From Nitrospirota bacterium (GTDB lineage Bacteria; Nitrospirota; Leptospirillia; Leptospirillales; Leptospirillaceae), in contig JAKADN010000001.1 of NCBI GenBank assembly GCA_021820445.1, positions 1-64,000 of the forward strand: DNA of 64,000 nucleotides, read 5' to 3'. Shown one piece after another: positions 1 to 64,000 of the stretch. The translations under genes were made by a program, and so were the position numbers. The notes beneath the pieces are model-generated. The model was not told the origin of the DNA, ran no database searches, and saw only the letters and a list, made by a program, of their open reading frames with translations. The stretch's first letter is position 1, and each line of letters opens with the position of its first letter.

Positions 1-1
1 G

Positions 2-724
2 GAGACAAGAAGGCGTTGGGTCGGGATCCTGGCAGGGGTTCTCGTGATCGTGGGGCTGGGGGGATGCGCGAGTCTCAGCGACACCTTCCAGAAATACAAT
101 CCGTTCACCAACATCCTTCCCAAGGACGAGCCGACCCATTCCTTCCGGACGAAGGTCTTCGGGACGTCGGCCCTTCTGGACGAGGCCTCCCGGTTCTACT
201 TCAAGGGGGACTTCATCGAAGCCCGGGGCGAATACAAGCGCTTCCTCGAACTCCATCCGACCCATCCCCTCGCGGCCTTTGCCCAGTACCGGATCGGGAT
301 GTGCGACTTTTACCAGATCGGGAAGGTGGACCGGGATCCGACTCCTACGGAAAAGGCCCTGGCCGACTTTCAGAAGGTGGTCGACGAGTATCCCGACTCC
401 CCCTATGTGGCGAAGGCGGAAAAGAAGATCGGCTTCTGCCGGGAGAGAAAAGCCGCGCTTCACTTCTATGTGGGCCATTTCTACTATCGGACCAAGTTCT
501 TCAAGGCGGCGGCCTACCGGTTCCATTCGATCCTGCTCAAATATCCCGACTCGAAGATCTACCCCCGGGCCCAGTTCTGGTACGCCAAGTCCCTTTTCCG
601 GGAAAAGAAGCGGAAGAAGGCGGCCTCGGTGATGGAGACCATCGTCCGTCAGGGGAAGGGGTCGCCCTATGCCGGACGGGCGGCAATCCTTCTCGACTAC
701 TGGAAGAGACGGGGGTATCTCTGA
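2..724 (+). CDS. bamD: Outer membrane assembly lipoprotein BamD, 5' end beyond window
   Basis: The reading frame is open from base 2, so the true start lies before the window. The visible N-terminus is a basic stretch and a hydrophobic run ending in the lipobox LGGC, a lipoprotein signal peptide; the internal GTG at 44 would remove most of it and is not the start. The mature part has TPR-type helical repeats (YRIGMCDF, YPDSPYV, FHSILLKYPDSKIYP), as in BamD/YfiO. BamD sits on the inner face of the outer membrane and works with BamA to insert beta-barrel proteins. Length, about 240 residues, fits the family. Its TGA overlaps the next gene's ATG (TGATG), so the two are coupled. Confidence 0.85.
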   Translation, partial: ETRRRWVGILAGVLVIVGLGGCASLSDTFQKYNPFTNILPKDEPTHSFRTKVFGTSALLDEASRFYFKGDFIEARGEYKRFLELHPTHPLAAFAQYRIGMCDFYQIGKVDRDPTPTEKALADFQKVVDEYPDSPYVAKAEKKIGFCRERKAALHFYVGHFYYRTKFFKAAAYRFHSILLKYPDSKIYPRAQFWYAKSLFREKKRKKAASVMETIVRQGKGSPYAGRAAILLDYWKRRGYL

Positions 725-1182
725 TGGGGTTCTTTCCACTGTTTGCCGATCTTTCGGGGGAGCCTGTCCTGGTCGTGGGAGGGGGAGCCGTCGCTCGCCG
801 CCGAATCCGCCGCCTTCTCGATGCGGGAGCCCGTGTGACCGTCGTCTCGCCCGAGGCCCTGCCCGAGATTGTCCGGCTCGCGGGGGACGGGACGCTTCTC
901 TGGCTTCGTCGAGCTTATCTTGAAGGGGACGAGGCCTCCTTTCGCCTGGTCTTCGCGCTGACCGACGATCCCGCTGTGAACGACCGGATCGCCTCCCGGT
1001 CCGGAGGCCCGCTTGCCAACGTGGCGACCCGGACAACGGTTCGCCGCCTCACCGTTCCGGCCGTCCGGGAGGCGGAGTCGGTGGTGGTGGCGGTGGCCTG
1101 CCGCCCGCCCGACCCCGAGCGGTCCAGAAATCTGGCCGCCCGCTGCCTGGCGGCAATCGCGGAGGAAAATGCCGGTGCGTGA
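724..1182 (+). CDS. Precorrin-2 dehydrogenase / sirohydrochlorin ferrochelatase-type protein (Met8/CysG N-terminal family)
   Basis: A 152-residue protein with an N-terminal NAD-binding Rossmann signature VLVVGGGAVARRRI followed by VTVVSP, and LVFALTDDPAVN typical of the siroheme synthase N-terminal domain. The family oxidises precorrin-2 to sirohydrochlorin and may chelate iron, on the way to siroheme for sulfite or nitrite reductases. It lacks the CysG methyltransferase domain, so SAM-dependent uroporphyrinogen methylation must be done elsewhere. The ATG overlaps the bamD stop. The assignment to the domain is firm; whether both activities are present cannot be read from sequence. Confidence 0.85.
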   Translation: MGFFPLFADLSGEPVLVVGGGAVARRRIRRLLDAGARVTVVSPEALPEIVRLAGDGTLLWLRRAYLEGDEASFRLVFALTDDPAVNDRIASRSGGPLANVATRTTVRRLTVPAVREAESVVVAVACRPPDPERSRNLAARCLAAIAEENAGA

Positions 1183-1438
1183 CCTCTTCTATCCCCTCGG
1201 ACGGGCCCTCCAGCTCGTGGGGCTTCTCGTGACCTTTGTCGACGTCGTGCTCTTCTTTATCCAGAGCATGACGATGATGGTTCTTCTCAAGATCTTCCTC
1301 TTCGGGATCGCGGCCTTCTACTCGGGATACTTTCTCTCGGGGCTTGGCATTCCCCGCCCCCGACCGATCGAGCCGGAAAACCCCCGGACGGGAAAAAAGG
1401 CCGTCGCCTCCCGGGAGGAGAAGGACAAAACCGAATAG
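1169..1438 (+). CDS. Small membrane protein of unknown function
   Basis: An 89-residue protein starting at the ATG at 1169, preceded by GGAGGA (1161-1166) inside the end of the upstream gene, with which it overlaps by 14 bases. It has two hydrophobic segments (about residues 14-33 and 36-57) joined by a very short turn, then a charged, proline- and lysine-rich cytoplasmic-type tail (PRPRPIEPENPRTG...). I do not recognise a family. The overlap and ribosome binding site make it a real member of the bamD-met8 operon; an annotated start further upstream in the same frame would overlap the previous gene too heavily. Confidence 0.7.
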   Translation: MPVRDLFYPLGRALQLVGLLVTFVDVVLFFIQSMTMMVLLKIFLFGIAAFYSGYFLSGLGIPRPRPIEPENPRTGKKAVASREEKDKTE

Positions 1439-1453
1439 CTCCGGGAGGTTCCC

Positions 1454-2551
1454 ATGTCCGTTCTTCGTTCCTTGCGCCCCTTTGGCGTTGCCGTCCTGTC
1501 CCTTCTGGGGGTGATTTTGGGGAGTCCCTTCTCCGCCCATGCGGAAGAGCTCATCCTCTCCGGTTCCTCCATGCTTTATCCCGCCAACCGGGAGTGGGCC
1601 CGGGGGTACGAGCGCGATCATCCCGGAGTCCGGATCCGGGTAAAGGCCCCCGGATCCGGAGCAGGAATTACGGGAACGGTCGAAGGAGACGTCTCCATCG
1701 GGGCCTCCGACATCTTCCTCTCCTCCCGGGCCCTTGCCAAAAAGGGAAATATCGTCCTCATTCCGGTGGCTCTCGAAGGGGTGGTGCCGGTGGTGAATCT
1801 TCCGTCCTCCTCCGGCCGCGCTCCGCTGAGGCTTGACGGCCCGCTCCTCTCCCGCCTCCTTTCGGGACGGATCGCCTTCTGGGACGATCCACGCCTCGTC
1901 CGGGAGAATCCCGGCCGCTTCCTCCCTCATCTTCCGGTGCAGCCTGTGGTGCGCGCCGACGCCTCGGGAACGACCTATCTCCTCACCGACTATCTGGCTC
2001 ACACCTGCCGGTGGTGGCAGGACAACGTGGGCCGGGAACCTCTCCCCGAATGGCCCCGGAGGGCCAAAGTGTTGGCCGCTCGAGGCTCGCGGGCTCTGGT
2101 GGAGGCGGTTCATGCCCGGGAAGGGGCGATCGGTTATGTGGGGCTGGGATGGCTTCGCCGGTCGAAGCTTCTTCCGGTGGCGCTCAAAAACGATGCCGGG
2201 CGTACGGTGTCTCCATCGGTCATGGCGATTGCAAAGGCTGCCAGAAGCACGGGGGGAACGATGGTCTTTCCCGACGGCTTCAACCGGTCTCTGGTGGGGG
2301 GAGGGGGAGATCCCGGGGGCTGGCCGGTGACGGGGGTCGAGTTCTGGATGGTGAGCCCCGACCTTCCGGAGGCGACGATGGACCGGGTCCGGCGACTGGC
2401 CGTATGGGTCCTGACCCGGGGGCAGGCTCCGGCCTATACCACGGCCCGGGGATTCGTCCCGCTTCCGGATCTTCCGGCCGGCCCGAGACTGATGAGACGG
2501 CTCAAGGACGTCCTTCCCGGAAACGCCTTCCGACCGACGACCGGAGGGTAG
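1454..2551 (+). CDS. PstS-like phosphate ABC transporter substrate-binding protein
   Basis: A 365-residue exported protein with a Sec signal peptide ending near SAHA. The mature part carries PstS-family anion-binding segments: SGSSMLYPANREW near the N-terminus, GSGAGITGTVEGDVSIGASD, and RADASGTTYLLTDYL, followed by IGYVGLGW late in the protein. PstS binds phosphate in the periplasm for the PstCAB importer. No pstC, pstA, pstB or phoU is in the neighbourhood, so it may serve a distant transporter, act as a phosphate sensor, or bind another oxyanion. It follows the small membrane gene by 15 bases and may be co-transcribed with bamD. Confidence 0.8.
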   Translation: MSVLRSLRPFGVAVLSLLGVILGSPFSAHAEELILSGSSMLYPANREWARGYERDHPGVRIRVKAPGSGAGITGTVEGDVSIGASDIFLSSRALAKKGNIVLIPVALEGVVPVVNLPSSSGRAPLRLDGPLLSRLLSGRIAFWDDPRLVRENPGRFLPHLPVQPVVRADASGTTYLLTDYLAHTCRWWQDNVGREPLPEWPRRAKVLAARGSRALVEAVHAREGAIGYVGLGWLRRSKLLPVALKNDAGRTVSPSVMAIAKAARSTGGTMVFPDGFNRSLVGGGGDPGGWPVTGVEFWMVSPDLPEATMDRVRRLAVWVLTRGQAPAYTTARGFVPLPDLPAGPRLMRRLKDVLPGNAFRPTTGG

Positions 2552-2560
2552 TTCCGCTTG

Positions 2561-4165
2561 ATGTCCGGATCCCTTCGTCGCGAGGGGGGGCCCATCGGCC
2601 TTCTCTACGCCAGTCTCGGCGCCGTCATCGGTTCCGGCTGGCTCTTCGGTCCCCTGAACGCGGCCCGGGAGGCCGGTCCGCTCTCCCTGGGATCCTGGGG
2701 GATCGGAGCCCTGTCGATTCTCCTTCTGGGGCTGGTCTACGCCGAGCTGGGCCCCCTCGTTCCCCGGAGCGGGGCCATCGTCCACATGAGCCACATCGGG
2801 AACGGACCCCTCCTGGGAAAGCTCTGGAGCTGGATCCTCTTCTTCTCCTACGTCTCCGTTCCTCCCGTCGAGGTGATGGCGATCCTGGCCTACGCCAACA
2901 ACTACCTTCCGGGGTTCGTGGATCCGGTCACCGGCCTCCTGACGCTCCGGGGAACGGCGACGGCCGTGGTTCTCCTGGCGGCGGTCACCGGCCTCAACTT
3001 TCTCATGATCCGGATCGTTCTCATGATCAACAGCGCCGCCACATGGTGGAAGCTGGTCATTCCCTTCGCGACCATCGTTCTCCTGATCGTCCTGTCGCAT
3101 CACCCTGAAAATCTCGGGGTGGGCCTTCCCCACGCCGGCCTCGAAGGCATGTTCGTGGCGGTGGGGAACGCCGGGGTCATCTTCAGCTTCTTCGGATTCC
3201 GTCAGGCGGTCGATCTGGCGGGGGAAACCCGGGATCCGGGGCGAAACATTCCCATTGCGGTCATCGGCTCCGTTCTTCTGGGCACGCTCCTCTATATGGG
3301 ACTCCAGGTGGCCTTCCTTCTCTCCGTCGATCCGAAGGATCTCGCGGGGGGAGGATGGAACGGGCTCCGATTCTCGGGCGTCACCGGACCCTTTGCGGCC
3401 CTGGCCGTCTCCCTGGGAGCCATCTGGTGGGGGATGGTCCTCTATGCGGACGCCCTCGTCTCCCCCGCCGGCACCGCCTTCATCTATTTGACCTCCGCCG
3501 CCAGGATCGCGATGGCCCAGGGAGAGACGGGGAGCGCTCCCCGCCTTCTTTGCCGGATCAACCGCCAGGGAGTGCCCTGGGCAGGTCTTTTGCTGGCCTG
3601 GGGTCTGGGTTCCCTTTTCTTTTTCCCCTTTCCCTCCTGGCACAGGCTCGTGGCCTACATCTCGTCCGTGACCGTCCTCTCCTATTGCCTGGGCCCGGTC
3701 ATCCTGCTCCAACTTCGCCAGGCCATGCCCGGACTCGAACGGCCCTTCCGGCTCTGGAAGGCCGGGATTCTGGCCCCTCTCGCCTTCGTGGTGTCGAACT
3801 GGATCGTTTTCTGGTCGGGTGCGGCCACCCTGCGGTTCACCCTGCAGGCCCTCCTGGTGGTTCTTCTGGCGACCGGTGCGTGGCGTCTTCTTCTGGGAAG
3901 GGAGGGAGGCGGGAGACTGTGGGAGGAGTGGGGGCTCTCCCACTCCTGGTGGGTTGCCCCTTATTTCGGAGGAATGTGGGTCCTGTCGGAGCTGGGTCCG
4001 ACAGGGCTGGGAGGGCGGGGTGAGATCCCGTTCTTCGCCGACATGGGCCTCGTGGCGCTCCTGAGTCTCTGGGTCCTCCGACTGGCGCTCCGGGCGACCG
4101 TGCCGGACGAGGAGATCGTCCGGTACATGAAGGAGCTTTCGGAGGGGCCGCCCTCTGGACCTTGA
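2561..4165 (+). CDS. APC-family amino acid permease
   Basis: About 534 residues with roughly twelve to fourteen hydrophobic segments. The N-terminal helix has the APC signature GAVIGSGWLFGP, whose glycine-rich turn holds the amino group of the substrate in this superfamily; FGFRQAVDLAGETRDPGRNIP is the conserved cytoplasmic loop after helix 6. Likely a proton-coupled amino acid importer or exchanger in the inner membrane; substrate unknown. The ATG at 2561 is chosen; a TTG one codon earlier is possible, both served by GGAGG at 2543-2547. It is the last gene of the leftward operon, 10 bases after the PstS-like gene. Confidence 0.85.
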   Translation: MSGSLRREGGPIGLLYASLGAVIGSGWLFGPLNAAREAGPLSLGSWGIGALSILLLGLVYAELGPLVPRSGAIVHMSHIGNGPLLGKLWSWILFFSYVSVPPVEVMAILAYANNYLPGFVDPVTGLLTLRGTATAVVLLAAVTGLNFLMIRIVLMINSAATWWKLVIPFATIVLLIVLSHHPENLGVGLPHAGLEGMFVAVGNAGVIFSFFGFRQAVDLAGETRDPGRNIPIAVIGSVLLGTLLYMGLQVAFLLSVDPKDLAGGGWNGLRFSGVTGPFAALAVSLGAIWWGMVLYADALVSPAGTAFIYLTSAARIAMAQGETGSAPRLLCRINRQGVPWAGLLLAWGLGSLFFFPFPSWHRLVAYISSVTVLSYCLGPVILLQLRQAMPGLERPFRLWKAGILAPLAFVVSNWIVFWSGAATLRFTLQALLVVLLATGAWRLLLGREGGGRLWEEWGLSHSWWVAPYFGGMWVLSELGPTGLGGRGEIPFFADMGLVALLSLWVLRLALRATVPDEEIVRYMKELSEGPPSGP

Positions 4166-4178
4166 TCGATGGGGAGAT

Positions 4179-4613
4179 CTAGAGAGACGACAGCCCGGGG
4201 ACCGGAAACCCTTCCTTGCGGGCCGCCCCGACGAGTCGTTCGTCGGCACAGACAAAGCCGAGCGTCGAAGGGCGGTCGAGGCTTGCGATGATGGCGGCGG
4301 CCAGTTGCGTGGCATCCGCGGACCGGAGAGGATGGGTGCGGAGAAGCCGGCAGGCGACTTCCCGGAGCCGCGGTCCCGGCTGGATCTCCTGCCAGACTGA
4401 CCGGAGATCCCGGAGCCGTCCCAGAGCCTCCTCCATGGCGGGAGGGGAGATTCCTCCGGAGCGTTCGAGCCGGCCAAGGGCCGAGACGCATTCCACCTCC
4501 GTCCCCCACCAGACGAGAAGGACGGGATCCTCAAGGTAAAGGGACTGGAGAATGGGTGTCTGCTTCTCCGCGACAAGAAGGGGGACGAGGGCCGAACTGT
4601 CCCAGAACCTCAC
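4179..4613 (-). CDS. PIN-domain ribonuclease toxin (VapC-like)
   Basis: A 144-residue protein beginning MRFWDSSALVPLL, the PIN-domain opening with its first acidic residue, followed by a conserved acidic residue in the GTEVEC region, HPLRSADATQLAAA and FVCADERLV. These four acidic sites form the metal-binding nuclease centre of VapC toxins, which cut RNA when freed from antitoxin. It overlaps the antitoxin gene by four bases (ATGA), the usual layout. All catalytic acidic positions look intact, so the toxin should be active. The gene is convergent with the APC permease, ending 13 bases from it. Confidence 0.85.
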   Translation of the reverse strand: MRFWDSSALVPLLVAEKQTPILQSLYLEDPVLLVWWGTEVECVSALGRLERSGGISPPAMEEALGRLRDLRSVWQEIQPGPRLREVACRLLRTHPLRSADATQLAAAIIASLDRPSTLGFVCADERLVGAARKEGFPVPGLSSL

Positions 4614-4903
4614 CGGTCTTCGTTCCGGTCTGAAATCAGGGCCTCCAGCAGGCTTCCCGCAGATTCGGGAGGGGAATTGTTGGCAATGCTGTCGAGACGC
4701 TTGGGCGGACGCCTTCTGATGAGTCCATCGCGTTCAAGACGAGCCAGGCGGTCCTCGTCGTCAGGACTGTCTCCGGTCCCGGCCGGTTCGAGGCGGGCGA
4801 CAGGGTGGGTCCTGTCCAGGATGAGGATCGTCTCTCCCTGACGGACGCGGTCAAGAAGGGCCGAGAGATGGTTTTTTGTTTCTGATATTGTGGCTATTTT
4901 CAT
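4610..4903 (-). CDS. Phd/YefM-type antitoxin
   Basis: A 97-residue protein opening MKIATISETKNHLSALLDRV, the classic Phd/YefM N-terminal DNA-binding fold, continuing GETILILDRTHPVARLEP. The C-terminal part is polar and would wrap the PIN toxin. It should neutralise the toxin encoded immediately downstream and repress the shared promoter. The ATG at 4903 is fixed by the family N-terminus. That ATG lies only six bases after a perfect TATAAT, leaving no room for a ribosome binding site (see promoter entry). Confidence 0.88.
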   Translation of the reverse strand: MKIATISETKNHLSALLDRVRQGETILILDRTHPVARLEPAGTGDSPDDEDRLARLERDGLIRRRPPKRLDSIANNSPPESAGSLLEALISDRNEDR

Positions 4904-4912
4904 GTGGCTATT
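4889..4912 (-). repeat. Direct repeat over the -10 box and start codon, candidate antitoxin operator
   Basis: The ten-base word TGTGGCTATT (plus strand) occurs exactly at 4889-4898 and 4903-4912, a 14-base period. One copy overlaps the -10 box and the ATG, the other lies in the first antitoxin codons, so a bound Phd-type complex could block initiation. This role is inferred. Confidence 0.5.
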
Positions 4913-4937
4913 ATAGCTTTATATTGGTTTTTGTCAA
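4904..4937 (-). promoter_or_regulatory. Sigma70-type promoter of the toxin-antitoxin operon, predicted leaderless
   Basis: On the minus strand TTGACA (4937-4932) and TATAAT (4915-4910), both perfect hexamers, are separated by 16 bases. The antitoxin ATG begins at 4903, six bases after the -10, so transcription would start at or beside the A of the start codon. Confidence 0.8.
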
Positions 4938-4972
4938 TGACAGTGGGACCTCCGAAGTGAAGTCGTGAAGGA

Positions 4973-5001
4973 TTGACCTTGTCTTGGCCGGAAGCCATTC
5001 T
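4973..5001 (+). promoter_or_regulatory. Possible promoter for the GH15-MFS operon
   Basis: TTGACC (4973-4978) and CATTCT (4996-5001) are 17 bases apart, 48 bases upstream of the GH15 start. The -35 is good, the -10 matches consensus at only three positions. Confidence 0.35.
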
Positions 5002-5048
5002 GTACGGGATTCCTCCGAGGAGGAGGGCTGATCGAGAAAGGGGGATCG

Positions 5049-7454
5049 ATGGAGCAGGATGCATGCGGAAGAGAAGCCTTCGGCCATCCGGGAGCGCCTC
5101 CCCGGTGGACCTCGAGCCGGAAGGACGGGATCGGAACGGCCTACAACACCGCCTCCAATCTCTGGTACACCCTCTCGCACGGAATCGTGAACGAGGTCTA
5201 CTATCCCACCGTGGATCGCCCCCAGATCCGGGACCTCGAGTTTCTCGTCACCGATGGGACCTTCGTCCATGAGGAACGTCGCGACCTTCACCACGAGACA
5301 GACTTTTTCGGCGAGTCCTTTGCACCGGGATTCCGAATTGTGTCCTCCGATCCGGGGGGCCGCTACCGGATCGTGAAGGAGGTGATGGGGGATCCCCATC
5401 TCCCCTGTCTTCTTCTGCGTGTTCGCCTCGAATGCGCTCCATCCCTGGAAGGCCGTCTCCGTCTCTTCATCCTGATCGAGCCCCATCTCGATGTAGGCGG
5501 GGCGGGCAACAATCTCAGGCGGTTTTCCCACGCCGGCAAAAGCGGGATCCTCGCTTCGAAGAACGGCATCACCATGGCCCTGGGGGCGACCATTCCCTTT
5601 CGGCGTCTCTCCTGCGGATTTGTGGGAGAAAGCGACGGGGCGACCGATCTGCGCACCCATCGCGATCTTCTCTGGGAGTTTGACCGGGCCACCGACGGCA
5701 ATGTGGCAGGGGTGGGGGAGCTGGCGGTGGACGGTTCCCAGGAGTTCACGGTCGCGCTCTCCTTCGGGACGGGACAACACGGGGCCCTGACCACCCTCTT
5801 CCAGTCCCTCGGGATCCACTATATCGAGCAGAAGGGGCGCTTTCTCGAGCAGTGGAGCCGGGTGACGGACAAGATCCTTCCCCTGGAAGAGTGCGGAGGA
5901 GACGGAGGGCGACTCTACCGCATCAGCCACAACGTTCTCCGCGCCCATGAGGACAAGCTGTTTCCCGGGGCGATCATCGCCTCCCAGAGCATCCCTTGGG
6001 GGGATTTTCACGACGATACGGCGGGGCTGGGGGGCTACCATCTCGTCTGGACCCGGGACCTCTGCCACAGTGCCCTGGGTCTCCTGGCCTGCGGCGATGC
6101 GGAAAGTCCTTACCGGGCCCTGGTCTACCTCGCGGCCAGCCAGCTTCCCGACGGGGGATTCCACCAGAATTTCTGGGTGGACGGATCCCCCTACTGGACG
6201 GGAATCCAGCTCGACGGAGTGGCCCATCCGGTTCTTCTGGCCTGGCGCCTCTATCGTGAAAACGGGCTCAAGGCCTTCGATCCCTATCCCATGGTCAAGG
6301 CGGCCGCCGCCTATCTCGTGCGCCATGGCCCCGCGACCCAGCAGGATCGCTGGGAGGAGGCCAGGGGGTACTCTCCCTCCACCTTCGCCGCCATGATCTC
6401 GGCTCTGGTCTGCGCGGGGCTCTGGGCGGAATCCCGGGGAGACCGGGAGGAGGGACGGTTCTTTCTGGATTACGCGGATTTTCTCGAGAGCCGGCTCGAC
6501 GGCTGGACCACCACCCAAAAAAGTTCCCTGGTGCCGGGAATAGCCCGCCATTATGTCCGGATCCTCCCCACCGGTACGGGAGATCCTTCGCCGGTGGAGG
6601 ACGTCGACCAGGTCTGGCTCGATCTCGCCAACCAGCCGCCGGGGTCTCCGGTCCGTTTTCCGGCCCGGGAGATCGTCGACGGGGGATTCCTCGACCTTGT
6701 CCGGTACGGGATCCGTCGGGCCGACGATCCCCTGGTGGTTGATTCGGTGGCGGTCACCGATTCCCTGCTGCGCGTCGAAACACCCTTCGGGCCGTGTTTC
6801 CGGAGATACAATTATGATGGGTACGGCCAGCGGGAGGACGGCGGCCCCTATCTCGGGTGGGGCCGGGGCCGGGCCTGGCCGCTTCTGACGGGGGAGAGGG
6901 GGCACTACGAACTGGCTGCGGGGCGGGATCCGGGCCCGTATCTTCGGGCCATGGAGGGGTTCTCGACCGCTTGCGGCCTGATTCCCGAACAGGTCTGGGA
7001 CAGCCCCGATCTCACCCGCTCCTCCTGTCGCTTCGGGAGGGCGACCGGAGCGGCCAACCCCCTGGCATGGGCCCACGCGGAATATATCCGCCTCCTGCGG
7101 TCGGTTCATGACGGCGCCATATTCGACCAGCTTCCTTCCGTGGCAAGTCGCTACGAAGAAGGGCAGGGCCGCAAGGATCTCGAAATCTGGAAGTTCAACC
7201 GCCAGCTCCGACGGATGTGTCCGGGGCAGACCCTGCGTATTCTGGGGCTCGCTCCCTTTCGTCTTCGCTATTCCCTGGACGGCTGGAAGACCCACGAGGA
7301 CCGGGAGGCACTCTTTCTGGTCGACCTCGGCTGCGGGTATGTCGATATCCTGATCGGGGCAGGACAGGACATTCCGCTCTTTTTCACCTTCTTCTGGACG
7401 GAATCCTCCCGGTGGGAGGGACGCGATTTCTCCGTTGGAATGGAAAGAATCTGA
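5049..7454 (+). CDS. Glycoside hydrolase family 15 glucoamylase-like enzyme
   Basis: An 801-residue enzyme. The N-terminal part (about 30-330) is the beta-sandwich of bacterial glucoamylases, with GTAYNTASNLWYTLSHG and VNEVYYPTVDRPQIRDLE. The (alpha/alpha)6 catalytic domain has VWTRDLCHSALGLL, general acid in QDRWEE (E436/E437) and a candidate general base E647 in IPEQVWD. GH15 enzymes release glucose from non-reducing ends of alpha-1,4 glucans. No signal peptide is visible, so it probably acts on cytoplasmic glycogen or maltodextrin. The next gene starts inside its stop (TGATG). Exact substrate (starch-type, isomaltose-type or trehalose) cannot be decided. Confidence 0.88.
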   Translation: MEQDACGREAFGHPGAPPRWTSSRKDGIGTAYNTASNLWYTLSHGIVNEVYYPTVDRPQIRDLEFLVTDGTFVHEERRDLHHETDFFGESFAPGFRIVSSDPGGRYRIVKEVMGDPHLPCLLLRVRLECAPSLEGRLRLFILIEPHLDVGGAGNNLRRFSHAGKSGILASKNGITMALGATIPFRRLSCGFVGESDGATDLRTHRDLLWEFDRATDGNVAGVGELAVDGSQEFTVALSFGTGQHGALTTLFQSLGIHYIEQKGRFLEQWSRVTDKILPLEECGGDGGRLYRISHNVLRAHEDKLFPGAIIASQSIPWGDFHDDTAGLGGYHLVWTRDLCHSALGLLACGDAESPYRALVYLAASQLPDGGFHQNFWVDGSPYWTGIQLDGVAHPVLLAWRLYRENGLKAFDPYPMVKAAAAYLVRHGPATQQDRWEEARGYSPSTFAAMISALVCAGLWAESRGDREEGRFFLDYADFLESRLDGWTTTQKSSLVPGIARHYVRILPTGTGDPSPVEDVDQVWLDLANQPPGSPVRFPAREIVDGGFLDLVRYGIRRADDPLVVDSVAVTDSLLRVETPFGPCFRRYNYDGYGQREDGGPYLGWGRGRAWPLLTGERGHYELAAGRDPGPYLRAMEGFSTACGLIPEQVWDSPDLTRSSCRFGRATGAANPLAWAHAEYIRLLRSVHDGAIFDQLPSVASRYEEGQGRKDLEIWKFNRQLRRMCPGQTLRILGLAPFRLRYSLDGWKTHEDREALFLVDLGCGYVDILIGAGQDIPLFFTFFWTESSRWEGRDFSVGMERI

Positions 7455-8680
7455 TGGGGGCCGAAAGCCGCTCCGGGAAATCCGTTCCCGGGCAAGGGCC
7501 CTTCCTTCTCTCCAATTTCCTGGCGGGGGACATCCAGACCGGGATCATGCCCCTCACGAGCATCGACCTCCTGCTGGGGGAACGGTGGCGGTCGGATCAG
7601 GTCGGGATCGTCCTGGCCTTCGGAAGCCTCGTCCTTCTTCTCTTCCAGCCGCTGGCGGGCCATCTGGCCGACCGGATCGTCTCCAAAAGGGCTTTTTTCT
7701 TTCTCCTGTCGACCTCTTTTGCCGCGGGATGTCTTCTTCTCGTGGGCCATCCCTCGCTCCCCCGGGCCCTCCTGTCGCAGCTTTTTCTCGGAGTCGCCCA
7801 GGGAGGGATGATGCCGGTCCTCGGGTCGGTCGCCATGGGCCTTGCGGGAGCCGAGGGGTTTCCGGCTCTGACGGGGTGGGCCCAGGGGGCAAGCCATGCG
7901 GGATCGGTCTTCGGGGCCGCTTCGGTTCTCCTGATCGCGCTTCACGGATCCTTTTTTGAAATCTTCGTCTTCTATGCCCTGTCGTCCCTCCTGGCCGGCC
8001 TGGTCCTGTTCGGGGTCCCGGGGAAAGCGATCGACCTGAGGAGGGCGCGGGAAGAAGAGAGTGGCGCGGAACCGATTCCCGTCTTCCGGATCGTCTCACT
8101 CCCTTTCTTTATCTTCCTCCTGGTTCTTCTGCTTTTCTTTGTTGCCAACACCGCCATGCTTCCTCTGGCGGGGGACAAGCTTTCGGGAATCCTCCTTTCG
8201 GAGCCACCGGCCCGGGTAATGGCCTTTCTGGTGCTGGTGACCCAGGCTTTGATGATCCCTTTTTCCCTTCTGGCTCCCGCCCTTGTCCGGAAGGTGGGGT
8301 CGGGGGGGCTCCTTCTCTCTTTCGGCCTTCTTCTTTTGGCGCTGCGCGGCGGTCTTCTCTCGGAAACGCGGTCGGTCGCGGGAATCCTGGTCGGTCAATT
8401 TCTGGACGGGACGATCATGGGTCTTTTTTCGGTGCTCCTGCCGGTTCTTGTGGCGGAATATGCCAGAGGATCAGGACGGTTCAATCTCCTCCAGGGCCTT
8501 GCGGGAGCTGTAATATCGGCAGGGGCCTCTTTCTCGCAGCTTCTCTCGGGGGTCTTTCTCGACCCCCTGGGGTTCGACCGGACACTCCTCGTCCTGACCG
8601 GGGTGGCGCTGGGGGGAGCCCTTTTCGCGATTGTGGCCTGGCGGAACGGAATATTGGATCCTTTCCGGCGTCAAAAGTGA
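7454..8680 (+). CDS. MFS transporter coupled to GH15 gene
   Basis: A 408-residue protein with about twelve hydrophobic segments. LLFQPLAGHLADRIVSKR between helices 2 and 3 is the MFS loop motif in degenerate form. The ATG overlaps the GH15 stop codon, so translation is coupled; a longer in-frame reading begins inside the GH15 gene and is not credible. It is clearly related to the MFS at 61428-62687: both share FQPL(A/S)G, a V-A-N motif at the start of the C-half, an A-L/T-MIP segment, QxLDG and FNLLxGL. A role in moving glucose, maltose or trehalose is inferred from context only. Confidence 0.8.
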   Translation: MGAESRSGKSVPGQGPFLLSNFLAGDIQTGIMPLTSIDLLLGERWRSDQVGIVLAFGSLVLLLFQPLAGHLADRIVSKRAFFFLLSTSFAAGCLLLVGHPSLPRALLSQLFLGVAQGGMMPVLGSVAMGLAGAEGFPALTGWAQGASHAGSVFGAASVLLIALHGSFFEIFVFYALSSLLAGLVLFGVPGKAIDLRRAREEESGAEPIPVFRIVSLPFFIFLLVLLLFFVANTAMLPLAGDKLSGILLSEPPARVMAFLVLVTQALMIPFSLLAPALVRKVGSGGLLLSFGLLLLALRGGLLSETRSVAGILVGQFLDGTIMGLFSVLLPVLVAEYARGSGRFNLLQGLAGAVISAGASFSQLLSGVFLDPLGFDRTLLVLTGVALGGALFAIVAWRNGILDPFRRQK

Positions 8681-8720
8681 GAGACAGGGTCGACGATTTT
8701 CAAGGGAGAGGTCCTGGATA

Positions 8721-8749
8721 TTGATTTCGGGAGAAGAAGGCATTAGAAT
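8721..8749 (+). promoter_or_regulatory. Promoter of tRNA-Leu
   Basis: TTGATT (8721-8726) and TAGAAT (8744-8749) are exactly 17 bases apart and end 40 bases before the tRNA. Confidence 0.7.
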
Positions 8750-8789
8750 CAAGAGGTTTTTCGCCCTGAATCACAAATTGCAAGACAGT

Positions 8790-8873
8790 GCCGAAGTGGT
8801 GGAATGGTAGACACGCACGTTTGAGGGGCGTGTGGGGAAACCCGTGCGGGTTCAAGTCCCGCCTTCGGCACCA
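8790..8873 (+). tRNA. tRNA-Leu (anticodon GAG)
   Basis: Acceptor stem GCCGAAG (8790-8796) pairs with CTTCGGC (8863-8869). The anticodon arm CACGT/GCGTG holds the loop TTGAGGG with anticodon GAG at 8823-8825, reading CTC/CTT leucine codons. The long variable arm (TGGGGAAACCCGT), the T-arm GCGGGTTCAAGTCCCGC and an encoded CCA end (8871-8873) fit a class II tRNA-Leu of 84 bases. Confidence 0.97.
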
Positions 8874-8982
8874 TTATTTTTAGCGAGGCTTTTCCATTCG
8901 GCACCGGATTTCAGGAAGATCCGGACCTTCCAATCATATTCGAGCCCCGTCTTGGGGCAGACAAGATCTGCAGGCCACCTCA

Positions 8983-9618
8983 TTGCTTGAACTTCTCACC
9001 CATCTCCAGCCCGTTCCTCCCGAAGAATGGGAGGCCCGGCTCGCGGCCGACCGCGAGGAGCTCTTCAGAACTCTCTACGAAAGATCCTTTCTCTACCGTC
9101 CCGCCAATCCCTTCACCCTCTCCTCGGGAAAATCGAGTCCGGTCTACATCGATTGCAAGAAGACGACCCTAGGACACAGCCGGGCCCAATATCTCATCGG
9201 CCACCTGCTTTTCCACCGGATCTCCTTTCGGGACCCGGACGGAATCGGTGGGCTCACCCTCGGGGCCGATCCGATCGGGGTGGCGACCTCCCTGGTAAGC
9301 GGTCTGTATAGCCGGCCCATTCCGGCCTTTGTCGTCAGAAAGGAGGCGAAGGGGCATGGGACGAAAAATCCGGTCGAAGGTGACCTGGTACCCGGAGCCC
9401 GCGTTGTCGTGGTCGAGGATGTCGTCACCACCGGGGCCTCCGGTCTCCGGGCGGTCCAGACCTGCCGGGAAAACGGCTACGAGGTTCTGGAGGTCGTGGC
9501 ACTGGTCGATCGGGAAGAGGGGGGCCGGGACCGCTTTGAGGCGGAGGGCGTTCCTTTTTATTCCTTTTTCACCCTGTCGGATTTCATCGCCCATGATCGG
9601 GACATTCGCTCGACTTAG
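8983..9618 (+). CDS. pyrE: Orotate phosphoribosyltransferase
   Basis: A 211-residue enzyme that makes orotidine monophosphate from orotate and PRPP in pyrimidine synthesis. It has LSSGKSSPVYIDCKKT near the N-terminus, RKEAKGHGTKN, and the PRPP-binding signature VVVVEDVVTTGAS. The best start is the TTG at 8983, giving an N-terminal extension of about 25 residues relative to short PyrE proteins; no strong ribosome binding site supports it and a start slightly downstream is possible. Flanked by the tRNA-Leu and the small membrane gene, with no other pyrimidine genes nearby. Confidence 0.92.
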   Translation: MLELLTHLQPVPPEEWEARLAADREELFRTLYERSFLYRPANPFTLSSGKSSPVYIDCKKTTLGHSRAQYLIGHLLFHRISFRDPDGIGGLTLGADPIGVATSLVSGLYSRPIPAFVVRKEAKGHGTKNPVEGDLVPGARVVVVEDVVTTGASGLRAVQTCRENGYEVLEVVALVDREEGGRDRFEAEGVPFYSFFTLSDFIAHDRDIRST

Positions 9619-9666
9619 GATTTTCAAGAATTTTCCGGACTCCTTCCGCGCGTCGGGCGGAGGGAG

Positions 9667-9695
9667 TTGACCCCTTTCCCTCTCTGGGGTATAGT
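9667..9695 (+). promoter_or_regulatory. Strong promoter for the 44-residue membrane peptide gene
   Basis: TTGACC (9667-9672) and TATAGT (9690-9695) are separated by the ideal 17 bases. The transcript would have a leader of about 90 bases before the ATG at 9796, containing a small hairpin (AATCG/CGATT near 9763-9779). Confidence 0.7.
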
Positions 9696-9795
9696 GTGCT
9701 TTGCCTATAGGTCGTGGAATGTTTGTCGTTTTTTCCGGAGACCGGTGCCGATTGGCATGGAATCGAATCGTGAACGATTTTCTGAGGGAGGGGTC

Positions 9796-9930
9796 ATGCC
9801 TTACAAGATGGGTTCTTTCAATCCTACCGATGCAAACTATGCCAACATGACGCTGTTCGTTGTCTTTGTCGTCCTGACCGGAGTCGCCCTTCTGACCGCC
9901 TTCACGATCATGAAGACCTTCGAGAGGTAG
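9796..9930 (+). CDS. 44-residue single-pass membrane protein of unknown function
   Basis: Start at ATG 9796, preceded by GAGGGAGGGG. The protein has a polar N-terminus (MPYKMGSFNPTDANYAN) and one hydrophobic helix (about residues 18-40) ending in KTFER. It resembles in size and shape the small accessory subunits of respiratory complexes or small stress peptides, but I recognise no family. It sits between pyrE and PBP1A with its own near-consensus promoter, so it is probably a separately expressed gene. A longer reading from 9667 has no ribosome binding site and a cysteine/arginine-rich nonsense N-terminus. Confidence 0.65.
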   Translation: MPYKMGSFNPTDANYANMTLFVVFVVLTGVALLTAFTIMKTFER

Positions 9931-10056
9931 AGTTCTTATTTTCAAATTCTCCTGTTCGCCGACCGAGGAGGTTGTGCGGCCTGTGAGGCAATTCTTATTT
10001 TGATGGCATTATCCTGATGGATTCATTCCTCTTTTAGAGGGCGGGGTTTCTCCCAG

Positions 10057-10078
10057 GCGGGGGGATCCCGCTTTTCTG
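10057..10078 (+). terminator. Possible short intrinsic terminator
   Basis: GCGGG (10057-10061) and CCCGC (10067-10071) form a five-pair GC stem followed by TTTTCTGTT. It would end the small-protein transcript before the PBP1A gene. The stem is short, so confidence is low. Confidence 0.4.
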
Positions 10079-10110
10079 TTCTTAAGCTTATCCATGACCT
10101 TCGGGCGACC

Positions 10111-12471
10111 TTGAAAAAAATCCTTCTCATCACTTTCATTGTCCTCCTTATCGTCGGAGGAGCGGCCGGAACGGCTGGATATTATTTCTACAAACGGGTC
10201 GTCGCCGGGGTTCCGTCAGTCGAATTTCTTCGCCATTACGTCCCCTTCACCACCTCCCATATCTACGACCGGAACGGACAGAGGATCGGATCCTTCTATA
10301 AGGAACGCCGGGAGTATGTTCCGCTCGCCAAGATTCCTCCGATGGTCGTCCATACGATCCTGGCGGTGGAGGACGCCCACTTCTACCAGCATGGGGCCCT
10401 CGCCTACGGGTCGATCATCCGGGCCGCGATCTCCGACGCCCTGGCCGGCTACCTCCGGGAGGGGGCCAGCACCATCACCCAGCAGCTGGCGCGGAACATC
10501 TTTCTGACCCACCGGAAGACATTCATCCGGAAGCTCCGGGAGGCCATTCTCTCCTACCGGATCGAAAAGGTCCTGACAAAGGATGAAATTCTGGAGCTTT
10601 ATCTGAACCAGATTTATCTGGGCGAGGGGGCCTACGGGATCTCGGCCGCGGCAAAAACCTATTTCGGGAAATCCCTCTCCGAACTCACCATTCCGGAGAT
10701 GGCGATGATCGCCGGGATGATCCGCTCTCCCATCGAGTTTTCGCCCTTTTTGCATCCAGAAGCCAGCAAGCGACGCCAGCTGGTCGTTCTCGACAGGATG
10801 GTCCAAGTCCACGTCATCACCGAGGAGGAAAAGAAAAAGGCCTACGCCGCTCCCCTCGAGCTGGTAGCGCCCGTTCATTCGGTGAGTCCGAGTTCCTATT
10901 TTCTCGAATATGTGCGACAGAAGCTGGAACGGGAGATGCCGGCGAAGAAGCTTTTCGGGGGAGGACTCCGGATTTTCACGACGCTGGATCTCCGCATCCA
11001 GCTCCAGGCGGTGCGGGCGCTCAGAAAGGGCCTCCGGGCCATCGACCGCCGACAGGGATTCCGGGGGCCGGTCCGGGTGCTTTCCCGCAAGGACTTCCTG
11101 AAGGTCGTGCGGGAGACGCGTCCGGCATCCGATGCCGCCACGCTGGAAGACCTGGCCGGATCCCGCTCCGAAGTGACGATCCTGAGAGTCGGGCCGAAAT
11201 ACGCCTGGTTTTCTGCGGACCGCCATCTTGGACGCATTGCGATCGAGCATGCCCTGTGGGCAAAAACCGTTCTGTCCGGACCCGACATCAACCGTAACAG
11301 AAAGGTCCTGAAGTCCTTTTCCCTCGGGAAGATCCTCCGGCCCGGGGATGTGGTCGAAGCCCATATCCTCGCCCGGACGCAGGAGAAGGCGGGATGGATT
11401 CTCGAAGGATCCCTGGACCAGGTGCCCCTGGTCCAGGGGGCGGTGGTGGCTCTGGACCCGAAGACTGGCGGGATCCTGGCCATGGTGGGGGGCTACAGCT
11501 TCAAGCGAAGCAAGTTCAACAGGGCCGTCCAGGCTCTCCGGCAGCCCGGGTCGGTTTTCAAGGTCATCGATTACGGTGCGGCACTCGAGAAGGGATTTGC
11601 TCCGGGGAGTATCCTGAACGATTCCCCTCTCGTCTTTTTTGACCGCGTCCATCACAGAGTGTGGCGTCCGAAGGACTTCGAGCGGAACTTCCTGGGTCCG
11701 GTTCCCATGAGAAAGGCCCTTGCGGAATCGATCAACCTGGCAACCATCCGCCTGGTGCGAAAGGTCGGTGTGGGCCCTGTCATCGATTTGGCCCGAAGGC
11801 TCGGGATCACCACTCCCCTTCCCCACGACCTCACCCTGGCCCTGGGTTCGGCCACGCTCCGTCCCATCGAAATTACGGGAGCCTATTCCGTCATCGCCAA
11901 TGAAGGGGTCCGGGAGCCCCTCCATGCGGTGGACCGGGTCTTCGATTATCACAAGACGACGATTTTCCGGTTCCTTCCAGATCCGCATCCCGTTTACGAC
12001 CCGGCCTATGCCTATCTCCTGACCTCGATGATGCAGAGCGTGATCCGGGAGGGAACAGGGAAGGACGCCCTCTCCCTCGGTGTTCTTCTTGCCGGAAAGA
12101 CAGGAACGACGAACAATTTCAGGGACGCCTGGTTTATCGGGTTTTCTCCGGGACTCGTGGTGGGGGTCTATGTCGGCATGGACGACCACCGGTCGATGGG
12201 ACACGGAGAGTTCGGGGCCCGGGCAGCCCTTCCTATCTGGATGGATGTGATGCGAGGGTCGCTTCCCTATTTTCCGCCAAATCAGACCTTCCGGATTCCC
12301 GATGACATCGTCGATGTCCGGATCGATCCCGACACCGGGCTTCGTGTTCCTCTCACGGCCCAGAAGTTCGTCGTGGAGGAGTACAAGAAGGGGGAGGAAC
12401 CCCCGACGGAGGCGACGACGGGAACGCCTCTTCCCGATGCCGGCCTGTACAACCTGAATGGGGCCCCCTAG
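10111..12471 (+). CDS. mrcA: Penicillin-binding protein 1A (bifunctional transglycosylase/transpeptidase)
   Basis: A 786-residue class A PBP, starting at TTG 10111 (MKKILLITFIVLL), with an N-terminal membrane anchor. The GT51 domain carries the catalytic glutamate E87 in AVEDAHFYQHGA, plus GASTITQQLARN and LELYLNQIYLGEGAYG. The transpeptidase domain has the acyl-acceptor serine S481 in QPGSVFK, the SxN motif in ESINLA, and KTGT in LAGKTGTTNNFRDAW. It polymerises and cross-links peptidoglycan in the periplasm. An insert of about 150 residues between the two domains (roughly 270-440) corresponds to the OB-like linker of PBP1A. No fault seen. Confidence 0.93.
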   Translation: MKKILLITFIVLLIVGGAAGTAGYYFYKRVVAGVPSVEFLRHYVPFTTSHIYDRNGQRIGSFYKERREYVPLAKIPPMVVHTILAVEDAHFYQHGALAYGSIIRAAISDALAGYLREGASTITQQLARNIFLTHRKTFIRKLREAILSYRIEKVLTKDEILELYLNQIYLGEGAYGISAAAKTYFGKSLSELTIPEMAMIAGMIRSPIEFSPFLHPEASKRRQLVVLDRMVQVHVITEEEKKKAYAAPLELVAPVHSVSPSSYFLEYVRQKLEREMPAKKLFGGGLRIFTTLDLRIQLQAVRALRKGLRAIDRRQGFRGPVRVLSRKDFLKVVRETRPASDAATLEDLAGSRSEVTILRVGPKYAWFSADRHLGRIAIEHALWAKTVLSGPDINRNRKVLKSFSLGKILRPGDVVEAHILARTQEKAGWILEGSLDQVPLVQGAVVALDPKTGGILAMVGGYSFKRSKFNRAVQALRQPGSVFKVIDYGAALEKGFAPGSILNDSPLVFFDRVHHRVWRPKDFERNFLGPVPMRKALAESINLATIRLVRKVGVGPVIDLARRLGITTPLPHDLTLALGSATLRPIEITGAYSVIANEGVREPLHAVDRVFDYHKTTIFRFLPDPHPVYDPAYAYLLTSMMQSVIREGTGKDALSLGVLLAGKTGTTNNFRDAWFIGFSPGLVVGVYVGMDDHRSMGHGEFGARAALPIWMDVMRGSLPYFPPNQTFRIPDDIVDVRIDPDTGLRVPLTAQKFVVEEYKKGEEPPTEATTGTPLPDAGLYNLNGAP

Positions 12472-12573
12472 CCGAAATCTTCGAGGGGGGCGGCAAATCG
12501 TGTTAAGATAATCGCTGTTTCCCTATTTCTGAAACTGAGGCGAACCCTGTCGGCTTTCATGCAGGAGGCTCCC

Positions 12574-13200
12574 ATGGATCGGGATCCGGAAATCTCCTCT
12601 CCTTCGGCAACCGGAGGAGACCGTTTACTCACCGTCAAACTTCCAGAAGCTCTCGACCGGACCCTTTCCGAAAAAGCCAGGTCCCTTGGTCTCAGCCGGG
12701 AGGAGTGCCTCGTCCGGGCCCTGGCGGAGGACCTTTCCGCCTCCGATGTGGTTTTGGGTCCCGTTAGAAGCGAGATCGGACGTCTGTCCGAGAAAAGCGA
12801 CCGACTGATGGAGACCATCAGGGAGGAGTTCCGGGAGATCGACGACCGGAACCGCCGCGCCTATGAAGCCTTGGCCCAGTCCCTGAAGCCCTCCAGGAGG
12901 GAGTGGGGGCTCATCGGGGGAGGGGCGGCCGTGATCGCCCTTCTCCTGTTTCTTATGGCCTTCGCATTCGGAAAGGGGCCTGCCGGAGGAGGGAGTCGTC
13001 CAGTCACTTTAGGCAAGGCCGGAGTCTCCATTCCCTCTCAGCTCGGGGAAAAAGACAAGTACATCTATTTCGTCGGCAGATGGTACTTGGGGGTCCGGGA
13101 CCGGATGTCGGCCAAGGAGCGACTCTTCCTCGAGAACTACCTCAAGCCCTTCGACAACTTTGACGAGGATCTGAAGGCCCGCAAGGCCGCGGGCCTCTGA
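12574..13200 (+). CDS. Predicted membrane-anchored ribbon-helix-helix protein, unknown function
   Basis: A 208-residue protein. AGGAGG at 12563-12568 selects the ATG at 12574 rather than the one at 12559. Residues 18-52 (LLTVKLPEALDRTLSEKARS...CLVRALAEDL) read like a ribbon-helix-helix DNA-binding fold: a short beta-strand then two helices. Residues 58-103 are strongly heptad-like and charged, a likely coiled coil. Residues 112-132 are one transmembrane helix, then a 75-residue tail with a conserved-looking aromatic segment YIYFVGRWYLGVRDRMS. The arrangement suggests a cytoplasmic head and periplasmic tail. No family recognised; the fold assignment is by eye. Confidence 0.6.
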   Translation: MDRDPEISSPSATGGDRLLTVKLPEALDRTLSEKARSLGLSREECLVRALAEDLSASDVVLGPVRSEIGRLSEKSDRLMETIREEFREIDDRNRRAYEALAQSLKPSRREWGLIGGGAAVIALLLFLMAFAFGKGPAGGGSRPVTLGKAGVSIPSQLGEKDKYIYFVGRWYLGVRDRMSAKERLFLENYLKPFDNFDEDLKARKAAGL

Positions 13201-13201
13201 G

Positions 13202-14011
13202 TCAGGTTCCCTTCCCGGCTTTTCGAGGATCCTCTGGGCGGGGCTGGCTGTGGATATACGCCGCCACGTCCCAGGCCTGCTGATCGGACAGGGACTTTCC
13301 TTTCGAGAGAGGCATGTTCATCTTCAGGAATCCAGCCAGCTCCCGCACATTGTAAAAACCCGCCCCCTTGTTGAAGGAGCGGGGACCCCAGACGGGAGGA
13401 AAGGCGACCTGACCGTTGTCGGACTGCGTCCCCTGGCCGTCCAGGCCATGGCAAAGAGAGCAGCGGCCCTCGAAGATCGCTTTTCCGCGATCGGGGCTCG
13501 GGGGGGAAGTCGGCTTGGACATCCGGACGATTCCCTGACCCTTGAGGTAGAGGCCCACGGGTGCGCCCCGGGAGATCCAGAAGGCATAAGCGATAAGGGC
13601 CTTCATTGTCTTGCCGTCCACCGGGGGAGGGGTGCCGTTGAGGGAGAAGCGGAAGCAGCCCTGGATGCGCTCTTCGAGGGTGTTGACCTGATGGTTCTTG
13701 CTCCGGTAGCGCGGATAGGTGCCATAGGCCCCCCAGAGTGGGGCGGAGTAGGGCTTGATTCCCCGGTCGAGATGACAGCTTTCGCAGGTGAGGTCGTTTC
13801 CGACGTACCGGGGGGCGTATTGGCCGGTATGGATGAAGATGAGCTCTCCCTGTCGAATGAGCCGTCCGAGAGGTCCGTTGGGAAGCGTTCCTTCTGCGGG
13901 AGGGGCGAAAAACTGAAAGTTTTTGTTCCCCGACGCGCCGGTCGGGAGGGGATCGAACAGGAATCCGGCGATCAGGGGAAGGAGGAGAAGGACGAGGCGT
14001 CGTGGGGTCAT
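13202..14011 (-). CDS. Diheme cytochrome c resembling thiosulfate dehydrogenase TsdA
   Basis: A 269-residue exported protein (signal peptide to about ASG27) with two heme c sites, C76-E-S-C79-H and C184-S-L-C187-H. Between them lie GIKPYSAPLWGAYGTYPRYR and TLEERIQGCFRFSLNG, closely matching the TsdA core; C119 falls where TsdA has the cysteine that ligates the active-site heme iron. KMNMPL late in the protein supplies candidate methionine ligands for heme 2. TsdA oxidises thiosulfate to tetrathionate (or the reverse) in the periplasm. Its start overlaps the stop of the upstream cytochrome gene (ATGA). The alternative is a cytochrome of related fold with another substrate. Confidence 0.75.
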   Translation of the reverse strand: MTPRRLVLLLLPLIAGFLFDPLPTGASGNKNFQFFAPPAEGTLPNGPLGRLIRQGELIFIHTGQYAPRYVGNDLTCESCHLDRGIKPYSAPLWGAYGTYPRYRSKNHQVNTLEERIQGCFRFSLNGTPPPVDGKTMKALIAYAFWISRGAPVGLYLKGQGIVRMSKPTSPPSPDRGKAIFEGRCSLCHGLDGQGTQSDNGQVAFPPVWGPRSFNKGAGFYNVRELAGFLKMNMPLSKGKSLSDQQAWDVAAYIHSQPRPEDPRKAGKGT

Positions 14012-14787
14012 CGGTTCGGGGTCTCCTTGTCAGGAATGAGCCGGAGGCGGTCCGGCCTGTTTTTTTCGGGGATTTTTCCGTAGACGGGGGGTTCGAGGCT
14101 GGCGAAGTACTGGGCCACCGCCTTGATCTCGCGGTTTGTGAGCTTTGAGGCGATGCCCCGCATCAGGCCTTCGGGATCGTCCTTTCTCTTGACGATCGCG
14201 AAAGACAGCAGCTGGCCCATGAGATAGCTCTTGCTCTGGCCTGCGATATAGGGAAAGTTAGGGGGGATTCCCCGACCATTCTGGCCATGGCAGAGGATGC
14301 AGGCAGGAATGTTCCGGTCCCAGAGTCCCCGGCGGGCGATCCGGCGTCCGAGCTCCCGGAGGGACGGGTCGAATTCGGCAGGATCGTGGAGCTTCGGAGT
14401 GCGGACGGTCGAATAGTAGAGCGCGACCGACCGTATGTCCTTGCGGGACAGATTCTGGACGATCCCGTCCATGTAGGGGGAATAGCGGGTGCCTTTCTGG
14501 ACGCCCCGGATTTCCCGGTAGATGTAGGTTTCGGTCTGTCCGGCAATCCGGGGAATGCCTACGGAGGGCATTCCTCCCCCGTTGATCCGGTGGCATTCCG
14601 CACACGCGGTGTTTCCCGGGAGTCCGTTCCCCTGCATGGCGATGGTATGGCCCCAGGCGATCAGGGCAGCCTCCTTGTCCCCGGCGGCCCAGGTCTCCGG
14701 AAGAGTGAGGTCTTGCCCGGCTCCAAGAAGGGTTGTCGCCAGAACCAGAGGAACGACGAACAAGGTTTTCGGGGTTGGAACGACCAT
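14008..14787 (-). CDS. Diheme cytochrome c4-like protein, candidate TsdB electron acceptor
   Basis: A 259-residue exported protein with two c-type heme motifs, C62-A-E-C65-H and C163-I-L-C166-H, each followed by a cytochrome-c4-like helix and the repeated IAGQ(T/S) motif (RIAGQTETYIYREI; YIAGQSKSYLMGQLL), so it is an internal duplication of a class I cytochrome. In several bacteria the c4-like TsdB is encoded directly before TsdA and takes its electrons; here the two genes overlap by four bases in that order. It could also serve as a general periplasmic carrier to a terminal oxidase. Confidence 0.75.
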   Translation of the reverse strand: MVVPTPKTLFVVPLVLATTLLGAGQDLTLPETWAAGDKEAALIAWGHTIAMQGNGLPGNTACAECHRINGGGMPSVGIPRIAGQTETYIYREIRGVQKGTRYSPYMDGIVQNLSRKDIRSVALYYSTVRTPKLHDPAEFDPSLRELGRRIARRGLWDRNIPACILCHGQNGRGIPPNFPYIAGQSKSYLMGQLLSFAIVKRKDDPEGLMRGIASKLTNREIKAVAQYFASLEPPVYGKIPEKNRPDRLRLIPDKETPNR

Positions 14788-14823
14788 GCTTCTGACCTCT
14801 CGACATGAACGGGATTTCCGTCA

Positions 14824-14852
14824 ATTATGGGTCGCCTCGAATGCTTCTGCAA
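14824..14852 (-). promoter_or_regulatory. Promoter of the cytochrome pair
   Basis: On the minus strand TTGCAG (14852-14847) and CATAAT (14829-14824) are 17 bases apart; start of transcription would fall near 14817, about 30 bases before the ATG at 14787. Confidence 0.55.
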
Positions 14853-14863
14853 GCTCCTTCTCC

Positions 14864-14892
14864 TTGAATGAGGGAGAAAAAAAACGCATAAT
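14864..14892 (+). promoter_or_regulatory. Promoter of the gapA operon
   Basis: TTGAAT (14864-14869) and CATAAT (14887-14892) with a 17-base spacer containing an A-run. Its -35 box is only 11 bases from that of the divergent cytochrome promoter. Confidence 0.6.
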
Positions 14893-14964
14893 CGTGGTCA
14901 GAAGACAGTCATCCCGGGGGAGAGACTCCGGAGCGAAAACAAAAATAGCGAAGGGATAGGGTGA

Positions 14965-16000
<1,036 letters not shown>

Positions 16001-16039
16001 CAAGAAGGGTGACTTCAACTATTTGACCAGGGAGGAAGG

Positions 16040-17236
16040 GTGGAGCGATCGAAACAGTGCGTCGACCAGATCGATGTTCGGAACAAGCGAGTCTTCCTGA
16101 GGGCCGATTTCAACGTCCCCCTCGATGGGGACATGCATATTACCGATGACCGCCGCATCCGGTCCGCCCTACCGACCATCAACTACCTGATTGACGAAGG
16201 GGCCAAGGTCGTTCTGGCCTCTCACCTGGGGCGTCCCAAGGGGGCTCCGGACCCGCGGTACACCATGGCGCCAGTGGCCAAGAGGCTCTCAAGGCTTCTT
16301 TCGAAGGAGGTCCATTACACCGGGGAGCTTGTGGGACCGGCCGTCGAACGGGAGATCGAGAAGATGGCTCCAGGAGAGGTCTTCCTTCTCGAGAATCTCC
16401 GTTTCGACAAGGGAGAGGAGACGAATGGTGAGGAGTTCTCCAGGAAGCTGGCCAGGCTTGCCGATGTCTATGTGAACGATGCCTTCGGCACCGCCCACCG
16501 AAGCCACGCCTCGGTGGTGGGGATCACCCGGTACGTCAAGGAGCTGTCGATCGGGTTCCTGATGAAAAAGGAGGTCTCCTACCTGAAGGGAGCCATCACC
16601 AATCCGACCCGGCCCTTCGTGGCCGTTCTGGGGGGAGGAAAGGTCTCGAGCAAGCTCGGGGTGATCGCGAACCTGCATGAAAAGGTCGACAAGATGGTGA
16701 TCGGCGGCGGCATGGCCTTTACCTTCTATCGTGCCATGGGGCTTGAAACCGGAAAATCCCTGGTCGAAGAAAATCTTGTGGATGTCGCCCGCGAGATGAT
16801 GGACAAATCCCGGAAGAACAACGTCAAGTTTTATCTCCCGATGGACTGCGTCGTGGCGGAGAGCCGCGAAAGCAACGCCCCCACGAAGATCGTTCCCTAT
16901 CAGGAGATCCCTCAAGGATGGACGGCCCTGGACATCGGTCCCGCCTCCGTCCGTCTTTTTTCGGAGGTACTGGAGAACGCCAAGACGATCCTCTGGAATG
17001 GGCCGATGGGCGTCTTCGAAGAGGATGCCTTTTCGCGGGGAACATTTGCGATGGCCCATTCGGTCGGGAACTGCTACGCCCTGACCATCGTCGGGGGAGG
17101 GGACACGGCCCTGGCGGTTCACCGGGCCGGCGAGTCGGACAACATGACCTTCATTTCGACGGGAGGTGGTGCGGCCCTCGAGCTTCTGGAGGGCAAGGAG
17201 CTTCCGGGTCTTTCGGTGATTCCCGACGCCCCCTGA
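16040..17236 (+). CDS. pgk: Phosphoglycerate kinase
   Basis: A 398-residue enzyme starting at GTG 16040, right after GGAGGAAGG. It has the family signature VFLRADFNVPLDG, the basic patch SHLGRPKG, the hinge segment VAVLGGGKVSSKL, and nucleotide-site WNGPMGVFE with the C-terminal GGGDTA and STGGGAALELLEGK. It transfers phosphate between 1,3-bisphosphoglycerate and ADP. Second gene of the operon, 46 bases after gapA. Confidence 0.96.
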   Translation: MERSKQCVDQIDVRNKRVFLRADFNVPLDGDMHITDDRRIRSALPTINYLIDEGAKVVLASHLGRPKGAPDPRYTMAPVAKRLSRLLSKEVHYTGELVGPAVEREIEKMAPGEVFLLENLRFDKGEETNGEEFSRKLARLADVYVNDAFGTAHRSHASVVGITRYVKELSIGFLMKKEVSYLKGAITNPTRPFVAVLGGGKVSSKLGVIANLHEKVDKMVIGGGMAFTFYRAMGLETGKSLVEENLVDVAREMMDKSRKNNVKFYLPMDCVVAESRESNAPTKIVPYQEIPQGWTALDIGPASVRLFSEVLENAKTILWNGPMGVFEEDAFSRGTFAMAHSVGNCYALTIVGGGDTALAVHRAGESDNMTFISTGGGAALELLEGKELPGLSVIPDAP

Positions 17237-17249
17237 GAAAGGAAGCGCC

Positions 17250-18017
17250 ATGCTGTTGATCGCCAACTGGAAGATGAACATGACCAGGAACGCGATTACC
17301 TCCTACCTCGATGCCCTGTCCGGGGAAGATCGCTGGGCGGTCTGGAGAGACCGGGGGATCCGTTTTTTCCTGGCTCCTCCCTATCCTTACCTCGAATTTC
17401 TCGGGGACCAATTGCGGAGCCGCAATCTTCCTATCGGGATCCTGGCACAGAACATGTGCGCCTTCGAAAAGGGGGCCTACACGGGGGAGGTCAGCGCGGC
17501 CATGCTGAAGGATCTTGGAGTCGACGGGGTTCTTTTGGGCCATTCGGAGCGGCGCCAGTACTTCGGGGAGACCGATTCGGCGGTGGCGGAGAAGACCTCC
17601 CGGGCTCTTTCCCTTGGTCTTCTGCCCGTTGTCTGTTTCGGGGAAACATGGGAGGAGCGGGAGGCCGGAAGCTGCTCCGAGGTCTGGACCCGGCAGGTCG
17701 GACCGGTTTGGGAAAGAGTCGTGAAGGCGCGCAGCGAAGGAATCGGGATCCCCGTCTATTGGGCCTATGAACCGGTTTGGGCCATCGGGACGGGACGAAC
17801 GGCCGTCCTCGACGATATACGGGAGGTTTCCCGCCATCTTCGGAAGGACTTCGGAGAGGAGGTCGCTTCGGGGCTCCTCTACGGAGGGTCGGTCAACGAC
17901 GACAGTGTTTCAGGACTCTGCGAAAAGGGGACGGTCCACGGATTCCTGGTGGGAACGGCCTTTCTCGAGCCCAAATGCGTTCTTCGGATTTTTGACCGTC
18001 TCTTCGGGAGTCGCTGA
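17250..18017 (+). CDS. tpiA: Triosephosphate isomerase
   Basis: A 255-residue TIM barrel: IANWKMNMT with the substrate-binding Asn/Lys, LGHSERRQ with the electrophilic histidine, YEPVWAIGTG with the catalytic glutamate, and LLYGGSVN at the phosphate-binding end. Start at ATG 17250, preceded by GAAAGGAAG, 13 bases after pgk. Interconverts dihydroxyacetone phosphate and glyceraldehyde-3-phosphate. Confidence 0.95.
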   Translation: MLLIANWKMNMTRNAITSYLDALSGEDRWAVWRDRGIRFFLAPPYPYLEFLGDQLRSRNLPIGILAQNMCAFEKGAYTGEVSAAMLKDLGVDGVLLGHSERRQYFGETDSAVAEKTSRALSLGLLPVVCFGETWEEREAGSCSEVWTRQVGPVWERVVKARSEGIGIPVYWAYEPVWAIGTGRTAVLDDIREVSRHLRKDFGEEVASGLLYGGSVNDDSVSGLCEKGTVHGFLVGTAFLEPKCVLRIFDRLFGSR

Positions 18018-18073
18018 AGGCTTTTGACCGATGTGTCTTGTGATATTCAATCATTCAAGGAAGGAACCGCTTC

Positions 18074-18403
18074 ATGAGCATCTTCATCACGATCATTCAT
18101 GTCCTGACCTCTCTTCTTATCATCGCCGCCGTTCTTCTGCAGTCCGGAAAGGGAGCGGAGACCGGCGTCATGATCGGTGGCTCCAGCCAGTCGATGTTCG
18201 GAGCGAGGGGAGCCACGCCTTTTCTGACCAAGGTGACGGTCGTCCTTGCGACCATCTTCATGGTGACCTCCCTGTCGCTGGCCCTGATCAAGCAGAACAC
18301 CGTCGGATCCTCGCTCCTTCTCAACGCTCCGATCCAGGCCCTTCCCGCCCCTCCGGCTCCCGTCAAGACTCCGGCTCCGATCCCTTCCCCGAAAAAACCC
18401 TGA
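18074..18403 (+). CDS. secG: Preprotein translocase subunit SecG
   Basis: A 109-residue protein with two transmembrane segments (about 4-22 and 53-72) and the conserved loop ending of SecG: LLQSGKGAETGVMIGGSSQSMFGARGA. A proline-rich tail (LPAPPAPVKTPAPIPSP) follows. SecG assists SecYE in protein export. The tpiA-secG order is common across bacteria and supports the call. Preceded by AAGGAA before ATG 18074. Confidence 0.93.
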   Translation: MSIFITIIHVLTSLLIIAAVLLQSGKGAETGVMIGGSSQSMFGARGATPFLTKVTVVLATIFMVTSLSLALIKQNTVGSSLLLNAPIQALPAPPAPVKTPAPIPSPKKP

Positions 18404-18419
18404 CGGGTTTTGGGTCGAA

Positions 18420-20153
18420 TTGGGACTCCGGCTTTTTGTCGCGTTGCTCCTTGCGCTCCTCCCCTCCTGTTCCCGGGGAGGGGTGTCGGGAGCTGACCGA
18501 GTCTTTTCTCTTGTTCCCCGCTCGACTCCGCTTCACGGCCATCTGACCTTCGACATTCTCTCCGATCCGAAAACCTTCAATCCGGCTTTGGCCCAGGAAA
18601 CGACCAGCACCCAGGTATTGGGCTATCTCTTCCGGGGTCTGACGCGGGTCTCCCCCTATGACGGCCGGATCAGGCCGGATCTGGCCTCCCGCTGGACGAT
18701 TGATCCCTCCGGTCTGAAGGTGACTTTCCGTCTCGAAAAGGGTGTCCGGTGGTCGGACGGCGTCCCCCTCACGGCCCGCGATGTGGTTTTCACCTTTAAC
18801 CGCGTCTACTACAATCCGGCGGTGGCCGCCGCCGTTCGGGACATCCTCATGGTCGACGGGAAGCCTTTTACCGTCAGAGCCCTCGACGACAGGACGGTCG
18901 TCTTCGAGACCGCCAAGCCCTTCGCTCCCCTTCTCGAGGAGCTGGGGGTGGAGATCCTTCCCGAGCACCTCCTGGCCAAGGAGGTGGATGCCGGGCGTTT
19001 CAACACCTCCTGGTCCGTTCGGACTCCTCCCGTGAAAATCGTAGGAACCGGTCCCTTCCGGCTCGAAAAATATGTTCCCGGTCAGTACATTCTCATGGGA
19101 CGCAATCCTCTTTACACGCCTCCCCGGGGGCTGAAGGGGCCGATTCCGGGGGAGCTTCCCTACCTCGACCGGGTGATGCTCCGGATCATCCCCAACCAGA
19201 ACAGCGAACTTTTGCGCTTCCTGGCCGGAAAAAGCGACTTGATCGGGGTGAGCCCGTCCCAAGTTCCGGTCCTTTCCGACGCCGCCCACTCCCGGGCCTT
19301 CCGACTCCTTCTCCGGGGGCCTTCCCAGGCGGAGACCTTCCTGACCTTCAACGAAAATCGGACGGCGCCGATCCCGGCCTACAAGGTCGCCTGGTTCCGA
19401 AGCCGGCGCTTTCGCCAGGCGATTGCCTTCGCCCTGGACCGCAAGGCGATGATCAACGTGATATACAACGGGCTGGGAGCCCCGATTCCCGGACCGGTGA
19501 GCCCGGCCAACAAGGCATTTTTCGACCCCGCGGTCTTCCGTTACCATCACGACCTCCAGAGGTCCCGAGCTCTGTTGGCGCAGGATGGCTTTGTCCTGAG
19601 AAAGGGACGCCTCTACGATTCCTCCGGCCATCCGGTGACGGTTTTGCTCATGACCAACACCGAATCCCCCGAGCGAATTTCCATGGCCCAGATGGTCCAG
19701 GCCATGCTTTCCCCGCTGGGCATTCGGGTCCGGGTGGTTCCGCTCCAGTTCAACATGTTGTCGACGATGGTCCTCTCTTCCCACCAATGGGAGATGCTCC
19801 TCTTCGGTCTCACCGGGACCCTTGATCCGCACGGAAATGCGACGGTCTGGCGCTCGTCGGGATTCCTTCATCTTTGGAATCCGGGAGAAAAATCCCCCTC
19901 TACCCCCTGGGAGGCGGAGGTTGATCGCCTTTTTGACCAGGGGGTCGCCACCTTCGATCCAGTCAAAAGGAAGGAGATCTACGATCGGTGGCAGGAGATC
20001 GCCACCCGGGAGGTTCCGATGGTCGACCTGGTCAGTCCCGACGCCATTACCGCCGTCCGGAAGACCCTGGGAGGAATCCATCCGACGCCTTTGGGCGGTG
20101 TCATTCCCCACATCTCCCTCGTCACGCAAAAAGCCCGGCTGGTGATCCGGTGA
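18420..20153 (+). CDS. Peptide/solute ABC transporter substrate-binding lipoprotein (DppA/OppA family)
   Basis: A 577-residue protein of the SBP family 5. The TTG start at 18420 gives a lipoprotein signal peptide ending LLPSC, so it is anchored to a membrane. Family segments include LSDPKTFNPALAQETTS, LASRWTIDPSGLKVTFRLEKGVRWSDGVPLTARDVVFTF, and RQAIAFALDRKAMIN. It should capture an oligopeptide or similar solute in the periplasm and deliver it to the two permeases encoded next, whose first gene overlaps its stop. Ligand not predictable. Confidence 0.85.
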   Translation: MGLRLFVALLLALLPSCSRGGVSGADRVFSLVPRSTPLHGHLTFDILSDPKTFNPALAQETTSTQVLGYLFRGLTRVSPYDGRIRPDLASRWTIDPSGLKVTFRLEKGVRWSDGVPLTARDVVFTFNRVYYNPAVAAAVRDILMVDGKPFTVRALDDRTVVFETAKPFAPLLEELGVEILPEHLLAKEVDAGRFNTSWSVRTPPVKIVGTGPFRLEKYVPGQYILMGRNPLYTPPRGLKGPIPGELPYLDRVMLRIIPNQNSELLRFLAGKSDLIGVSPSQVPVLSDAAHSRAFRLLLRGPSQAETFLTFNENRTAPIPAYKVAWFRSRRFRQAIAFALDRKAMINVIYNGLGAPIPGPVSPANKAFFDPAVFRYHHDLQRSRALLAQDGFVLRKGRLYDSSGHPVTVLLMTNTESPERISMAQMVQAMLSPLGIRVRVVPLQFNMLSTMVLSSHQWEMLLFGLTGTLDPHGNATVWRSSGFLHLWNPGEKSPSTPWEAEVDRLFDQGVATFDPVKRKEIYDRWQEIATREVPMVDLVSPDAITAVRKTLGGIHPTPLGGVIPHISLVTQKARLVIR

Positions 20154-21118
20154 TCCGGGCCGTCCTCCTCCGCCTGTCCCATATGCTGCTGGTCCTTCTG
20201 GGGATCGTCTTCCTTTCCTTTGTCATGATGGACTTTGCCCCGGGGGATTTTCTGTCCCAGATGGCCATGAATCCCCAGATCTCCCCCCGCGTGATCGCAT
20301 CCCTCAAGGAGCAGTACGGACTGGGGCTTCCCTTCTTCACCCAGTTTCTGCACTGGATGCGCGCCCTTCTCCATGGGGATCTGGGCTATTCCTTTTCCTA
20401 CCACGTTCCCGTCTCCGATCTGATCGGGCAGAGGGTTCCCATGACCCTTCTCCTGACCGCCTCCGCCGTGCTGGTGTCCTGGGGAACGGCCCTTCCCCTG
20501 GCGGTTTACGGAGCGCGGCGCGAAGGAGGGATCGTCGATCGCTCGCTTCTTTCTTTTTCTTACCTGTCCATCTCCGTCCCCTCCTTTTTTCTCGCGCTTC
20601 TTGGCCTTCTTCTGGCCGAAAAGACGGGATGGTTTCCGATCGGGGGGGCGCGTTCGGCTCTTTCGGCCCAGGCCTCCTCCGGTGCGCGCCTTCTCGATCT
20701 TCTCCACCATCTGATCCTTCCGGCACTGACGCTGGCTCTGGGAAGCTTCGGGGTGCTCTACCGCCTCATGCGGTCGTCGGTCCTGGAGGTTCTTTCCCAG
20801 CCTTTCATGACCGCCGCCCGAGGCCGCGGCCTGCGTGAGCGCATTCTTTTCTGGAGGTACCTTTTCCGGAACGCGGTCAATCCGCTGGTGACTCTTTTCG
20901 GGATGGAGCTGGGAGGCCTTCTCTCGGGGGCGGCCTTCACCGAAATGATTTTCGGATGGCCAGGGATGGGGCGGCTCATGCTCCACGCGGTCATGACCCG
21001 GGATCTCTATCTCGTGATGGGCGGGGTTCTGATGGGAGCCGTCCTGCTTCTTCTGGGGAATCTCCTGTCCGACCTCATGCTCTTCCTGCTCGATCCTCGC
21101 GTCAGGGAACGGGCATGA
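20150..21118 (+). CDS. ABC transporter permease, DppB family
   Basis: A 322-residue inner membrane protein with about six transmembrane helices. GTG 20150 overlaps the preceding TGA (GTGA), giving the N-terminus MIRAVLLRLSHMLLVLLGI. It shows the family features of DppB: FVMMDFAPGDF, LKEQYGLGLPFFTQFLHWM, GDLGYSFSYHVPV, and the ATPase-coupling EAA-type loop TAARGRGLRERILFWRYLFRNA. Pairs with the next permease. Confidence 0.88.
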   Translation: MIRAVLLRLSHMLLVLLGIVFLSFVMMDFAPGDFLSQMAMNPQISPRVIASLKEQYGLGLPFFTQFLHWMRALLHGDLGYSFSYHVPVSDLIGQRVPMTLLLTASAVLVSWGTALPLAVYGARREGGIVDRSLLSFSYLSISVPSFFLALLGLLLAEKTGWFPIGGARSALSAQASSGARLLDLLHHLILPALTLALGSFGVLYRLMRSSVLEVLSQPFMTAARGRGLRERILFWRYLFRNAVNPLVTLFGMELGGLLSGAAFTEMIFGWPGMGRLMLHAVMTRDLYLVMGGVLMGAVLLLLGNLLSDLMLFLLDPRVRERA

Positions 21119-22149
21119 AGGGGCGGTGGCGCAGATTTTTCAAAGCGATCGGCTTTACGGGGACGATGCTCATCGTGCTCGGATCCACAAGCCTTTTTGC
21201 GGAATTCCTGGCCCCCTACCGATATGATGCCGTTCGATTCGACCTTCCCTATGCTCCCGCCGTCTGGCCGTCGTTCGGAAAGGGAGGTCTGGTCGTGCCC
21301 GTCCTGACCCTCAAGGATCCGGTCAGGCGGCGGTATGTCCCCTCCGGTCAAACGGTCCCGCTCCGGTTTTTCTGCCAAGGAGAACCCTATACAATGTGGG
21401 GCCTTCTCCATTCGTCCCGCCATCTGGTCTGTGCCCGGGCTCCGGGCCGCCTTTTTCTGATGGGGGGAGACCTTTTCGGGCGGGACGTCTTTTCCCGGCT
21501 CCTTTACGGCATGCGATTTTCTTTTTTGCTCTCTCTTCTCGGAGTGGCGATCTCCTTCACCATCGGAATCGTGGTCGGGATGGTGGCCGGTTATGCCGGA
21601 GGTTGGACCGACCGGATCCTGATGCGACTCTCCGAGATCGTCATGGCCGTTCCCGCCCTCTACCTGCTGATGGGGCTTCGCTCCATTGTCCCCTACGGTC
21701 TTTCGAGTGAAGCGATCACCCTGATCATCACAGGATCCCTGAGTCTCATCGGATGGGCCTCGCTCTCCCGGGTGGTGCGGGGTCTGGTCCTTTCCTTGTC
21801 CGGCCGCGATTTCGTCCTGGCGGCCGTGTCGGCCGGGGCGACTCCGGCCCGGGTGATTTTTCGCCATCTTTTGCCGAACATGCGCTACTATCTTCTGGTC
21901 AGTGTGACGCTGTCCATTCCGGCCTTCATCGTGGGAGAGGCCGGATTGTCATTTCTCGGCCTGGGGCTCTCCGAGCCCCATCCAAGTCTGGGAAACATCC
22001 TTTCGGAAAGCCAGTCTCTGGAGACGATGAACAGCGCTCCATGGCTTTTGGCCTCCGGAGGCCTCATCGTCCTCCTGGTCGTTCTCTTCAACCGGCTGGG
22101 GGACGTCCTGAGGGAAGTTTCGGGAGAAGGGGAACGGAATGGCCGGTGA
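21115..22149 (+). CDS. ABC transporter permease, DppC family
   Basis: A 344-residue membrane protein, ATG 21115 overlapping the previous stop (ATGA). GGDLFGRDVFSRLLYGMRFS and VAGYAGGWTDRILMRLSEIVMAVPALYLLM are typical of DppC; the coupling loop is LAAVSAGATPARVIFRHLLPN. It has an unusually long periplasmic loop after helix 1 (about residues 40-125). No DppD/DppF ATPase gene follows; the gph-like gene overlaps its 3' end by 11 bases. Confidence 0.88.
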   Translation: MKGRWRRFFKAIGFTGTMLIVLGSTSLFAEFLAPYRYDAVRFDLPYAPAVWPSFGKGGLVVPVLTLKDPVRRRYVPSGQTVPLRFFCQGEPYTMWGLLHSSRHLVCARAPGRLFLMGGDLFGRDVFSRLLYGMRFSFLLSLLGVAISFTIGIVVGMVAGYAGGWTDRILMRLSEIVMAVPALYLLMGLRSIVPYGLSSEAITLIITGSLSLIGWASLSRVVRGLVLSLSGRDFVLAAVSAGATPARVIFRHLLPNMRYYLLVSVTLSIPAFIVGEAGLSFLGLGLSEPHPSLGNILSESQSLETMNSAPWLLASGGLIVLLVVLFNRLGDVLREVSGEGERNGR

Positions 22150-22837
22150 CATTCGTGAGGAGAAGAAGGAGATGGCTCAGCCATCGGTAAGGCTTGAGGA
22201 CTATGACCTCATTTTGTGGGATCTGGACGGAACCCTGGTGGATTCGCGGTTGGATCTGGTGGAGGCGACGAATGTGGCCATGAGGGAGATGGGCTATCCC
22301 CTCGTCCCATTCGACCGGTTTTCCCGGATGGTCGGACAGGGGGTGCGGCACCTCGTGACGCAGGCTCTGCCCCCGGATGTGCCGCCGGAGAGGATCGAGA
22401 GGGCGATTGATATCTTCATCGAATGGTACAAGATACACCTGGCCGACAATACGCGGTTTTATGACGGGATGAAGGAAGGGATCGCCTGTCTTTCCATCCC
22501 GTCCGCCGTGGTTTCGAACAAGCGGGAAGGGCTTTGTCGTTCTCTTCTCGAAAGACTTGGGGCGGACTCCCTTTTTGTGGCGGTGGTGGGGGGGGATACC
22601 TGTCCCGAGCGAAAGCCTGATCCCATGCCCGTCCGCCATGTCGTGGAAAGCCGGAGGGCACTTCCCGGCCGGGTCCTCATGGTCGGAGACAGCGCCGTCG
22701 ACATCGAGTCTGGAAAGCGAGCGGGGGTCCGGACCTGTGGAGTCCTTTGGGGATTCGGGGATCCCGCGGGCAACCCCTCGTTCAGACCGGATTTCCTGGT
22801 TGCGGGGCCGGAGGAGTTTTTTCCGCGAAAGGGGTGA
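22139..22837 (+). CDS. HAD-superfamily phosphatase, phosphoglycolate phosphatase-like
   Basis: A 232-residue HAD hydrolase with catalytic motif I WDLDGTLVDS (nucleophile Asp), motif II SNK, and motif III/IV KPDPMPVRHV...MVGDSAVDIESGKRAGVRTCGVLWG. This matches Gph, which dephosphorylates 2-phosphoglycolate, a by-product of DNA repair and of Rubisco oxygenation. The start at ATG 22139 overlaps the permease; ATG 22172 (MAQPSVRLEDYD) is an alternative. Other small phosphate esters remain possible substrates. Confidence 0.8.
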   Translation: MAGDIREEKKEMAQPSVRLEDYDLILWDLDGTLVDSRLDLVEATNVAMREMGYPLVPFDRFSRMVGQGVRHLVTQALPPDVPPERIERAIDIFIEWYKIHLADNTRFYDGMKEGIACLSIPSAVVSNKREGLCRSLLERLGADSLFVAVVGGDTCPERKPDPMPVRHVVESRRALPGRVLMVGDSAVDIESGKRAGVRTCGVLWGFGDPAGNPSFRPDFLVAGPEEFFPRKG

Positions 22838-23294
22838 CCGTTTTTGAAAGAAGGGACAATGTCGCCCCGAGAAGGCCGAGGAGAAGGGAGAGATTGAGGA
22901 AGAACGTGAGCCGATGGGCCGTGGCGAAAGCTTTCGCCCTTTCCGGATCTCCCGGCAGCTGATCATGAAGCCGTTTCAGTTCCAGAGCATGGGGTCCCAG
23001 GTAGAGGGCTAATGCGCCCGCAATCGCGAGGCCTGCCGACCATCCCCAGATGAGGTTTTTCGTGGGCCGTGATGAGATCCTGGAGAGAATGAGGAGAAGC
23101 CCAAGCTCGACGATCGACCCGGTGAAAAGAAGGTGAAAATACCCCGGAAAAAGTACGGAAACGGCCTCGCCTGCCCGCGCGACTCCAAGACGGGCGAAAA
23201 GGGTGGGCGCGACGAACAGGGTCATCAGAAGAGCCCCTCCCGTCAGAAAGACCAGAAGGTACCCGTAAACAAGCCAGAGAATGCGGGGAATCAT
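22782..23294 (-). CDS. DUF4149-like integral membrane protein
   Basis: A 170-residue protein with four hydrophobic helices. The family pattern is visible: GGALLMTLFVAPTLFARLG in helix 1, AGEAVSVLFPGYFHLLF, and HDQLPGDPERAKAFATAHRLTFFLNLSLLL in the last loop and helix, as in the DUF4149 / TMEM205-like proteins. Function unknown. Its 3' end overlaps the convergent HAD gene by 56 bases. Confidence 0.7.
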   Translation of the reverse strand: MIPRILWLVYGYLLVFLTGGALLMTLFVAPTLFARLGVARAGEAVSVLFPGYFHLLFTGSIVELGLLLILSRISSRPTKNLIWGWSAGLAIAGALALYLGPHALELKRLHDQLPGDPERAKAFATAHRLTFFLNLSLLLGLLGATLSLLSKTVTPFAEKTPPAPQPGNPV

Positions 23295-23422
23295 CGACTG
23301 ATCCTTAATATTGGTTGAAATGGGCCTGGCCCTCGGCCAGGAATGCCCTCCGTCAAGATTACACTGGACATCCGGCCAAAGCCAGGGATTCCATCGGAGC
23401 GGGGACGCCCCCCAGGGTGGGC

Positions 23423-23451
23423 TTGAATTAAACCGTCAATCTGGGTATAGT
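23423..23451 (+). promoter_or_regulatory. Promoter of the atp operon
   Basis: TTGAAT (23423-23428) and TATAGT (23446-23451) with a 17-base spacer, 89 bases before the atpI start. It lies in an AT-richer stretch between the divergent membrane gene and atpI. Confidence 0.7.
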
Positions 23452-23539
23452 AAAAAAGATATGCCTTTTCATAATGAATTCAAGTGGTATTGCAGATTCG
23501 CGACGCAGCGGATATTTCCTTAAGCCTGAAGAGTCTGTC

Positions 23540-23767
23540 ATGTCCCAGCAAAATCGTGGTGGCTGGTTCATTGCGAGGATCGGCTTCGAACTGGTGGCAG
23601 TCACATTTATCTTTGCCGCCGTCGGGTATTATCTGGACTCCCTTCTTCGAATGAAAATCTTTCCGGCGCTTTCTCTCGTGGGACTGGTGGTCGGCGGGGT
23701 GACAGGATTCTGGCTTGTCTTCCGCGAAATGAACCGGTTGATCGACGAAGACAGGGACAAAGGCTGA
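23540..23767 (+). CDS. atpI: ATP synthase protein I (AtpI-like)
   Basis: A 75-residue protein with two transmembrane helices (IGFELVAVTFIFAAVGYYLD and FPALSLVGLVVGGVTGFWLVF), the AtpI pattern, ending in a charged tail REMNRLIDEDRDKG. AtpI is thought to help c-ring assembly. ATG 23540 is preferred; an ATG at 23474 would add an unrelated polar stretch. First gene of the complete atp operon. Confidence 0.75.
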   Translation: MSQQNRGGWFIARIGFELVAVTFIFAAVGYYLDSLLRMKIFPALSLVGLVVGGVTGFWLVFREMNRLIDEDRDKG

Positions 23768-23810
23768 CGGTCCTGCCCTGTCAGAACACATGTAAATTTT
23801 GGAGGCGTGT

Positions 23811-24545
23811 TTGCAAGGCAATCCTCTGGAAGAGTTTTTTCTTCATCCGATCATTCGGCTCCACCTTCTGGGGTTCGACATCTCTGTCACCCAGGCGGTG
23901 GTCTCCCTCTGGCTGGTCGTCGGAATCACAGCGGTGGCAAGCCTGTATTTCGTCCGCGTTGCGACCCTCGTTCCGGGCCGCTTCCAGACCTCGATGGAGA
24001 TGTTGTTCGACACGCTGACGACCGTCGTCGATGAGAACCTTGGAGCGGAAAACCGCAAAAAATTCCTCCTCCCTGTCTTCACTCTTTTTCTTTTCGTGTT
24101 TCTCAGCAACTTTCTGGGTCTGATTCCTGGGGTTTACACCATCACCTCCCAGATCGTCGTCACAGGGCTTCTCGCTGTTACGGTCTACCTTGTCAGCCTT
24201 GGGATCGGATTTGCCAAGCATGGAATGAAGTTCTTGTCCATCCTGGTTCCGGAGGGAGTTCCGGGCTGGATGATGCCCCTTGTCGTGCCGATCGAGATCA
24301 TCTCTCAGCTGGCGAGACCGCTCTCCCTGGCGGTTCGTCTTTTCGCCAACATGACGGCAGGGCATACGATTCTCTTTGTCCTCCTGAGCTTGACGACGTC
24401 GCTTGCGATCTATCTTAAGTGGCTTCCTTTCTCCATTTCGGTCGTCCTTTATTTGCTGGAAGTCCTGGTGGCCTTTATCCAGGCTTATATCTTCGCCGTC
24501 CTTTCCGCCGTCTATCTGGGGCAGGCGATGAAGTTGAATCACTAA
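23811..24545 (+). CDS. atpB: F-type ATP synthase subunit a
   Basis: A 244-residue membrane protein. GGAGG at 23801-23805 points to the TTG at 23811 (MQGNPLEEFFLHPII) as start. The essential arginine sits in ISQLARPLSLAVRLFANMTAGH, and the last helices have LEVLVAFIQAYIFAVLSAVYL. Subunit a forms the proton half-channels against the c-ring. Confidence 0.93.
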   Translation: MQGNPLEEFFLHPIIRLHLLGFDISVTQAVVSLWLVVGITAVASLYFVRVATLVPGRFQTSMEMLFDTLTTVVDENLGAENRKKFLLPVFTLFLFVFLSNFLGLIPGVYTITSQIVVTGLLAVTVYLVSLGIGFAKHGMKFLSILVPEGVPGWMMPLVVPIEIISQLARPLSLAVRLFANMTAGHTILFVLLSLTTSLAIYLKWLPFSISVVLYLLEVLVAFIQAYIFAVLSAVYLGQAMKLNH

Positions 24546-24582
24546 CGACAGACTGTTTTCAATCATCGGGAGGATCTTTTTC

Positions 24583-24813
24583 ATGGATGTGCATGCAGCA
24601 GCGTTGATCGGTATGGGTGCGGCCGCTATCGGGGTCGCTGGGTCCGGAGCCGGGATCGGCTATATTTTCGGAAAGATGATCGAGGCCGTGGCGCGTCAGC
24701 CCGAAATCGAAGGGCGCGTCTCAAAGTACATGTGGCTCGGCTTCGCCCTCTCTGAGGCTGTCGCCCTTTACGCGCTGGTGATCGCCTTTATCATCATGGG
24801 TCTCAGGAAGTAG
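24583..24813 (+). CDS. atpE: F-type ATP synthase subunit c
   Basis: A 76-residue hairpin of two helices. The glycine-rich helix 1 (GAAAIGVAGSGAGIGYIFGK), the polar loop ARQPEIEGR and the proton-binding glutamate in FALSEAVALYALVIAFI are all present. The glutamine that marks sodium-binding rings in helix 1 is absent, so the ring is probably proton-driven. Confidence 0.95.
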   Translation: MDVHAAALIGMGAAAIGVAGSGAGIGYIFGKMIEAVARQPEIEGRVSKYMWLGFALSEAVALYALVIAFIIMGLRK

Positions 24814-24906
24814 GACACTTTCAGGATCCGGAGTCCGAATTACCGGACGAACCGGCTTTGAAAAGAGGCCGGACGGATCCCCATCAGGGAATCAAAGGAC
24901 AGGATC

Positions 24907-25413
24907 ATGCCCCAGTTTGATACGAAGTTTTTTCCTTCTCTGGTCTTCTGGTCAGTCGTTTCCTTTACGCTGATGCTTTTCATCATCGGGAAGTATCTTT
25001 ATCCTTCGCTGACCCGGATCCTTGAAGAACGCCGGAAAAAAGTCTCCTCGGATCTTGATGCAGCCCGAGTCAGCCGGGAGGAAGCCGAGCGGATTCTGGC
25101 CGAACAGCGATCCCTTCTGGAAAAGGCGAGAGCCCAGTCGGACGCCATGATCCGCCAGGCCGAAGAAATGGCGAAGACCCTTCGTGAGGAGCGGGAGAAG
25201 GAGCTGGCCCAATCGATCAAGGCCGAGCTCGACAAGGCCACCGCCCAGATCGCGGCGGACAGGGAAAAGATGAAGTCGGAGCTCCGGACGGAAACGGTCA
25301 CCCTGATCGTACGGAGTCTCGAGACCCTTCTCGAGGAAAGCCTTTCCGATACGCAAAAGGTTCTTTACATCAACAAGGCGATGAAGGCTCTCGACGAACG
25401 GAAGGCCGGCTGA
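24907..25413 (+). CDS. atpF: F-type ATP synthase subunit b
   Basis: A 168-residue protein with one N-terminal membrane helix (LVFWSVVSFTLMLFIIGKYLYP) and a long charged coiled coil (about 37-140) that forms the peripheral stalk. A single b gene is present, so the stalk should be a b2 homodimer. Its stop overlaps the next ATG. Confidence 0.92.
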   Translation: MPQFDTKFFPSLVFWSVVSFTLMLFIIGKYLYPSLTRILEERRKKVSSDLDAARVSREEAERILAEQRSLLEKARAQSDAMIRQAEEMAKTLREEREKELAQSIKAELDKATAQIAADREKMKSELRTETVTLIVRSLETLLEESLSDTQKVLYINKAMKALDERKAG

Positions 25414-26024
25414 TGGGACGGCGCATCGACGAACGATTTCTGGTGAAGTGGGCCGATGCGATCGCGGGAACGGTCCGGGGGGATGAAGGGAAGCTTGACC
25501 GGTGGATGACTCTTCTGGATACGATGAACCGCATCCGGAAGGTCCGCCCGGCCAGAAGCTTTGTTCTTGATGGGCGCTTTTCCCTTGAAGACAAGGTGGT
25601 TTTTTTCAGGACGCTCTTGAAGGAGTCGTTGGGGGACAGTCTCCCTGAAAACGAGAACCTCTTTCTTGTTCCTCTTCTGGAGGGAAATCTCTGGGACGGT
25701 ATTCCTTTTCTAGAAAAGGCGCTTCTGGAGAGATTCGATCTGGAGGCGGGAAGGGTTGTCGTGGAGGTTCATTCACCTGAAGCCCTTTCGGCCGAGAGCC
25801 AGGCAAAAATAGTGGAGGCCCTTCTTCGATTCGTCAATGAAGGGCCCGGACGAGAGCTGGCCGGTTCCGTTCCCGCGGAAAAACGACTTTCGGTCAAGCC
25901 GGTCTGGAAGGTTCGCCCTGAACTTTTGGCGGGGCTCGAGATCCGGATCGGGTCAAGGGTCTGGGACGCGAGCCTGTCCGCAAAATTGCGGGAGCTTGAG
26001 CGGCAGTTATTGAAGACGGCCTGA
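25413..26024 (+). CDS. atpH: F-type ATP synthase subunit delta
   Basis: A 203-residue protein (family about 180) in the right operon position, ATG overlapping the atpF stop. The C-terminal part has the delta pattern KPVWKVRPELLAGLEIRIGSRVWDASLSAKLREL. It links the b-stalk to the alpha3beta3 head. The N-terminal half is divergent and carries a slightly longer linker. Confidence 0.88.
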   Translation: MGRRIDERFLVKWADAIAGTVRGDEGKLDRWMTLLDTMNRIRKVRPARSFVLDGRFSLEDKVVFFRTLLKESLGDSLPENENLFLVPLLEGNLWDGIPFLEKALLERFDLEAGRVVVEVHSPEALSAESQAKIVEALLRFVNEGPGRELAGSVPAEKRLSVKPVWKVRPELLAGLEIRIGSRVWDASLSAKLRELERQLLKTA

Positions 26025-26105
26025 TATTCTCTCCAAGTTCGGAGGGAAACAGGCAATGGATAAAAGCTCGCGCGGCGGGCGACAATCTATCGAGACGAGG
26101 GGGCC

Positions 26106-27608
26106 TTGAAAAGTTCAGAGATTACCGAAAACCTTATGAAAAACCTGGGAAGTTTCAAGGGTGGTGTTGAAACTTCGGACCGTGGAACGATCCTCTCTTC
26201 GGGGGATGGAATTCTCCGTATTTCCGGCCTTGAAAAGGCGATGTACGGAGAGATGCTCGAGATCATCAAGGGAGGCTCGGCCCTGGTGCTGAACCTCGAG
26301 GAGAATGAAATTGGCGCGGTCATTCTCGAAGGCGGGGAAGAGGCCGTGGTCGGGGACGAAGTCCGCACCACAGGAAAAATCATGGAGGTTCCCGTCGGAC
26401 CCGGCCTGGTTGGCCGCGTGGTGAATCCCATGGGAGAACCTCTCGATGGAAAGGGCCCGGTCAAGGCCGAGCTTCATTCCCCTATCGAAAAGATCGCTCC
26501 GGGCGTCTCGACCCGAAAATCCGTCTCGGTTCCCCTTCAGACGGGGATCAAGTCCATCGACGCCATGATTCCGGTCGGACGGGGGCAGCGCGAACTCATC
26601 ATCGGCGACCGCCAGACCGGCAAGACCACCATTGCCCTTGACACCATCATCAACCAGAAGGGCAACAACGTCGTCTGCATCTATGTCGCCATCGGGCAGA
26701 AAGCGTCGAGCGTCGTCAATGTGGTCCGAACCCTCGAGAAGCACGGCGCCCTGGAATATACCATCGTCGTCTCCGCCTCCGCCGCCGAGTCCGCGGCACT
26801 TCAGTACATCGCTCCCTACGCCGGCTGCGCCATGGGAGAATACTTCCGGGATCGAGGGATGGATGCCCTCATCGTCTATGATGACCTGACGAAGCATGCC
26901 TGGGCTTACCGCCAGATGTCTCTTCTCCTTCGGCGTCCTCCGGGTCGTGAAGCCTATCCCGGAGACGTTTTCTACCTCCACTCGCGTCTCCTCGAGCGGG
27001 CGGCCCGTCTGAATGAAAAGAATGGCGGCGGTTCCCTGACCGCTCTCCCCATCATCGAAACACAGGCCGGTGACGTTTCTGCCTTCGTTCCGACCAACGT
27101 CATCTCCATCACAGACGGGCAGATCTATCTTGAAACCGACCTCTTCTATTCGGGGATCCGCCCGGCCATCAACCCCGGAATTTCCGTCTCCAGGGTCGGC
27201 GGGGCTGCCCAGATCAAGGCCATGAAACAGGTGGCCGGGAAGATGCGTCTCGAGATGGCCCAGTTCCGCGAGCTGGCCGCCTTTGCCCAGTTCGCCTCGG
27301 ATCTCGACAAAACGACGCGGGACCAGATCGAGCGGGGTCTCCGGTTGACGGAGATTCTGAAGCAGGGACATTACTCTCCGCTTCCCGTCGAGAAGCAGAT
27401 TGCCATCATCTTCGCCGTGACCAACGGATTTCTTGACGGAATCAAGCCGGACCGCATCGGAACCTTCGAAAAGGAATTCTTCCTTTATCTCGATAGCCGG
27501 AAAGCCGATCTCCTTCGGGCGATCCGGGAGGAGAAGGCCCTGTCGGAAACGACGATCGCCTCCCTCAAGGAAGGTCTGACCGAATTCACCGCTTCTTTCA
27601 ACGGATAG
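26106..27608 (+). CDS. atpA: F-type ATP synthase subunit alpha
   Basis: A 500-residue protein starting at TTG 26106. It has the Walker A variant [34 protein letters not shown], the [29 protein letters not shown] segment and [14 protein letters not shown]. Non-catalytic nucleotide-binding subunit of the F1 head. 81 bases separate it from atpH. Confidence 0.96.
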
Positions 27609-27611
27609 CCC

Positions 27612-28490
27612 ATGCCCTCTCTTCGATCGATCCGAGGCCGAATCAAATCGGTCAAGAATACGAGACAGATCACGAAGGCCATGGAAATGGTGGCCTCAGC
27701 CAAGATGCGCAAGGCCCAGATGCGCGTTCGTGATACCCGGCCCTACGCGGAAAAGATTCTCGAACTGATGGTTCGCCTGTCGGCCATCGAATCTCATAGG
27801 CCGAATATCTTTTTCAAGGCCCGCCCTGTGACGACGGTGGGCATCATCCTTGTCTCCACCGATCGCGGACTTTGCGGTCCGATCAATGCCAACGTCTTCC
27901 GGCAAGTGAATAAGTTCATGGCCGATCGACCCGGGGTGCGCTTCGAGTTCGTGGTTATCGGAAAGAAAGGCCAGGATTTTGTGCGGAGGAGCGGGCTTAA
28001 GGCCGTGGGATCCATTTCGGGTGTCAAGGATCGGGGAAAGATTGAAGAGATCCTTCCTGCAACCCAGGTCGCGATCGAGGAGTTCCAAGAAGGGCGCTGG
28101 GACGAGGTTTGGGTTTTTTTCACCGAATTCGTCTCGACATTATCCCAGAAACCCAGGATGGAAAAACTTCTTCCAATAGGACCGGATGTGGTAGAGGGAG
28201 GCGGAAAGGGAGCCTCGCCCTTTTTGGGGGAATATCTTTACGAACCGGACACTACGGAAATCCTGGATGTCCTGATCCCCCGCTACTTCGAATCGATCGT
28301 TTTCCAGCGTGTCATGGAAAATTTTGCAAGTGAATACAGCGCCAGGATGATGGCGATGCGAAACGCCACCTCCAACGCAAAAGAAGTCATTTACCAGATG
28401 ACCCTGATCTACAACAAGCTCCGGCAGGCGGCGATCACGCGGGAAATTTCCGAAATCGCCTCGGGAGCGGATGCAGTGCAGCAGGGATAG
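27612..28490 (+). CDS. atpG: F-type ATP synthase subunit gamma
   Basis: A 292-residue central-stalk protein: N-terminal RIKSVKNTRQITKAMEMVASAKMRKAQ coiled coil, the middle STDRGLCGPINANVFR, and the C-terminal helix ENFASEYSARMMAMRNATSNAKE. It turns inside the alpha3beta3 head. Begins two bases after the atpA stop. Confidence 0.95.
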   Translation: MPSLRSIRGRIKSVKNTRQITKAMEMVASAKMRKAQMRVRDTRPYAEKILELMVRLSAIESHRPNIFFKARPVTTVGIILVSTDRGLCGPINANVFRQVNKFMADRPGVRFEFVVIGKKGQDFVRRSGLKAVGSISGVKDRGKIEEILPATQVAIEEFQEGRWDEVWVFFTEFVSTLSQKPRMEKLLPIGPDVVEGGGKGASPFLGEYLYEPDTTEILDVLIPRYFESIVFQRVMENFASEYSARMMAMRNATSNAKEVIYQMTLIYNKLRQAAITREISEIASGADAVQQG

Positions 28491-28560
28491 AGGCGAAAGA
28501 CCGGATTGTTCTCTCCGGACGGAGGTCCGGGGATGCGTGATCCTTGACCAGGAAAAATGA

Positions 28561-29961
<1,401 letters not shown>

Positions 29962-29964
29962 GTC

Positions 29965-30399
29965 ATGTCCTTCATGCTGACTCTAGTCACCCAGGAGCGG
30001 GAGCTCATCTCCGAAGAGGTGGATTTCGTGAAGGCCAACGGAGTGGATGGGGAATTCGGCGTCCTGACGGGCCATTCTCCCTTCATCTCGCTTCTCGATC
30101 CCGGAGAGCTCGTGGTCCGCAAGGGGGACGCTCTCTATTCGTACTATGTGAGCGGAGGTGTGGCCGAAGTCCTTCCAAAATCCGTCATCATCCTGGCCAA
30201 CACCGTGGAGCGCGCCGACGAGATCGACGAACAGATGGCCAAGAGGGCGCGTCATAACGCGGAAGAGGCACTGAAGCAGCCTATTTCAGAGATCGAACGC
30301 CGAACCTATCTCCTGGAGCTCAAACGCGAGTCGGTCCGTCTCTCCATTGTCGCCCGCCGGCGTTCAACACGCCATCCCGGTCAGATTTCAGAAGAATAA
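29965..30399 (+). CDS. atpC: F-type ATP synthase subunit epsilon
   Basis: A 144-residue protein with the N-terminal beta-sandwich (VTQERELISEEVDFVKANGVDGEFGVLTGHSPFISLL) and a C-terminal helical part (about 90-130). The C-terminal pair of helices can inhibit ATP hydrolysis in this family. Last gene of the operon, directly before the terminator. Confidence 0.94.
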   Translation: MSFMLTLVTQERELISEEVDFVKANGVDGEFGVLTGHSPFISLLDPGELVVRKGDALYSYYVSGGVAEVLPKSVIILANTVERADEIDEQMAKRARHNAEEALKQPISEIERRTYLLELKRESVRLSIVARRRSTRHPGQISEE

Positions 30400-30433
30400 A
30401 TCCGTCCAAGAAATCTTTTTCTTTAATCCTTCC

Positions 30434-30472
30434 ATCCTCCGGCGGCCTTTGAAGGCTGCCGGAGGATTCTTC
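30434..30472 (+). terminator. Intrinsic terminator of the atp operon
   Basis: A 15-pair stem, 30434-30448 against 30453-30467 with one G-T pair, a four-base loop TTGA and a following TCTT. Key sequence: CCTCCGGCGGCC / GGCTGCCGGAGG. Confidence 0.85.
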
Positions 30473-30479
30473 CGGTCAA

Positions 30480-30508
30480 TTGGCCTTTTCCCGCGATTCT
30501 GGTAGGAT
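30480..30508 (+). promoter_or_regulatory. Possible promoter of the glgC cluster
   Basis: TTGGCC (30480-30485) and TAGGAT (30503-30508) with 17 bases between, directly after the atp terminator and 26 bases before the small membrane gene. Confidence 0.5.
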
Positions 30509-30534
30509 GAACTCCAAGGGGGAGTTGCGGGAAA

Positions 30535-30741
30535 ATGATCTATGACTGGATATTTCTGATGGTGGGGGGATTTGGGGCGGTCTACTCCGTGCGTCTTCTC
30601 CTTCGTCATGAACGAAGGGAAAAATGGGTGGCCTACCTTTTTTCCTCCCTCCTTCTTTTTTTCTGGGGTCTCTTTTCCCTCTCTCCCGCCCGTACAGGAA
30701 TTCTTCGCATTCTGAACCGCACCTTTCTCGGAAATTCCTGA
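30535..30741 (+). CDS. Small two-helix membrane protein of unknown function
   Basis: A 68-residue protein starting at ATG 30535. It has two hydrophobic segments (IFLMVGGFGAVYSVRLLL and VAYLFSSLLLFFWGLFSL) linked by the charged RHERREKW. No family recognised. It is 21 bases upstream of glgC and likely the first gene of that transcript. Confidence 0.6.
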   Translation: MIYDWIFLMVGGFGAVYSVRLLLRHERREKWVAYLFSSLLLFFWGLFSLSPARTGILRILNRTFLGNS

Positions 30742-30762
30742 ACCCCTTGCTGGAGGTTGTCG

Positions 30763-32025
30763 ATGGATCATCGGGACAGGGAGAATATTCTGGCCATCAT
30801 ACTGGCGGGGGGAGAGGGAAAACGCCTCTTTCCCCTGACCGCCGACCGCGTCAAGTCCGCCGTTCCTTTTGGAGGAGCCTACCGGATCATTGATTTCGTC
30901 CTGTCGAACTTCGTCAATTCGGGTTTTACCAAGATCAAGGTCCTGACCCAGTACAAGTCCCATTCCCTCAACACGCACCTGTCACGGGGTTGGCGACTTT
31001 CCCCTCTCCTCGACCAATACATCGATCCAGTTCCGGCCCAGATGCGGACCGGTCCCCACTGGTTTCAGGGGACGGCCGATGCCGTTTTTCAGAACATGAA
31101 CCTGATTCTCGACGAAAAACCCGACCACGTCTGCATTTTCGGGGGGGACCACATCTTCAAGATGAATATCCGGCAGATGCTGGACCATCATCTGGAGACC
31201 GGAGGAGCGGTGACCGTTGCGGCCATCCCGGTCCCGCTCCAGGAGGCCCGGGAGTTCGGGGTCATCCGGACGGAAGGTGACCGAATTCGCGACTTCGTCG
31301 AGAAGCCTCCGACCCCGGAGCCGACGGTTCCCGGCGGAAGCACCGCGCTGGCCTCCATGGGGAACTATATCTTCCGGACGAAGGATCTGCTCGCCGTCCT
31401 GCGGGAGGACTCCGAAATTTCTTCGTCCAAGCACGACTTCGGCCATAACATTCTTCCCCGTCTTGCGGCGGAAGGGAAGGCCAATGTCTACGACTTCAGC
31501 CGGAACACCATTCCGGGGATGGACGAAGTGGAGAAGGGGTACTGGCGTGACATCGGGAATATCGACGCCTACTGGAAAGCCAACATGGACCTCGTTTCCG
31601 TGACCCCGTCCTTCAACCTCTACAACCCCTACTGGATCATCAGGACCTACCGCCCCCAGATGCCCCCGGCCAAGTTCGTATTTGCCGATGAAAAGAACAA
31701 GCGGGTCGGGGTTGCCACCGATTCGATCGTCTGTGGCGGCACCATCATCTCGGGAGGACAGATCGACCGGTCGATCCTGTCGCACAGCGTCCGGGTCAAC
31801 AGCTACTCCCATGTCTCCGAATCGGTGGTCTTCAACGGGGTGGATATCGGTCGCTACGCCCGCCTGAACCGGTGCATCGTCGAAAAGGATGTGCGGATAC
31901 CGGCCGATCTCCGGATTGGTTTTTCCCCCGAGGAAGACCGGAAATTTTTTTCCGTCTCGCCGGGGGGCATCGTCGTGGTGACCCAGGACGGAGTCGAACG
32001 ATGGATCCGGGAAAACCGGGTATAG
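30763..32025 (+). CDS. glgC: Glucose-1-phosphate adenylyltransferase
   Basis: A 420-residue enzyme that makes ADP-glucose from glucose-1-phosphate and ATP. GGAGG at 30752-30756 selects ATG 30763. The nucleotidyltransferase opening ILAGGEGKRLFPLT, the FGGAYRIIDFVLSN motif, WFQGTADAVFQN, the Mg-binding IFGGDHIFKM and the FVEKP motif are present, followed by the left-handed beta-helix C-terminus with effector sites. ADP-glucose feeds glycogen synthase or GlgM; neither is in this window. Confidence 0.94.
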   Translation: MDHRDRENILAIILAGGEGKRLFPLTADRVKSAVPFGGAYRIIDFVLSNFVNSGFTKIKVLTQYKSHSLNTHLSRGWRLSPLLDQYIDPVPAQMRTGPHWFQGTADAVFQNMNLILDEKPDHVCIFGGDHIFKMNIRQMLDHHLETGGAVTVAAIPVPLQEAREFGVIRTEGDRIRDFVEKPPTPEPTVPGGSTALASMGNYIFRTKDLLAVLREDSEISSSKHDFGHNILPRLAAEGKANVYDFSRNTIPGMDEVEKGYWRDIGNIDAYWKANMDLVSVTPSFNLYNPYWIIRTYRPQMPPAKFVFADEKNKRVGVATDSIVCGGTIISGGQIDRSILSHSVRVNSYSHVSESVVFNGVDIGRYARLNRCIVEKDVRIPADLRIGFSPEEDRKFFSVSPGGIVVVTQDGVERWIRENRV

Positions 32026-32049
32026 GTCTTTTCTGAAAAAGGAATTCTT

Positions 32050-34209
32050 TTGAACGCCAATGTTCTTTTTGTCTGGCACATGCATCAGCCATCCTATTTC
32101 GATCCGCTGACCAACGAGATGGTTTTGCCCTGGGTCCGCCTTCACGGCGTACGGGGTTATTACGACATCCCTCATATGGCGGGACTTTTTCCGAAGATCC
32201 GGCAGACGGTGAATATCGTTCCGATTCTTCTGGACCAGATCCTGGCCCTTGCGGATGGACGGGTGGTCGACTCCTACCAGGAGCTCTCCCTCAAGCCCGT
32301 AAACGAACTGGACAACGGGGATAAAATCTTCCTGGCGAGGAATTTTTTTTCATGCGCCTACGAAACCATGATTAAGCCCTATCCCCGGTATCTCTTTCTG
32401 TGGCAGAAGGTCCAGTCCAGGCAACCCACGAAGGACGAGGATTTCGGCAGAATCGTCTCACAGATGAACCTCCAGGATTTTCTGGATCTTCAGATGTGGT
32501 TCAACCTCACATGGTTCGGCTATGCTGCCCGGGCGCGCCATCCGGAGGTCGAGCAGTGGATCGGACAGGGAGCGAATTTCACCGAAGGGGACAAGAAGGC
32601 GCTCTTCGACCTTCAGAGGAAAATTCTGAGCGAGCTGGTGCCCCTCTACCGTTCCCTTGCCCGGGAGGGTCGGATCGAGATATCGACCTCTCCCTATTTT
32701 CATCCCATCCTCCCCCTTCTCATTTCGTCGAAGACGGCCCGGAGGGCCCATCCCAACCTCTCCCTTCCGGAAGAGTTCGCCTATCCGGAGGACGCCGTCC
32801 TTCAGATCGAGACGGCCCTCAGACGCCATGAAGAGGTCTTCGGAATCCGGCCCAAGGGCATGTGGCCCTCCGAAGGGTCGGTTTCCCCTGAGGTGGTCCA
32901 GATGGTAAATAAGGCGGGGCTCGAATGGATGGCCTCCGACGAGGACATCCTCTTCATTTCCCGGGACATGGCCCATCTCACGGAGGGAAGCCTTTACGAA
33001 CCCTACGAGGTGTCCATCGACGGATCGAAGGTGAAGATGGTCTTTCGCGACCGGAATCTCTCGGACCGGATCGGGTTCGCCTATGCCCGCTACAACGGGA
33101 CGGAGGCGGCCTCGGATCTTCTGGGACACATGGAGCAGATTGCCAAACAGGAGGAGGCGTCCGGCCGTTCGGCGACCATCCCGATCATCCTCGACGGGGA
33201 AAATCCCTGGGAGGCCTACTCCGACGGGGGATTTCACTTTCTCAAGACACTTTTCGAGCGGCTCTCCTCTCATGCCTTTCTCCGGACAGAAACCGTTTCG
33301 GGAGCCCTGGCGCAAACGTCCGCCCGCCCGATCGACCATCTGGCGACCGGCTCGTGGATCAACCATGATTTCCGCATCTGGATCGGCCATCCCGAGGACA
33401 ACAAGGGATGGAGCTTTCTGAGGGAGACGCGCCGGGCCTTCGAAGAAATCCTGAAGGGAGAGTCTGGAAAAAAGATTCCCCCGGAAGCGGTGGATCGGGC
33501 CCGTCGTGAACTTTTTGCGGCAGAAGGCTCGGACTGGTTCTGGTGGTATGGGGACGAATTCAAGAGCCTCCAGTCTTCGGAGTTCGACCGCCTCTTCCGG
33601 GTTCACCAGCAGAATGTCTATCGGATTCTGGGGCTCGCCCCTCCCATCCTGTTAAACGAGCCGATCCGGGAGACGGGGGTGGGGGCCGGGATCATCCTCC
33701 CGGTGGACTTCATCCGTCCGGTGATCGACGGGGAGGTGACCCATTATTTCGAATGGACCGGGGCCGGCTTCTTCGACAACCACAAGCTCCAGGGATCGAT
33801 GTACCTCCGGGATTCCCCGCTGTCGGCGGTCTACTACGGGTTCGACGAGGAGACGCTTTACATTCGGGTCGACTTCGACGAAAACTACCGTCTGGAGGAA
33901 AAAACCGGAGCGTCCCTCGTCATGCGGTTTCTCGACCACCGCGAATCGGCCATCCGGTGTCCCCTTGTTCCGGGAACGACGGAAATCCCCTTGGACGGAG
34001 TGGAAGGAGGAAAGGCCCGCTGGGGCTTGCGGAAGATCGGCGAGATCGCCATCCCTTACCGGTTCTTGGGTCTCGAGTCCGGGGAGTGGGTCGGGGCCCT
34101 GATCGAGCTTTACGAGGGGGAGACAATGGTCGACCAGTGTCCCCGGGGGCATACCCTTTCGATTCAGATTCCCGACGACCAGTTTGTCAAATCGATCTGG
34201 AGGCTGTGA
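32050..34209 (+). CDS. Glycoside hydrolase family 57 enzyme (alpha-amylase/amylopullulanase type)
   Basis: A 719-residue cytoplasmic enzyme starting at TTG 32050. GH57 conserved regions are present: HMHQPSYFDP (region 1), the candidate nucleophile E275 in GMWPSEGSVS, and the candidate acid/base D382 in LDGENPWEAY. Residues about 540-715 form an extra beta-rich domain (GEVTHYFEWTGAGFFDN...), resembling carbohydrate-binding modules of related amylases. It probably hydrolyses or rearranges alpha-1,4/1,6 glucans. No signal peptide. It lies 24 bases after glgC and one base before the next GH57 gene. Confidence 0.85.
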   Translation: MNANVLFVWHMHQPSYFDPLTNEMVLPWVRLHGVRGYYDIPHMAGLFPKIRQTVNIVPILLDQILALADGRVVDSYQELSLKPVNELDNGDKIFLARNFFSCAYETMIKPYPRYLFLWQKVQSRQPTKDEDFGRIVSQMNLQDFLDLQMWFNLTWFGYAARARHPEVEQWIGQGANFTEGDKKALFDLQRKILSELVPLYRSLAREGRIEISTSPYFHPILPLLISSKTARRAHPNLSLPEEFAYPEDAVLQIETALRRHEEVFGIRPKGMWPSEGSVSPEVVQMVNKAGLEWMASDEDILFISRDMAHLTEGSLYEPYEVSIDGSKVKMVFRDRNLSDRIGFAYARYNGTEAASDLLGHMEQIAKQEEASGRSATIPIILDGENPWEAYSDGGFHFLKTLFERLSSHAFLRTETVSGALAQTSARPIDHLATGSWINHDFRIWIGHPEDNKGWSFLRETRRAFEEILKGESGKKIPPEAVDRARRELFAAEGSDWFWWYGDEFKSLQSSEFDRLFRVHQQNVYRILGLAPPILLNEPIRETGVGAGIILPVDFIRPVIDGEVTHYFEWTGAGFFDNHKLQGSMYLRDSPLSAVYYGFDEETLYIRVDFDENYRLEEKTGASLVMRFLDHRESAIRCPLVPGTTEIPLDGVEGGKARWGLRKIGEIAIPYRFLGLESGEWVGALIELYEGETMVDQCPRGHTLSIQIPDDQFVKSIWRL

Positions 34210-34210
34210 G

Positions 34211-36373
34211 ATGGAGTTCTGGAAAGACGGACCGGACAGGGACCGACGGGCAACGATGGTGTTCGTTTTGCACAACCATCAGCCCGCGGGGAACTTTTCC
34301 CATGTGTTCCGAGAAGCCTTCGACCGCTGTTATCGTCCGACACTGGAGCTCCTGTGGCAATACGGCAACCTGCATGCCTCTCTCCACTACACCGGTCCAC
34401 TTCTCGAATGGATCGAGGCCAACGAGCCGGGATTTCTGGACCTCCTTCGAAAAATGGTGGAGCGGAGACAGGTCGAGGTCATTGGAGGGGGTTTTTATGA
34501 ACCGATTTTCTGCTGGCTCCGGTCGGTCGATCAGAGGCGCCAGGTCGATCTGATGCGGCGCCATCTTGAGAGCAGGCTCGGAGAATCAGGGGAAGGATTC
34601 TGGCTGGCGGAACGGGTTTGGGAAACCGACCTGCCGGCGAGACTTTTTCCCCTGGGGCTCACCTACGCCCCTCTTGACGACCATCATTTCCACCTGGCTG
34701 GCTTCGACGACGAAGATCTTCATGGCTACTACACTGTCTCCTGGGAGGGGGCTCCGCTTCGGATCTTTCCCATCTCCAAGGATCTTCGGTATCTGATTCC
34801 CTTTCGGCCGGTCGATCAGCTTCTGTCTTTTCTCGATCGCCGGGCCCGGGGGGGGCGTGTTCTGACCTATGCCGACGACGGAGAAAAGTTCGGGATCTGG
34901 CCCGAGACCTACCGCTGGGTCTGGGAGGAGAAATACCTCGAGCATCTTTTTTCCATGCTGTCGGCCCAGTCGGGATGGCTTCGGGTGGCCTCCATGGGGG
35001 AGGTGGTCTCCGATTGCAACCCGACGGGTCAAGCCGTGCTGCCCAACGCCTCCTATACCGAAATGATGGAGTGGGCCCTTCCGGCCCGCACCAGCCATGT
35101 TTTTCACGAGTGGGCCCTGAAGTGGGAGAGGGAAGGGGCCGATCCCGACCTCAGGGTCCTCTTCCGCGGCGGTATTTTCGAGAACTTCCTGATCAAGTAC
35201 CCGGATGTCCACCGCCTCTACCACCGGATGCTCCTGACCGGAAAATTTCTAAGGGACGCCTATTCGGATGCGGAGCCTCCGGATAGCGTGCTTTCCCCCT
35301 ACCTGAAGGCCCAGGGGAACGACGTTTTCTGGCACGGCCTTTTCGGGGGCGTCTATCTGTCGAATCTCCGCCACGAAGCCTACGCCAATCTTCTCCGGAC
35401 CGAAAGACTTCTCGAGGAGCAGGGAAGGCTCCCGGTTCCCGCAATCGTGTCGGACGACTTCGACGCCGACGGGGTTCCGGATTTTTTCGTGCGTCAAACG
35501 GGTTACAACCTCTGGATCACCCCCCGTTACGGTGGGAGCGTGCTCGAATGGGACGACCGGACCACCGGATTCCACCTGACCAATACCCTGACCCGGCAGG
35601 AAGAGGCCTACCACATCCGCCACCGGGAAGAGCGGAAGAAGTCGGAAGGGTCAGCGTCCGGGGAGGTCGGCATTGCCTCGATCCACGACCGCCCGGTGGG
35701 AGACGATCGTCATGTTCTGGAGGGGATCGTCTACGACCGACGTCCCCGCCGCGCCTTTGCCGAAGGATTTGCGCCTCTCGGCGCATCCGCCGCGGGGCTC
35801 CTCGATGGATCGGCCCTGACGCCGGATATGGGACGGAGTCCCTTCCGGGTTCTTTCTCCTCCGGACGGGGACCTTCGTCTGGAAGGAAGGGGGGAGCTGG
35901 CAGGCATTCCCTTCCTCCTGTCGAAGACCTACCGGTTCGAGGGAGATCGCTACTCCGTCGCATGGACCCTCTCCGCGCCCGAGCGGACGGAGCTGCCCGA
36001 CAGCTGGCGGGAGTGGGCCCTTTATGCGGAACTGCCCCTGACGATGCTGGCTGGCCACGATTCCGGACGCACGATCAGGGTTGAGGGACGGACGGATCCA
36101 TTCCTCTGGGACGAACCATGGGAGCACGGGGCGGTGGGATGGTATCGGGGAGAGGATTCCTGGTCGAAAACCGCCTTTTCGGCGGAGCTTGACGGGGTCG
36201 TCCGACTCATCCACGCGCCGATCGAGACGGTCTCTCTCTCGGAGTCGGGGCTCGAGCGGACTTTCCAGGGGACCCTTTTCATCCACGCGCTCCCCCTCGA
36301 ACGCCTGTTCGGGGGGGAGGCCCGGATCACGATCGTGACGGGCTATGATTCGAGGAGCTTGCCGCATGCCTGA
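34211..36373 (+). CDS. GH57 4-alpha-glucanotransferase/alpha-amylase-like enzyme
   Basis: A 720-residue protein. Motif HNHQPAGNF opens the barrel; nucleophile E134 lies in WLAERVWE, and D222-D223 in YADDGEKFG is the acid/base region. After the barrel come the DUF1925/DUF1926-type domains typical of the Thermococcus/Pyrococcus glucanotransferase group (KAQGNDVFWHGLFGGVYLSNLRHEAY; then a large beta-sandwich). Expected to transfer maltooligosaccharide units between alpha-glucans. The galT start overlaps its stop by eight bases. Confidence 0.85.
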   Translation: MEFWKDGPDRDRRATMVFVLHNHQPAGNFSHVFREAFDRCYRPTLELLWQYGNLHASLHYTGPLLEWIEANEPGFLDLLRKMVERRQVEVIGGGFYEPIFCWLRSVDQRRQVDLMRRHLESRLGESGEGFWLAERVWETDLPARLFPLGLTYAPLDDHHFHLAGFDDEDLHGYYTVSWEGAPLRIFPISKDLRYLIPFRPVDQLLSFLDRRARGGRVLTYADDGEKFGIWPETYRWVWEEKYLEHLFSMLSAQSGWLRVASMGEVVSDCNPTGQAVLPNASYTEMMEWALPARTSHVFHEWALKWEREGADPDLRVLFRGGIFENFLIKYPDVHRLYHRMLLTGKFLRDAYSDAEPPDSVLSPYLKAQGNDVFWHGLFGGVYLSNLRHEAYANLLRTERLLEEQGRLPVPAIVSDDFDADGVPDFFVRQTGYNLWITPRYGGSVLEWDDRTTGFHLTNTLTRQEEAYHIRHREERKKSEGSASGEVGIASIHDRPVGDDRHVLEGIVYDRRPRRAFAEGFAPLGASAAGLLDGSALTPDMGRSPFRVLSPPDGDLRLEGRGELAGIPFLLSKTYRFEGDRYSVAWTLSAPERTELPDSWREWALYAELPLTMLAGHDSGRTIRVEGRTDPFLWDEPWEHGAVGWYRGEDSWSKTAFSAELDGVVRLIHAPIETVSLSESGLERTFQGTLFIHALPLERLFGGEARITIVTGYDSRSLPHA

Positions 36374-37370
36374 TCTCAGAAAGGATCCCATCGTCGGCCG
36401 CTGGGTGATCATCTCCACCGCCAGAAGCCGACGGCCGGTCGACTACAAGACCTTCAAGAACGAATATCGCTACCAGGTCTGCCCCCTTTGCGCGGGACAG
36501 GAGGACAAGACCCCGCCCGAGGTGCTGGCCTACCGGATCCAGGGAAGCCTTCCGAATTCTCCGGGATGGACGCTCCGGGTGGTTCCGAACAAGTTCCCGG
36601 CCCTGATGGTCGAAGGCAGCCTCGACCGGGAAGGGGTCGGCCTCTACGACAAGATGAACGGGATCGGGGCCCACGAGGTGGTCATCGAAACCCCCGAACA
36701 CCGGAAGACCCTGGCGAACTTTTCCGAGAAGGAGTTCGAGGACGTCCTCTGGGCTTACCGGGACCGGATCCTCGATCTCAAAAAGGACGCCCGTTTTCGC
36801 TACATCATGATTTTCAAGAATTACGGGGAACCGGCCGGCGCCTCGCTCGAGCACAGCCACAGCCAGCTGATCGCCCTTCCCGTCATCCCGACGGTGGTGA
36901 TCGAGGAGATGGTCGGGGCCAAGACCCATTTCGAAGAGAAGGAGCGGTGCATTTTCTGCGACATCATCCGCCAGGAGGTCATGGACGGCTCCCGTCTCGT
37001 CGCAGAAAATCAGGAATTCGTGGCGATCACCCCCTTCGCCTCCCGCTTCCCCTTCGAAGTCTGGATTCTTCCCAAGCGCCATGCCGCCTCCTTCCAGGAG
37101 GGGCAGAAATCCCAGTACGAGGCCCTGGCGAAGATCTTTCTTGACGTATTGAGACGCCTCAACAAGGCGCTCATGAATCCTCCCTACAACTTCATCCTCC
37201 ATACCGCCCCGCTTCAGGACAAGGGGTCGGAGGATTATTACCACTGGCATTTCGAGATCATGCCCACGCTCACCCAGGTGGCCGGCTTCGAATGGGGGAC
37301 CGGGTTCTACATCAATCCGACCCCTCCGGAGGAGGCCGCCCAGTTTTTGAGAGAAATCACCCTTCCCTGA
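36366..37370 (+). CDS. galT: Galactose-1-phosphate uridylyltransferase-like protein
   Basis: A 334-residue HIT-superfamily protein: RKDPIVGRWVIIS start, zinc cysteine pairs in VCPLCAG and CIFCDI, and the nucleotidyl-accepting histidine motif LEHSHSQL. GalT transfers UMP between UDP-glucose and galactose-1-phosphate. Given neighbours that work on glucose-1-phosphate, it may act as a UDP-hexose/ADP-hexose phosphorylase-type enzyme instead. No galK or galE is nearby. Confidence 0.8.
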   Translation: MPDLRKDPIVGRWVIISTARSRRPVDYKTFKNEYRYQVCPLCAGQEDKTPPEVLAYRIQGSLPNSPGWTLRVVPNKFPALMVEGSLDREGVGLYDKMNGIGAHEVVIETPEHRKTLANFSEKEFEDVLWAYRDRILDLKKDARFRYIMIFKNYGEPAGASLEHSHSQLIALPVIPTVVIEEMVGAKTHFEEKERCIFCDIIRQEVMDGSRLVAENQEFVAITPFASRFPFEVWILPKRHAASFQEGQKSQYEALAKIFLDVLRRLNKALMNPPYNFILHTAPLQDKGSEDYYHWHFEIMPTLTQVAGFEWGTGFYINPTPPEEAAQFLREITLP

Positions 37371-37444
37371 CCGGGGGAGGCGATCGCAGACACGCCGGAG
37401 AACCGGCACCAGGACAAACAGGGACCTTTCCAGGAGGAAGAGGC

Positions 37445-38815
37445 ATGTCGCAGGAGACCATGAACGACTGGCAGAAAAAATACCGATATGTGGCGGAGTT
37501 TTCAGGATCGACTCCCGAAGTGACCGATCTTTCCCGCCTGAAGAAGGAGTATCTGGACGCCCTTGTAGAGGATTTTCTCTTCCATCCCGATCTGGCGGTC
37601 CGGGGACAGGCCTTTCGCCTGATCCGGTCAGGGTTTTCGAAGTCAGGGGCCACGATGGCCTCGATCGAACCTCTCTACCGGGCCATCGGACGTGGGGAGG
37701 TCGGGGGCTTCACCGTTCCGGCCATCAACATCCGTGGACTCACTTACCTGACCGTTCGTCGGGTCCTCCGGGCCATGCGCGCGATCGACGGGGGCCCGGT
37801 CATCTTCGAGCTCGCCAAGAGCGAAATCGGCTATTCTTTCCAGCGGCCGATGGAATATGCGGGGCTCGTCATGGCCGGCGCCCTGGCGGAGGGGCATGCC
37901 GGACCGGTCTTCGTCCAGGGGGACCACTACCAGTTCAATGCGAAGAACTATGCCAAGGATCCTGCGGGCGAGATCGAGGGCCTCAAGAAACTCATCCAGG
38001 AGTCGGTCGATGCCGGTTACCGCAACATCGATATCGACGCCTCGACCCTGGTGACCCTCGCTCCTCCGGACCTGAGGGACCAGCAGCGGGAAAACGGCCG
38101 CATGACGGCCCTCCTGACCCACTTCATCCGCCAGATCACTCCGGACGGATCGCGTGTCCCCGTGTCGGTGGGGGGCGAGATCGGAGAGGTCGGAAAGGAG
38201 AATTCCACGCCCGAGGAGCTCGATGCCTTCATGGAGGTCTATTCCGAGGAGCTCGCCCGCCTCGACTCCCGGGACGTGCCGATCAGCAAAATCAGCGTCC
38301 AGACCGGGACTTCCCATGGAGGAGTTCCGCTACCAGACGGGCGCATCGCGCCGGTCAAGCTCGATCTTGCCACCCTCGAAGCCCTCGGTGAGCGGGCGAG
38401 GAACCGCTATCACATGGGAGGGGCCGTCCAGCACGGGGCTTCGACGCTCCCGGATGATCTCTTTGACAACTTTCCCAAGGTGAAGACCTTGGAAATCCAC
38501 CTCGCCACCGGCTTCCAGAATGCCGTTTTCGATCATCCGGCCTTTCCTGCGGCCCTCAAGAAGGAGATGGAGGCCTTCATGACGAAGGAGTTCGCAGGTG
38601 AGCGGAAGGCAGGGGAGACGGAGGAGCAGTTCTTCTACAAGAACCGCAAGCGGACCTACGGCCCCTTCAAGAAGGAGCTGTCGTCTCTTCCGCCGAAGGT
38701 TCTCGACCCGATCATGGACGACCTCGAGGCGCGGTTCGTCACGCTCTTCAAAAAGCTCGGGCTCACCAAAACGTCGGGAGTCCTCGGGAAGTACTTCGAG
38801 GGAAGCGGTCAATGA
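37445..38815 (+). CDS. Class II fructose/tagatose-bisphosphate aldolase-like protein
   Basis: A 456-residue protein starting at ATG 37445 after AGGAGGAAG. It has class II aldolase features: GGFTVPAINIRG, the metal-binding VQGDHYQFN, SVGGEIGEVGKENS (in place of the usual EGELG), QTGTSHGGVPLPDG and HLATGFQNAV. It is about 100 residues longer than standard FbaA, with extra N- and C-terminal helices. It should cleave or form a ketose-bisphosphate. The length and the altered motifs place it in a divergent subgroup. Confidence 0.7.
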   Translation: MSQETMNDWQKKYRYVAEFSGSTPEVTDLSRLKKEYLDALVEDFLFHPDLAVRGQAFRLIRSGFSKSGATMASIEPLYRAIGRGEVGGFTVPAINIRGLTYLTVRRVLRAMRAIDGGPVIFELAKSEIGYSFQRPMEYAGLVMAGALAEGHAGPVFVQGDHYQFNAKNYAKDPAGEIEGLKKLIQESVDAGYRNIDIDASTLVTLAPPDLRDQQRENGRMTALLTHFIRQITPDGSRVPVSVGGEIGEVGKENSTPEELDAFMEVYSEELARLDSRDVPISKISVQTGTSHGGVPLPDGRIAPVKLDLATLEALGERARNRYHMGGAVQHGASTLPDDLFDNFPKVKTLEIHLATGFQNAVFDHPAFPAALKKEMEAFMTKEFAGERKAGETEEQFFYKNRKRTYGPFKKELSSLPPKVLDPIMDDLEARFVTLFKKLGLTKTSGVLGKYFEGSGQ

Positions 38816-38988
38816 CCTCTTGCCCGGTTCCTGTGAGAGCGGGAAAAATAGACCTTCTTTTCCGGGGTTCAGGCGATTCTCACGCCGAAGACCGATTCTG
38901 TTGCCGGGACCTTTCGCAGCACGAATCTCTTCCCAGTCGAGGACCCGCCAGATCCGACCGGTCAGGCTGAAAACGAGGGAGGCACATC

Positions 38989-40578
38989 ATGGCCGATAAC
39001 CGTGGGAATCTTGTCTTTGTCCTGCACGCGCACCTTCCCTATGTTCGCCATCCGGAGCACGAAGTCTTCCTTGAGGAAAACTGGTTCTTCGAAGGGCTGA
39101 TCGAGACCTATCTTCCCCTTCTTGCGATGTTCGACCGGCTGGGCCGGGATCACGTCCCTTTCCGGATCACCATGACGCTCTCCCCCACGCTGGTGTCGAT
39201 GATGGAGGACCCTCTCCTGATGGGCCGCTTCGAAAAACGGCTTTCCCTTCTTCGGGAGCTTTCGGAGCGGGAGGTGGTCCGGACCCGCGGGACGGAGTTC
39301 GAAGGGGTTTCGCGATTTTACAGGGACCACCTCGAATTTCTCGAGCGTGTCTACCGGCAGGATCTGGGCCGGAACCTTCCCGGCGCCTTTCGGCGCCATA
39401 TGGAATCGGGGGCCCTCGAGGGGATCACTTGCGGGGCAACCCACGGTTTCCTGCCTTTTCTTCAGGAAGTTCCGGGGTCGGCGGAAGCCCAGGTCCGGGT
39501 CGGCGTTTCGACCTTCCGTCGGGTCTTCGGGCGGGCTCCCCAGGGAATCTGGCTTCCGGAATGCGCCTATTACGAGGGACTCGACCGGATTCTCCGGAAG
39601 GAGGGGCTTCGCTTCTTCTTCATGGAGGCCCACGGGCTCCTCTATGCCGACCCGAGGCCTCCGGCCGGGGTCTACGCCCCTTTGGTGACGCCCTCAGGGG
39701 TCTGGGCGTTCGGACGCGATCCGGAATCCTCCCGGCAGGTCTGGAGCGCCAAGGAGGGTTATCCCGGGGACTTCGCCTACCGGGATTTCTACCGGGACAT
39801 CGGCTACGATCTCGATTACGACTACGTTCGTCCCTACCTCCATACCGACGGTCCCCGGGGGATGACGGGTCTCAAATACCACCGTATCACCGGTCCGACC
39901 GACCAGAAGGAGGTCTACAACCCGGCCTGGGCCCAGGATCGGGTCAGGGCCCACGCACGGGACTTCGTCGAGCGGAGGTCGGCTCAGGTCCAGGGCCTTG
40001 CCGGAGTTCTTGGGATTACGCCAACGGTCGTATGTCCTTACGATGCCGAGCTCTTCGGCCACTGGTGGTTCGAGGGGGTCAATTTTCTTGAGGAGGTTTT
40101 TCGGATTGTCGCCAGCCAGAACACGGTCGAGGTCCACACCCCCGTCGAGCTTGTGCGCGCGGGAATTCCGGCCTCCGAAGGATCTCCGGAACCGTCATCC
40201 TGGGGGGAAAACGGCTATTATGAGTTTTGGATGAACGGAACGAACGACTGGATCTATCCGCCTCTGTTCGAGGCGGCCCGGGAGATGGCCCGCCTGTCCG
40301 AGAGAGCCGGGGAATATCGGGGGCGCGACCGGGAGATTCTGAATCAGATGGGGCGGGAACTCCTTCTGGCCCAGAGTTCGGACTGGCCCTTCATCATGAC
40401 GACGAAGACGATGGTCGAGTACGCCGTGGACCGGCTCAAGGGCCACCTCTACCAGTTCTGGGCCCTCCGGGAGATGCTGGTCTCGGGCCGTTTCCGGGAA
40501 GATGTCTTCCGGGAGCTCCGGGATCGGGACCCCCTCTTTCCCGAACTCGACATGTCGGTTTTTATTCCGCTGGACTGA
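38989..40578 (+). CDS. GH57 1,4-alpha-glucan branching enzyme
   Basis: A 529-residue enzyme of the DUF1957-containing GH57 group. HAHLPYVRHPEHE (region 1), candidate nucleophile E191 in WLPECAYYEG, and acid/base D352 in PYDAELFGHWW are present, with the tryptophan-rich helical C-domain (AQSSDWPFIM) of branching enzymes. It should add alpha-1,6 branches to cytoplasmic glycogen. 173 bases of non-coding sequence separate it from the aldolase gene; AGGGAGG precedes the start. Confidence 0.85.
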   Translation: MADNRGNLVFVLHAHLPYVRHPEHEVFLEENWFFEGLIETYLPLLAMFDRLGRDHVPFRITMTLSPTLVSMMEDPLLMGRFEKRLSLLRELSEREVVRTRGTEFEGVSRFYRDHLEFLERVYRQDLGRNLPGAFRRHMESGALEGITCGATHGFLPFLQEVPGSAEAQVRVGVSTFRRVFGRAPQGIWLPECAYYEGLDRILRKEGLRFFFMEAHGLLYADPRPPAGVYAPLVTPSGVWAFGRDPESSRQVWSAKEGYPGDFAYRDFYRDIGYDLDYDYVRPYLHTDGPRGMTGLKYHRITGPTDQKEVYNPAWAQDRVRAHARDFVERRSAQVQGLAGVLGITPTVVCPYDAELFGHWWFEGVNFLEEVFRIVASQNTVEVHTPVELVRAGIPASEGSPEPSSWGENGYYEFWMNGTNDWIYPPLFEAAREMARLSERAGEYRGRDREILNQMGRELLLAQSSDWPFIMTTKTMVEYAVDRLKGHLYQFWALREMLVSGRFREDVFRELRDRDPLFPELDMSVFIPLD

Positions 40579-40620
40579 CGACGGATCTCGTTTCCGACCC
40601 GTATGGCCTGAAGGGATTTC

Positions 40621-40989
40621 CTAACGCTTTTCGGCCATGAAGGCCTTGAACCGCTCCAGCTCTTCGAGGGCCCCCTGGAATTCTTCCAGATCGCTCATGA
40701 AGGGTCGAATTTTCTCCATTTCCTCCATGAAGCTTTTGAAGCGTTCCATCTCGGCCATGAGGGCCTTCATGCGGTCCTGTTCCGAAACGAACACCGCCCG
40801 GAAACGGTCCATCTCCGCGAGAAGGAGCTTGAACTTCTCCACCTCGGCCATGAAGGAGCGGAAGCGCTCCATCTCGACCGTCAGGGCCTTGAAGCGGTCG
40901 AGGTCGTTCATGGAGGGCCGGACATAGAACAGTTCGGTCATGAAGGAGCGGAATTTTTCGAGCGTCGAGGCGGTCTTTCCGGGTTCCAT
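40621..40989 (-). CDS. Decapeptide-repeat amphipathic helical protein, unknown function
   Basis: A 122-residue protein. ATG 40989 is preferred because GGAGAG lies just upstream; ATG 41001 or TTG 41010 are alternatives. From residue 11 to 121 it is eleven tandem units of ten residues with consensus [ED]-[RK]-F-[RK]-x-[FL]-M-x-E-[ML], broken only by one extra residue (Q71). Units 1-2 are the most diverged. It is rich in Met, Phe, Glu and Arg, with no signal peptide, cysteine or membrane segment. I know no family with this repeat. It ends 42 bases from the convergent branching-enzyme gene. Confidence 0.7.
   Translation of the reverse strand: MEPGKTASTLEKFRSFMTELFYVRPSMNDLDRFKALTVEMERFRSFMAEVEKFKLLLAEMDRFRAVFVSEQDRMKALMAEMERFKSFMEEMEKIRPFMSDLEEFQGALEELERFKAFMAEKR
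40627..40959 (-). repeat. Eleven imperfect 30-bp coding repeats
   Basis: The DNA behind the decapeptide units. Copies share words such as TCCATCTCGGCCATGA and GGAGCGGAAGCG, so the gene likely grew by tandem duplication of a 30-bp unit. Confidence 0.7.
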
Positions 40990-41036
40990 GAATCTCTCCA
41001 TTCTTTGCAAATGTGAATAATAATTATTTATCTTTC

Positions 41037-41065
41037 ATAATAATCATGACGATAAAAAATTGTAA
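41037..41065 (-). promoter_or_regulatory. Promoter of the decapeptide-repeat gene
   Basis: On the minus strand TTACAA (41065-41060) and TATTAT (41042-41037) with 17 bases between, inside a strikingly AT-rich island (41010-41150). The overlapping CATAATAATCATGAC (41036-41050) is weakly Fur-box-like. Confidence 0.55.
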
Positions 41066-41207
41066 GAGGTTAAAAAAGAAAAATTATTTTTTTATCTTCA
41101 TTTTTCCAGACAGCTCTCTTCAATGAAAAGGATACACCAATATTTTTGATTGTCCAAGAGGTCCGAACAGCTCTTTACGGAACCAGCGGGACCGGACGAG
41201 GAGACAA

Positions 41208-42263
41208 ATGCAGCTGATCCGGCTCCTTCCCCGGTTGTCGTTCATCCCGATCCTCCTTCCGATTCTTGCAGGGTGCGTCACAAACCCTGTTCACCCTCGC
41301 CCTTCCGGAAAGGCCGCGCCGCCCTCTCCTCCTTCCGCACGTCCCCAGTCCGCCCTCCCTCTCACGAATGGGCCAATTCCCTCTTCCGCTCCGGCTCCCG
41401 GGCCCCTATTTTCGTCCTCCTCTTCCTGCGCTTCCGTGATTGTTTCTGCCACGGGAACCCGTCTGGAATTTGTCATGGTTGGAACGGCCTCCTTCGAAAA
41501 GAACCTGTCGAAGGAGCGCCTTCTGGCCCTTGCCACGCAGGACGCCCTTGCCCGGATTGACCGGTGCACCCGCCTTGAGACGCGTCTGTCTCGATTCTAC
41601 GATCGGACCTCTCTTCCGGATCCCGGGGATCCGGCGCGAATCCTGCGGATGATCCGGAAAGCCCTGGCCCCAGAGCCACACTACAGGATCGTCTCCGAGG
41701 ACTGCGAGGAAAAGGGAGGCCGACAGTTTTGTCAGGCGACCCTCGAAGGAACTCTTCGGAGATTTCGGCAGGATTCTGGATTCCGGGTTCTCTCCGCAGG
41801 ACCGGGACGGGGGGGTGCGTTCCGGGAGGGGGAGCCGATGACGCTTCGGTTTTCCCTGACAAAAAATGGCTGGATCTGGATTTTCGACGTGGACCGGAAA
41901 CGGGGGGCAACGCTTCTCTTTCCGGGACCTCCCTTTCCGGATGTGAAAAACGGGATTGCGGCGAGGAAGGTCTTTGTTTTTCCCCCGGAGACCCAGGCGG
42001 CGATCCGTCTCGTTGTCGCCCTTCCTGCAGGGGCGCAAAAAAGGATCGGCCATCTCTGGGTCGTCGCACTCCGGAGGCCCGACTGGCCGGAGCTTGCAGC
42101 ACTCGGGAACGGAAAGCCGGAGTGGGGTGGGAGGATTTCCACGGAACGTTTCTTCGCGAGAATTCTCCCGTCTCTTGGGAGGATCGCTCCTTCCGGGGAA
42201 TGGAGCCTTCGGGTGATCCCCTATGAGATTCTTCCAAAACAGGGGACTTCACCCCAAAAATAA
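41208..42263 (+). CDS. Lipoprotein with DUF4384-like C-terminal domain
   Basis: A 351-residue protein with a lipoprotein signal ending PILAGC (Cys23), then a Pro/Ser-rich linker to about residue 75. The middle has a helical part with KERLLALATQDALARIDRC, as in periplasmic proteins of the LPP20/FlgP type. The C-terminal half has GEPMTLRFSLTKNGWIWIFDVD, resembling DUF4384 domains. ACGAGGAG precedes ATG 41208. Function unknown; it may be surface or periplasmic scaffold. Confidence 0.65.
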   Translation: MQLIRLLPRLSFIPILLPILAGCVTNPVHPRPSGKAAPPSPPSARPQSALPLTNGPIPSSAPAPGPLFSSSSSCASVIVSATGTRLEFVMVGTASFEKNLSKERLLALATQDALARIDRCTRLETRLSRFYDRTSLPDPGDPARILRMIRKALAPEPHYRIVSEDCEEKGGRQFCQATLEGTLRRFRQDSGFRVLSAGPGRGGAFREGEPMTLRFSLTKNGWIWIFDVDRKRGATLLFPGPPFPDVKNGIAARKVFVFPPETQAAIRLVVALPAGAQKRIGHLWVVALRRPDWPELAALGNGKPEWGGRISTERFFARILPSLGRIAPSGEWSLRVIPYEILPKQGTSPQK

Positions 42264-42583
42264 GGACCCCCGTTCCGGTCCTGAAACAGGTTTTCCCCCG
42301 GGCTGTGGCGTGAATAGGGCCGTCCCCGGCCCCCGGAAGGGCAGAAAGAGTGGCTCCGGTCCGTTCTGGACTTAAAAAAGGGCGTGTGCTATAGTCCGAT
42401 GAGTTTGGCGGGTTCAAATGGAGACGATTTATGATCGCGATAAGAAATTCTTGAGCCAATTCGGACGATGCATCTGTTAGGATTGCAATGCGCCGGTAAT
42501 GGACACCATCGGATGACGGACGGAGAGAAGAGGGTCAGAATTCGATAGGGAGGCCGGTTCAGCCGGCTTCATGACAATAAAAA
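42264..42583. other. Intergenic region before the efflux operon
   Basis: No credible gene is seen. It has a promoter-like CTGGAC (42366-42371) and TATAGT (42390-42395), 18 bases apart, whose target is unclear, and a short inverted repeat GCCGG/CCGGC at 42553-42567. The operators and promoter of the efflux operon follow. Confidence 0.5.
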
Positions 42584-42599
42584 TTTCATAGATTATGAA
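42571..42599 (+). promoter_or_regulatory. Promoter of the RND adaptor-pump operon
   Basis: ATGACA (42571-42576) and TATGAA (42594-42599) are 17 bases apart. The -10 is the right arm of the first palindromic operator, as expected for a repressor-controlled promoter. Confidence 0.5.
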
Positions 42600-42638
42600 A
42601 GCTTTCATGGTGAATGAAATGTTTCATAGGCTATGAAA
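42584..42638. promoter_or_regulatory. Three tandem palindromic operators
   Basis: Three 17-bp palindromes: TTTCATA-GAT-TATGAAA (42584-42600), TTTCAT-GGTGA-ATGAAA (42603-42619) and TTTCATAG-G-CTATGAAA (42622-42638). Their centres, 42592, 42611 and 42630, are exactly 19 bp apart. The array runs from the -10 box to about 18 bases before the start codon. No regulator gene is adjacent. Confidence 0.8.
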
Positions 42639-42655
42639 GCGACTGAAAGTTGGCA

Positions 42656-43738
42656 GTGAGACTGACGCTTTCCAGAAAAAATCGCATTCTCGTTGGAGGT
42701 CTGGTCCTTCTCGTCCTGACCTCCGTCCTATTCTATGCTGCCCGCAAGCCGGGCTCCGTTTCTTCCCCGCTCCCCCTCGAGAAAGCCTCTCTTCCCTACG
42801 ATCCCTCCCGCTATCGCCCCGGCCGCGTCCGCTACCGCCACTTCGAACTCTGGACCTCGATTCCCGGGGTCATCCACGGTTTCCGGAAAGCGATCGTCTA
42901 TGGCCATGTTCCGGGGTATCTCAAATTTTTAAATGTCGACAAGGGGGACTGGGTCACCCGGGGACAGGTCCTGGGATACATCTACGATCCGGAGCTTTAT
43001 CAGAGCTGGCAGCGGGCGCTTGCGGAAGCCGAGATCGCCCACATCACCTTCCTCCGGAAATACCGGGTCTGGAAGGACGACCCCCGGGTCATCTCCCTGC
43101 AGCGGGTCCAGATGGCCGAGGCGCTCTGGAAGGAACGCGAGGCCCGGGCAAAGTATTACCATTCCCTTGTCCGCTACAAGACAATCGTCGCCCCTTTCAC
43201 CGGCATCATTACTCATCGTTATGTGGATCCCTGGAACCTCGTCTCCCGGGGAACCGGGGGGACGACTCCCGCCCTTCCCATCGTCAAGGTCACGGATGTG
43301 GACGAAATGCGTCTCTATGTCGGCGTTCCCGAGCATTTCGTCCGATTCATCAAACGGGGATTGCCCACGGAACTCCGGGCCCAGGGACTTCCGGGCCAGA
43401 TCTTCAAGGCCCGGGTCACCCGGTATGCCTTCCGTCTCAACCCGGAAACGCGCACGATGCGGACCGAAATCGATGTCGATAATCCCCGTCATCTCCTTCA
43501 CCCAGGCATGTTCGTGGATGCCCGCATCCGCCTTCATGTCTATCCTCACGTCCTCTCCGTCCACCATATGGCGGTGATCGAGGAGCGCCACGGAAATTTC
43601 ATCTTTGTCCTTCGGAACGGAAAGAAGGTCAAGCGTCCTGTGGTGGTGGGATACCGGAACGGGGACTACACCGAGATTCTCCAGGGGCTCGACGGGTCGG
43701 AGACAGTCCTCGTCAAGCTTCACAAAACAATTTTCTAA
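42656..43738 (+). CDS. RND efflux membrane fusion protein (adaptor 1)
   Basis: About 360 residues with one N-terminal membrane helix (NRILVGGLVLLVLTSVLFYA) and the HlyD/AcrA layout: lipoyl half VPGYLKFLNVDKGDWVTRGQVLGYI, helical hairpin, second half YKTIVAPFTGIITHRYVDP, then beta-barrel. The start is unsure: GTG 42656 or TTG 42650, neither with a strong ribosome binding site. It is clearly paralogous to the adaptor at 48220. It bridges the pump encoded next to an outer membrane channel. Confidence 0.85.
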   Translation: MRLTLSRKNRILVGGLVLLVLTSVLFYAARKPGSVSSPLPLEKASLPYDPSRYRPGRVRYRHFELWTSIPGVIHGFRKAIVYGHVPGYLKFLNVDKGDWVTRGQVLGYIYDPELYQSWQRALAEAEIAHITFLRKYRVWKDDPRVISLQRVQMAEALWKEREARAKYYHSLVRYKTIVAPFTGIITHRYVDPWNLVSRGTGGTTPALPIVKVTDVDEMRLYVGVPEHFVRFIKRGLPTELRAQGLPGQIFKARVTRYAFRLNPETRTMRTEIDVDNPRHLLHPGMFVDARIRLHVYPHVLSVHHMAVIEERHGNFIFVLRNGKKVKRPVVVGYRNGDYTEILQGLDGSETVLVKLHKTIF

Positions 43739-43796
43739 GATCCTGCAAACCTGCTACTCCGGATAACCGGGGATCAACGGAAAAGGGAGATGCTTC

Positions 43797-46700
43797 ATGT
43801 TTCTAGTCAGGATGTCGCTCAAGAGCCCCTATTCGATCATCGCGATGGCCCTGGCCATCGTTCTGCTGGGCGCCCAGAGCCTCTCCTCCATGAACGTCTC
43901 CATTCTTCCCCGGATTCCCCTGCCGGTCGTCGAGGTCCTGACCGTCTTCCCGGGAATGAATGTCTACAACACCGAGATGGACATCACCGAACAGATGGAG
44001 CGCATCATCCTCCAGGCCCCTTACATCCGGTCGGTGAAGTCGGAGAGTCTGGTCGGGATCAGCATGATCCAGATCCGCTTCCGGTCGACCTATTCGCTGT
44101 CGGCCGGGGTCTCGATGGTGACATCGCTCGTCTACTCTTCGCTCAAGTATCTTCCTCCCGGCATCTTTCCCCCCATCATCATTCCCTTCGGCATCTCGGC
44201 CATCCCCATTGCGGATCTGGTCCTCTCCTCGAAGGAGCTGACCCAGATGCAGATGTTCGACCTCGGATATTACAATGTCCGCTCCCAGATGGGGACAGTC
44301 CCCGGCGTGGCCGCTCCCCCCGTTTTCGGAGGTCTCTCCCGGCAGATCCAGGTCTACACCAACAATACCGCTCTTCTGGCCCGGGGGCTCACGATCTGGG
44401 ATGTGGTCAACGCCCTGAACAGGCAGAACATCGTCTGGCCGGCGGGATTCGCCAAGATCGGCGATATGAGCTACAACGTCTTTGTGAACGCCCTTCTGGG
44501 GCCGGTCAAGACGATCGGGGACGTTCCGATCAAGGTCGAGCATGGACAACCCGTTTACATCAAGGATATCGGAGTTGCCAAGGACTCCTACCGCATCCAG
44601 ACCAATCCCGTCCGGGTCGACGGCCGGAAATCCGTGTACATTCCCGTTCTGAAGCAGGAAGGGGCCAACACCGTCAAGGTGATCGACGCCACGAGAAACG
44701 CGATCAAGACCTTCTACGGTCTTCCGAAAAGCCTCGACATCTCGCTGGTCTTCGACCAGTCCGTCTACATCCGGGACTCGGTCGCCTCGCTTGAGCGTGA
44801 AGGGGCCGTCGGGATCCTGTTGACCGCGGCCATGATCTTGATCTTTCTCGGAAACGTCCGCTCCACCCTCATCATCACCACCTCCATTCCCCTGTCTCTT
44901 CTGGTGGGATTCGTCATGCTGAACGCCACCGGCCAGACGATCAACATCATGACCCTGGGAGGATTGGCCCTGGCCATCGGGCGCTTGGTCGACGACGCCA
45001 TCGTGGTCCTCGAAAACACAAACCGCCATCTGGAGATGGGAAAAGCGCCATCCCAGGCGGCCTTGGACGGGGCCGGAGAGGTCGCCATGCCGGTTCTGGC
45101 CTCGACGATCGCCACCATGATCGTGTTTTCCCCGGTTCTCTTCCTCCTGGGCAAGGGCAAGTATCTCTTCACCCCCCTGGCTGCAGCCGTCGCCTATTCC
45201 ATGCTGGCCTCCTACTTCGTCTCCATGACTCTGGTCCCGGTCCTTTCGGCATGGTTTCTGAAGCCGGAGTCGGCCTACAAGAACAGCCGGTCCCTTTTTC
45301 GCCGGGGGGTCACCCGGTTCAACGACTTTTTCGACAGGTTCAGAAAAATATACAGGACTTATCTGAAGATCGCCCTTCTCCATCGTGGTCCGGTCTCGAT
45401 CCTGATCTTCCTGGCCTTCGTTGGCTCCTTCTTCCTATTTTCCCGAATCGGCTCCGAATACTTTCCACCCGACGACACCGGGGCCTTCATCATCCAGATG
45501 CGCCTGCCAGATGGGAGCCGGATCGAAAAGACCGATGCAGTCAGCGCCCGGGTCGACGCCGCCATCCGCCGAATCATTCCGTCCAAGGACATCGTCCACA
45601 TCGTGATCAACGAAGGGGTCCGGCCCGGTTGGGATGCCATGTACACCACCAATCTCTGGAGCCACATGGCCTTCGTTCTCGTCCAGCTCAATCCCTCCAA
45701 CGAGCGCAAGCGCTCGATGTGGGATTTTCAGCACGAGCTCAGGCCCTATCTTGTCGCCCATTTTCCCAACGTCGAGTTCTACTTCGAATCCTCCTCCATC
45801 ATCACGCAGATCCTGGCGGGCTCGGGGGAGGCCCCGATCGATATCCAGCTCCTGGGTCCCTCCTATCGGAAGCTGGGGGAGATTGCCCACAGGATCGTGG
45901 ACCACATTCGGACCATTCCCGGCACCACCGATGTACGCTTGAAGCAGAACATCCATTACCCCTCGATGTTCATCGATGTGGACCGGAGCAAAGCCCAGTT
46001 TCTGGGGGTGACCGAGCTCGACGTGGAGCGGAACGTCATCACGAGCCTCGTGACGGACGTTGCGATCGGGGAAAACTTCTGGGTGGATCAGACTACGGGG
46101 AATCCTTATTTCCTGACCGCCCAGTATCCCGAGGACAAGATCAACTCCATGGACGCCCTCTCGAACATCCTCATTCGCCAGCTCAAGGGATCGGACTATA
46201 CGGAATCGGGAGTGGAGAATCCTCCCATCTACCTCCGGGACATCGCCCAGATTCGCAGGATCACTATTCCTCCGGCCATCTTCCATTACAACGTTCAGCG
46301 GGTGGTCGACATCCTGGTCAACGTGACTCATGATCCGGGGGTCTCCCTGGGCGGAGTCGGGAGCAAGATCGACACCTATCTGGGAAAAATGAATTTTCCG
46401 AAGGGTTACTCCTGGAGAGAGTCGGGGATGCTGGCCTCGATGCATCGGTCGTTCAGTTCGATGGGCCTTGCGGTTCTCCTGGCCATGGCCCTGGTTTACC
46501 TGGCCCTTGTGGCCCAGTTCCAGTCCTTCCTCGATCCCTTCATCATCATGATGTCCGTCCCCTTCGGCCTCATCGGGGTCTTCGCCATGCTGTATGCCAC
46601 CGGAACCGGGATCAACGTGGAGTCCATGATCGGGGTCATCATGGACATCGGGATCGGGGTTTCGAATTCGGTCCTCCTGGTGGAATTTGCCATCCGTCTG

Positions 46701-46973
46701 CGCGCCCAGGGGGCGCCCCTCTATCGAGCGGTGGTGGAGGCGGGTTCCACGCGTCTTCGTCCGATCCTGATGACGGCGGTCGGAACGGTTCTTGCCATGA
46801 TCCCGACCGCCATCGGGATGGGGGTCGGCTCCGGAGCCGAGGAGCCTCTGGCCCGGGCCGTGATCGGGGGCCTCATGGTCATGACAGTCCTGACGCTCGT
46901 TCAGGTTCCCATTTTCTATGTGATTCTCCACACATGGGAGGAGAAATGGAGGGCCCGGAGAGCCGGGAGATAG
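43797..46973 (+). CDS. RND efflux pump inner membrane subunit
   Basis: A 1058-residue permease with the twelve-helix RND fold and two large periplasmic loops. The helix 4 aspartates are D399-D400 in GRLVDDAIVVLEN. At the position of the AcrB helix-10 lysine it has serine (S956 in GVSNSVLLVEFA), as in a subset of RND pumps. Substrate unknown: it could export metals, organics or lipids. It follows adaptor 1 by 58 bases; the second adaptor and the outer membrane channel are 1.2 kb downstream. Confidence 0.9.
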   Translation: MFLVRMSLKSPYSIIAMALAIVLLGAQSLSSMNVSILPRIPLPVVEVLTVFPGMNVYNTEMDITEQMERIILQAPYIRSVKSESLVGISMIQIRFRSTYSLSAGVSMVTSLVYSSLKYLPPGIFPPIIIPFGISAIPIADLVLSSKELTQMQMFDLGYYNVRSQMGTVPGVAAPPVFGGLSRQIQVYTNNTALLARGLTIWDVVNALNRQNIVWPAGFAKIGDMSYNVFVNALLGPVKTIGDVPIKVEHGQPVYIKDIGVAKDSYRIQTNPVRVDGRKSVYIPVLKQEGANTVKVIDATRNAIKTFYGLPKSLDISLVFDQSVYIRDSVASLEREGAVGILLTAAMILIFLGNVRSTLIITTSIPLSLLVGFVMLNATGQTINIMTLGGLALAIGRLVDDAIVVLENTNRHLEMGKAPSQAALDGAGEVAMPVLASTIATMIVFSPVLFLLGKGKYLFTPLAAAVAYSMLASYFVSMTLVPVLSAWFLKPESAYKNSRSLFRRGVTRFNDFFDRFRKIYRTYLKIALLHRGPVSILIFLAFVGSFFLFSRIGSEYFPPDDTGAFIIQMRLPDGSRIEKTDAVSARVDAAIRRIIPSKDIVHIVINEGVRPGWDAMYTTNLWSHMAFVLVQLNPSNERKRSMWDFQHELRPYLVAHFPNVEFYFESSSIITQILAGSGEAPIDIQLLGPSYRKLGEIAHRIVDHIRTIPGTTDVRLKQNIHYPSMFIDVDRSKAQFLGVTELDVERNVITSLVTDVAIGENFWVDQTTGNPYFLTAQYPEDKINSMDALSNILIRQLKGSDYTESGVENPPIYLRDIAQIRRITIPPAIFHYNVQRVVDILVNVTHDPGVSLGGVGSKIDTYLGKMNFPKGYSWRESGMLASMHRSFSSMGLAVLLAMALVYLALVAQFQSFLDPFIIMMSVPFGLIGVFAMLYATGTGINVESMIGVIMDIGIGVSNSVLLVEFAIRLRAQGAPLYRAVVEAGSTRLRPILMTAVGTVLAMIPTAIGMGVGSGAEEPLARAVIGGLMVMTVLTLVQVPIFYVILHTWEEKWRARRAGR

Positions 46974-47004
46974 ACTGAGGGGTGAGGATTCCTCATGGAT
47001 AAGG

Positions 47005-47028
47005 CCGGCTCCCGCGATCAGGAGCCGG
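47005..47028. terminator. Hairpin between convergent genes
   Basis: Perfect eight-pair stem CCGGCTCC (47005-47012) / GGAGCCGG (47021-47028) with an eight-base loop, between the pump and the convergent ygfZ-like gene. There is no T-run, so it may be only a weak or Rho-assisted terminator. Confidence 0.45.
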
Positions 47029-47057
47029 TGAGGGTTGAGGAAAGGGAAGGATTCGGA

Positions 47058-48071
47058 TCAGTCGGGGGAGACGAAGGGAAAGTCGGAGATCTCGAAAGAT
47101 TGTCCCGCTCCGTCGATGAGGGTCGTTCCCGGCTCCCAGTGGGCCCGTTTCACGTACCCCAGGCCGATGACGCCTCCGGCGGCGGGAGAATAGGCGAGCG
47201 AGGTGATGCTCCCGGCCTCCGAGCCGTCAAGGGCCGAAAAAAGAGGACGGGGGCAGGCAGTCTCCAGGATCTTTGGGGTCTTCGCCCGGAGTCCGGTGAG
47301 CTTTCTCGAGAGCTGTCCCTGGAACTTGAGGCGGGTGACCGGCTCCTGGCCGACATAGCATCCTTTGTTGTAGGAAACGGCGACGGCGTCGAGGCCGGCC
47401 TCGGCCGGAAAGTGGCCTTCGTTCAGCTCGAAGGGGGGAAGGGGAATGCCGCATTCGAGGCGGAAGATCTCCATGTCTTCGGGAGCGAGACGCCTCCCCC
47501 CGGCCGAGAGGACACGGCGCTCAAGGTCCTGGAGGGTTTTTTCGAAGGAGTCCCCGGGAATCCAGAGATCGATCCAGGGGCCTGTCTCCCGTTCGAAGGC
47601 GAACCGGTGAGGATGGAGGAAGGCAAATCCGCCCCCCGCAAGGGTCCGGAGACCGTCTTCCGCCGGATCGCTCGAAAAGAGGGGAGTGGCCAGTGCGGGC
47701 GCTTCCCGGCCGACCAGAGTGAGGCTTCGAAACCCAGCGGTCAGGGATGTGAGGGTCGCTTTGGTTCGAAAGAAGAGATATTTTTTAAGATGAGCAACAA
47801 ACTCCTCTTCCATCCCTCCGGAGGGGGAGAGAAGGATGTCGTCGGGCCGGACGGCGATCCAGGCGTCGAAGAGAATGCGGGCCTTGGGATTCAGGAAAAA
47901 ACCGTAGCGAAGGGATCCCGTTGGCTGTGTCGCCACGTCCTGGCAGAGAAGACCCTGGAGAAAGGTGACGCGATCTTCCCCGGAGACGGAGATGAGCGAC
48001 CGGGAAGTGGCGGGGGCGAAAAGTCCGGCGTGTGCGTGGGCCGGGCGGGTATCTGTGGGGTGTGTCTGCAT
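47058..48071 (-). CDS. ygfZ: YgfZ/GcvT-like folate-binding protein
   Basis: A 337-residue protein of the GcvT-fold YgfZ (COG0354) family, with the hallmark NKGCYVGQEPVTRLKFQGQL and an N-terminal VSGEDRVTFLQGLLCQDV. YgfZ helps maintain some iron-sulfur enzymes using tetrahydrofolate. It lies on the opposite strand between the two halves of the RND system and has no evident functional link to it. Confidence 0.85.
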   Translation of the reverse strand: MQTHPTDTRPAHAHAGLFAPATSRSLISVSGEDRVTFLQGLLCQDVATQPTGSLRYGFFLNPKARILFDAWIAVRPDDILLSPSGGMEEEFVAHLKKYLFFRTKATLTSLTAGFRSLTLVGREAPALATPLFSSDPAEDGLRTLAGGGFAFLHPHRFAFERETGPWIDLWIPGDSFEKTLQDLERRVLSAGGRRLAPEDMEIFRLECGIPLPPFELNEGHFPAEAGLDAVAVSYNKGCYVGQEPVTRLKFQGQLSRKLTGLRAKTPKILETACPRPLFSALDGSEAGSITSLAYSPAAGGVIGLGYVKRAHWEPGTTLIDGAGQSFEISDFPFVSPD

Positions 48072-48219
48072 GGATGCGGGGCTCCTAATTCCGGGTTTTT
48101 CTCCCGGGAGTTGTCGTCTGGGTCCATGAAAGCGTCCTTTGCTGATATTAGGGAGACGAATCGAATGGTGTCAATGATTAGAAAAAATATCCCGACCGGA
48201 GGGGCCGGAGGAAAAAAAG

Positions 48220-49452
48220 ATGAGTGACGGAGAAACCACTCCCGCGGCGAACACCGAGGGCGGCCATCCGGCTGGAGAGGACCATGAGTCCTTCCGTCCA
48301 GAGTGGAGAAATGAAATCGACCTCACCGATGTACACCTTTCTCCGCGCGCCCGGCGGATCATCCTTGTCCTTTTCGCCGTCCTGATCATCGGACCCCTCA
48401 TCCTTTTCGTCTACTACTGGATCTTCCCTCCGAAGCCTCCGGTCCAGCCCCTTGCCGTGGTTCAGGTCCTGCCGGTCCGCCTCCGGACCCTCCACCACAA
48501 GGTGACGATCCCGGCGGGAATCGAGTCTTTCCGGAAGGCCATCCTGTACGCCCATGTGCCGGGCTACCTCAAGTATCTGAACGTCGACAAGGGGGACTAT
48601 GTGCACAAAGGCCAGGTGCTGGCCTATATCCAGGATCCTGAGCTCTACCAGACCTACCAGCGCTCCGTTGCCCGGGTCCGCATCGCCGACCTCACTTACC
48701 ACCGGATCAAGAGGGTCTGGCTCGACCATCCGGCCCTCATCTCGAAGGAGCGGGTCCAGCAGAAACTCGCGGCCTACCTGAAGGCGGTGGCGGAAATGCG
48801 CCACGAGGAGGCGCTGATTTCCTACAAGACCATCGCGGCTCCCTTCGACGGAATGATCACCCATCGCTATGTGGATCCCGGCAAGCTGATATCGGAAGGG
48901 ACCAATGCCACTGCGACCGCCCAGCCGATCGTGACGCTCGAGCAGGTAGATACCCTTCGGGCCTACGTCTGGGTCCCGGCCGACGTGGCGCCCCTGATCC
49001 GCCGGGGTCAGCGGGTCAAGGTCCATTTCGCGGGCCTCCCCCACCAGACATTCTGGGGCCGGGTCACCCGGTACGATTTCGAGGAGAATCAGAGAACGAG
49101 AACGATGCGGACCGAGGTCGACATGGAAAATCCGGACTTCGTCATCCATCCCGGGATGTACGGCAAGTTCACCTTTTATCTTCAGCGCTATCCCGACTCG
49201 ATCCTCATTCCGGGAATGGCCGTCATGGCCCGGCGCGACAAGCCCTATTCGGTCATGATCGTCAAAAACGGGAAGGTGCTCGAGGTTCCGGTGACGCTGG
49301 GCATTGACAACGCCAAGTGGGTCCAGGTTCTCTCGGGCCTCTCCGCCGGGGACGAGCTTGTCCTTGCCGGAAAATGGCATGTCCATTCGGGACAGAAGGT
49401 CAGGGCCGTACCCTACAAGCCGGTGCCGTTCCGGCCGGCCAGACAGCTGTGA
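48220..49452 (+). CDS. RND efflux membrane fusion protein (adaptor 2)
   Basis: A 410-residue adaptor starting at ATG 48220 after GGAGG. A cytoplasmic N-terminal segment of about 45 residues precedes the membrane helix (RRIILVLFAVLIIGPLILFV), longer than in adaptor 1. The lipoyl and hairpin parts (VPGYLKYLNVDKGDYVHKGQVLAYIQDPELYQ; YKTIAAPFDGMITHRYVDPGKL) run closely parallel to adaptor 1, so the two arose by duplication. Followed 52 bases later by the outer membrane channel gene. Confidence 0.88.
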   Translation: MSDGETTPAANTEGGHPAGEDHESFRPEWRNEIDLTDVHLSPRARRIILVLFAVLIIGPLILFVYYWIFPPKPPVQPLAVVQVLPVRLRTLHHKVTIPAGIESFRKAILYAHVPGYLKYLNVDKGDYVHKGQVLAYIQDPELYQTYQRSVARVRIADLTYHRIKRVWLDHPALISKERVQQKLAAYLKAVAEMRHEEALISYKTIAAPFDGMITHRYVDPGKLISEGTNATATAQPIVTLEQVDTLRAYVWVPADVAPLIRRGQRVKVHFAGLPHQTFWGRVTRYDFEENQRTRTMRTEVDMENPDFVIHPGMYGKFTFYLQRYPDSILIPGMAVMARRDKPYSVMIVKNGKVLEVPVTLGIDNAKWVQVLSGLSAGDELVLAGKWHVHSGQKVRAVPYKPVPFRPARQL

Positions 49453-49504
49453 CGCACGTCCGACGCCCTTTTCTGCCGGACGTCCTATGGAAGGATCGAC
49501 TGCG

Positions 49505-51037
49505 ATGATCTCCAAAGAAACAATAAAGGCGAAAAAACACCTTCCGGCAAAGGACGGCAAGGGGGGAGCCCGTGCCCGTGGGGCGCGACTCCTCGCTGGA
49601 CTTCTGTTCTTTCTGCTTGAAGGGGCGACTCTTCTTGGACTTCCCTCTTGGGCCCAGGCGGACAACCAGACGGTCATTTCCTCGGAGGACGTGCCGCCAG
49701 ACACGCTTTCGGTCGACCAGGCGGTCAGCTTCGGTCTTGCCCACCATCCGAAACTTTTCTGGTTTCGCCACACGGTCAGGAAAAAAGGGGCCCGTGTCAA
49801 GGTGTCCAAGTCCCACTTCTATCCTCACGTCGGTGTGGGGGCGATGTACGGGATCGCCAACCCGGGTCTCGGCAACGAATTCCTCAACAACCTGAACTTC
49901 GTGACGCCGGTCTTTCCCATGGACTATACCAAGATGGGTCCCCTCTCCGCCCCGAACGAACCGGCAGGTCTGGCGACGATCGGGGTCAACCAGCTCCTGC
50001 TCGACTTCGGCAAGTTCGAGCACCGGGTCAAGCAGCGGCTCGCGGGAAAGCGCGCCTCCGAGTTCTGGCTCTACAGCCAGGATGCCTGGGTCATTCTCCA
50101 GGTGAAGGAGGCCTACTACCATGTCCTTCTGGACCGGAAGCTGATCGCGGTCTACCAGAAGAACCTCGAACAGCGAAAACTTGTCAAGAATCTGACAAGA
50201 TCCCTTTACAAGGCCGATTACCGCTCCCAGCTCGACTATGATCTGGCCAAGGTCGACTACGAAAAAGCCCGGGCGCTTCTGGAGTCCGAAAAGGACGACC
50301 TTGTGGCCCAGATCGCCCACTTGAACGATGCCATGGGTCTTGGACAGGCCGGACGGAACGACTACCATCTGACCGGGAATCTGGGACAGGTCTCCGATGT
50401 GGTGGTGGGACGTGACGAGGCGGTGACACGGGGGCTCACCTACCGGCCGGAGATCAATGCCTACCGAAACCTTTTCCAGCAGGAAAAAGAACGGACCCGG
50501 TTCATGAGGGCCCAGCACTATCCTCTGATCTCCGCCTTCGGCAATTATGGTTTCATGGCCAACCTGGTGACAAATGAGAGTTATGTTCCCGGCATGTGGT
50601 CGGGGGGCGGCACGATCACCGTTCCCATCTACACCGGTGGAATGATCCGGGGCGAAACCGAGCGGGCCCATGAAAAATCCCGGGAGCGGCAATACGGGAT
50701 CTCCGATTGGTCCCACAACATCCGCTATCAGGTGGTGCGTGCCCGGGCCCGCACGCGCTCCGACCTCGCCGACATCCGGGCCTACACCGAGGCGGTGAAG
50801 GAGGCGAAGCTCGCCCTGGTCCTGGCCAACAAGCGTTACACGGCAAACCTGATCTCGATCGTCGACCTGACCCTGGCCGAGGTCTATCTGCTCAATACCG
50901 AAGCGGCTCTTGCCACCTATCAGTACCGCTACCAGGTGGATCGGGCGACGTTCCGGTTTGCCGAAGGGGTCGACTACCTGGCCTATCTTCCCGGGGTGCG
51001 CAAGAAGGTGGTGGGGCAGGATCCCGTGGCGAAGTGA
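49505..51037 (+). CDS. TolC-like outer membrane efflux channel
   Basis: A 510-residue protein; ATG 49505 is preferred with GGAAGGA at 49489-49495. A signal peptide ends near SWAQA. The mature part is the duplicated helical-barrel of the outer membrane factor family: LSVDQAVSFGLAHHP, LLLDFGKFEHRVKQ, VILQVKEAYYHVLLDRKLIAVYQ in the first half and VTRGLTYRPEINAYRNLF, YTANLISIVDLTLAEVYLLN in the second. It forms the outer membrane exit for the RND pump. Confidence 0.85.
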   Translation: MISKETIKAKKHLPAKDGKGGARARGARLLAGLLFFLLEGATLLGLPSWAQADNQTVISSEDVPPDTLSVDQAVSFGLAHHPKLFWFRHTVRKKGARVKVSKSHFYPHVGVGAMYGIANPGLGNEFLNNLNFVTPVFPMDYTKMGPLSAPNEPAGLATIGVNQLLLDFGKFEHRVKQRLAGKRASEFWLYSQDAWVILQVKEAYYHVLLDRKLIAVYQKNLEQRKLVKNLTRSLYKADYRSQLDYDLAKVDYEKARALLESEKDDLVAQIAHLNDAMGLGQAGRNDYHLTGNLGQVSDVVVGRDEAVTRGLTYRPEINAYRNLFQQEKERTRFMRAQHYPLISAFGNYGFMANLVTNESYVPGMWSGGGTITVPIYTGGMIRGETERAHEKSRERQYGISDWSHNIRYQVVRARARTRSDLADIRAYTEAVKEAKLALVLANKRYTANLISIVDLTLAEVYLLNTEAALATYQYRYQVDRATFRFAEGVDYLAYLPGVRKKVVGQDPVAK

Positions 51038-51135
51038 CGAGTTGACCGGATTTTGTCCCTCTTGCTATTGTTGACGGAAGTGCGGGACAGGAGAGGGCCC
51101 GGGGACAGGCATAGTGTGAAGGTGGAGGATTGGGC

Positions 51136-52074
51136 GTGGAAAAGGTGATCATACTGGGAACGGGACCGGCGGGGTTGACGGCCGCTCTTTACACGGCGCG
51201 GGCCTTTCTGTCGCCGCTGGTTCTGGAAGGACCCCAGGCCGGGGGACAGCTCACGATCACGACCGAGGTCGAAAACTTTCCGGGATTCCCGGACGGGATC
51301 ACGGGGCCGGAGCTGATCGAGCGGATGAGGGGACAGGTCCTCCGGTTTGGAGCCCGTATCGAGTCTGCGGTGATCGAACGGGTTGAAAGACGGGAAGGGG
51401 GCGGTTTCCGGGTGATGACCGACGACGGGAAGACTTACGAAAGCTGGACGGTGATCGTGGCCACCGGCGCCTCGGCCAAGTTCCTGGGGCTGCCTTCGGA
51501 GAAGGCCCTGATGGGGGCGGGAGTCTCCGCCTGCGCCACCTGCGACGGATTCTTTTTCAGGGGAAAGGAGATCGTGGTGGTGGGAGGTGGCGATACCGCG
51601 CTCGAGGAAGCCATGTTCCTGACCCGTTTTGCCACGAAGGTGACCGTCATTCATCGCCGGGAGACCCTTCGTGCCTCCAAGATCATGCAGGAGAAGGCCT
51701 TCGAGAATCCGAAGATCGATTTTCTCTGGAACAAGGAAATCCTCGAAGTTCTCGACATCTCGATGCAGCAGGTGACCGGAGTCCGGATCCGGGACACGAA
51801 GACCGGTGAGGAGTCGATCCATCCCTGCAGCGGTTTCTTCGTCGCCATCGGCCATAGCCCCAATACCGCCTTTCTTCACGGCCTGGCCGAGACGGATGCC
51901 GTGGGGTACCTCAAGACGACCTCCGGGTCGAAGACCAGTGTGCCGGGGCTCTTCGCCGCCGGAGATGTTTCCGATCCCGTCTACCGCCAGGCGATCTCGG
52001 CGGCGGGAACCGGTTGCATGGCGGCGATCGACGCGGAGCGCTTCCTCGAGGCCTCCGGTGTCGAAAAGAGGTAG
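51136..52074 (+). CDS. trxB: Thioredoxin-disulfide reductase
   Basis: A 312-residue flavoprotein. GGAGG at 51124-51128 selects GTG 51136 (MEKVIILGTGPAG) over a TTG two codons upstream. FAD-binding GTGPAGLTAALYTAR, the redox pair C133-A-T-C136, NADPH-site VVGGGDTALEEA with the HRR basic motif, and the C-terminal GLFAAGDVSDPVYRQ are intact. It reduces thioredoxin with NADPH. Confidence 0.94.
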   Translation: MEKVIILGTGPAGLTAALYTARAFLSPLVLEGPQAGGQLTITTEVENFPGFPDGITGPELIERMRGQVLRFGARIESAVIERVERREGGGFRVMTDDGKTYESWTVIVATGASAKFLGLPSEKALMGAGVSACATCDGFFFRGKEIVVVGGGDTALEEAMFLTRFATKVTVIHRRETLRASKIMQEKAFENPKIDFLWNKEILEVLDISMQQVTGVRIRDTKTGEESIHPCSGFFVAIGHSPNTAFLHGLAETDAVGYLKTTSGSKTSVPGLFAAGDVSDPVYRQAISAAGTGCMAAIDAERFLEASGVEKR

Positions 52075-52080
52075 TCCCCC

Positions 52081-52563
52081 TTGAAAATCTTAAAGATTGT
52101 CGCCCTGTCGATCTTTCTGGGGCTGGTCTACCTCGGCGGGGACCTCATTGCGAACAATACCGCCTTCATCAATACCCCGGGCCCGCTGGCGCGCCTCCAT
52201 GTCTATTTCACATTGAACCGGGCCTGGACGACGGGGGGGTATCCCCTCCCGGAGGTCCACCCCCGGGTGTTCTACGGGGATCCGGCCAAGCTCTATGCGA
52301 ACATCACCCATTCGGTCAGGAGTTTTTCCGGATGGCGGATCGAGAGCGCGGATTCCGGTCGTCTCGTCGTTCGGGTCTCGCCTTCCTTCTGGCATCATGG
52401 CTCCCGGCTTGTGGTGACGCTCTCTCCGCTTCGGGGAGGCCTCCGGATGGACGTGGAAGCCTCCTCACTCTCGGAGTCTCCCGATCTGGGAGCCGACCGG
52501 AACTACATTCTGAATTTGTTTCACGAAATCGGAGACGAAAATGCCATTCATCCCCCGGTCTGA
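52081..52563 (+). CDS. Membrane-anchored protein with DUF1499-like C-terminal half
   Basis: A 160-residue protein starting at TTG 52081, seven bases after trxB. It has one N-terminal hydrophobic segment (IVALSIFLGLVYLGGDLIA). The C-terminal half (SFSGWRIESADSGRLVVRV ... RMDVEASSLSESPDLGADRN) resembles the end of DUF1499 proteins by eye; the usual N-terminal cysteine motif of that family is missing. Function unknown. Overlaps the next gene by 23 bases. Confidence 0.55.
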   Translation: MKILKIVALSIFLGLVYLGGDLIANNTAFINTPGPLARLHVYFTLNRAWTTGGYPLPEVHPRVFYGDPAKLYANITHSVRSFSGWRIESADSGRLVVRVSPSFWHHGSRLVVTLSPLRGGLRMDVEASSLSESPDLGADRNYILNLFHEIGDENAIHPPV

Positions 52564-53797
52564 CCGACGTATTCCTTTGATCATTCTTCTTCTGGTGGGG
52601 GTCCTGACCGGGGCCCTCCTTTCCGGAAGTCCCGCCATGGCGGCACCTCAGGATCTTTCCGGTGAGGAGTCTCCCGGACCGGTGACCCAGTATTCCTCTC
52701 TGGCCCTTCCGGTCAGCAACTTCGGATTCAGGGGGATCGCCCGGGATAAAAGAGGAACCCTTTTTGTCGCCTCCTCCCTCAGAAACGGGCTCTATATCCT
52801 CCCTCCCTCCTGCCGAAGCGAGGATTGCGCGACCCTGATCCGGCTCGCCCCCTCTCTGGGGGACCCGGGGGATGTGGTGGCCGACTCGAAGCGGGGAGGG
52901 GCCTACGTCCTTCTCCGCCTGGGTGACCGGGTGACCTATGTTCCCCCCCGCTGTCTCTCGGAATCCTGCCTCCGGACCTTTCTTCTTCCGGAACGGCCGT
53001 CCTATCCCTTCCGGGCCGTCTACGACACCGGAAGGGATAGGCTCGCCGTTCTGGACCGCCTGGCCAACCGGGTGGTCTTTCTGTCGGGAGGCTGCCTCCG
53101 AAGACAGTGCCTTTCCTTCGTCCGCCTTCCGGTCCTGGGGCCTGCGACTGGCCTTGCCTACGATCCGAAGCGGGCCGATCTCTGGGTGACCTTTGGCCGA
53201 ACCGGATCGATCGTCCGGATTCCCTCCGGCTGCCGAAAGACCTCCTGCGCAGTGGCCTACCCCGCCTCCGTAGCCGAAGAGTTTCCGGCCTCTCCGGTCG
53301 TTTCCGCTGCCGAAGACCGCCTCTACCTGAGCCTCAAGAAAGGGGGGGCCCTGGGGTGGGTCGACCTCGGAAAAAACCCCGCCTCCCTTCACATCCAGGA
53401 TCTCGAGCCGACAACGGGATCCATTTCCCGGATCGCGGCCCTGCCCTCCGGAGGGGTCTTTCTCGTGACCGGGGGCTCCCATCCCCACGCCGGATACTTC
53501 CGCGCCTCGAAGGACTGTCCCGAGGGGTGTTTCGATCTCCGACTCTTCCCTCTGTCCAACGGAACGCCGGCGGCCCTGACCCCGGGAGGGCGGAAGGATC
53601 TCTGGATGACCGTCGACGACCGGGATGCCCTGTTTCGGATGAGCCTCTCCTGCGACCGGAAGGCCAGCACCCTCTCCCGGGCCTGCATCGGCAAGGTTCC
53701 CTTCGAGAAGATCGAAACGCTCTACCATTCCCGGTACCACCAGGAGATCCAGGTTCCGAAGGAGCCCTCTCCCGACCTCTCCCATCCCTCCGACTGA
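52541..53797 (+). CDS. Secreted beta-propeller-like protein with a cysteine pair in nearly every repeat
   Basis: A 418-residue protein with a signal peptide ending near AMAA. Residues about 55-390 fall into repeats of 46-47 residues: IARDKRGTLFVAS, VVADSKRGGAYVLL, AVYDTGRDRLAVLD, LAYDPKRADLWVTF, VSAAEDRLYLSL, IAALPSGGVFLVT, LTPGGRKDLWMTV. Each is a strand hairpin followed, in all but repeat 5, by a cysteine pair (C91/96, C138/143, C185/190, C231/236, C326/330, C371/382). This looks like a seven-bladed NHL/SMP-30-type propeller with one disulfide per blade. Probably periplasmic or extracellular; function unknown. Confidence 0.65.
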   Translation: MPFIPRSDRRIPLIILLLVGVLTGALLSGSPAMAAPQDLSGEESPGPVTQYSSLALPVSNFGFRGIARDKRGTLFVASSLRNGLYILPPSCRSEDCATLIRLAPSLGDPGDVVADSKRGGAYVLLRLGDRVTYVPPRCLSESCLRTFLLPERPSYPFRAVYDTGRDRLAVLDRLANRVVFLSGGCLRRQCLSFVRLPVLGPATGLAYDPKRADLWVTFGRTGSIVRIPSGCRKTSCAVAYPASVAEEFPASPVVSAAEDRLYLSLKKGGALGWVDLGKNPASLHIQDLEPTTGSISRIAALPSGGVFLVTGGSHPHAGYFRASKDCPEGCFDLRLFPLSNGTPAALTPGGRKDLWMTVDDRDALFRMSLSCDRKASTLSRACIGKVPFEKIETLYHSRYHQEIQVPKEPSPDLSHPSD

Positions 53798-53882
53798 CGG
53801 AGGCGGGATCGTCCGGAGAAGTCTCCCTAAAACCCGGGGCCGGGATCGTTTTCGCATCCACCGAACCGAAAGGAGACGCTCC

Positions 53883-55274
53883 ATGCTTTCAAAAAAACGC
53901 TCCCTCTCGACCCTCTCTCCCGAAGAACTTATTCTCTCCGTGACCTACGGGAGCCGGACCTTCTCCCGTGAGATCCCCCGCTTCGAAATCCCGGAGGAGG
54001 GAATGCCGGCAGAAGCCGCCTACCGCCTCATCTCCGACGAGCTGAATCTCGACGGCAATCCCGCCCTGAACCTCGCCACTTTTGTCACTACCTGGATGGA
54101 GCCCGAGGCCGAAAAGCTGATCGCCTGCACCCTCAACAAAAATCTGGTGGATCAGGAGGAGTACCCCCAGACGGGGGTGATCCAGGAGCGTGCAGTCAAC
54201 ATGCTCGCCCGTCTCTTTCATGCACCGAAGGGCGCGTCGGGAATCGGGACGGCGACGGTCGGCTCCTCCGAGGCGATCATGCTGGCCCTTCTGGCCCACA
54301 AGACGACCTGGAAAAAGGCCCGTCTCGCCCGGGAGCTCCCCGTCGACCGCCCGAACATCGTCGCCTCGAGCGGCGTTCACGTGGTCTGGGAAAAGTTCGC
54401 CCGCTACTTTGATGTGGAGCTCCGGCTTCTTCCGGTGGCCGGGGAGAGGTATACCCTCGATCCCGGGGCCGTGGCGGAGGCAGTGGACGAGCGGACGATC
54501 TGCGTCGGGGCGATCCTGGGTTCGACCTACACCGGACATCTCGATCCAGTGGAGGAGATCGACCGGGTTCTTTCCGAAATCAAGGCGAAAAAAGGCTGGG
54601 ACATCCCCCTTCATGTCGACGGAGCGAGCGGGGGATTCGTCCTGCCCTTCCTCGAGCCCGATCTCGCCTGGGACTTTCGGCTCCCCCACGTCCGCTCCAT
54701 CAACGTCTCCGGACACAAGTACGGGCTGGTCTATCCAGGGATCGGCTGGCTCCTTTTCCGGGAGGAGAAGGATCTTCCGGATGAGCTCGTCTTCCGGGTC
54801 AACTACCTGGGAGGAGAGGAGGCGACCTACACCCTGAACTTCTCCCGGGGAAGCTCCATGATGCTGGCCCAGTACTACATGCTTCTCCGGCTTGGATTCG
54901 AGGGGTACCGGCGGATCCATTCCGTGTCCCTCGCCAATGCCCGCACCCTTGCCAAGAATCTGGCCGGTGATCGCCGCTTCAAGGTGGTGGGTCCCGCGGA
55001 CCATCTTCCGATCGTAACTTTCTCGGTTGCCCCCGATGCGGGATTTTCCGAGACCGATCTGTCGGAGAAGATCCGGGAGCGGGGCTGGATCCTGCCCGCC
55101 TACACCCTTCCTCCCGACCTGAATCACCGCTCGGTCCTCCGGGTGGTGGTGAAGGAGAATTTCAGCCGGGACATGGTCGACCTTCTTCTCGAGGATATCG
55201 ATCGGGCCGCCTCGGCCCTGTCCGGGGAGCGAACATTCCCCCGCAAATTCCGCCGCCGGCCGGCGGTCTGCTAG
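53883..55274 (+). CDS. gadB: Glutamate decarboxylase
   Basis: A 463-residue PLP enzyme. MEPEAEKLIACTLNKNLVDQEEYP and GTATVGSSEAIMLALLAHKTTW are typical of GadA/GadB; the PLP lysine is K279 in NVSGHKYGLVYPG, with HVDGASGGFVLPFL just before. It converts glutamate to GABA, consuming a proton, and is a known acid-resistance enzyme in the cytoplasm. No GadC antiporter is beside it; the APC permease at 2561 is distant and not GadC-like in any clear way. GGAGACG precedes ATG 53883. Nothing seems damaged. Confidence 0.93.
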   Translation: MLSKKRSLSTLSPEELILSVTYGSRTFSREIPRFEIPEEGMPAEAAYRLISDELNLDGNPALNLATFVTTWMEPEAEKLIACTLNKNLVDQEEYPQTGVIQERAVNMLARLFHAPKGASGIGTATVGSSEAIMLALLAHKTTWKKARLARELPVDRPNIVASSGVHVVWEKFARYFDVELRLLPVAGERYTLDPGAVAEAVDERTICVGAILGSTYTGHLDPVEEIDRVLSEIKAKKGWDIPLHVDGASGGFVLPFLEPDLAWDFRLPHVRSINVSGHKYGLVYPGIGWLLFREEKDLPDELVFRVNYLGGEEATYTLNFSRGSSMMLAQYYMLLRLGFEGYRRIHSVSLANARTLAKNLAGDRRFKVVGPADHLPIVTFSVAPDAGFSETDLSEKIRERGWILPAYTLPPDLNHRSVLRVVVKENFSRDMVDLLLEDIDRAASALSGERTFPRKFRRRPAVC

Positions 55275-55340
55275 CCCAGAAAGGTCCGGATTTTTTGCGG
55301 CAACCCGCAGGAAAGCGCTGCTTGTGCTGTGCTCCTCCGG

Positions 55341-55374
55341 AGAAGTCCCTGTCATCGACAGGAGGTTCTTTTTT
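55341..55374 (+). terminator. Intrinsic terminator after gadB
   Basis: CCTGTC (55348-55353) / GACAGG (55357-55362) with loop ATC, an outer AGAA/TTCT pairing across a 3x3 internal loop, then a T-run (55368-55374). Confidence 0.6.
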
Positions 55375-55452
55375 AAATTAAATAATGATAATATTTATTG
55401 ATATATAAATGATTGTTTTTATGTGTTGACTTCTTAGGCAGAATCCTATAAT
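55375..55452 (+). promoter_or_regulatory. AT-rich promoter region of the GGDEF/EAL gene
   Basis: TTGACT (55426-55431) and a perfect TATAAT (55447-55452), spacer 15 bases. Upstream, AATAATGATAATATTTATT (55381-55399) agrees with the Fur-box consensus at 15 of 19 positions by my alignment, and the stretch 55375-55420 is nearly pure A/T, which could also act as an UP element. Confidence 0.5.
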
Positions 55453-55576
55453 TTTTTCAGATGTCGGAAATCATACCTCTGGGGTATCGGACCGAAACGT
55501 ATCCCGTTCTCCCTATAAGGCGTCACCCACGAACTGTTAAAAGTCGACCGCGATCGTCGGTCGGCAAGGAGAGCCC

Positions 55577-57682
55577 GTGACTGGGCGCAAGAACCGTTGG
55601 GAAGAGGAGCACTTCCGGTTCCAGGCGATCTTCGAGTCCTCCGTCGACGCCATCCTGGCCGTCGATCCCCAGCGGCACATCGTTCTGGCCAGCCCCTCCG
55701 TCCAGCGGATTTTCGGCTATGATCCTTCCGAGCTCATCGGCCAGTCCATCGCCGTTCTCTATCATCGCCACGAAGACTTCGTCGAGCAGGGACGGCTCCG
55801 GTACTCGATGGAGGCCTCCGAAAGTCTCGCCCCTTACGAAGTGGAGTACCGTCGGAAGGACGGAACGACCTTTCCCGGGGAGGCCTCCGGACGAAAGATC
55901 CTCTCGTCTCGGGGAAACGGAAAGATCGCAGGCTTCATGGTCATGATCCGGGACATCTCCCGGAGAAAGCAGCTCATGGTTGCGCTCGCCCGGGAGCGGG
56001 AGCAGTGGTTCGTGACCCTCAAGTCCCTCGGGGACGCCGTTGTCGTGACAGACGGCCAGGGTCTGGTCACCTTCATGAATCCCGTCGCCGAAACCCTGAC
56101 CGGCTATTCCCTCCTCGAGGCCTCGGGACGGCCGGTGGACGAGGTCTTCCGGATCGAAGACGAGACGACCGGAGCGCGTGTCGACGACCCGGTCCGGCGC
56201 TGCCTTGCCGGAGAACGTCTGTCCGGTCTCTCCAATCACATCGCCCTTCTCTCCCGGAACGGACAGAAGATTGCGATCGAGGAGACCGCTTCTCCCGTTC
56301 TGGATACCGAACACCGGATCACCGGGATCGTCCTGGTGTTTCGGGACGTGACGGAAAAGCGCGAAATGGAGCGCCGTCTCGCCTATCAGGCCCAGTTCGA
56401 CCATCTTACGCGGATTCCCAACCGCGTCCTTTTTCACGACCGTCTCGACCAGGCCCTGGAACGGGCCCGCCGCCAGGGGGCGCCACTGGCCCTTCTCTAC
56501 ATGGATCTCGACAGCTTCAAGGAGGTCAACGACAGCCTGGGCCACCAGGCCGGAGACCTCGTTCTCCGGGAAGCCGCCACCCGGCTCGTCCGTGTGACCC
56601 GGGGAGAGGACACGGTTGCCCGGATGGGAGGGGATGAATTCACCGTCATCATGACCGGCTTCGACTCCCAGGAGGGGATCCTGTCGGCCGTCGACCGGAT
56701 CTTCGGCGAGCTCTCCCAGCCGATCCGGATCGGGGGCCGGGACCTCGTGGTCTCCGCCAGCATCGGGGTCTCCGTTTATCCGCGGGACGGACTCGAGGCT
56801 TCGGAGCTCCTCAGGAATGCCGACATCGCCATGTACAAGGCCAAGGAGCGGCGCTCCAATGCCGTGGAATTCTTCTCCGGGGAGATGTCGGCCGCCCTCG
56901 ACCGGAGGGTATCCATGACCAATGCGCTCCGGCAGGCCCTGGTCCGATCTGAGATCTTTCTCGAGTTCCAGCCGGTCGTTGACCTCGTCTCGAACAAACC
57001 CGTCGGTTTCGAGACCCTGGTGCGCTGGCGCCACCCGGAAAAGGGTCTCCTGCTTCCGGGGGAGTTCATCGACCATGCCGAGTCGACCGGGCTGATCGGA
57101 AGCCTCGGATCCTGGGTTCTCAGGGAAGCCTGCCGGGAAGCCGTCCGATGGAACGGAAGCGGGATCTTCTTCTCGGTGAACATCTCCGGGCGTCAGCTTC
57201 AGGACGCCTCCTTTCCCGATTCGCTCCGGGTCGTTCTCGAAGAGACGGGGCTGCCTCCGCAGAGGCTCGAGCTCGAGTTCTCCGAGACCATCTTTTTCCA
57301 GAAGGATGTGGGACGTATCTTGTCCGAACTCCGGGAGATCGGGGTCCGTCTGGTCATCGACGATTTCGGAAAGGGATTCTCCTCGCTGGGCTCCCTCCGG
57401 AAGTTCCCGGTGGATCGGGTCAAGATCGACCGGGATTTCGTGGCGGAGATCGGACGGGATCCCCGGGCCACGGCCATCGTCCGGACGATGCTCTCCCTGG
57501 CGAAGGATCTGGGACTTTCCGCCATCGGAGAGGGAGCGGAAAGCGTCGATCAGGTGGCCTTTCTCCGGGAGAACGGGTGTTCCCTGGCCCAGGGGTTCCT
57601 GTTCTCCCGGCCTCTTGCGGCCGGATTCCTGCCTCCCTTTTTCGAGAAGGACTTTTTCTTTTCCGGACTGAAGCCGTCCTGA
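55577..57682 (+). CDS. PAS-PAS-GGDEF-EAL cyclic di-GMP signalling protein
   Basis: A 701-residue cytoplasmic protein starting at GTG 55577 after AAGGAG. Two PAS domains (about 12-130 and 140-260) lead into a GGDEF domain with intact GGDEF (351-355) and the inhibitory I-site RxxD (RGED) five residues before it. The EAL domain starts with ETL in place of EAL (E479), but keeps VNIS, SET, the DDFGKG loop, KIDRDF and QGFLFSRP. Both synthesis and breakdown of c-di-GMP are possible. No membrane segments; the PAS domains have no visible cofactor motif. Confidence 0.9.
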   Translation: MTGRKNRWEEEHFRFQAIFESSVDAILAVDPQRHIVLASPSVQRIFGYDPSELIGQSIAVLYHRHEDFVEQGRLRYSMEASESLAPYEVEYRRKDGTTFPGEASGRKILSSRGNGKIAGFMVMIRDISRRKQLMVALAREREQWFVTLKSLGDAVVVTDGQGLVTFMNPVAETLTGYSLLEASGRPVDEVFRIEDETTGARVDDPVRRCLAGERLSGLSNHIALLSRNGQKIAIEETASPVLDTEHRITGIVLVFRDVTEKREMERRLAYQAQFDHLTRIPNRVLFHDRLDQALERARRQGAPLALLYMDLDSFKEVNDSLGHQAGDLVLREAATRLVRVTRGEDTVARMGGDEFTVIMTGFDSQEGILSAVDRIFGELSQPIRIGGRDLVVSASIGVSVYPRDGLEASELLRNADIAMYKAKERRSNAVEFFSGEMSAALDRRVSMTNALRQALVRSEIFLEFQPVVDLVSNKPVGFETLVRWRHPEKGLLLPGEFIDHAESTGLIGSLGSWVLREACREAVRWNGSGIFFSVNISGRQLQDASFPDSLRVVLEETGLPPQRLELEFSETIFFQKDVGRILSELREIGVRLVIDDFGKGFSSLGSLRKFPVDRVKIDRDFVAEIGRDPRATAIVRTMLSLAKDLGLSAIGEGAESVDQVAFLRENGCSLAQGFLFSRPLAAGFLPPFFEKDFFFSGLKPS

Positions 57683-57889
57683 TCTTGTCCGTGATTCTCC
57701 CTCCCTTTCGCCCCGTCTCCTTGTAATTTTTTTCCCCTCCCGCTAGTCTGGACAGGACGGCCTCTCGCGGACGTCTCCCCCTTGCTCCCGGACCCCTTCC
57801 GGGGGCCCACCCGTGTCGAAAACGATTCGGACAAATGAGCCGGCAACCGGACAGACTGTCTTTTCCAACAAGATGACAGGAGGCGCAAT

Positions 57890-59893
57890 GTGACGAACCC
57901 CCATCGACCCGATCATGAAAAAAGATCACTCCCCCCCCTCTCACAAACCTCTCTGGCCGAAGGACGCCATCGTGTCCGGATTGAGCGGGTGTCCCCCTCC
58001 GTCGACGGAGGGCGATACCCGGTCAAGCGGATCTGCGGAGAACCCCTCACTGTTGAGGCCGATGTCCTGTCCGACGGCCACGAACTCCTTCGGGTGCGTC
58101 TCGAGGTCAGGGATCCGGGTGAGAGCTCCTGGAGATTCCTTCCGATGCGTTCCCAGGGAAACGACCTCTGGACGGGGGAGCTGTCCTTCGCCCGGAAGGG
58201 GATGGCCGGATTCCGGATCCTGGCCTGGATCGACGAGGTGGCCCACTGGCAGGACGGGCTTGGAAAAAAAGCCCGGGCCGGCCAGCGGGAGGATCTGGAG
58301 ATCGAGCTTCGGGAAGGGGCCGGGATCATCCGGCGACATATCGCCCGGGCCGAAAAGGGAAGAGTGTCTGAGGCGCTGGGTCAATGGTTGTCAGAATGGG
58401 ACAGGGAGGGCGATCTGGACCAACGCGTTGCCCTCGCCCTCGATCCTGTTCGGGGAGAGGAGGCCGCGGCCTTTCCTGATCCCCGATTTCTGACCGTCTC
58501 CGACATTTTTCCAATTCATGTCGAACGGGATCGGGCTCTTCGGGGGGCCTGGTACGAGTTCTTTCCGAGAAGCGCCGGAACGGTCCCTGGCCTTCATGGA
58601 ACCCTTCGCGACGCGGCCCGCCGGCTTCCGGCGATCGCCTCCATGGGGTTCGACGTGGTCTATCTTCCCCCGATCCATCCGATCGGCCATGCCTTCCGAA
58701 AGGGGCCGAACAACACGCCGAGCGCCGAAGGAGATGTTCCGGGATCTCCTTGGGCGATCGGGTCGGAGGAGGGCGGCCACACCGCCATCGACTCCCGCCT
58801 GGGAACGATGAGGGATTTCCAGGATCTTCTCCAAGTGGCTGAAGGGCTGGGGCTCGAGGTGGCCCTCGACCTGGCCTTCCAGTGCTCCCCCGACCATCCC
58901 TACGTTTCGGCTCATCCGGAATGGTTCCGGAGGCGTCCGGACGGGTCGATCCACTACGCCGAGAATCCTCCCAAAAAGTACCAGGACATCTATCCCTTCG
59001 ACTTTCTGTCGGAAGACTGGGACTCCCTCTGGCAGGAACTCAGGAGGGTTGTTCTCTTCTGGGTCGCAAAAGGCGTTCGGCTCTTTCGGGTCGACAATCC
59101 CCACACCAAGCCCTTCCCCTTCTGGGAATGGCTGATGGCGGAGGTCCGGGCGGTGGATCCGGAGGTGGTCTTCCTCGCGGAGGCCTTCACCCGGCCCAAG
59201 GTCATGTACCACCTGGGCCATATCGGATTTTCCCAGTCCTATACCTACTTCACCTGGAGAAACACCCGGGAGGAGATCGTCGAATATCTGACCGAGCTCG
59301 TAACCCCGCCGGTCCGGGACTTCTTTCGCCCGAATCTGTGGCCCAATACCCCCGATATCCTTCACGAATATCTGCAGAAAGGGGGGCGACCGGCCTTTCT
59401 GGTGCGGCTGGCCCTCGCCGCCACCCTGTCCGCCTCCTACGGAATCTACGGACCGGCCTACGAGTGGTGCGAAAATCGCCCCCTCCGGGAGGGGAGCGAG
59501 GAGTATCTCGATTCGGAGAAGTACGAAATCCGCCACTGGCGCCCGGATCCGGAACACTCCCTGGCCCCGGTCATTACCCGCCTGAACGCGATCCGGCGGG
59601 AGGTGCCGGCCCTCGGCTTTAACCACACCCTCCGCTTCTATCCGGTCGACAACGACCAGCTGATCGCCTATTCGAAGGAAGGGGAGGGGCCGGACGACTG
59701 GATCCTGATGGTGGTCAACCTCAATCCCAATGGCGTCGAGGAGGGACGGCTGACCTTTCTGGAGGAGGCCCTGGAGGTTCTGGACCTCATGGACGGGACC
59801 CGGTATTCCTGGCCTCCGGGCGCGCGCTTCATCCGCCTCGACCCCGGGGATCCGGCCCGACTTCCCTTCCATGTCTTCCGGAGGGTCCGGTGA
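57890..59893 (+). CDS. glgE: Alpha-1,4-glucan:maltose-1-phosphate maltosyltransferase
   Basis: A 667-residue GH13 enzyme. GTG 57890 follows AGGAGG (57878-57883). It has the GlgE N-terminal domain (VSPSVDGGRYPVKRICGEPL), the barrel opening YEFFPRSAG, YLPPIHPIGHAFRKGPNN, SPDHPYVSAHPEWF, PPKKYQDIYPFDF, the nucleophile D402 in FRVDNPHTKP and acid/base E431 in FLAEAF. GlgE transfers maltose from maltose-1-phosphate to alpha-glucan ends in the cytoplasm. The maltokinase start overlaps its stop (GTGA). Confidence 0.95.
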   Translation: MTNPHRPDHEKRSLPPLSQTSLAEGRHRVRIERVSPSVDGGRYPVKRICGEPLTVEADVLSDGHELLRVRLEVRDPGESSWRFLPMRSQGNDLWTGELSFARKGMAGFRILAWIDEVAHWQDGLGKKARAGQREDLEIELREGAGIIRRHIARAEKGRVSEALGQWLSEWDREGDLDQRVALALDPVRGEEAAAFPDPRFLTVSDIFPIHVERDRALRGAWYEFFPRSAGTVPGLHGTLRDAARRLPAIASMGFDVVYLPPIHPIGHAFRKGPNNTPSAEGDVPGSPWAIGSEEGGHTAIDSRLGTMRDFQDLLQVAEGLGLEVALDLAFQCSPDHPYVSAHPEWFRRRPDGSIHYAENPPKKYQDIYPFDFLSEDWDSLWQELRRVVLFWVAKGVRLFRVDNPHTKPFPFWEWLMAEVRAVDPEVVFLAEAFTRPKVMYHLGHIGFSQSYTYFTWRNTREEIVEYLTELVTPPVRDFFRPNLWPNTPDILHEYLQKGGRPAFLVRLALAATLSASYGIYGPAYEWCENRPLREGSEEYLDSEKYEIRHWRPDPEHSLAPVITRLNAIRREVPALGFNHTLRFYPVDNDQLIAYSKEGEGPDDWILMVVNLNPNGVEEGRLTFLEEALEVLDLMDGTRYSWPPGARFIRLDPGDPARLPFHVFRRVR

Positions 59894-61431
59894 GCGGGGG
59901 GGGCCTCCGGACCCTCGATCTTTCCGGAAAGAGCTGGGAGCAGTTCCCGGACTGGGCCGGGGAGGATGCCCTCTCCGACATTCTGGCCTCCGTGATCCCC
60001 TTTCGACGGTGGTTCGGATCGAAGTCCCGATCCCTCCGATCCCTCCGTTTCGAGTCGATCTTCCCGTTTGACGGGGAGATGAGGGGGACAATTTTTCTCT
60101 GTATTCTCAGGGGGGAGTTCCGGGAGGGAGAGGGGGAGCGCTACTTCCTCCCCCTGGGGCGCTGTCGGGCCGGGGAGGTTCCGCCCGCCGCGGAGATCGC
60201 CTGGCTGGCCCCCTCCGACGAGTATTCCCTTCTGGTGGACGGTTTTTATCTTCCCGAGACCGGTCGCGGTCTCCTCCGGGAGATTCTCTCGCTCGCCCCC
60301 CCCCGGTCAGGGCTCGGCATTTTGCGCACCGCCGCCCTCGGGCGATGGGAGGGGAGCATTGCCCCTGACGTCGTTCCCTCGGTCTTCCGGGGCGAGCAGA
60401 GCAATACCTCTCTTCTCTTCGGGAACAGTCTCATGCTCAAGGGATTCCGGAAACTTGTCACCGGCATGAATCCAGACGTCGAGGTCGGCGCATTCCTGGC
60501 CAGGCGGGGAGAGGGGGTTCCCATCCCCGCCACCTTCGGAGCCCTGCTCGGGAAGTCTCCCGAAGGGGATCCCCTCGTTCTGGCCCTCCTCCAGGAATTC
60601 GTCCCCAACGTGGGAGACGGATGGTCCTGGTTCCTTTCCCGCCTCCCGAGGGTCTTCTCCGGGGAAGAGGGGGGGGAGCGCCTCGACCGGATGGTGGAGC
60701 GGCTGGGACGCGGGACGGCCCGGCTCCATCGGGCCCTGGGAAGCGATCAGTCCGATCCCGATTTTGCCCCGCTCCCCTTCGAGGAGGAGGACCTGGAGGC
60801 TCTGGTCGGGGAAGTCCGGGAGCGTTTCGACCACGTCAGGGGAACCCTGGAAAACGCTCTTCCGGAGCTCTCCGACCGTCTCCGCCGTCAGTCCCGGACA
60901 TTTCTGTCAAGCGGGCCCAGGATGGAGCTGTTTCTCGAGGCCTGCCAGTCCGGGGGGACGGGAGGGCAGTGCATCCGCTGCCACGGAGACTTTCATCTCG
61001 GACAGGTTCTGGTGACGCCGGAGGAAGAGGTGGTGTTTCTGGACTTCGAAGGGGAGCCGGCTCTTCCGCTGGCCCTTCGAAGGCTCCGGAAGACCCCCCT
61101 CCTGGATGTGGCCGGAATGCTCCGCTCCCTTCATTACCTGTCCCTGTCCGTCATTCTAAATTCGCCGACGCATCGGGAGGCGGCGGAGCGCTGGTATGTC
61201 CTTCAGTCCCGCCGGTACCTCCGGGCCTACGCTTCGGTGATGTCCCGGTCCTCCGGGTTGATTCCCTCTCCGGGGGTCTTGGGAAGGATCCTCGCTCTCT
61301 GTCTTCTCCGGAAGGCCCTCTATGAACTTCAGTACGAACTCGACAACCGCCCGGACTGGCTGGGGGTTCCCCTGGCAGGGATCGAGGCGGTCCTCACAGC
61401 CCCTTCGTTCGACTTCGGAGAGGGTCCGTGA
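59890..61431 (+). CDS. mak: Maltokinase
   Basis: A 513-residue aminoglycoside-phosphotransferase-fold kinase. It has RRWFGSKSR near the N-terminus, FRGEQSNTSLLFG, the catalytic loop CHGDFHLGQVL (D367), the Mg-binding VVFLDFEGEP and DVAGMLRSLHY. It makes maltose-1-phosphate from maltose and ATP, the GlgE substrate. In many genomes this domain is fused to TreS; here it is free-standing. Both ends overlap neighbours (GTGA), so glgE-mak-MFS are translated as a unit. Confidence 0.92.
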   Translation: MSGGGLRTLDLSGKSWEQFPDWAGEDALSDILASVIPFRRWFGSKSRSLRSLRFESIFPFDGEMRGTIFLCILRGEFREGEGERYFLPLGRCRAGEVPPAAEIAWLAPSDEYSLLVDGFYLPETGRGLLREILSLAPPRSGLGILRTAALGRWEGSIAPDVVPSVFRGEQSNTSLLFGNSLMLKGFRKLVTGMNPDVEVGAFLARRGEGVPIPATFGALLGKSPEGDPLVLALLQEFVPNVGDGWSWFLSRLPRVFSGEEGGERLDRMVERLGRGTARLHRALGSDQSDPDFAPLPFEEEDLEALVGEVRERFDHVRGTLENALPELSDRLRRQSRTFLSSGPRMELFLEACQSGGTGGQCIRCHGDFHLGQVLVTPEEEVVFLDFEGEPALPLALRRLRKTPLLDVAGMLRSLHYLSLSVILNSPTHREAAERWYVLQSRRYLRAYASVMSRSSGLIPSPGVLGRILALCLLRKALYELQYELDNRPDWLGVPLAGIEAVLTAPSFDFGEGP

Positions 61432-62687
61432 GACAGGACCCATCGGCCGGCGATCCGGAGGATCAGGCCGGCTGGCGCCGTTTCCAAAGCCTCCTCGGCC
61501 TCAATCTCCTGAACCTCTGGCTCGGGGTCGTGATCGGGGTGAGCGTTCCCTTCCTGACCGACTACCTTAAGGAGTCCCGCTGGAGCTTTTCCGAGATCGG
61601 GGTAGCCACCGCCCTCTTTGGGGCGGGAACTCTCCTTTTCCAGCCCCTGTCGGGGCTCTTCGCTGAAATGATCCCCCACCACAGGACGCTTCTGGCCCTG
61701 GTCGTCTTCATCTACGGCCTCGGACTCACCTTGCTGCCCTTCGCGGGAGGGTTTCACGCCGTGGTCGACGGGCTCCTGTTTCTTTCGGGCGGGGCCAGCG
61801 CCTTCTTCTTCACGCTCTCCTCCACGCTGGCCTTTTCGCTTTCGGGCCACCAGAAGTTTGCCCGGATCATGGGGCAGACCCAGATGTCAAATCATGCGGG
61901 CTTTCTCGTCTCGGCTGCGGGAACGGCCGCCCTGATCCATCATCTGGGCCTTGCGGCGGGCTTTTTGCCCATCACGCTGGGCTCGGTCCTGGGGATCCTC
62001 TCCATCGGACTGATCCGTCGCCGGGACATGGTCTATCACCATCTGGCGCAAGGAAGCGATCCAGAGGGTCGGGACGAAATCCGGGACGACCGAACCCTCG
62101 GACGGGTCTTTCTCGACTTTTTCAGGACCCCCGCCGTCAGGGTCCTGCTTCTCTCGACCGCCCTCTTTCAGGTCGCCAACGCCCCGGTCATGCCGCTTCT
62201 CATGCTTTATCTGCGCTTTTTAAATGGCGGAAACGGGATGCTTGCCTGGGTCGTGATCCTGGCCCAGGCCACCATGATTCCCGTAGCCTGGGCCGCGGCC
62301 CGGCTCAGCTCGCGGTGGGGCCACAAGCTCGTCTTTTCGCTGGCCTTTTTCATCATGCCGCTCCGGTCGATGATCTGCGCCTCCACCATGAACACGGAGA
62401 TTCTCCTGGCGACGCAGATCCTGGACGGGGTCGCGGCAGGGATCTACGGGGTTTCGGTGGCCCTGATCGTGAGCGATCTGACCCGGGGAAGGAAGGGATT
62501 CAATCTCCTGATGGGACTCTCCCAGATCGCCATGGCGTTGGGCTCGGTCGTGGGGCCGGCCCTCCAGGGGGTTTCGGTAGGGGATGTGGGGTTCCGCTTC
62601 GCCTTTCTCGTCTTCGCCGGAATCGCCGCTCTGGCCGCGGGGATCTTCTCCCATTTCATGCCAGACCCCCCGCGCGCCGTTCCTTGA
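61428..62687 (+). CDS. MFS transporter coupled to the glgE-mak operon
   Basis: A 419-residue protein with about twelve hydrophobic segments, GTG 61428 overlapping the mak stop. LLFQPLSGLFAEMIPHHR is the loop after helix 2; the C-half has FQVANAPVMPLL, ATMIPVAWAAARLSSRWG, QILDGVAAGIYG and FNLLMGLSQIAMALGS. Close in layout and motifs to the MFS after the GH15 gene (7454-8680). A sugar such as maltose or trehalose is the likely cargo by context; this is not proven. Confidence 0.82.
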   Translation: MRQDPSAGDPEDQAGWRRFQSLLGLNLLNLWLGVVIGVSVPFLTDYLKESRWSFSEIGVATALFGAGTLLFQPLSGLFAEMIPHHRTLLALVVFIYGLGLTLLPFAGGFHAVVDGLLFLSGGASAFFFTLSSTLAFSLSGHQKFARIMGQTQMSNHAGFLVSAAGTAALIHHLGLAAGFLPITLGSVLGILSIGLIRRRDMVYHHLAQGSDPEGRDEIRDDRTLGRVFLDFFRTPAVRVLLLSTALFQVANAPVMPLLMLYLRFLNGGNGMLAWVVILAQATMIPVAWAAARLSSRWGHKLVFSLAFFIMPLRSMICASTMNTEILLATQILDGVAAGIYGVSVALIVSDLTRGRKGFNLLMGLSQIAMALGSVVGPALQGVSVGDVGFRFAFLVFAGIAALAAGIFSHFMPDPPRAVP

Positions 62688-62884
62688 GGGGGCCTTTTCC
62701 GGGCGCTAGGGGTGGTTCTTCCCTCCAGTCCGGATGTCTTTGAAAGGGTCCGGAGGATCCTTGAGGCATCGGCCGCATAGGCCACGACAAGAATCGATAA
62801 AAGAACCAGATCTTTCTCTTTCGGAAAAAATCGTCCCTGTTTCTGACATCCTGGAAATTTAAGGATATTTTTTCATATGATTTA

Positions 62885-62901
62885 CATGGTAATAATCCAT
62901 G
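62885..62901. promoter_or_regulatory. Inverted repeat before the VapB-like antitoxin
   Basis: CATGG (62885-62889) and CCATG (62897-62901) around TAATAAT, about 20 bases upstream of the antitoxin ATG; a plausible site for a ribbon-helix-helix repressor. Confidence 0.4.
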
Positions 62902-62921
62902 GGCGTTATAAGGAGGCTCCC

Positions 62922-63131
62922 ATGTCAAAGGCCACCATTATATTGCCCAGAGAGCTTTTGAATGAGTTGATGTACCTCCTCCATGCCAAAAGCAAGACGG
63001 AGACCGTCATGAAGGCCGTTCTGGAGGAGATCCGACGAAAAAAAGTGGAAAGAGTCCAGTCAGTGGCCGGCTCCATGGAATTTGTGAGATCTGCGGAGAA
63101 ATTGCGCCACGGAGACGAGCGGCTTGGATAA
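62922..63131 (+). CDS. vapB: VapB-type ribbon-helix-helix antitoxin
   Basis: A 69-residue protein; AGGAGG at 62911-62916 selects ATG 62922. The N-terminus MSKATIILPRELLNELMYLL and the following SKTETVMKAVLEEIRRKK match VapB antitoxins (strand, helix, helix), which bind DNA as dimers and cap VapC. The C-terminal tail is intact. The partner toxin just downstream is broken, so this antitoxin has no functional local partner. Confidence 0.8.
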   Translation: MSKATIILPRELLNELMYLLHAKSKTETVMKAVLEEIRRKKVERVQSVAGSMEFVRSAEKLRHGDERLG

Positions 63132-63536
63132 GGTCTTGGTCGACACCTCCGTCTGGATTAAGTTTTTATTAAATCTGGTCATTTCTACACTCTCGTTTAG
63201 ACCCTCCTCGCCAAGGATAGGGCCTGTATGGTCGGGCCCATTTTTGCCGAACTGATGCAAGGATCGAAGACGGTAAAGGATTGGAAGTTTTAGGGAATTC
63301 ATCCATGCCTTCGCGTTGCTGCCGGAAAATCCTTCCCTTTGGAGAAAGGTTGGGGACCTGTCTTTCCGGCTCCGGAAGCAGGGAATGGCCCTGGGGCTGG
63401 CTGATTGCTTCATTGCCGTTTCCGCCCGGAAAGGGGGCGTGGCTCTTCTGAGTTTGGACAGCCTTTCTCCCTCATCAAAAAGGACGCAACGATTCGTCCT
63501 TACGGCCAGGATGGATCGCCTTTCCTCACCGGATGA
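63124..63536 (+). pseudogene. vapC: vapC toxin relic with three frameshifts and an internal stop
   Basis: It would begin at TTG 63124, overlapping vapB by eight bases: DKVLVDTSVWIKF (frame of 63124). The product then continues in the frame of 63171 (KSGHFYTLV, stop TAG at 63198, LLAKDRACMVGPIFAELMQG), then in the frame of 63295 (EFIHAFALLPENPSLWRKV, GMALGLADCFIAVSARKGG), and ends in the frame of 63534 (FSLIKKDATIRPYGQ, TGA at 63534-63536). The PIN acidic residues (VDTS, FAEL, LADC) are still readable, so decay is fairly recent. Confidence 0.85.
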
Positions 63537-64000
63537 TCATCATCTGATTTCCTCCCCGCTGGAACTCGTAGGGAACCGGTTCGATCGCGATGCGGTAGCC
63601 TTCTTCGGACAGGCTTTCCACGACAGGGTCCAGATGGCGTGACCAGACCGCCCCCAACTCCAGAAGAGGGAACACTCGGATCTCCCGGGCTACCCGGCGA
63701 AGCTCCCGGATTGACCGAAGATGGAAGTCGAGTGAGAGGTGGGGACTGTAGAGAAAGAGGTAATGGGAGCAGAGTGCGAGCCCGAATTCGCCCGTCCGGA
63801 AGGGGAGTTCCGGCAATGAGAGGTCGAGATACCGCCCGTCTTTGCGCCCCCGGGGATAGTCTTCCAGGAAGGCGTTCATGGCGTCCATTCGGGTCTGACC
63901 CAGAGACTCGACGGAAGGAATCGTTTTCCAAACGAATTCGTGGGCATTCTTCCGGGTTTCGGAAAGAACGGTGTCGAAGACCTGATCGATCCGGGTCCGG
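63526..64000 (-). CDS. SAM-dependent methyltransferase-like protein, 5' end beyond window
   Basis: The minus-strand frame is open to the right edge; ATG 63888 is internal, because the upstream codons (FDTVLSETRKNAHEFVWKTI, MDAMNAFLEDYPRG) fit the same family. At least 158 residues are visible, the C-terminal part. The pattern FGLALCSHYLFLYS ... HLRSIRELRRVAREIRVFPLLELG and EPVPYEFQRGGNQMMII matches a family of class I SAM-methyltransferase-like proteins of unassigned substrate; the SAM-binding glycine motif would lie outside the window. Its 3' end overlaps the vapC relic by 11 bases. Confidence 0.7.
   Translation of the reverse strand, partial: RTRIDQVFDTVLSETRKNAHEFVWKTIPSVESLGQTRMDAMNAFLEDYPRGRKDGRYLDLSLPELPFRTGEFGLALCSHYLFLYSPHLSLDFHLRSIRELRRVAREIRVFPLLELGAVWSRHLDPVVESLSEEGYRIAIEPVPYEFQRGGNQMMIIR

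Follow-up and report, generated by a model that had tools for sequence, protein, structure and literature searches.

The decad-repeat gene and its neighbourhood

The window, the whole stretch of 64,000 nucleotides analysed here, carries on its minus strand a small gene encoding a protein built almost wholly of ten-residue units (decads). Translation starts at an ATG at 40989 with GGAGAG ahead of it, and the stop codon occupies 40621-40623. Its 3' end faces that of the final gene in a glycogen cluster, a tail-to-tail arrangement. The features of the locus are the following:

38989..40578, plus strand: GH57 1,4-alpha-glucan branching enzyme gene (BE_C and GH57 domains), the convergent neighbour
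40621..40989, minus strand: decad-repeat protein gene, 122 aa plus stop, with orthologues and under purifying selection
40627..40776, minus strand: decads 7-11, residues 72-121
40702..40707, minus strand: invariant Arg95-Pro96 in decad 9, at the same decad position as Arg24-Pro25, with no predicted helix break
40777..40779, minus strand: Gln71 codon, a one-residue slip within the invariant SEQDRMK stretch
40780..40959, minus strand: decads 1-6, residues 11-70
40915..40920, minus strand: invariant Arg24-Pro25 in decad 2, where a helix break is predicted in a second-clade orthologue
41129..41157, minus strand: promoter-like element TTGGACA...TGTATCCT, 29 bases, aligning across the window's clade (eight genomes)

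The original prediction, made from the letters of the DNA, described eleven ten-residue units covering residues 11-121 of the 122 residues, with a single one-residue slip. Lag-10 identity in the window protein is 0.232, against a mean of 0.086 (sd 0.026) for shuffled sequences, and none of 20,000 shuffles reaches it; the repeat stands, and the extra residue is Gln71. The consensus across 13 orthologues is [ED]-[RK]-F-[RK]-[SAP]-[FL]-[ML]-x-E-[LMV], and its register continues unbroken through both Arg-Pro pairs. The description of a highly charged helix also fits the window protein, 38.5% of which is charged, with Phe, Met and Leu together contributing 32%.

A promoter belonging to the gene itself had been proposed as well. 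A conserved promoter-like element does lie upstream, at 140-168 bases from the start codon, but outside the interval originally described; within that interval there are two weak consensus matches at the upstream end (41066-41023). Of the eight genomes in the window's clade, six (L001, L002, L004-L007) show the exact pattern of the 29-base element, with L003 and L008 differing by at least one base, and the element is single-copy in the window's 2.2-Mb genome even when up to three mismatches are allowed. In the five genomes of the second clade, GTGTATAAT is found about 100-110 bases upstream. The 29-base element and GTGTATAAT would each be a putative promoter of the decad gene. The transcription start that this implies would leave a variable, AT-rich leader of about 130 nt before the start codon. 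A folded RNA leader was considered and rejected, with z ranging from -3.4 to +0.5 over eight leaders, no shared fold seen and no match in Rfam. The leaders L012:1864-1966 (-) and L004:1378-1515 (+), of two orthologues, fold clearly better than their shuffles (z -3.4 and -3.0), the rest less so or not at all, with no common hairpin seen.

Convergence with a glycogen-branching GH57 gene was recognised correctly at the outset. The cluster that this gene terminates also holds a nucleotidyl transferase with a GlmU-like hexapeptide domain, which reads as GlgC-like, two further GH57 proteins, a GalT-like protein and a class II aldolase-like protein. The order branching enzyme-aldolase-GalT-like-GH57 is kept in 12 named loci as far as their contigs or flanks reach, the nucleotidyl transferase lying beyond them. 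Between the decad gene and the branching-enzyme gene there are 34-77 bases in 11 of these 12 loci and 793 bases in the second-clade locus L025, where the gap (L025:5960-6754) contains small frames of 88-134 aa.

The opposite flank differs between the two clades. In the window it is occupied by a DUF4384 protein with a lipoprotein-like N-terminus (41208-42263, plus strand), a homologue of which sits at that flank in all seven other loci of the window's clade; no GH15 match is found there within 30 kb on the same contig. Identity across seven loci is 32-72% for the DUF4384 protein and 84-97% for the branching enzyme. In four of the five second-clade genomes (G002, G003, G005 and G007; the contig of G011 ends too soon) the flank is a GH15 gene, of the glucodextranase type in both genomes scanned with Pfam. 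At L022:5386-7731 and L025:2900-5206 (-) this GH15 gene replaces the DUF4384 protein beside an unchanged decad gene. Farther along the window lies an RND efflux set of two HlyD-type proteins and an AcrB-type pump (42650-49449, plus strand), and such a set adjoins the glycogen cluster in three sister-genus loci too.

Five sister-genus genomes have the branching enzyme, and the frames near it give no match to the decad profile (best 5.4 bits). The next homologue of a window gene beside the enzyme is an HlyD-type protein in three of these five genomes. In one sister-genus genome, a frame that is presumably a transposase lies downstream of the branching enzyme (L050:5822-7057, plus strand).

A genus-specific gene under purifying selection

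A profile search of 295 genomes across the phylum (E 0.001) finds orthologues in 13 of the 14 genus members, while the 281 other genomes sampled give none. The single absence, in G010, is uninformative because the branching-enzyme gene is cut by a contig edge in this genome, which is 70% complete. Searching 61 genomes with the single sequence (E 0.01) returns 14 matches, the same 13 of 14 genus genomes and a weak one in G016 (L014, E 0.003). The latter is rejected as a chance match: it falls in a 385-aa GGDEF-like frame, which from its motif we take to be a diguanylate cyclase, and it is gone from the profile search at E 0.001. When the profile is run against the 21 genomes of the family at E 1, the 13 genus genomes are joined by two insignificant matches, one in G016 (E 0.98) and one at a second place in G008 (E 0.099). 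A profile of three decads gives nothing beyond the decad gene better than E 0.059 in the same 21 genomes, with several weak matches at E 0.06-0.9, five of them in sister-genus genomes. A pattern scan covering 84,980 species, each represented by one genome, detects only relatives keeping one of two short peptides; it yields 12 loci from 50 pattern-matching stretches, all in Nitrospirae bacterium MAGs. The family may be that of Leptospirillum.

Known families provide no relative either. None is found among the viral contigs, plasmids and phages searched, and PHROGs gives nothing below E 0.035. No Pfam or NCBIfam family passes its cut-off (best E 0.0025 and 0.0056, respectively), and no phasin family is among the weak matches listed. 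Sequence searches of the PDB with the full and three-decad profiles return nothing better than E 0.19 (best E 0.19-0.26). Foldseek retrieves no PDB chain and three insignificant viral models, which shows little, a lone helix being a poor query.

The 13 orthologues amount to 12 distinct proteins, two being identical, and share 61-98% identity with the window protein. All are 122-124 aa long and align without internal gaps, with the slip at a constant position. Variation in repeat number among strains, the check originally put forward, is not seen: each of the 13 has eleven decads. Half of the columns (61 of 122) are invariant, most densely in decads 4-7, and within the decad invariance is most frequent at position 3, the Phe (nine of eleven decads). 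None of the 13 departs from either Arg-Pro pair or from the SEQDRMK stretch. When the window protein is compared with two second-clade orthologues, decads at the same position are on average 0.61-0.64 identical, against 0.33 for other positions; the decads had therefore already diverged from one another when the genus split, and homogenisation is not under way. TRF detects no 30-bp repeat array, so recent duplication is not visible in the DNA.

The gene is under purifying selection: twelve comparisons against the window copy (Nei-Gojobori, first 119 codons) give pN/pS between 0.024 and 0.381, the upper values being rough because the distant clade has accumulated many synonymous changes (pS 0.59-0.64). 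That the frame could be a chance opening or an antisense artefact is suggested by a 96-aa frame open on the opposite strand, but selection acts on the decad frame, the opposite frame has internal stops in L002, L007 and L013 (three of the eight genomes printed), and GGAG precedes the start in all 13 genomes. These data refute the artefact, to which we assign practically no weight. The decad gene is real, old and genus-specific.

Periodicity, stripe and predicted helix

Hydrophobic residues fill decad positions 3, 6, 7 and 10 of the window protein in fractions of 1.0, 0.82, 0.91 and 0.82. With the slip residue removed, the hydrophobic period is 3.34, at a power of 25.9 that none of 5,000 shuffles reaches, compared with 1.60 at 3.5 and 0.55 at 3.6. 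The same period of 3.34 is obtained for 13/13 orthologues after removal of the slip, and 3.38 with the slip kept. The period of 3.5 that marks heptad coiled coils is not that of the decad protein, and power at the hendecad period of 3.667 is 0.35; a core spacing of 3-4-3 with a period near 3.33, the mark of a decad coiled coil, is what is found. The remark that a strict ten-residue register is unusual for a helical repeat holds. Neither of the outcomes named in advance as speaking against the original prediction, a family with normal heptads or a lack of orthologues and selection, has come about. Among 187 gene-like ORFs drawn from the window and 17 loci, 13 of these 18 sources carrying the decad gene, the nine strongest at periods of 3.2-3.4 are all copies of it (21.4-25.3), and the next ORF scores 12.3. 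The copies in L016, L021, L022 and L023 are absent from this list, longer overlapping frames having displaced them.

On a helix of 100 degrees per residue, the hydrophobic stripe is left-handed and slopes by -6.15 to -6.36 degrees per residue in 13/13 orthologues, turning about -620 to -640 degrees overall with a pitch of 85-88 A. By the same measure, ideal heptads give -2.85, ideal hendecads +1.81 and ideal decads -8.00 degrees per residue. The broad Phe/Met face of the original prediction does not survive: a single face is wrong because the hydrophobic direction turns by some 620-640 degrees along the molecule, the stripe rotating by about -6.3 degrees with each residue. Within 90 degrees of the best face lie 61% of the hydrophobics of residues 11-121 at 3.6 residues per turn and 84% at 3.38, and single 18-residue stretches reach 88-100% at 3.6. 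With typical radii, a pitch of 87 A would tilt the helices by about 20 degrees in a dimer and by 25 degrees in a trimer, compared with 12 and 15 at 145 A.

Charges are ordered too. Acid-to-base pairs at i+3 number 17, where shuffled sequences average 4.2 and none of 5,000 reaches 17, and there are no base-to-acid pairs at that spacing; like-charge pairs number three at i+3 and none at i+4. Counts of acid-base pairs at i+4 are 2 and 1, unlike what defines an ER/K single helix.

AlphaFold2 predicts the window protein as one helix over residues 9-121 (mean pLDDT 85, pTM 0.41), with block-mean pLDDT of 90-97 over residues 41-120 and a helix that continues through 71 and 96. In the model of a second-clade orthologue, helices span 8-22, 24-27 and 31-123 (mean pLDDT 85, pTM 0.39; block means 89-96), the breaks at 23-30 falling at the invariant Arg24-Pro25. 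Both models are least confident over residues 1-30, a two-residue tail block apart. Both are monomer models from shallow alignments (13 and 10 sequences), uninformative on oligomers.

A possible coiled-coil rod near the limit of periodicity

The protein is conserved, genus-specific, unusual in its periodicity and probably helical. We consider it about an even chance (roughly 0.5) that it is a small, soluble structural protein of this genus, forming an overwound left-handed coiled-coil rod of consecutive decads. In the predicted models, residues 31-121, and perhaps the chain from about residue 9, would form one alpha helix of up to about 170 A. The hydrophobic decad positions make up the left-handed stripe with its period of 3.34-3.38, and the acid-to-base i+3 pairs share the decad register. 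A stripe that winds in this way could be buried only by winding tightly around a partner, so the helix would wrap around further copies of itself or around a partner helix, with a pitch near 85 A. The product would be an overwound left-handed rod in which each decad is a stammer. Self-association and the rod are inferred, and so is a place in the cytoplasm, from an N-terminus that reads as having no hydrophobic segment. A filament role, as touched on in the original prediction, or a rod role is possible. For the role in the cell, a rod or scaffold in glycogen metabolism is the best guess from gene position alone; the glycogen neighbourhood is suggestive, but adjacency is weak evidence because the neighbourhood is syntenic across the genus.

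The same helix could instead wind around a different protein, as a hetero-coiled coil or filament binder, for example a scaffold for glycogen enzymes. In 13/13 genomes the gene converges on the GH57 branching-enzyme gene, and in four second-clade genomes it is also divergent from the GH15 gene, but gene order is conserved here anyway, five sister-genus genomes have the branching enzyme without a decad match, and beyond the decad gene itself the three-decad profile gives nothing better than E 0.059 in the 21 family genomes; we regard this as rather unlikely. Far more remote is an amphipathic surface coat, a phasin or lipid-surface protein, for which we see very little room. Phasins are small amphipathic helical proteins, as the decad protein probably is, and its small size and highly charged helix with abundant Phe, Met and Leu would suit such a role, as would the 18-residue stretches noted above, which imply that a short piece could lie on a surface. 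The face of the whole chain, however, turns continuously, with 61% of hydrophobics near the best face at 3.6 against 84% at 3.38. PHA synthase (PhaC) is detected in 0/14 genomes of the genus, only two of which are at least 90% complete, and, unlike phasins, the decad protein has no Pfam family over cut-off. The phasin-like role once suggested is unlikely because no PHA synthase is found in these mostly incomplete genomes and the stripe winds.

A doubtful but serious competitor is a chain that breaks at the Arg-Pro pairs (24-25 and 95-96) or at the slip near residue 71 and folds into a small bundle or hairpin dimer. The invariance of both pairs and of SEQDRMK in 13/13 orthologues favours it, as do the predicted break at 23-30 in one orthologue, the low confidence over residues 1-30, and a crossing angle near 40 degrees, double the 20-degree tilt, which is better suited to short helices packed together than to a long coil. 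A coiled coil kept at 10/3 throughout would also sit at the edge of the range considered accessible (PMC4786415), so that the helix might break instead. Against this stand an AlphaFold2 helix unbroken at 71 and 96 with block means of 90-97 over residues 41-120 (89-96 in the second model), and a decad register that runs on across both pairs. The eleven-decad chain would thus be either a coiled coil near the limit or a helix that avoids the limit by breaking, and the coiled coil is rated somewhat higher because the register crosses the prolines, the charges follow the register and the predicted helix is long.

Among known systems, hendecad (11/3) coiled coils and 11-residue amphipathic repeats are likewise short tandem helical repeats without heptads, but their twist is opposite, at +1.81 degrees per residue for the ideal hendecad against about -6.3 for the decad protein. 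ER/K single alpha helices have many acid-base pairs at i+4 and few hydrophobic residues; the decad protein is similarly rich in acid-to-base pairs along one helix, but pairs them at i+3 and contains 32% Phe, Met and Leu. There is a likeness to the stammer, a three-residue insertion with a local periodicity of 10/3, or 3.33, a value taken in an eLife 2016 paper as the lowest that coiled coils can reach (PMC4786415). The stammers described there interrupt heptads and are accommodated by a short 3-10 stretch (PMC4786415), whereas here eleven decads follow one another without heptads. A decad [4,3,3] is described in one enzyme interface in a 2022 dimer survey (IJMS, PMC9369452), and the decad protein core [3,4,3] is a permutation of it, sharing with stammers and decads ten residues over three turns and an increased left-handedness (PMC4786415, PMC9369452). 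The survey gives no decomposition repeating the distance 3 or 4 more than once, as in 3+3+3; the decad protein has 3+3 at each decad junction and never 3+3+3 (PMC9369452).

No paper describing this protein or a decad-only coiled coil was found in searches of an open-access library. Tentatively, the protein may be a natural coiled coil made of decads only, with eleven consecutive stammers that keep the periodicity at 3.33-3.38 for over 100 residues and a pitch of about 70-90 A, its alpha helix possibly overwound toward 3-10 geometry along the whole length. If its structure is as the sequence suggests, such a protein would test the lower limit of coiled-coil periodicity directly and offer designers a tightly twisted rod. 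If true, the reading would mean that one bacterial genus has fixed a coiled-coil class lying at the very edge of what was thought possible.
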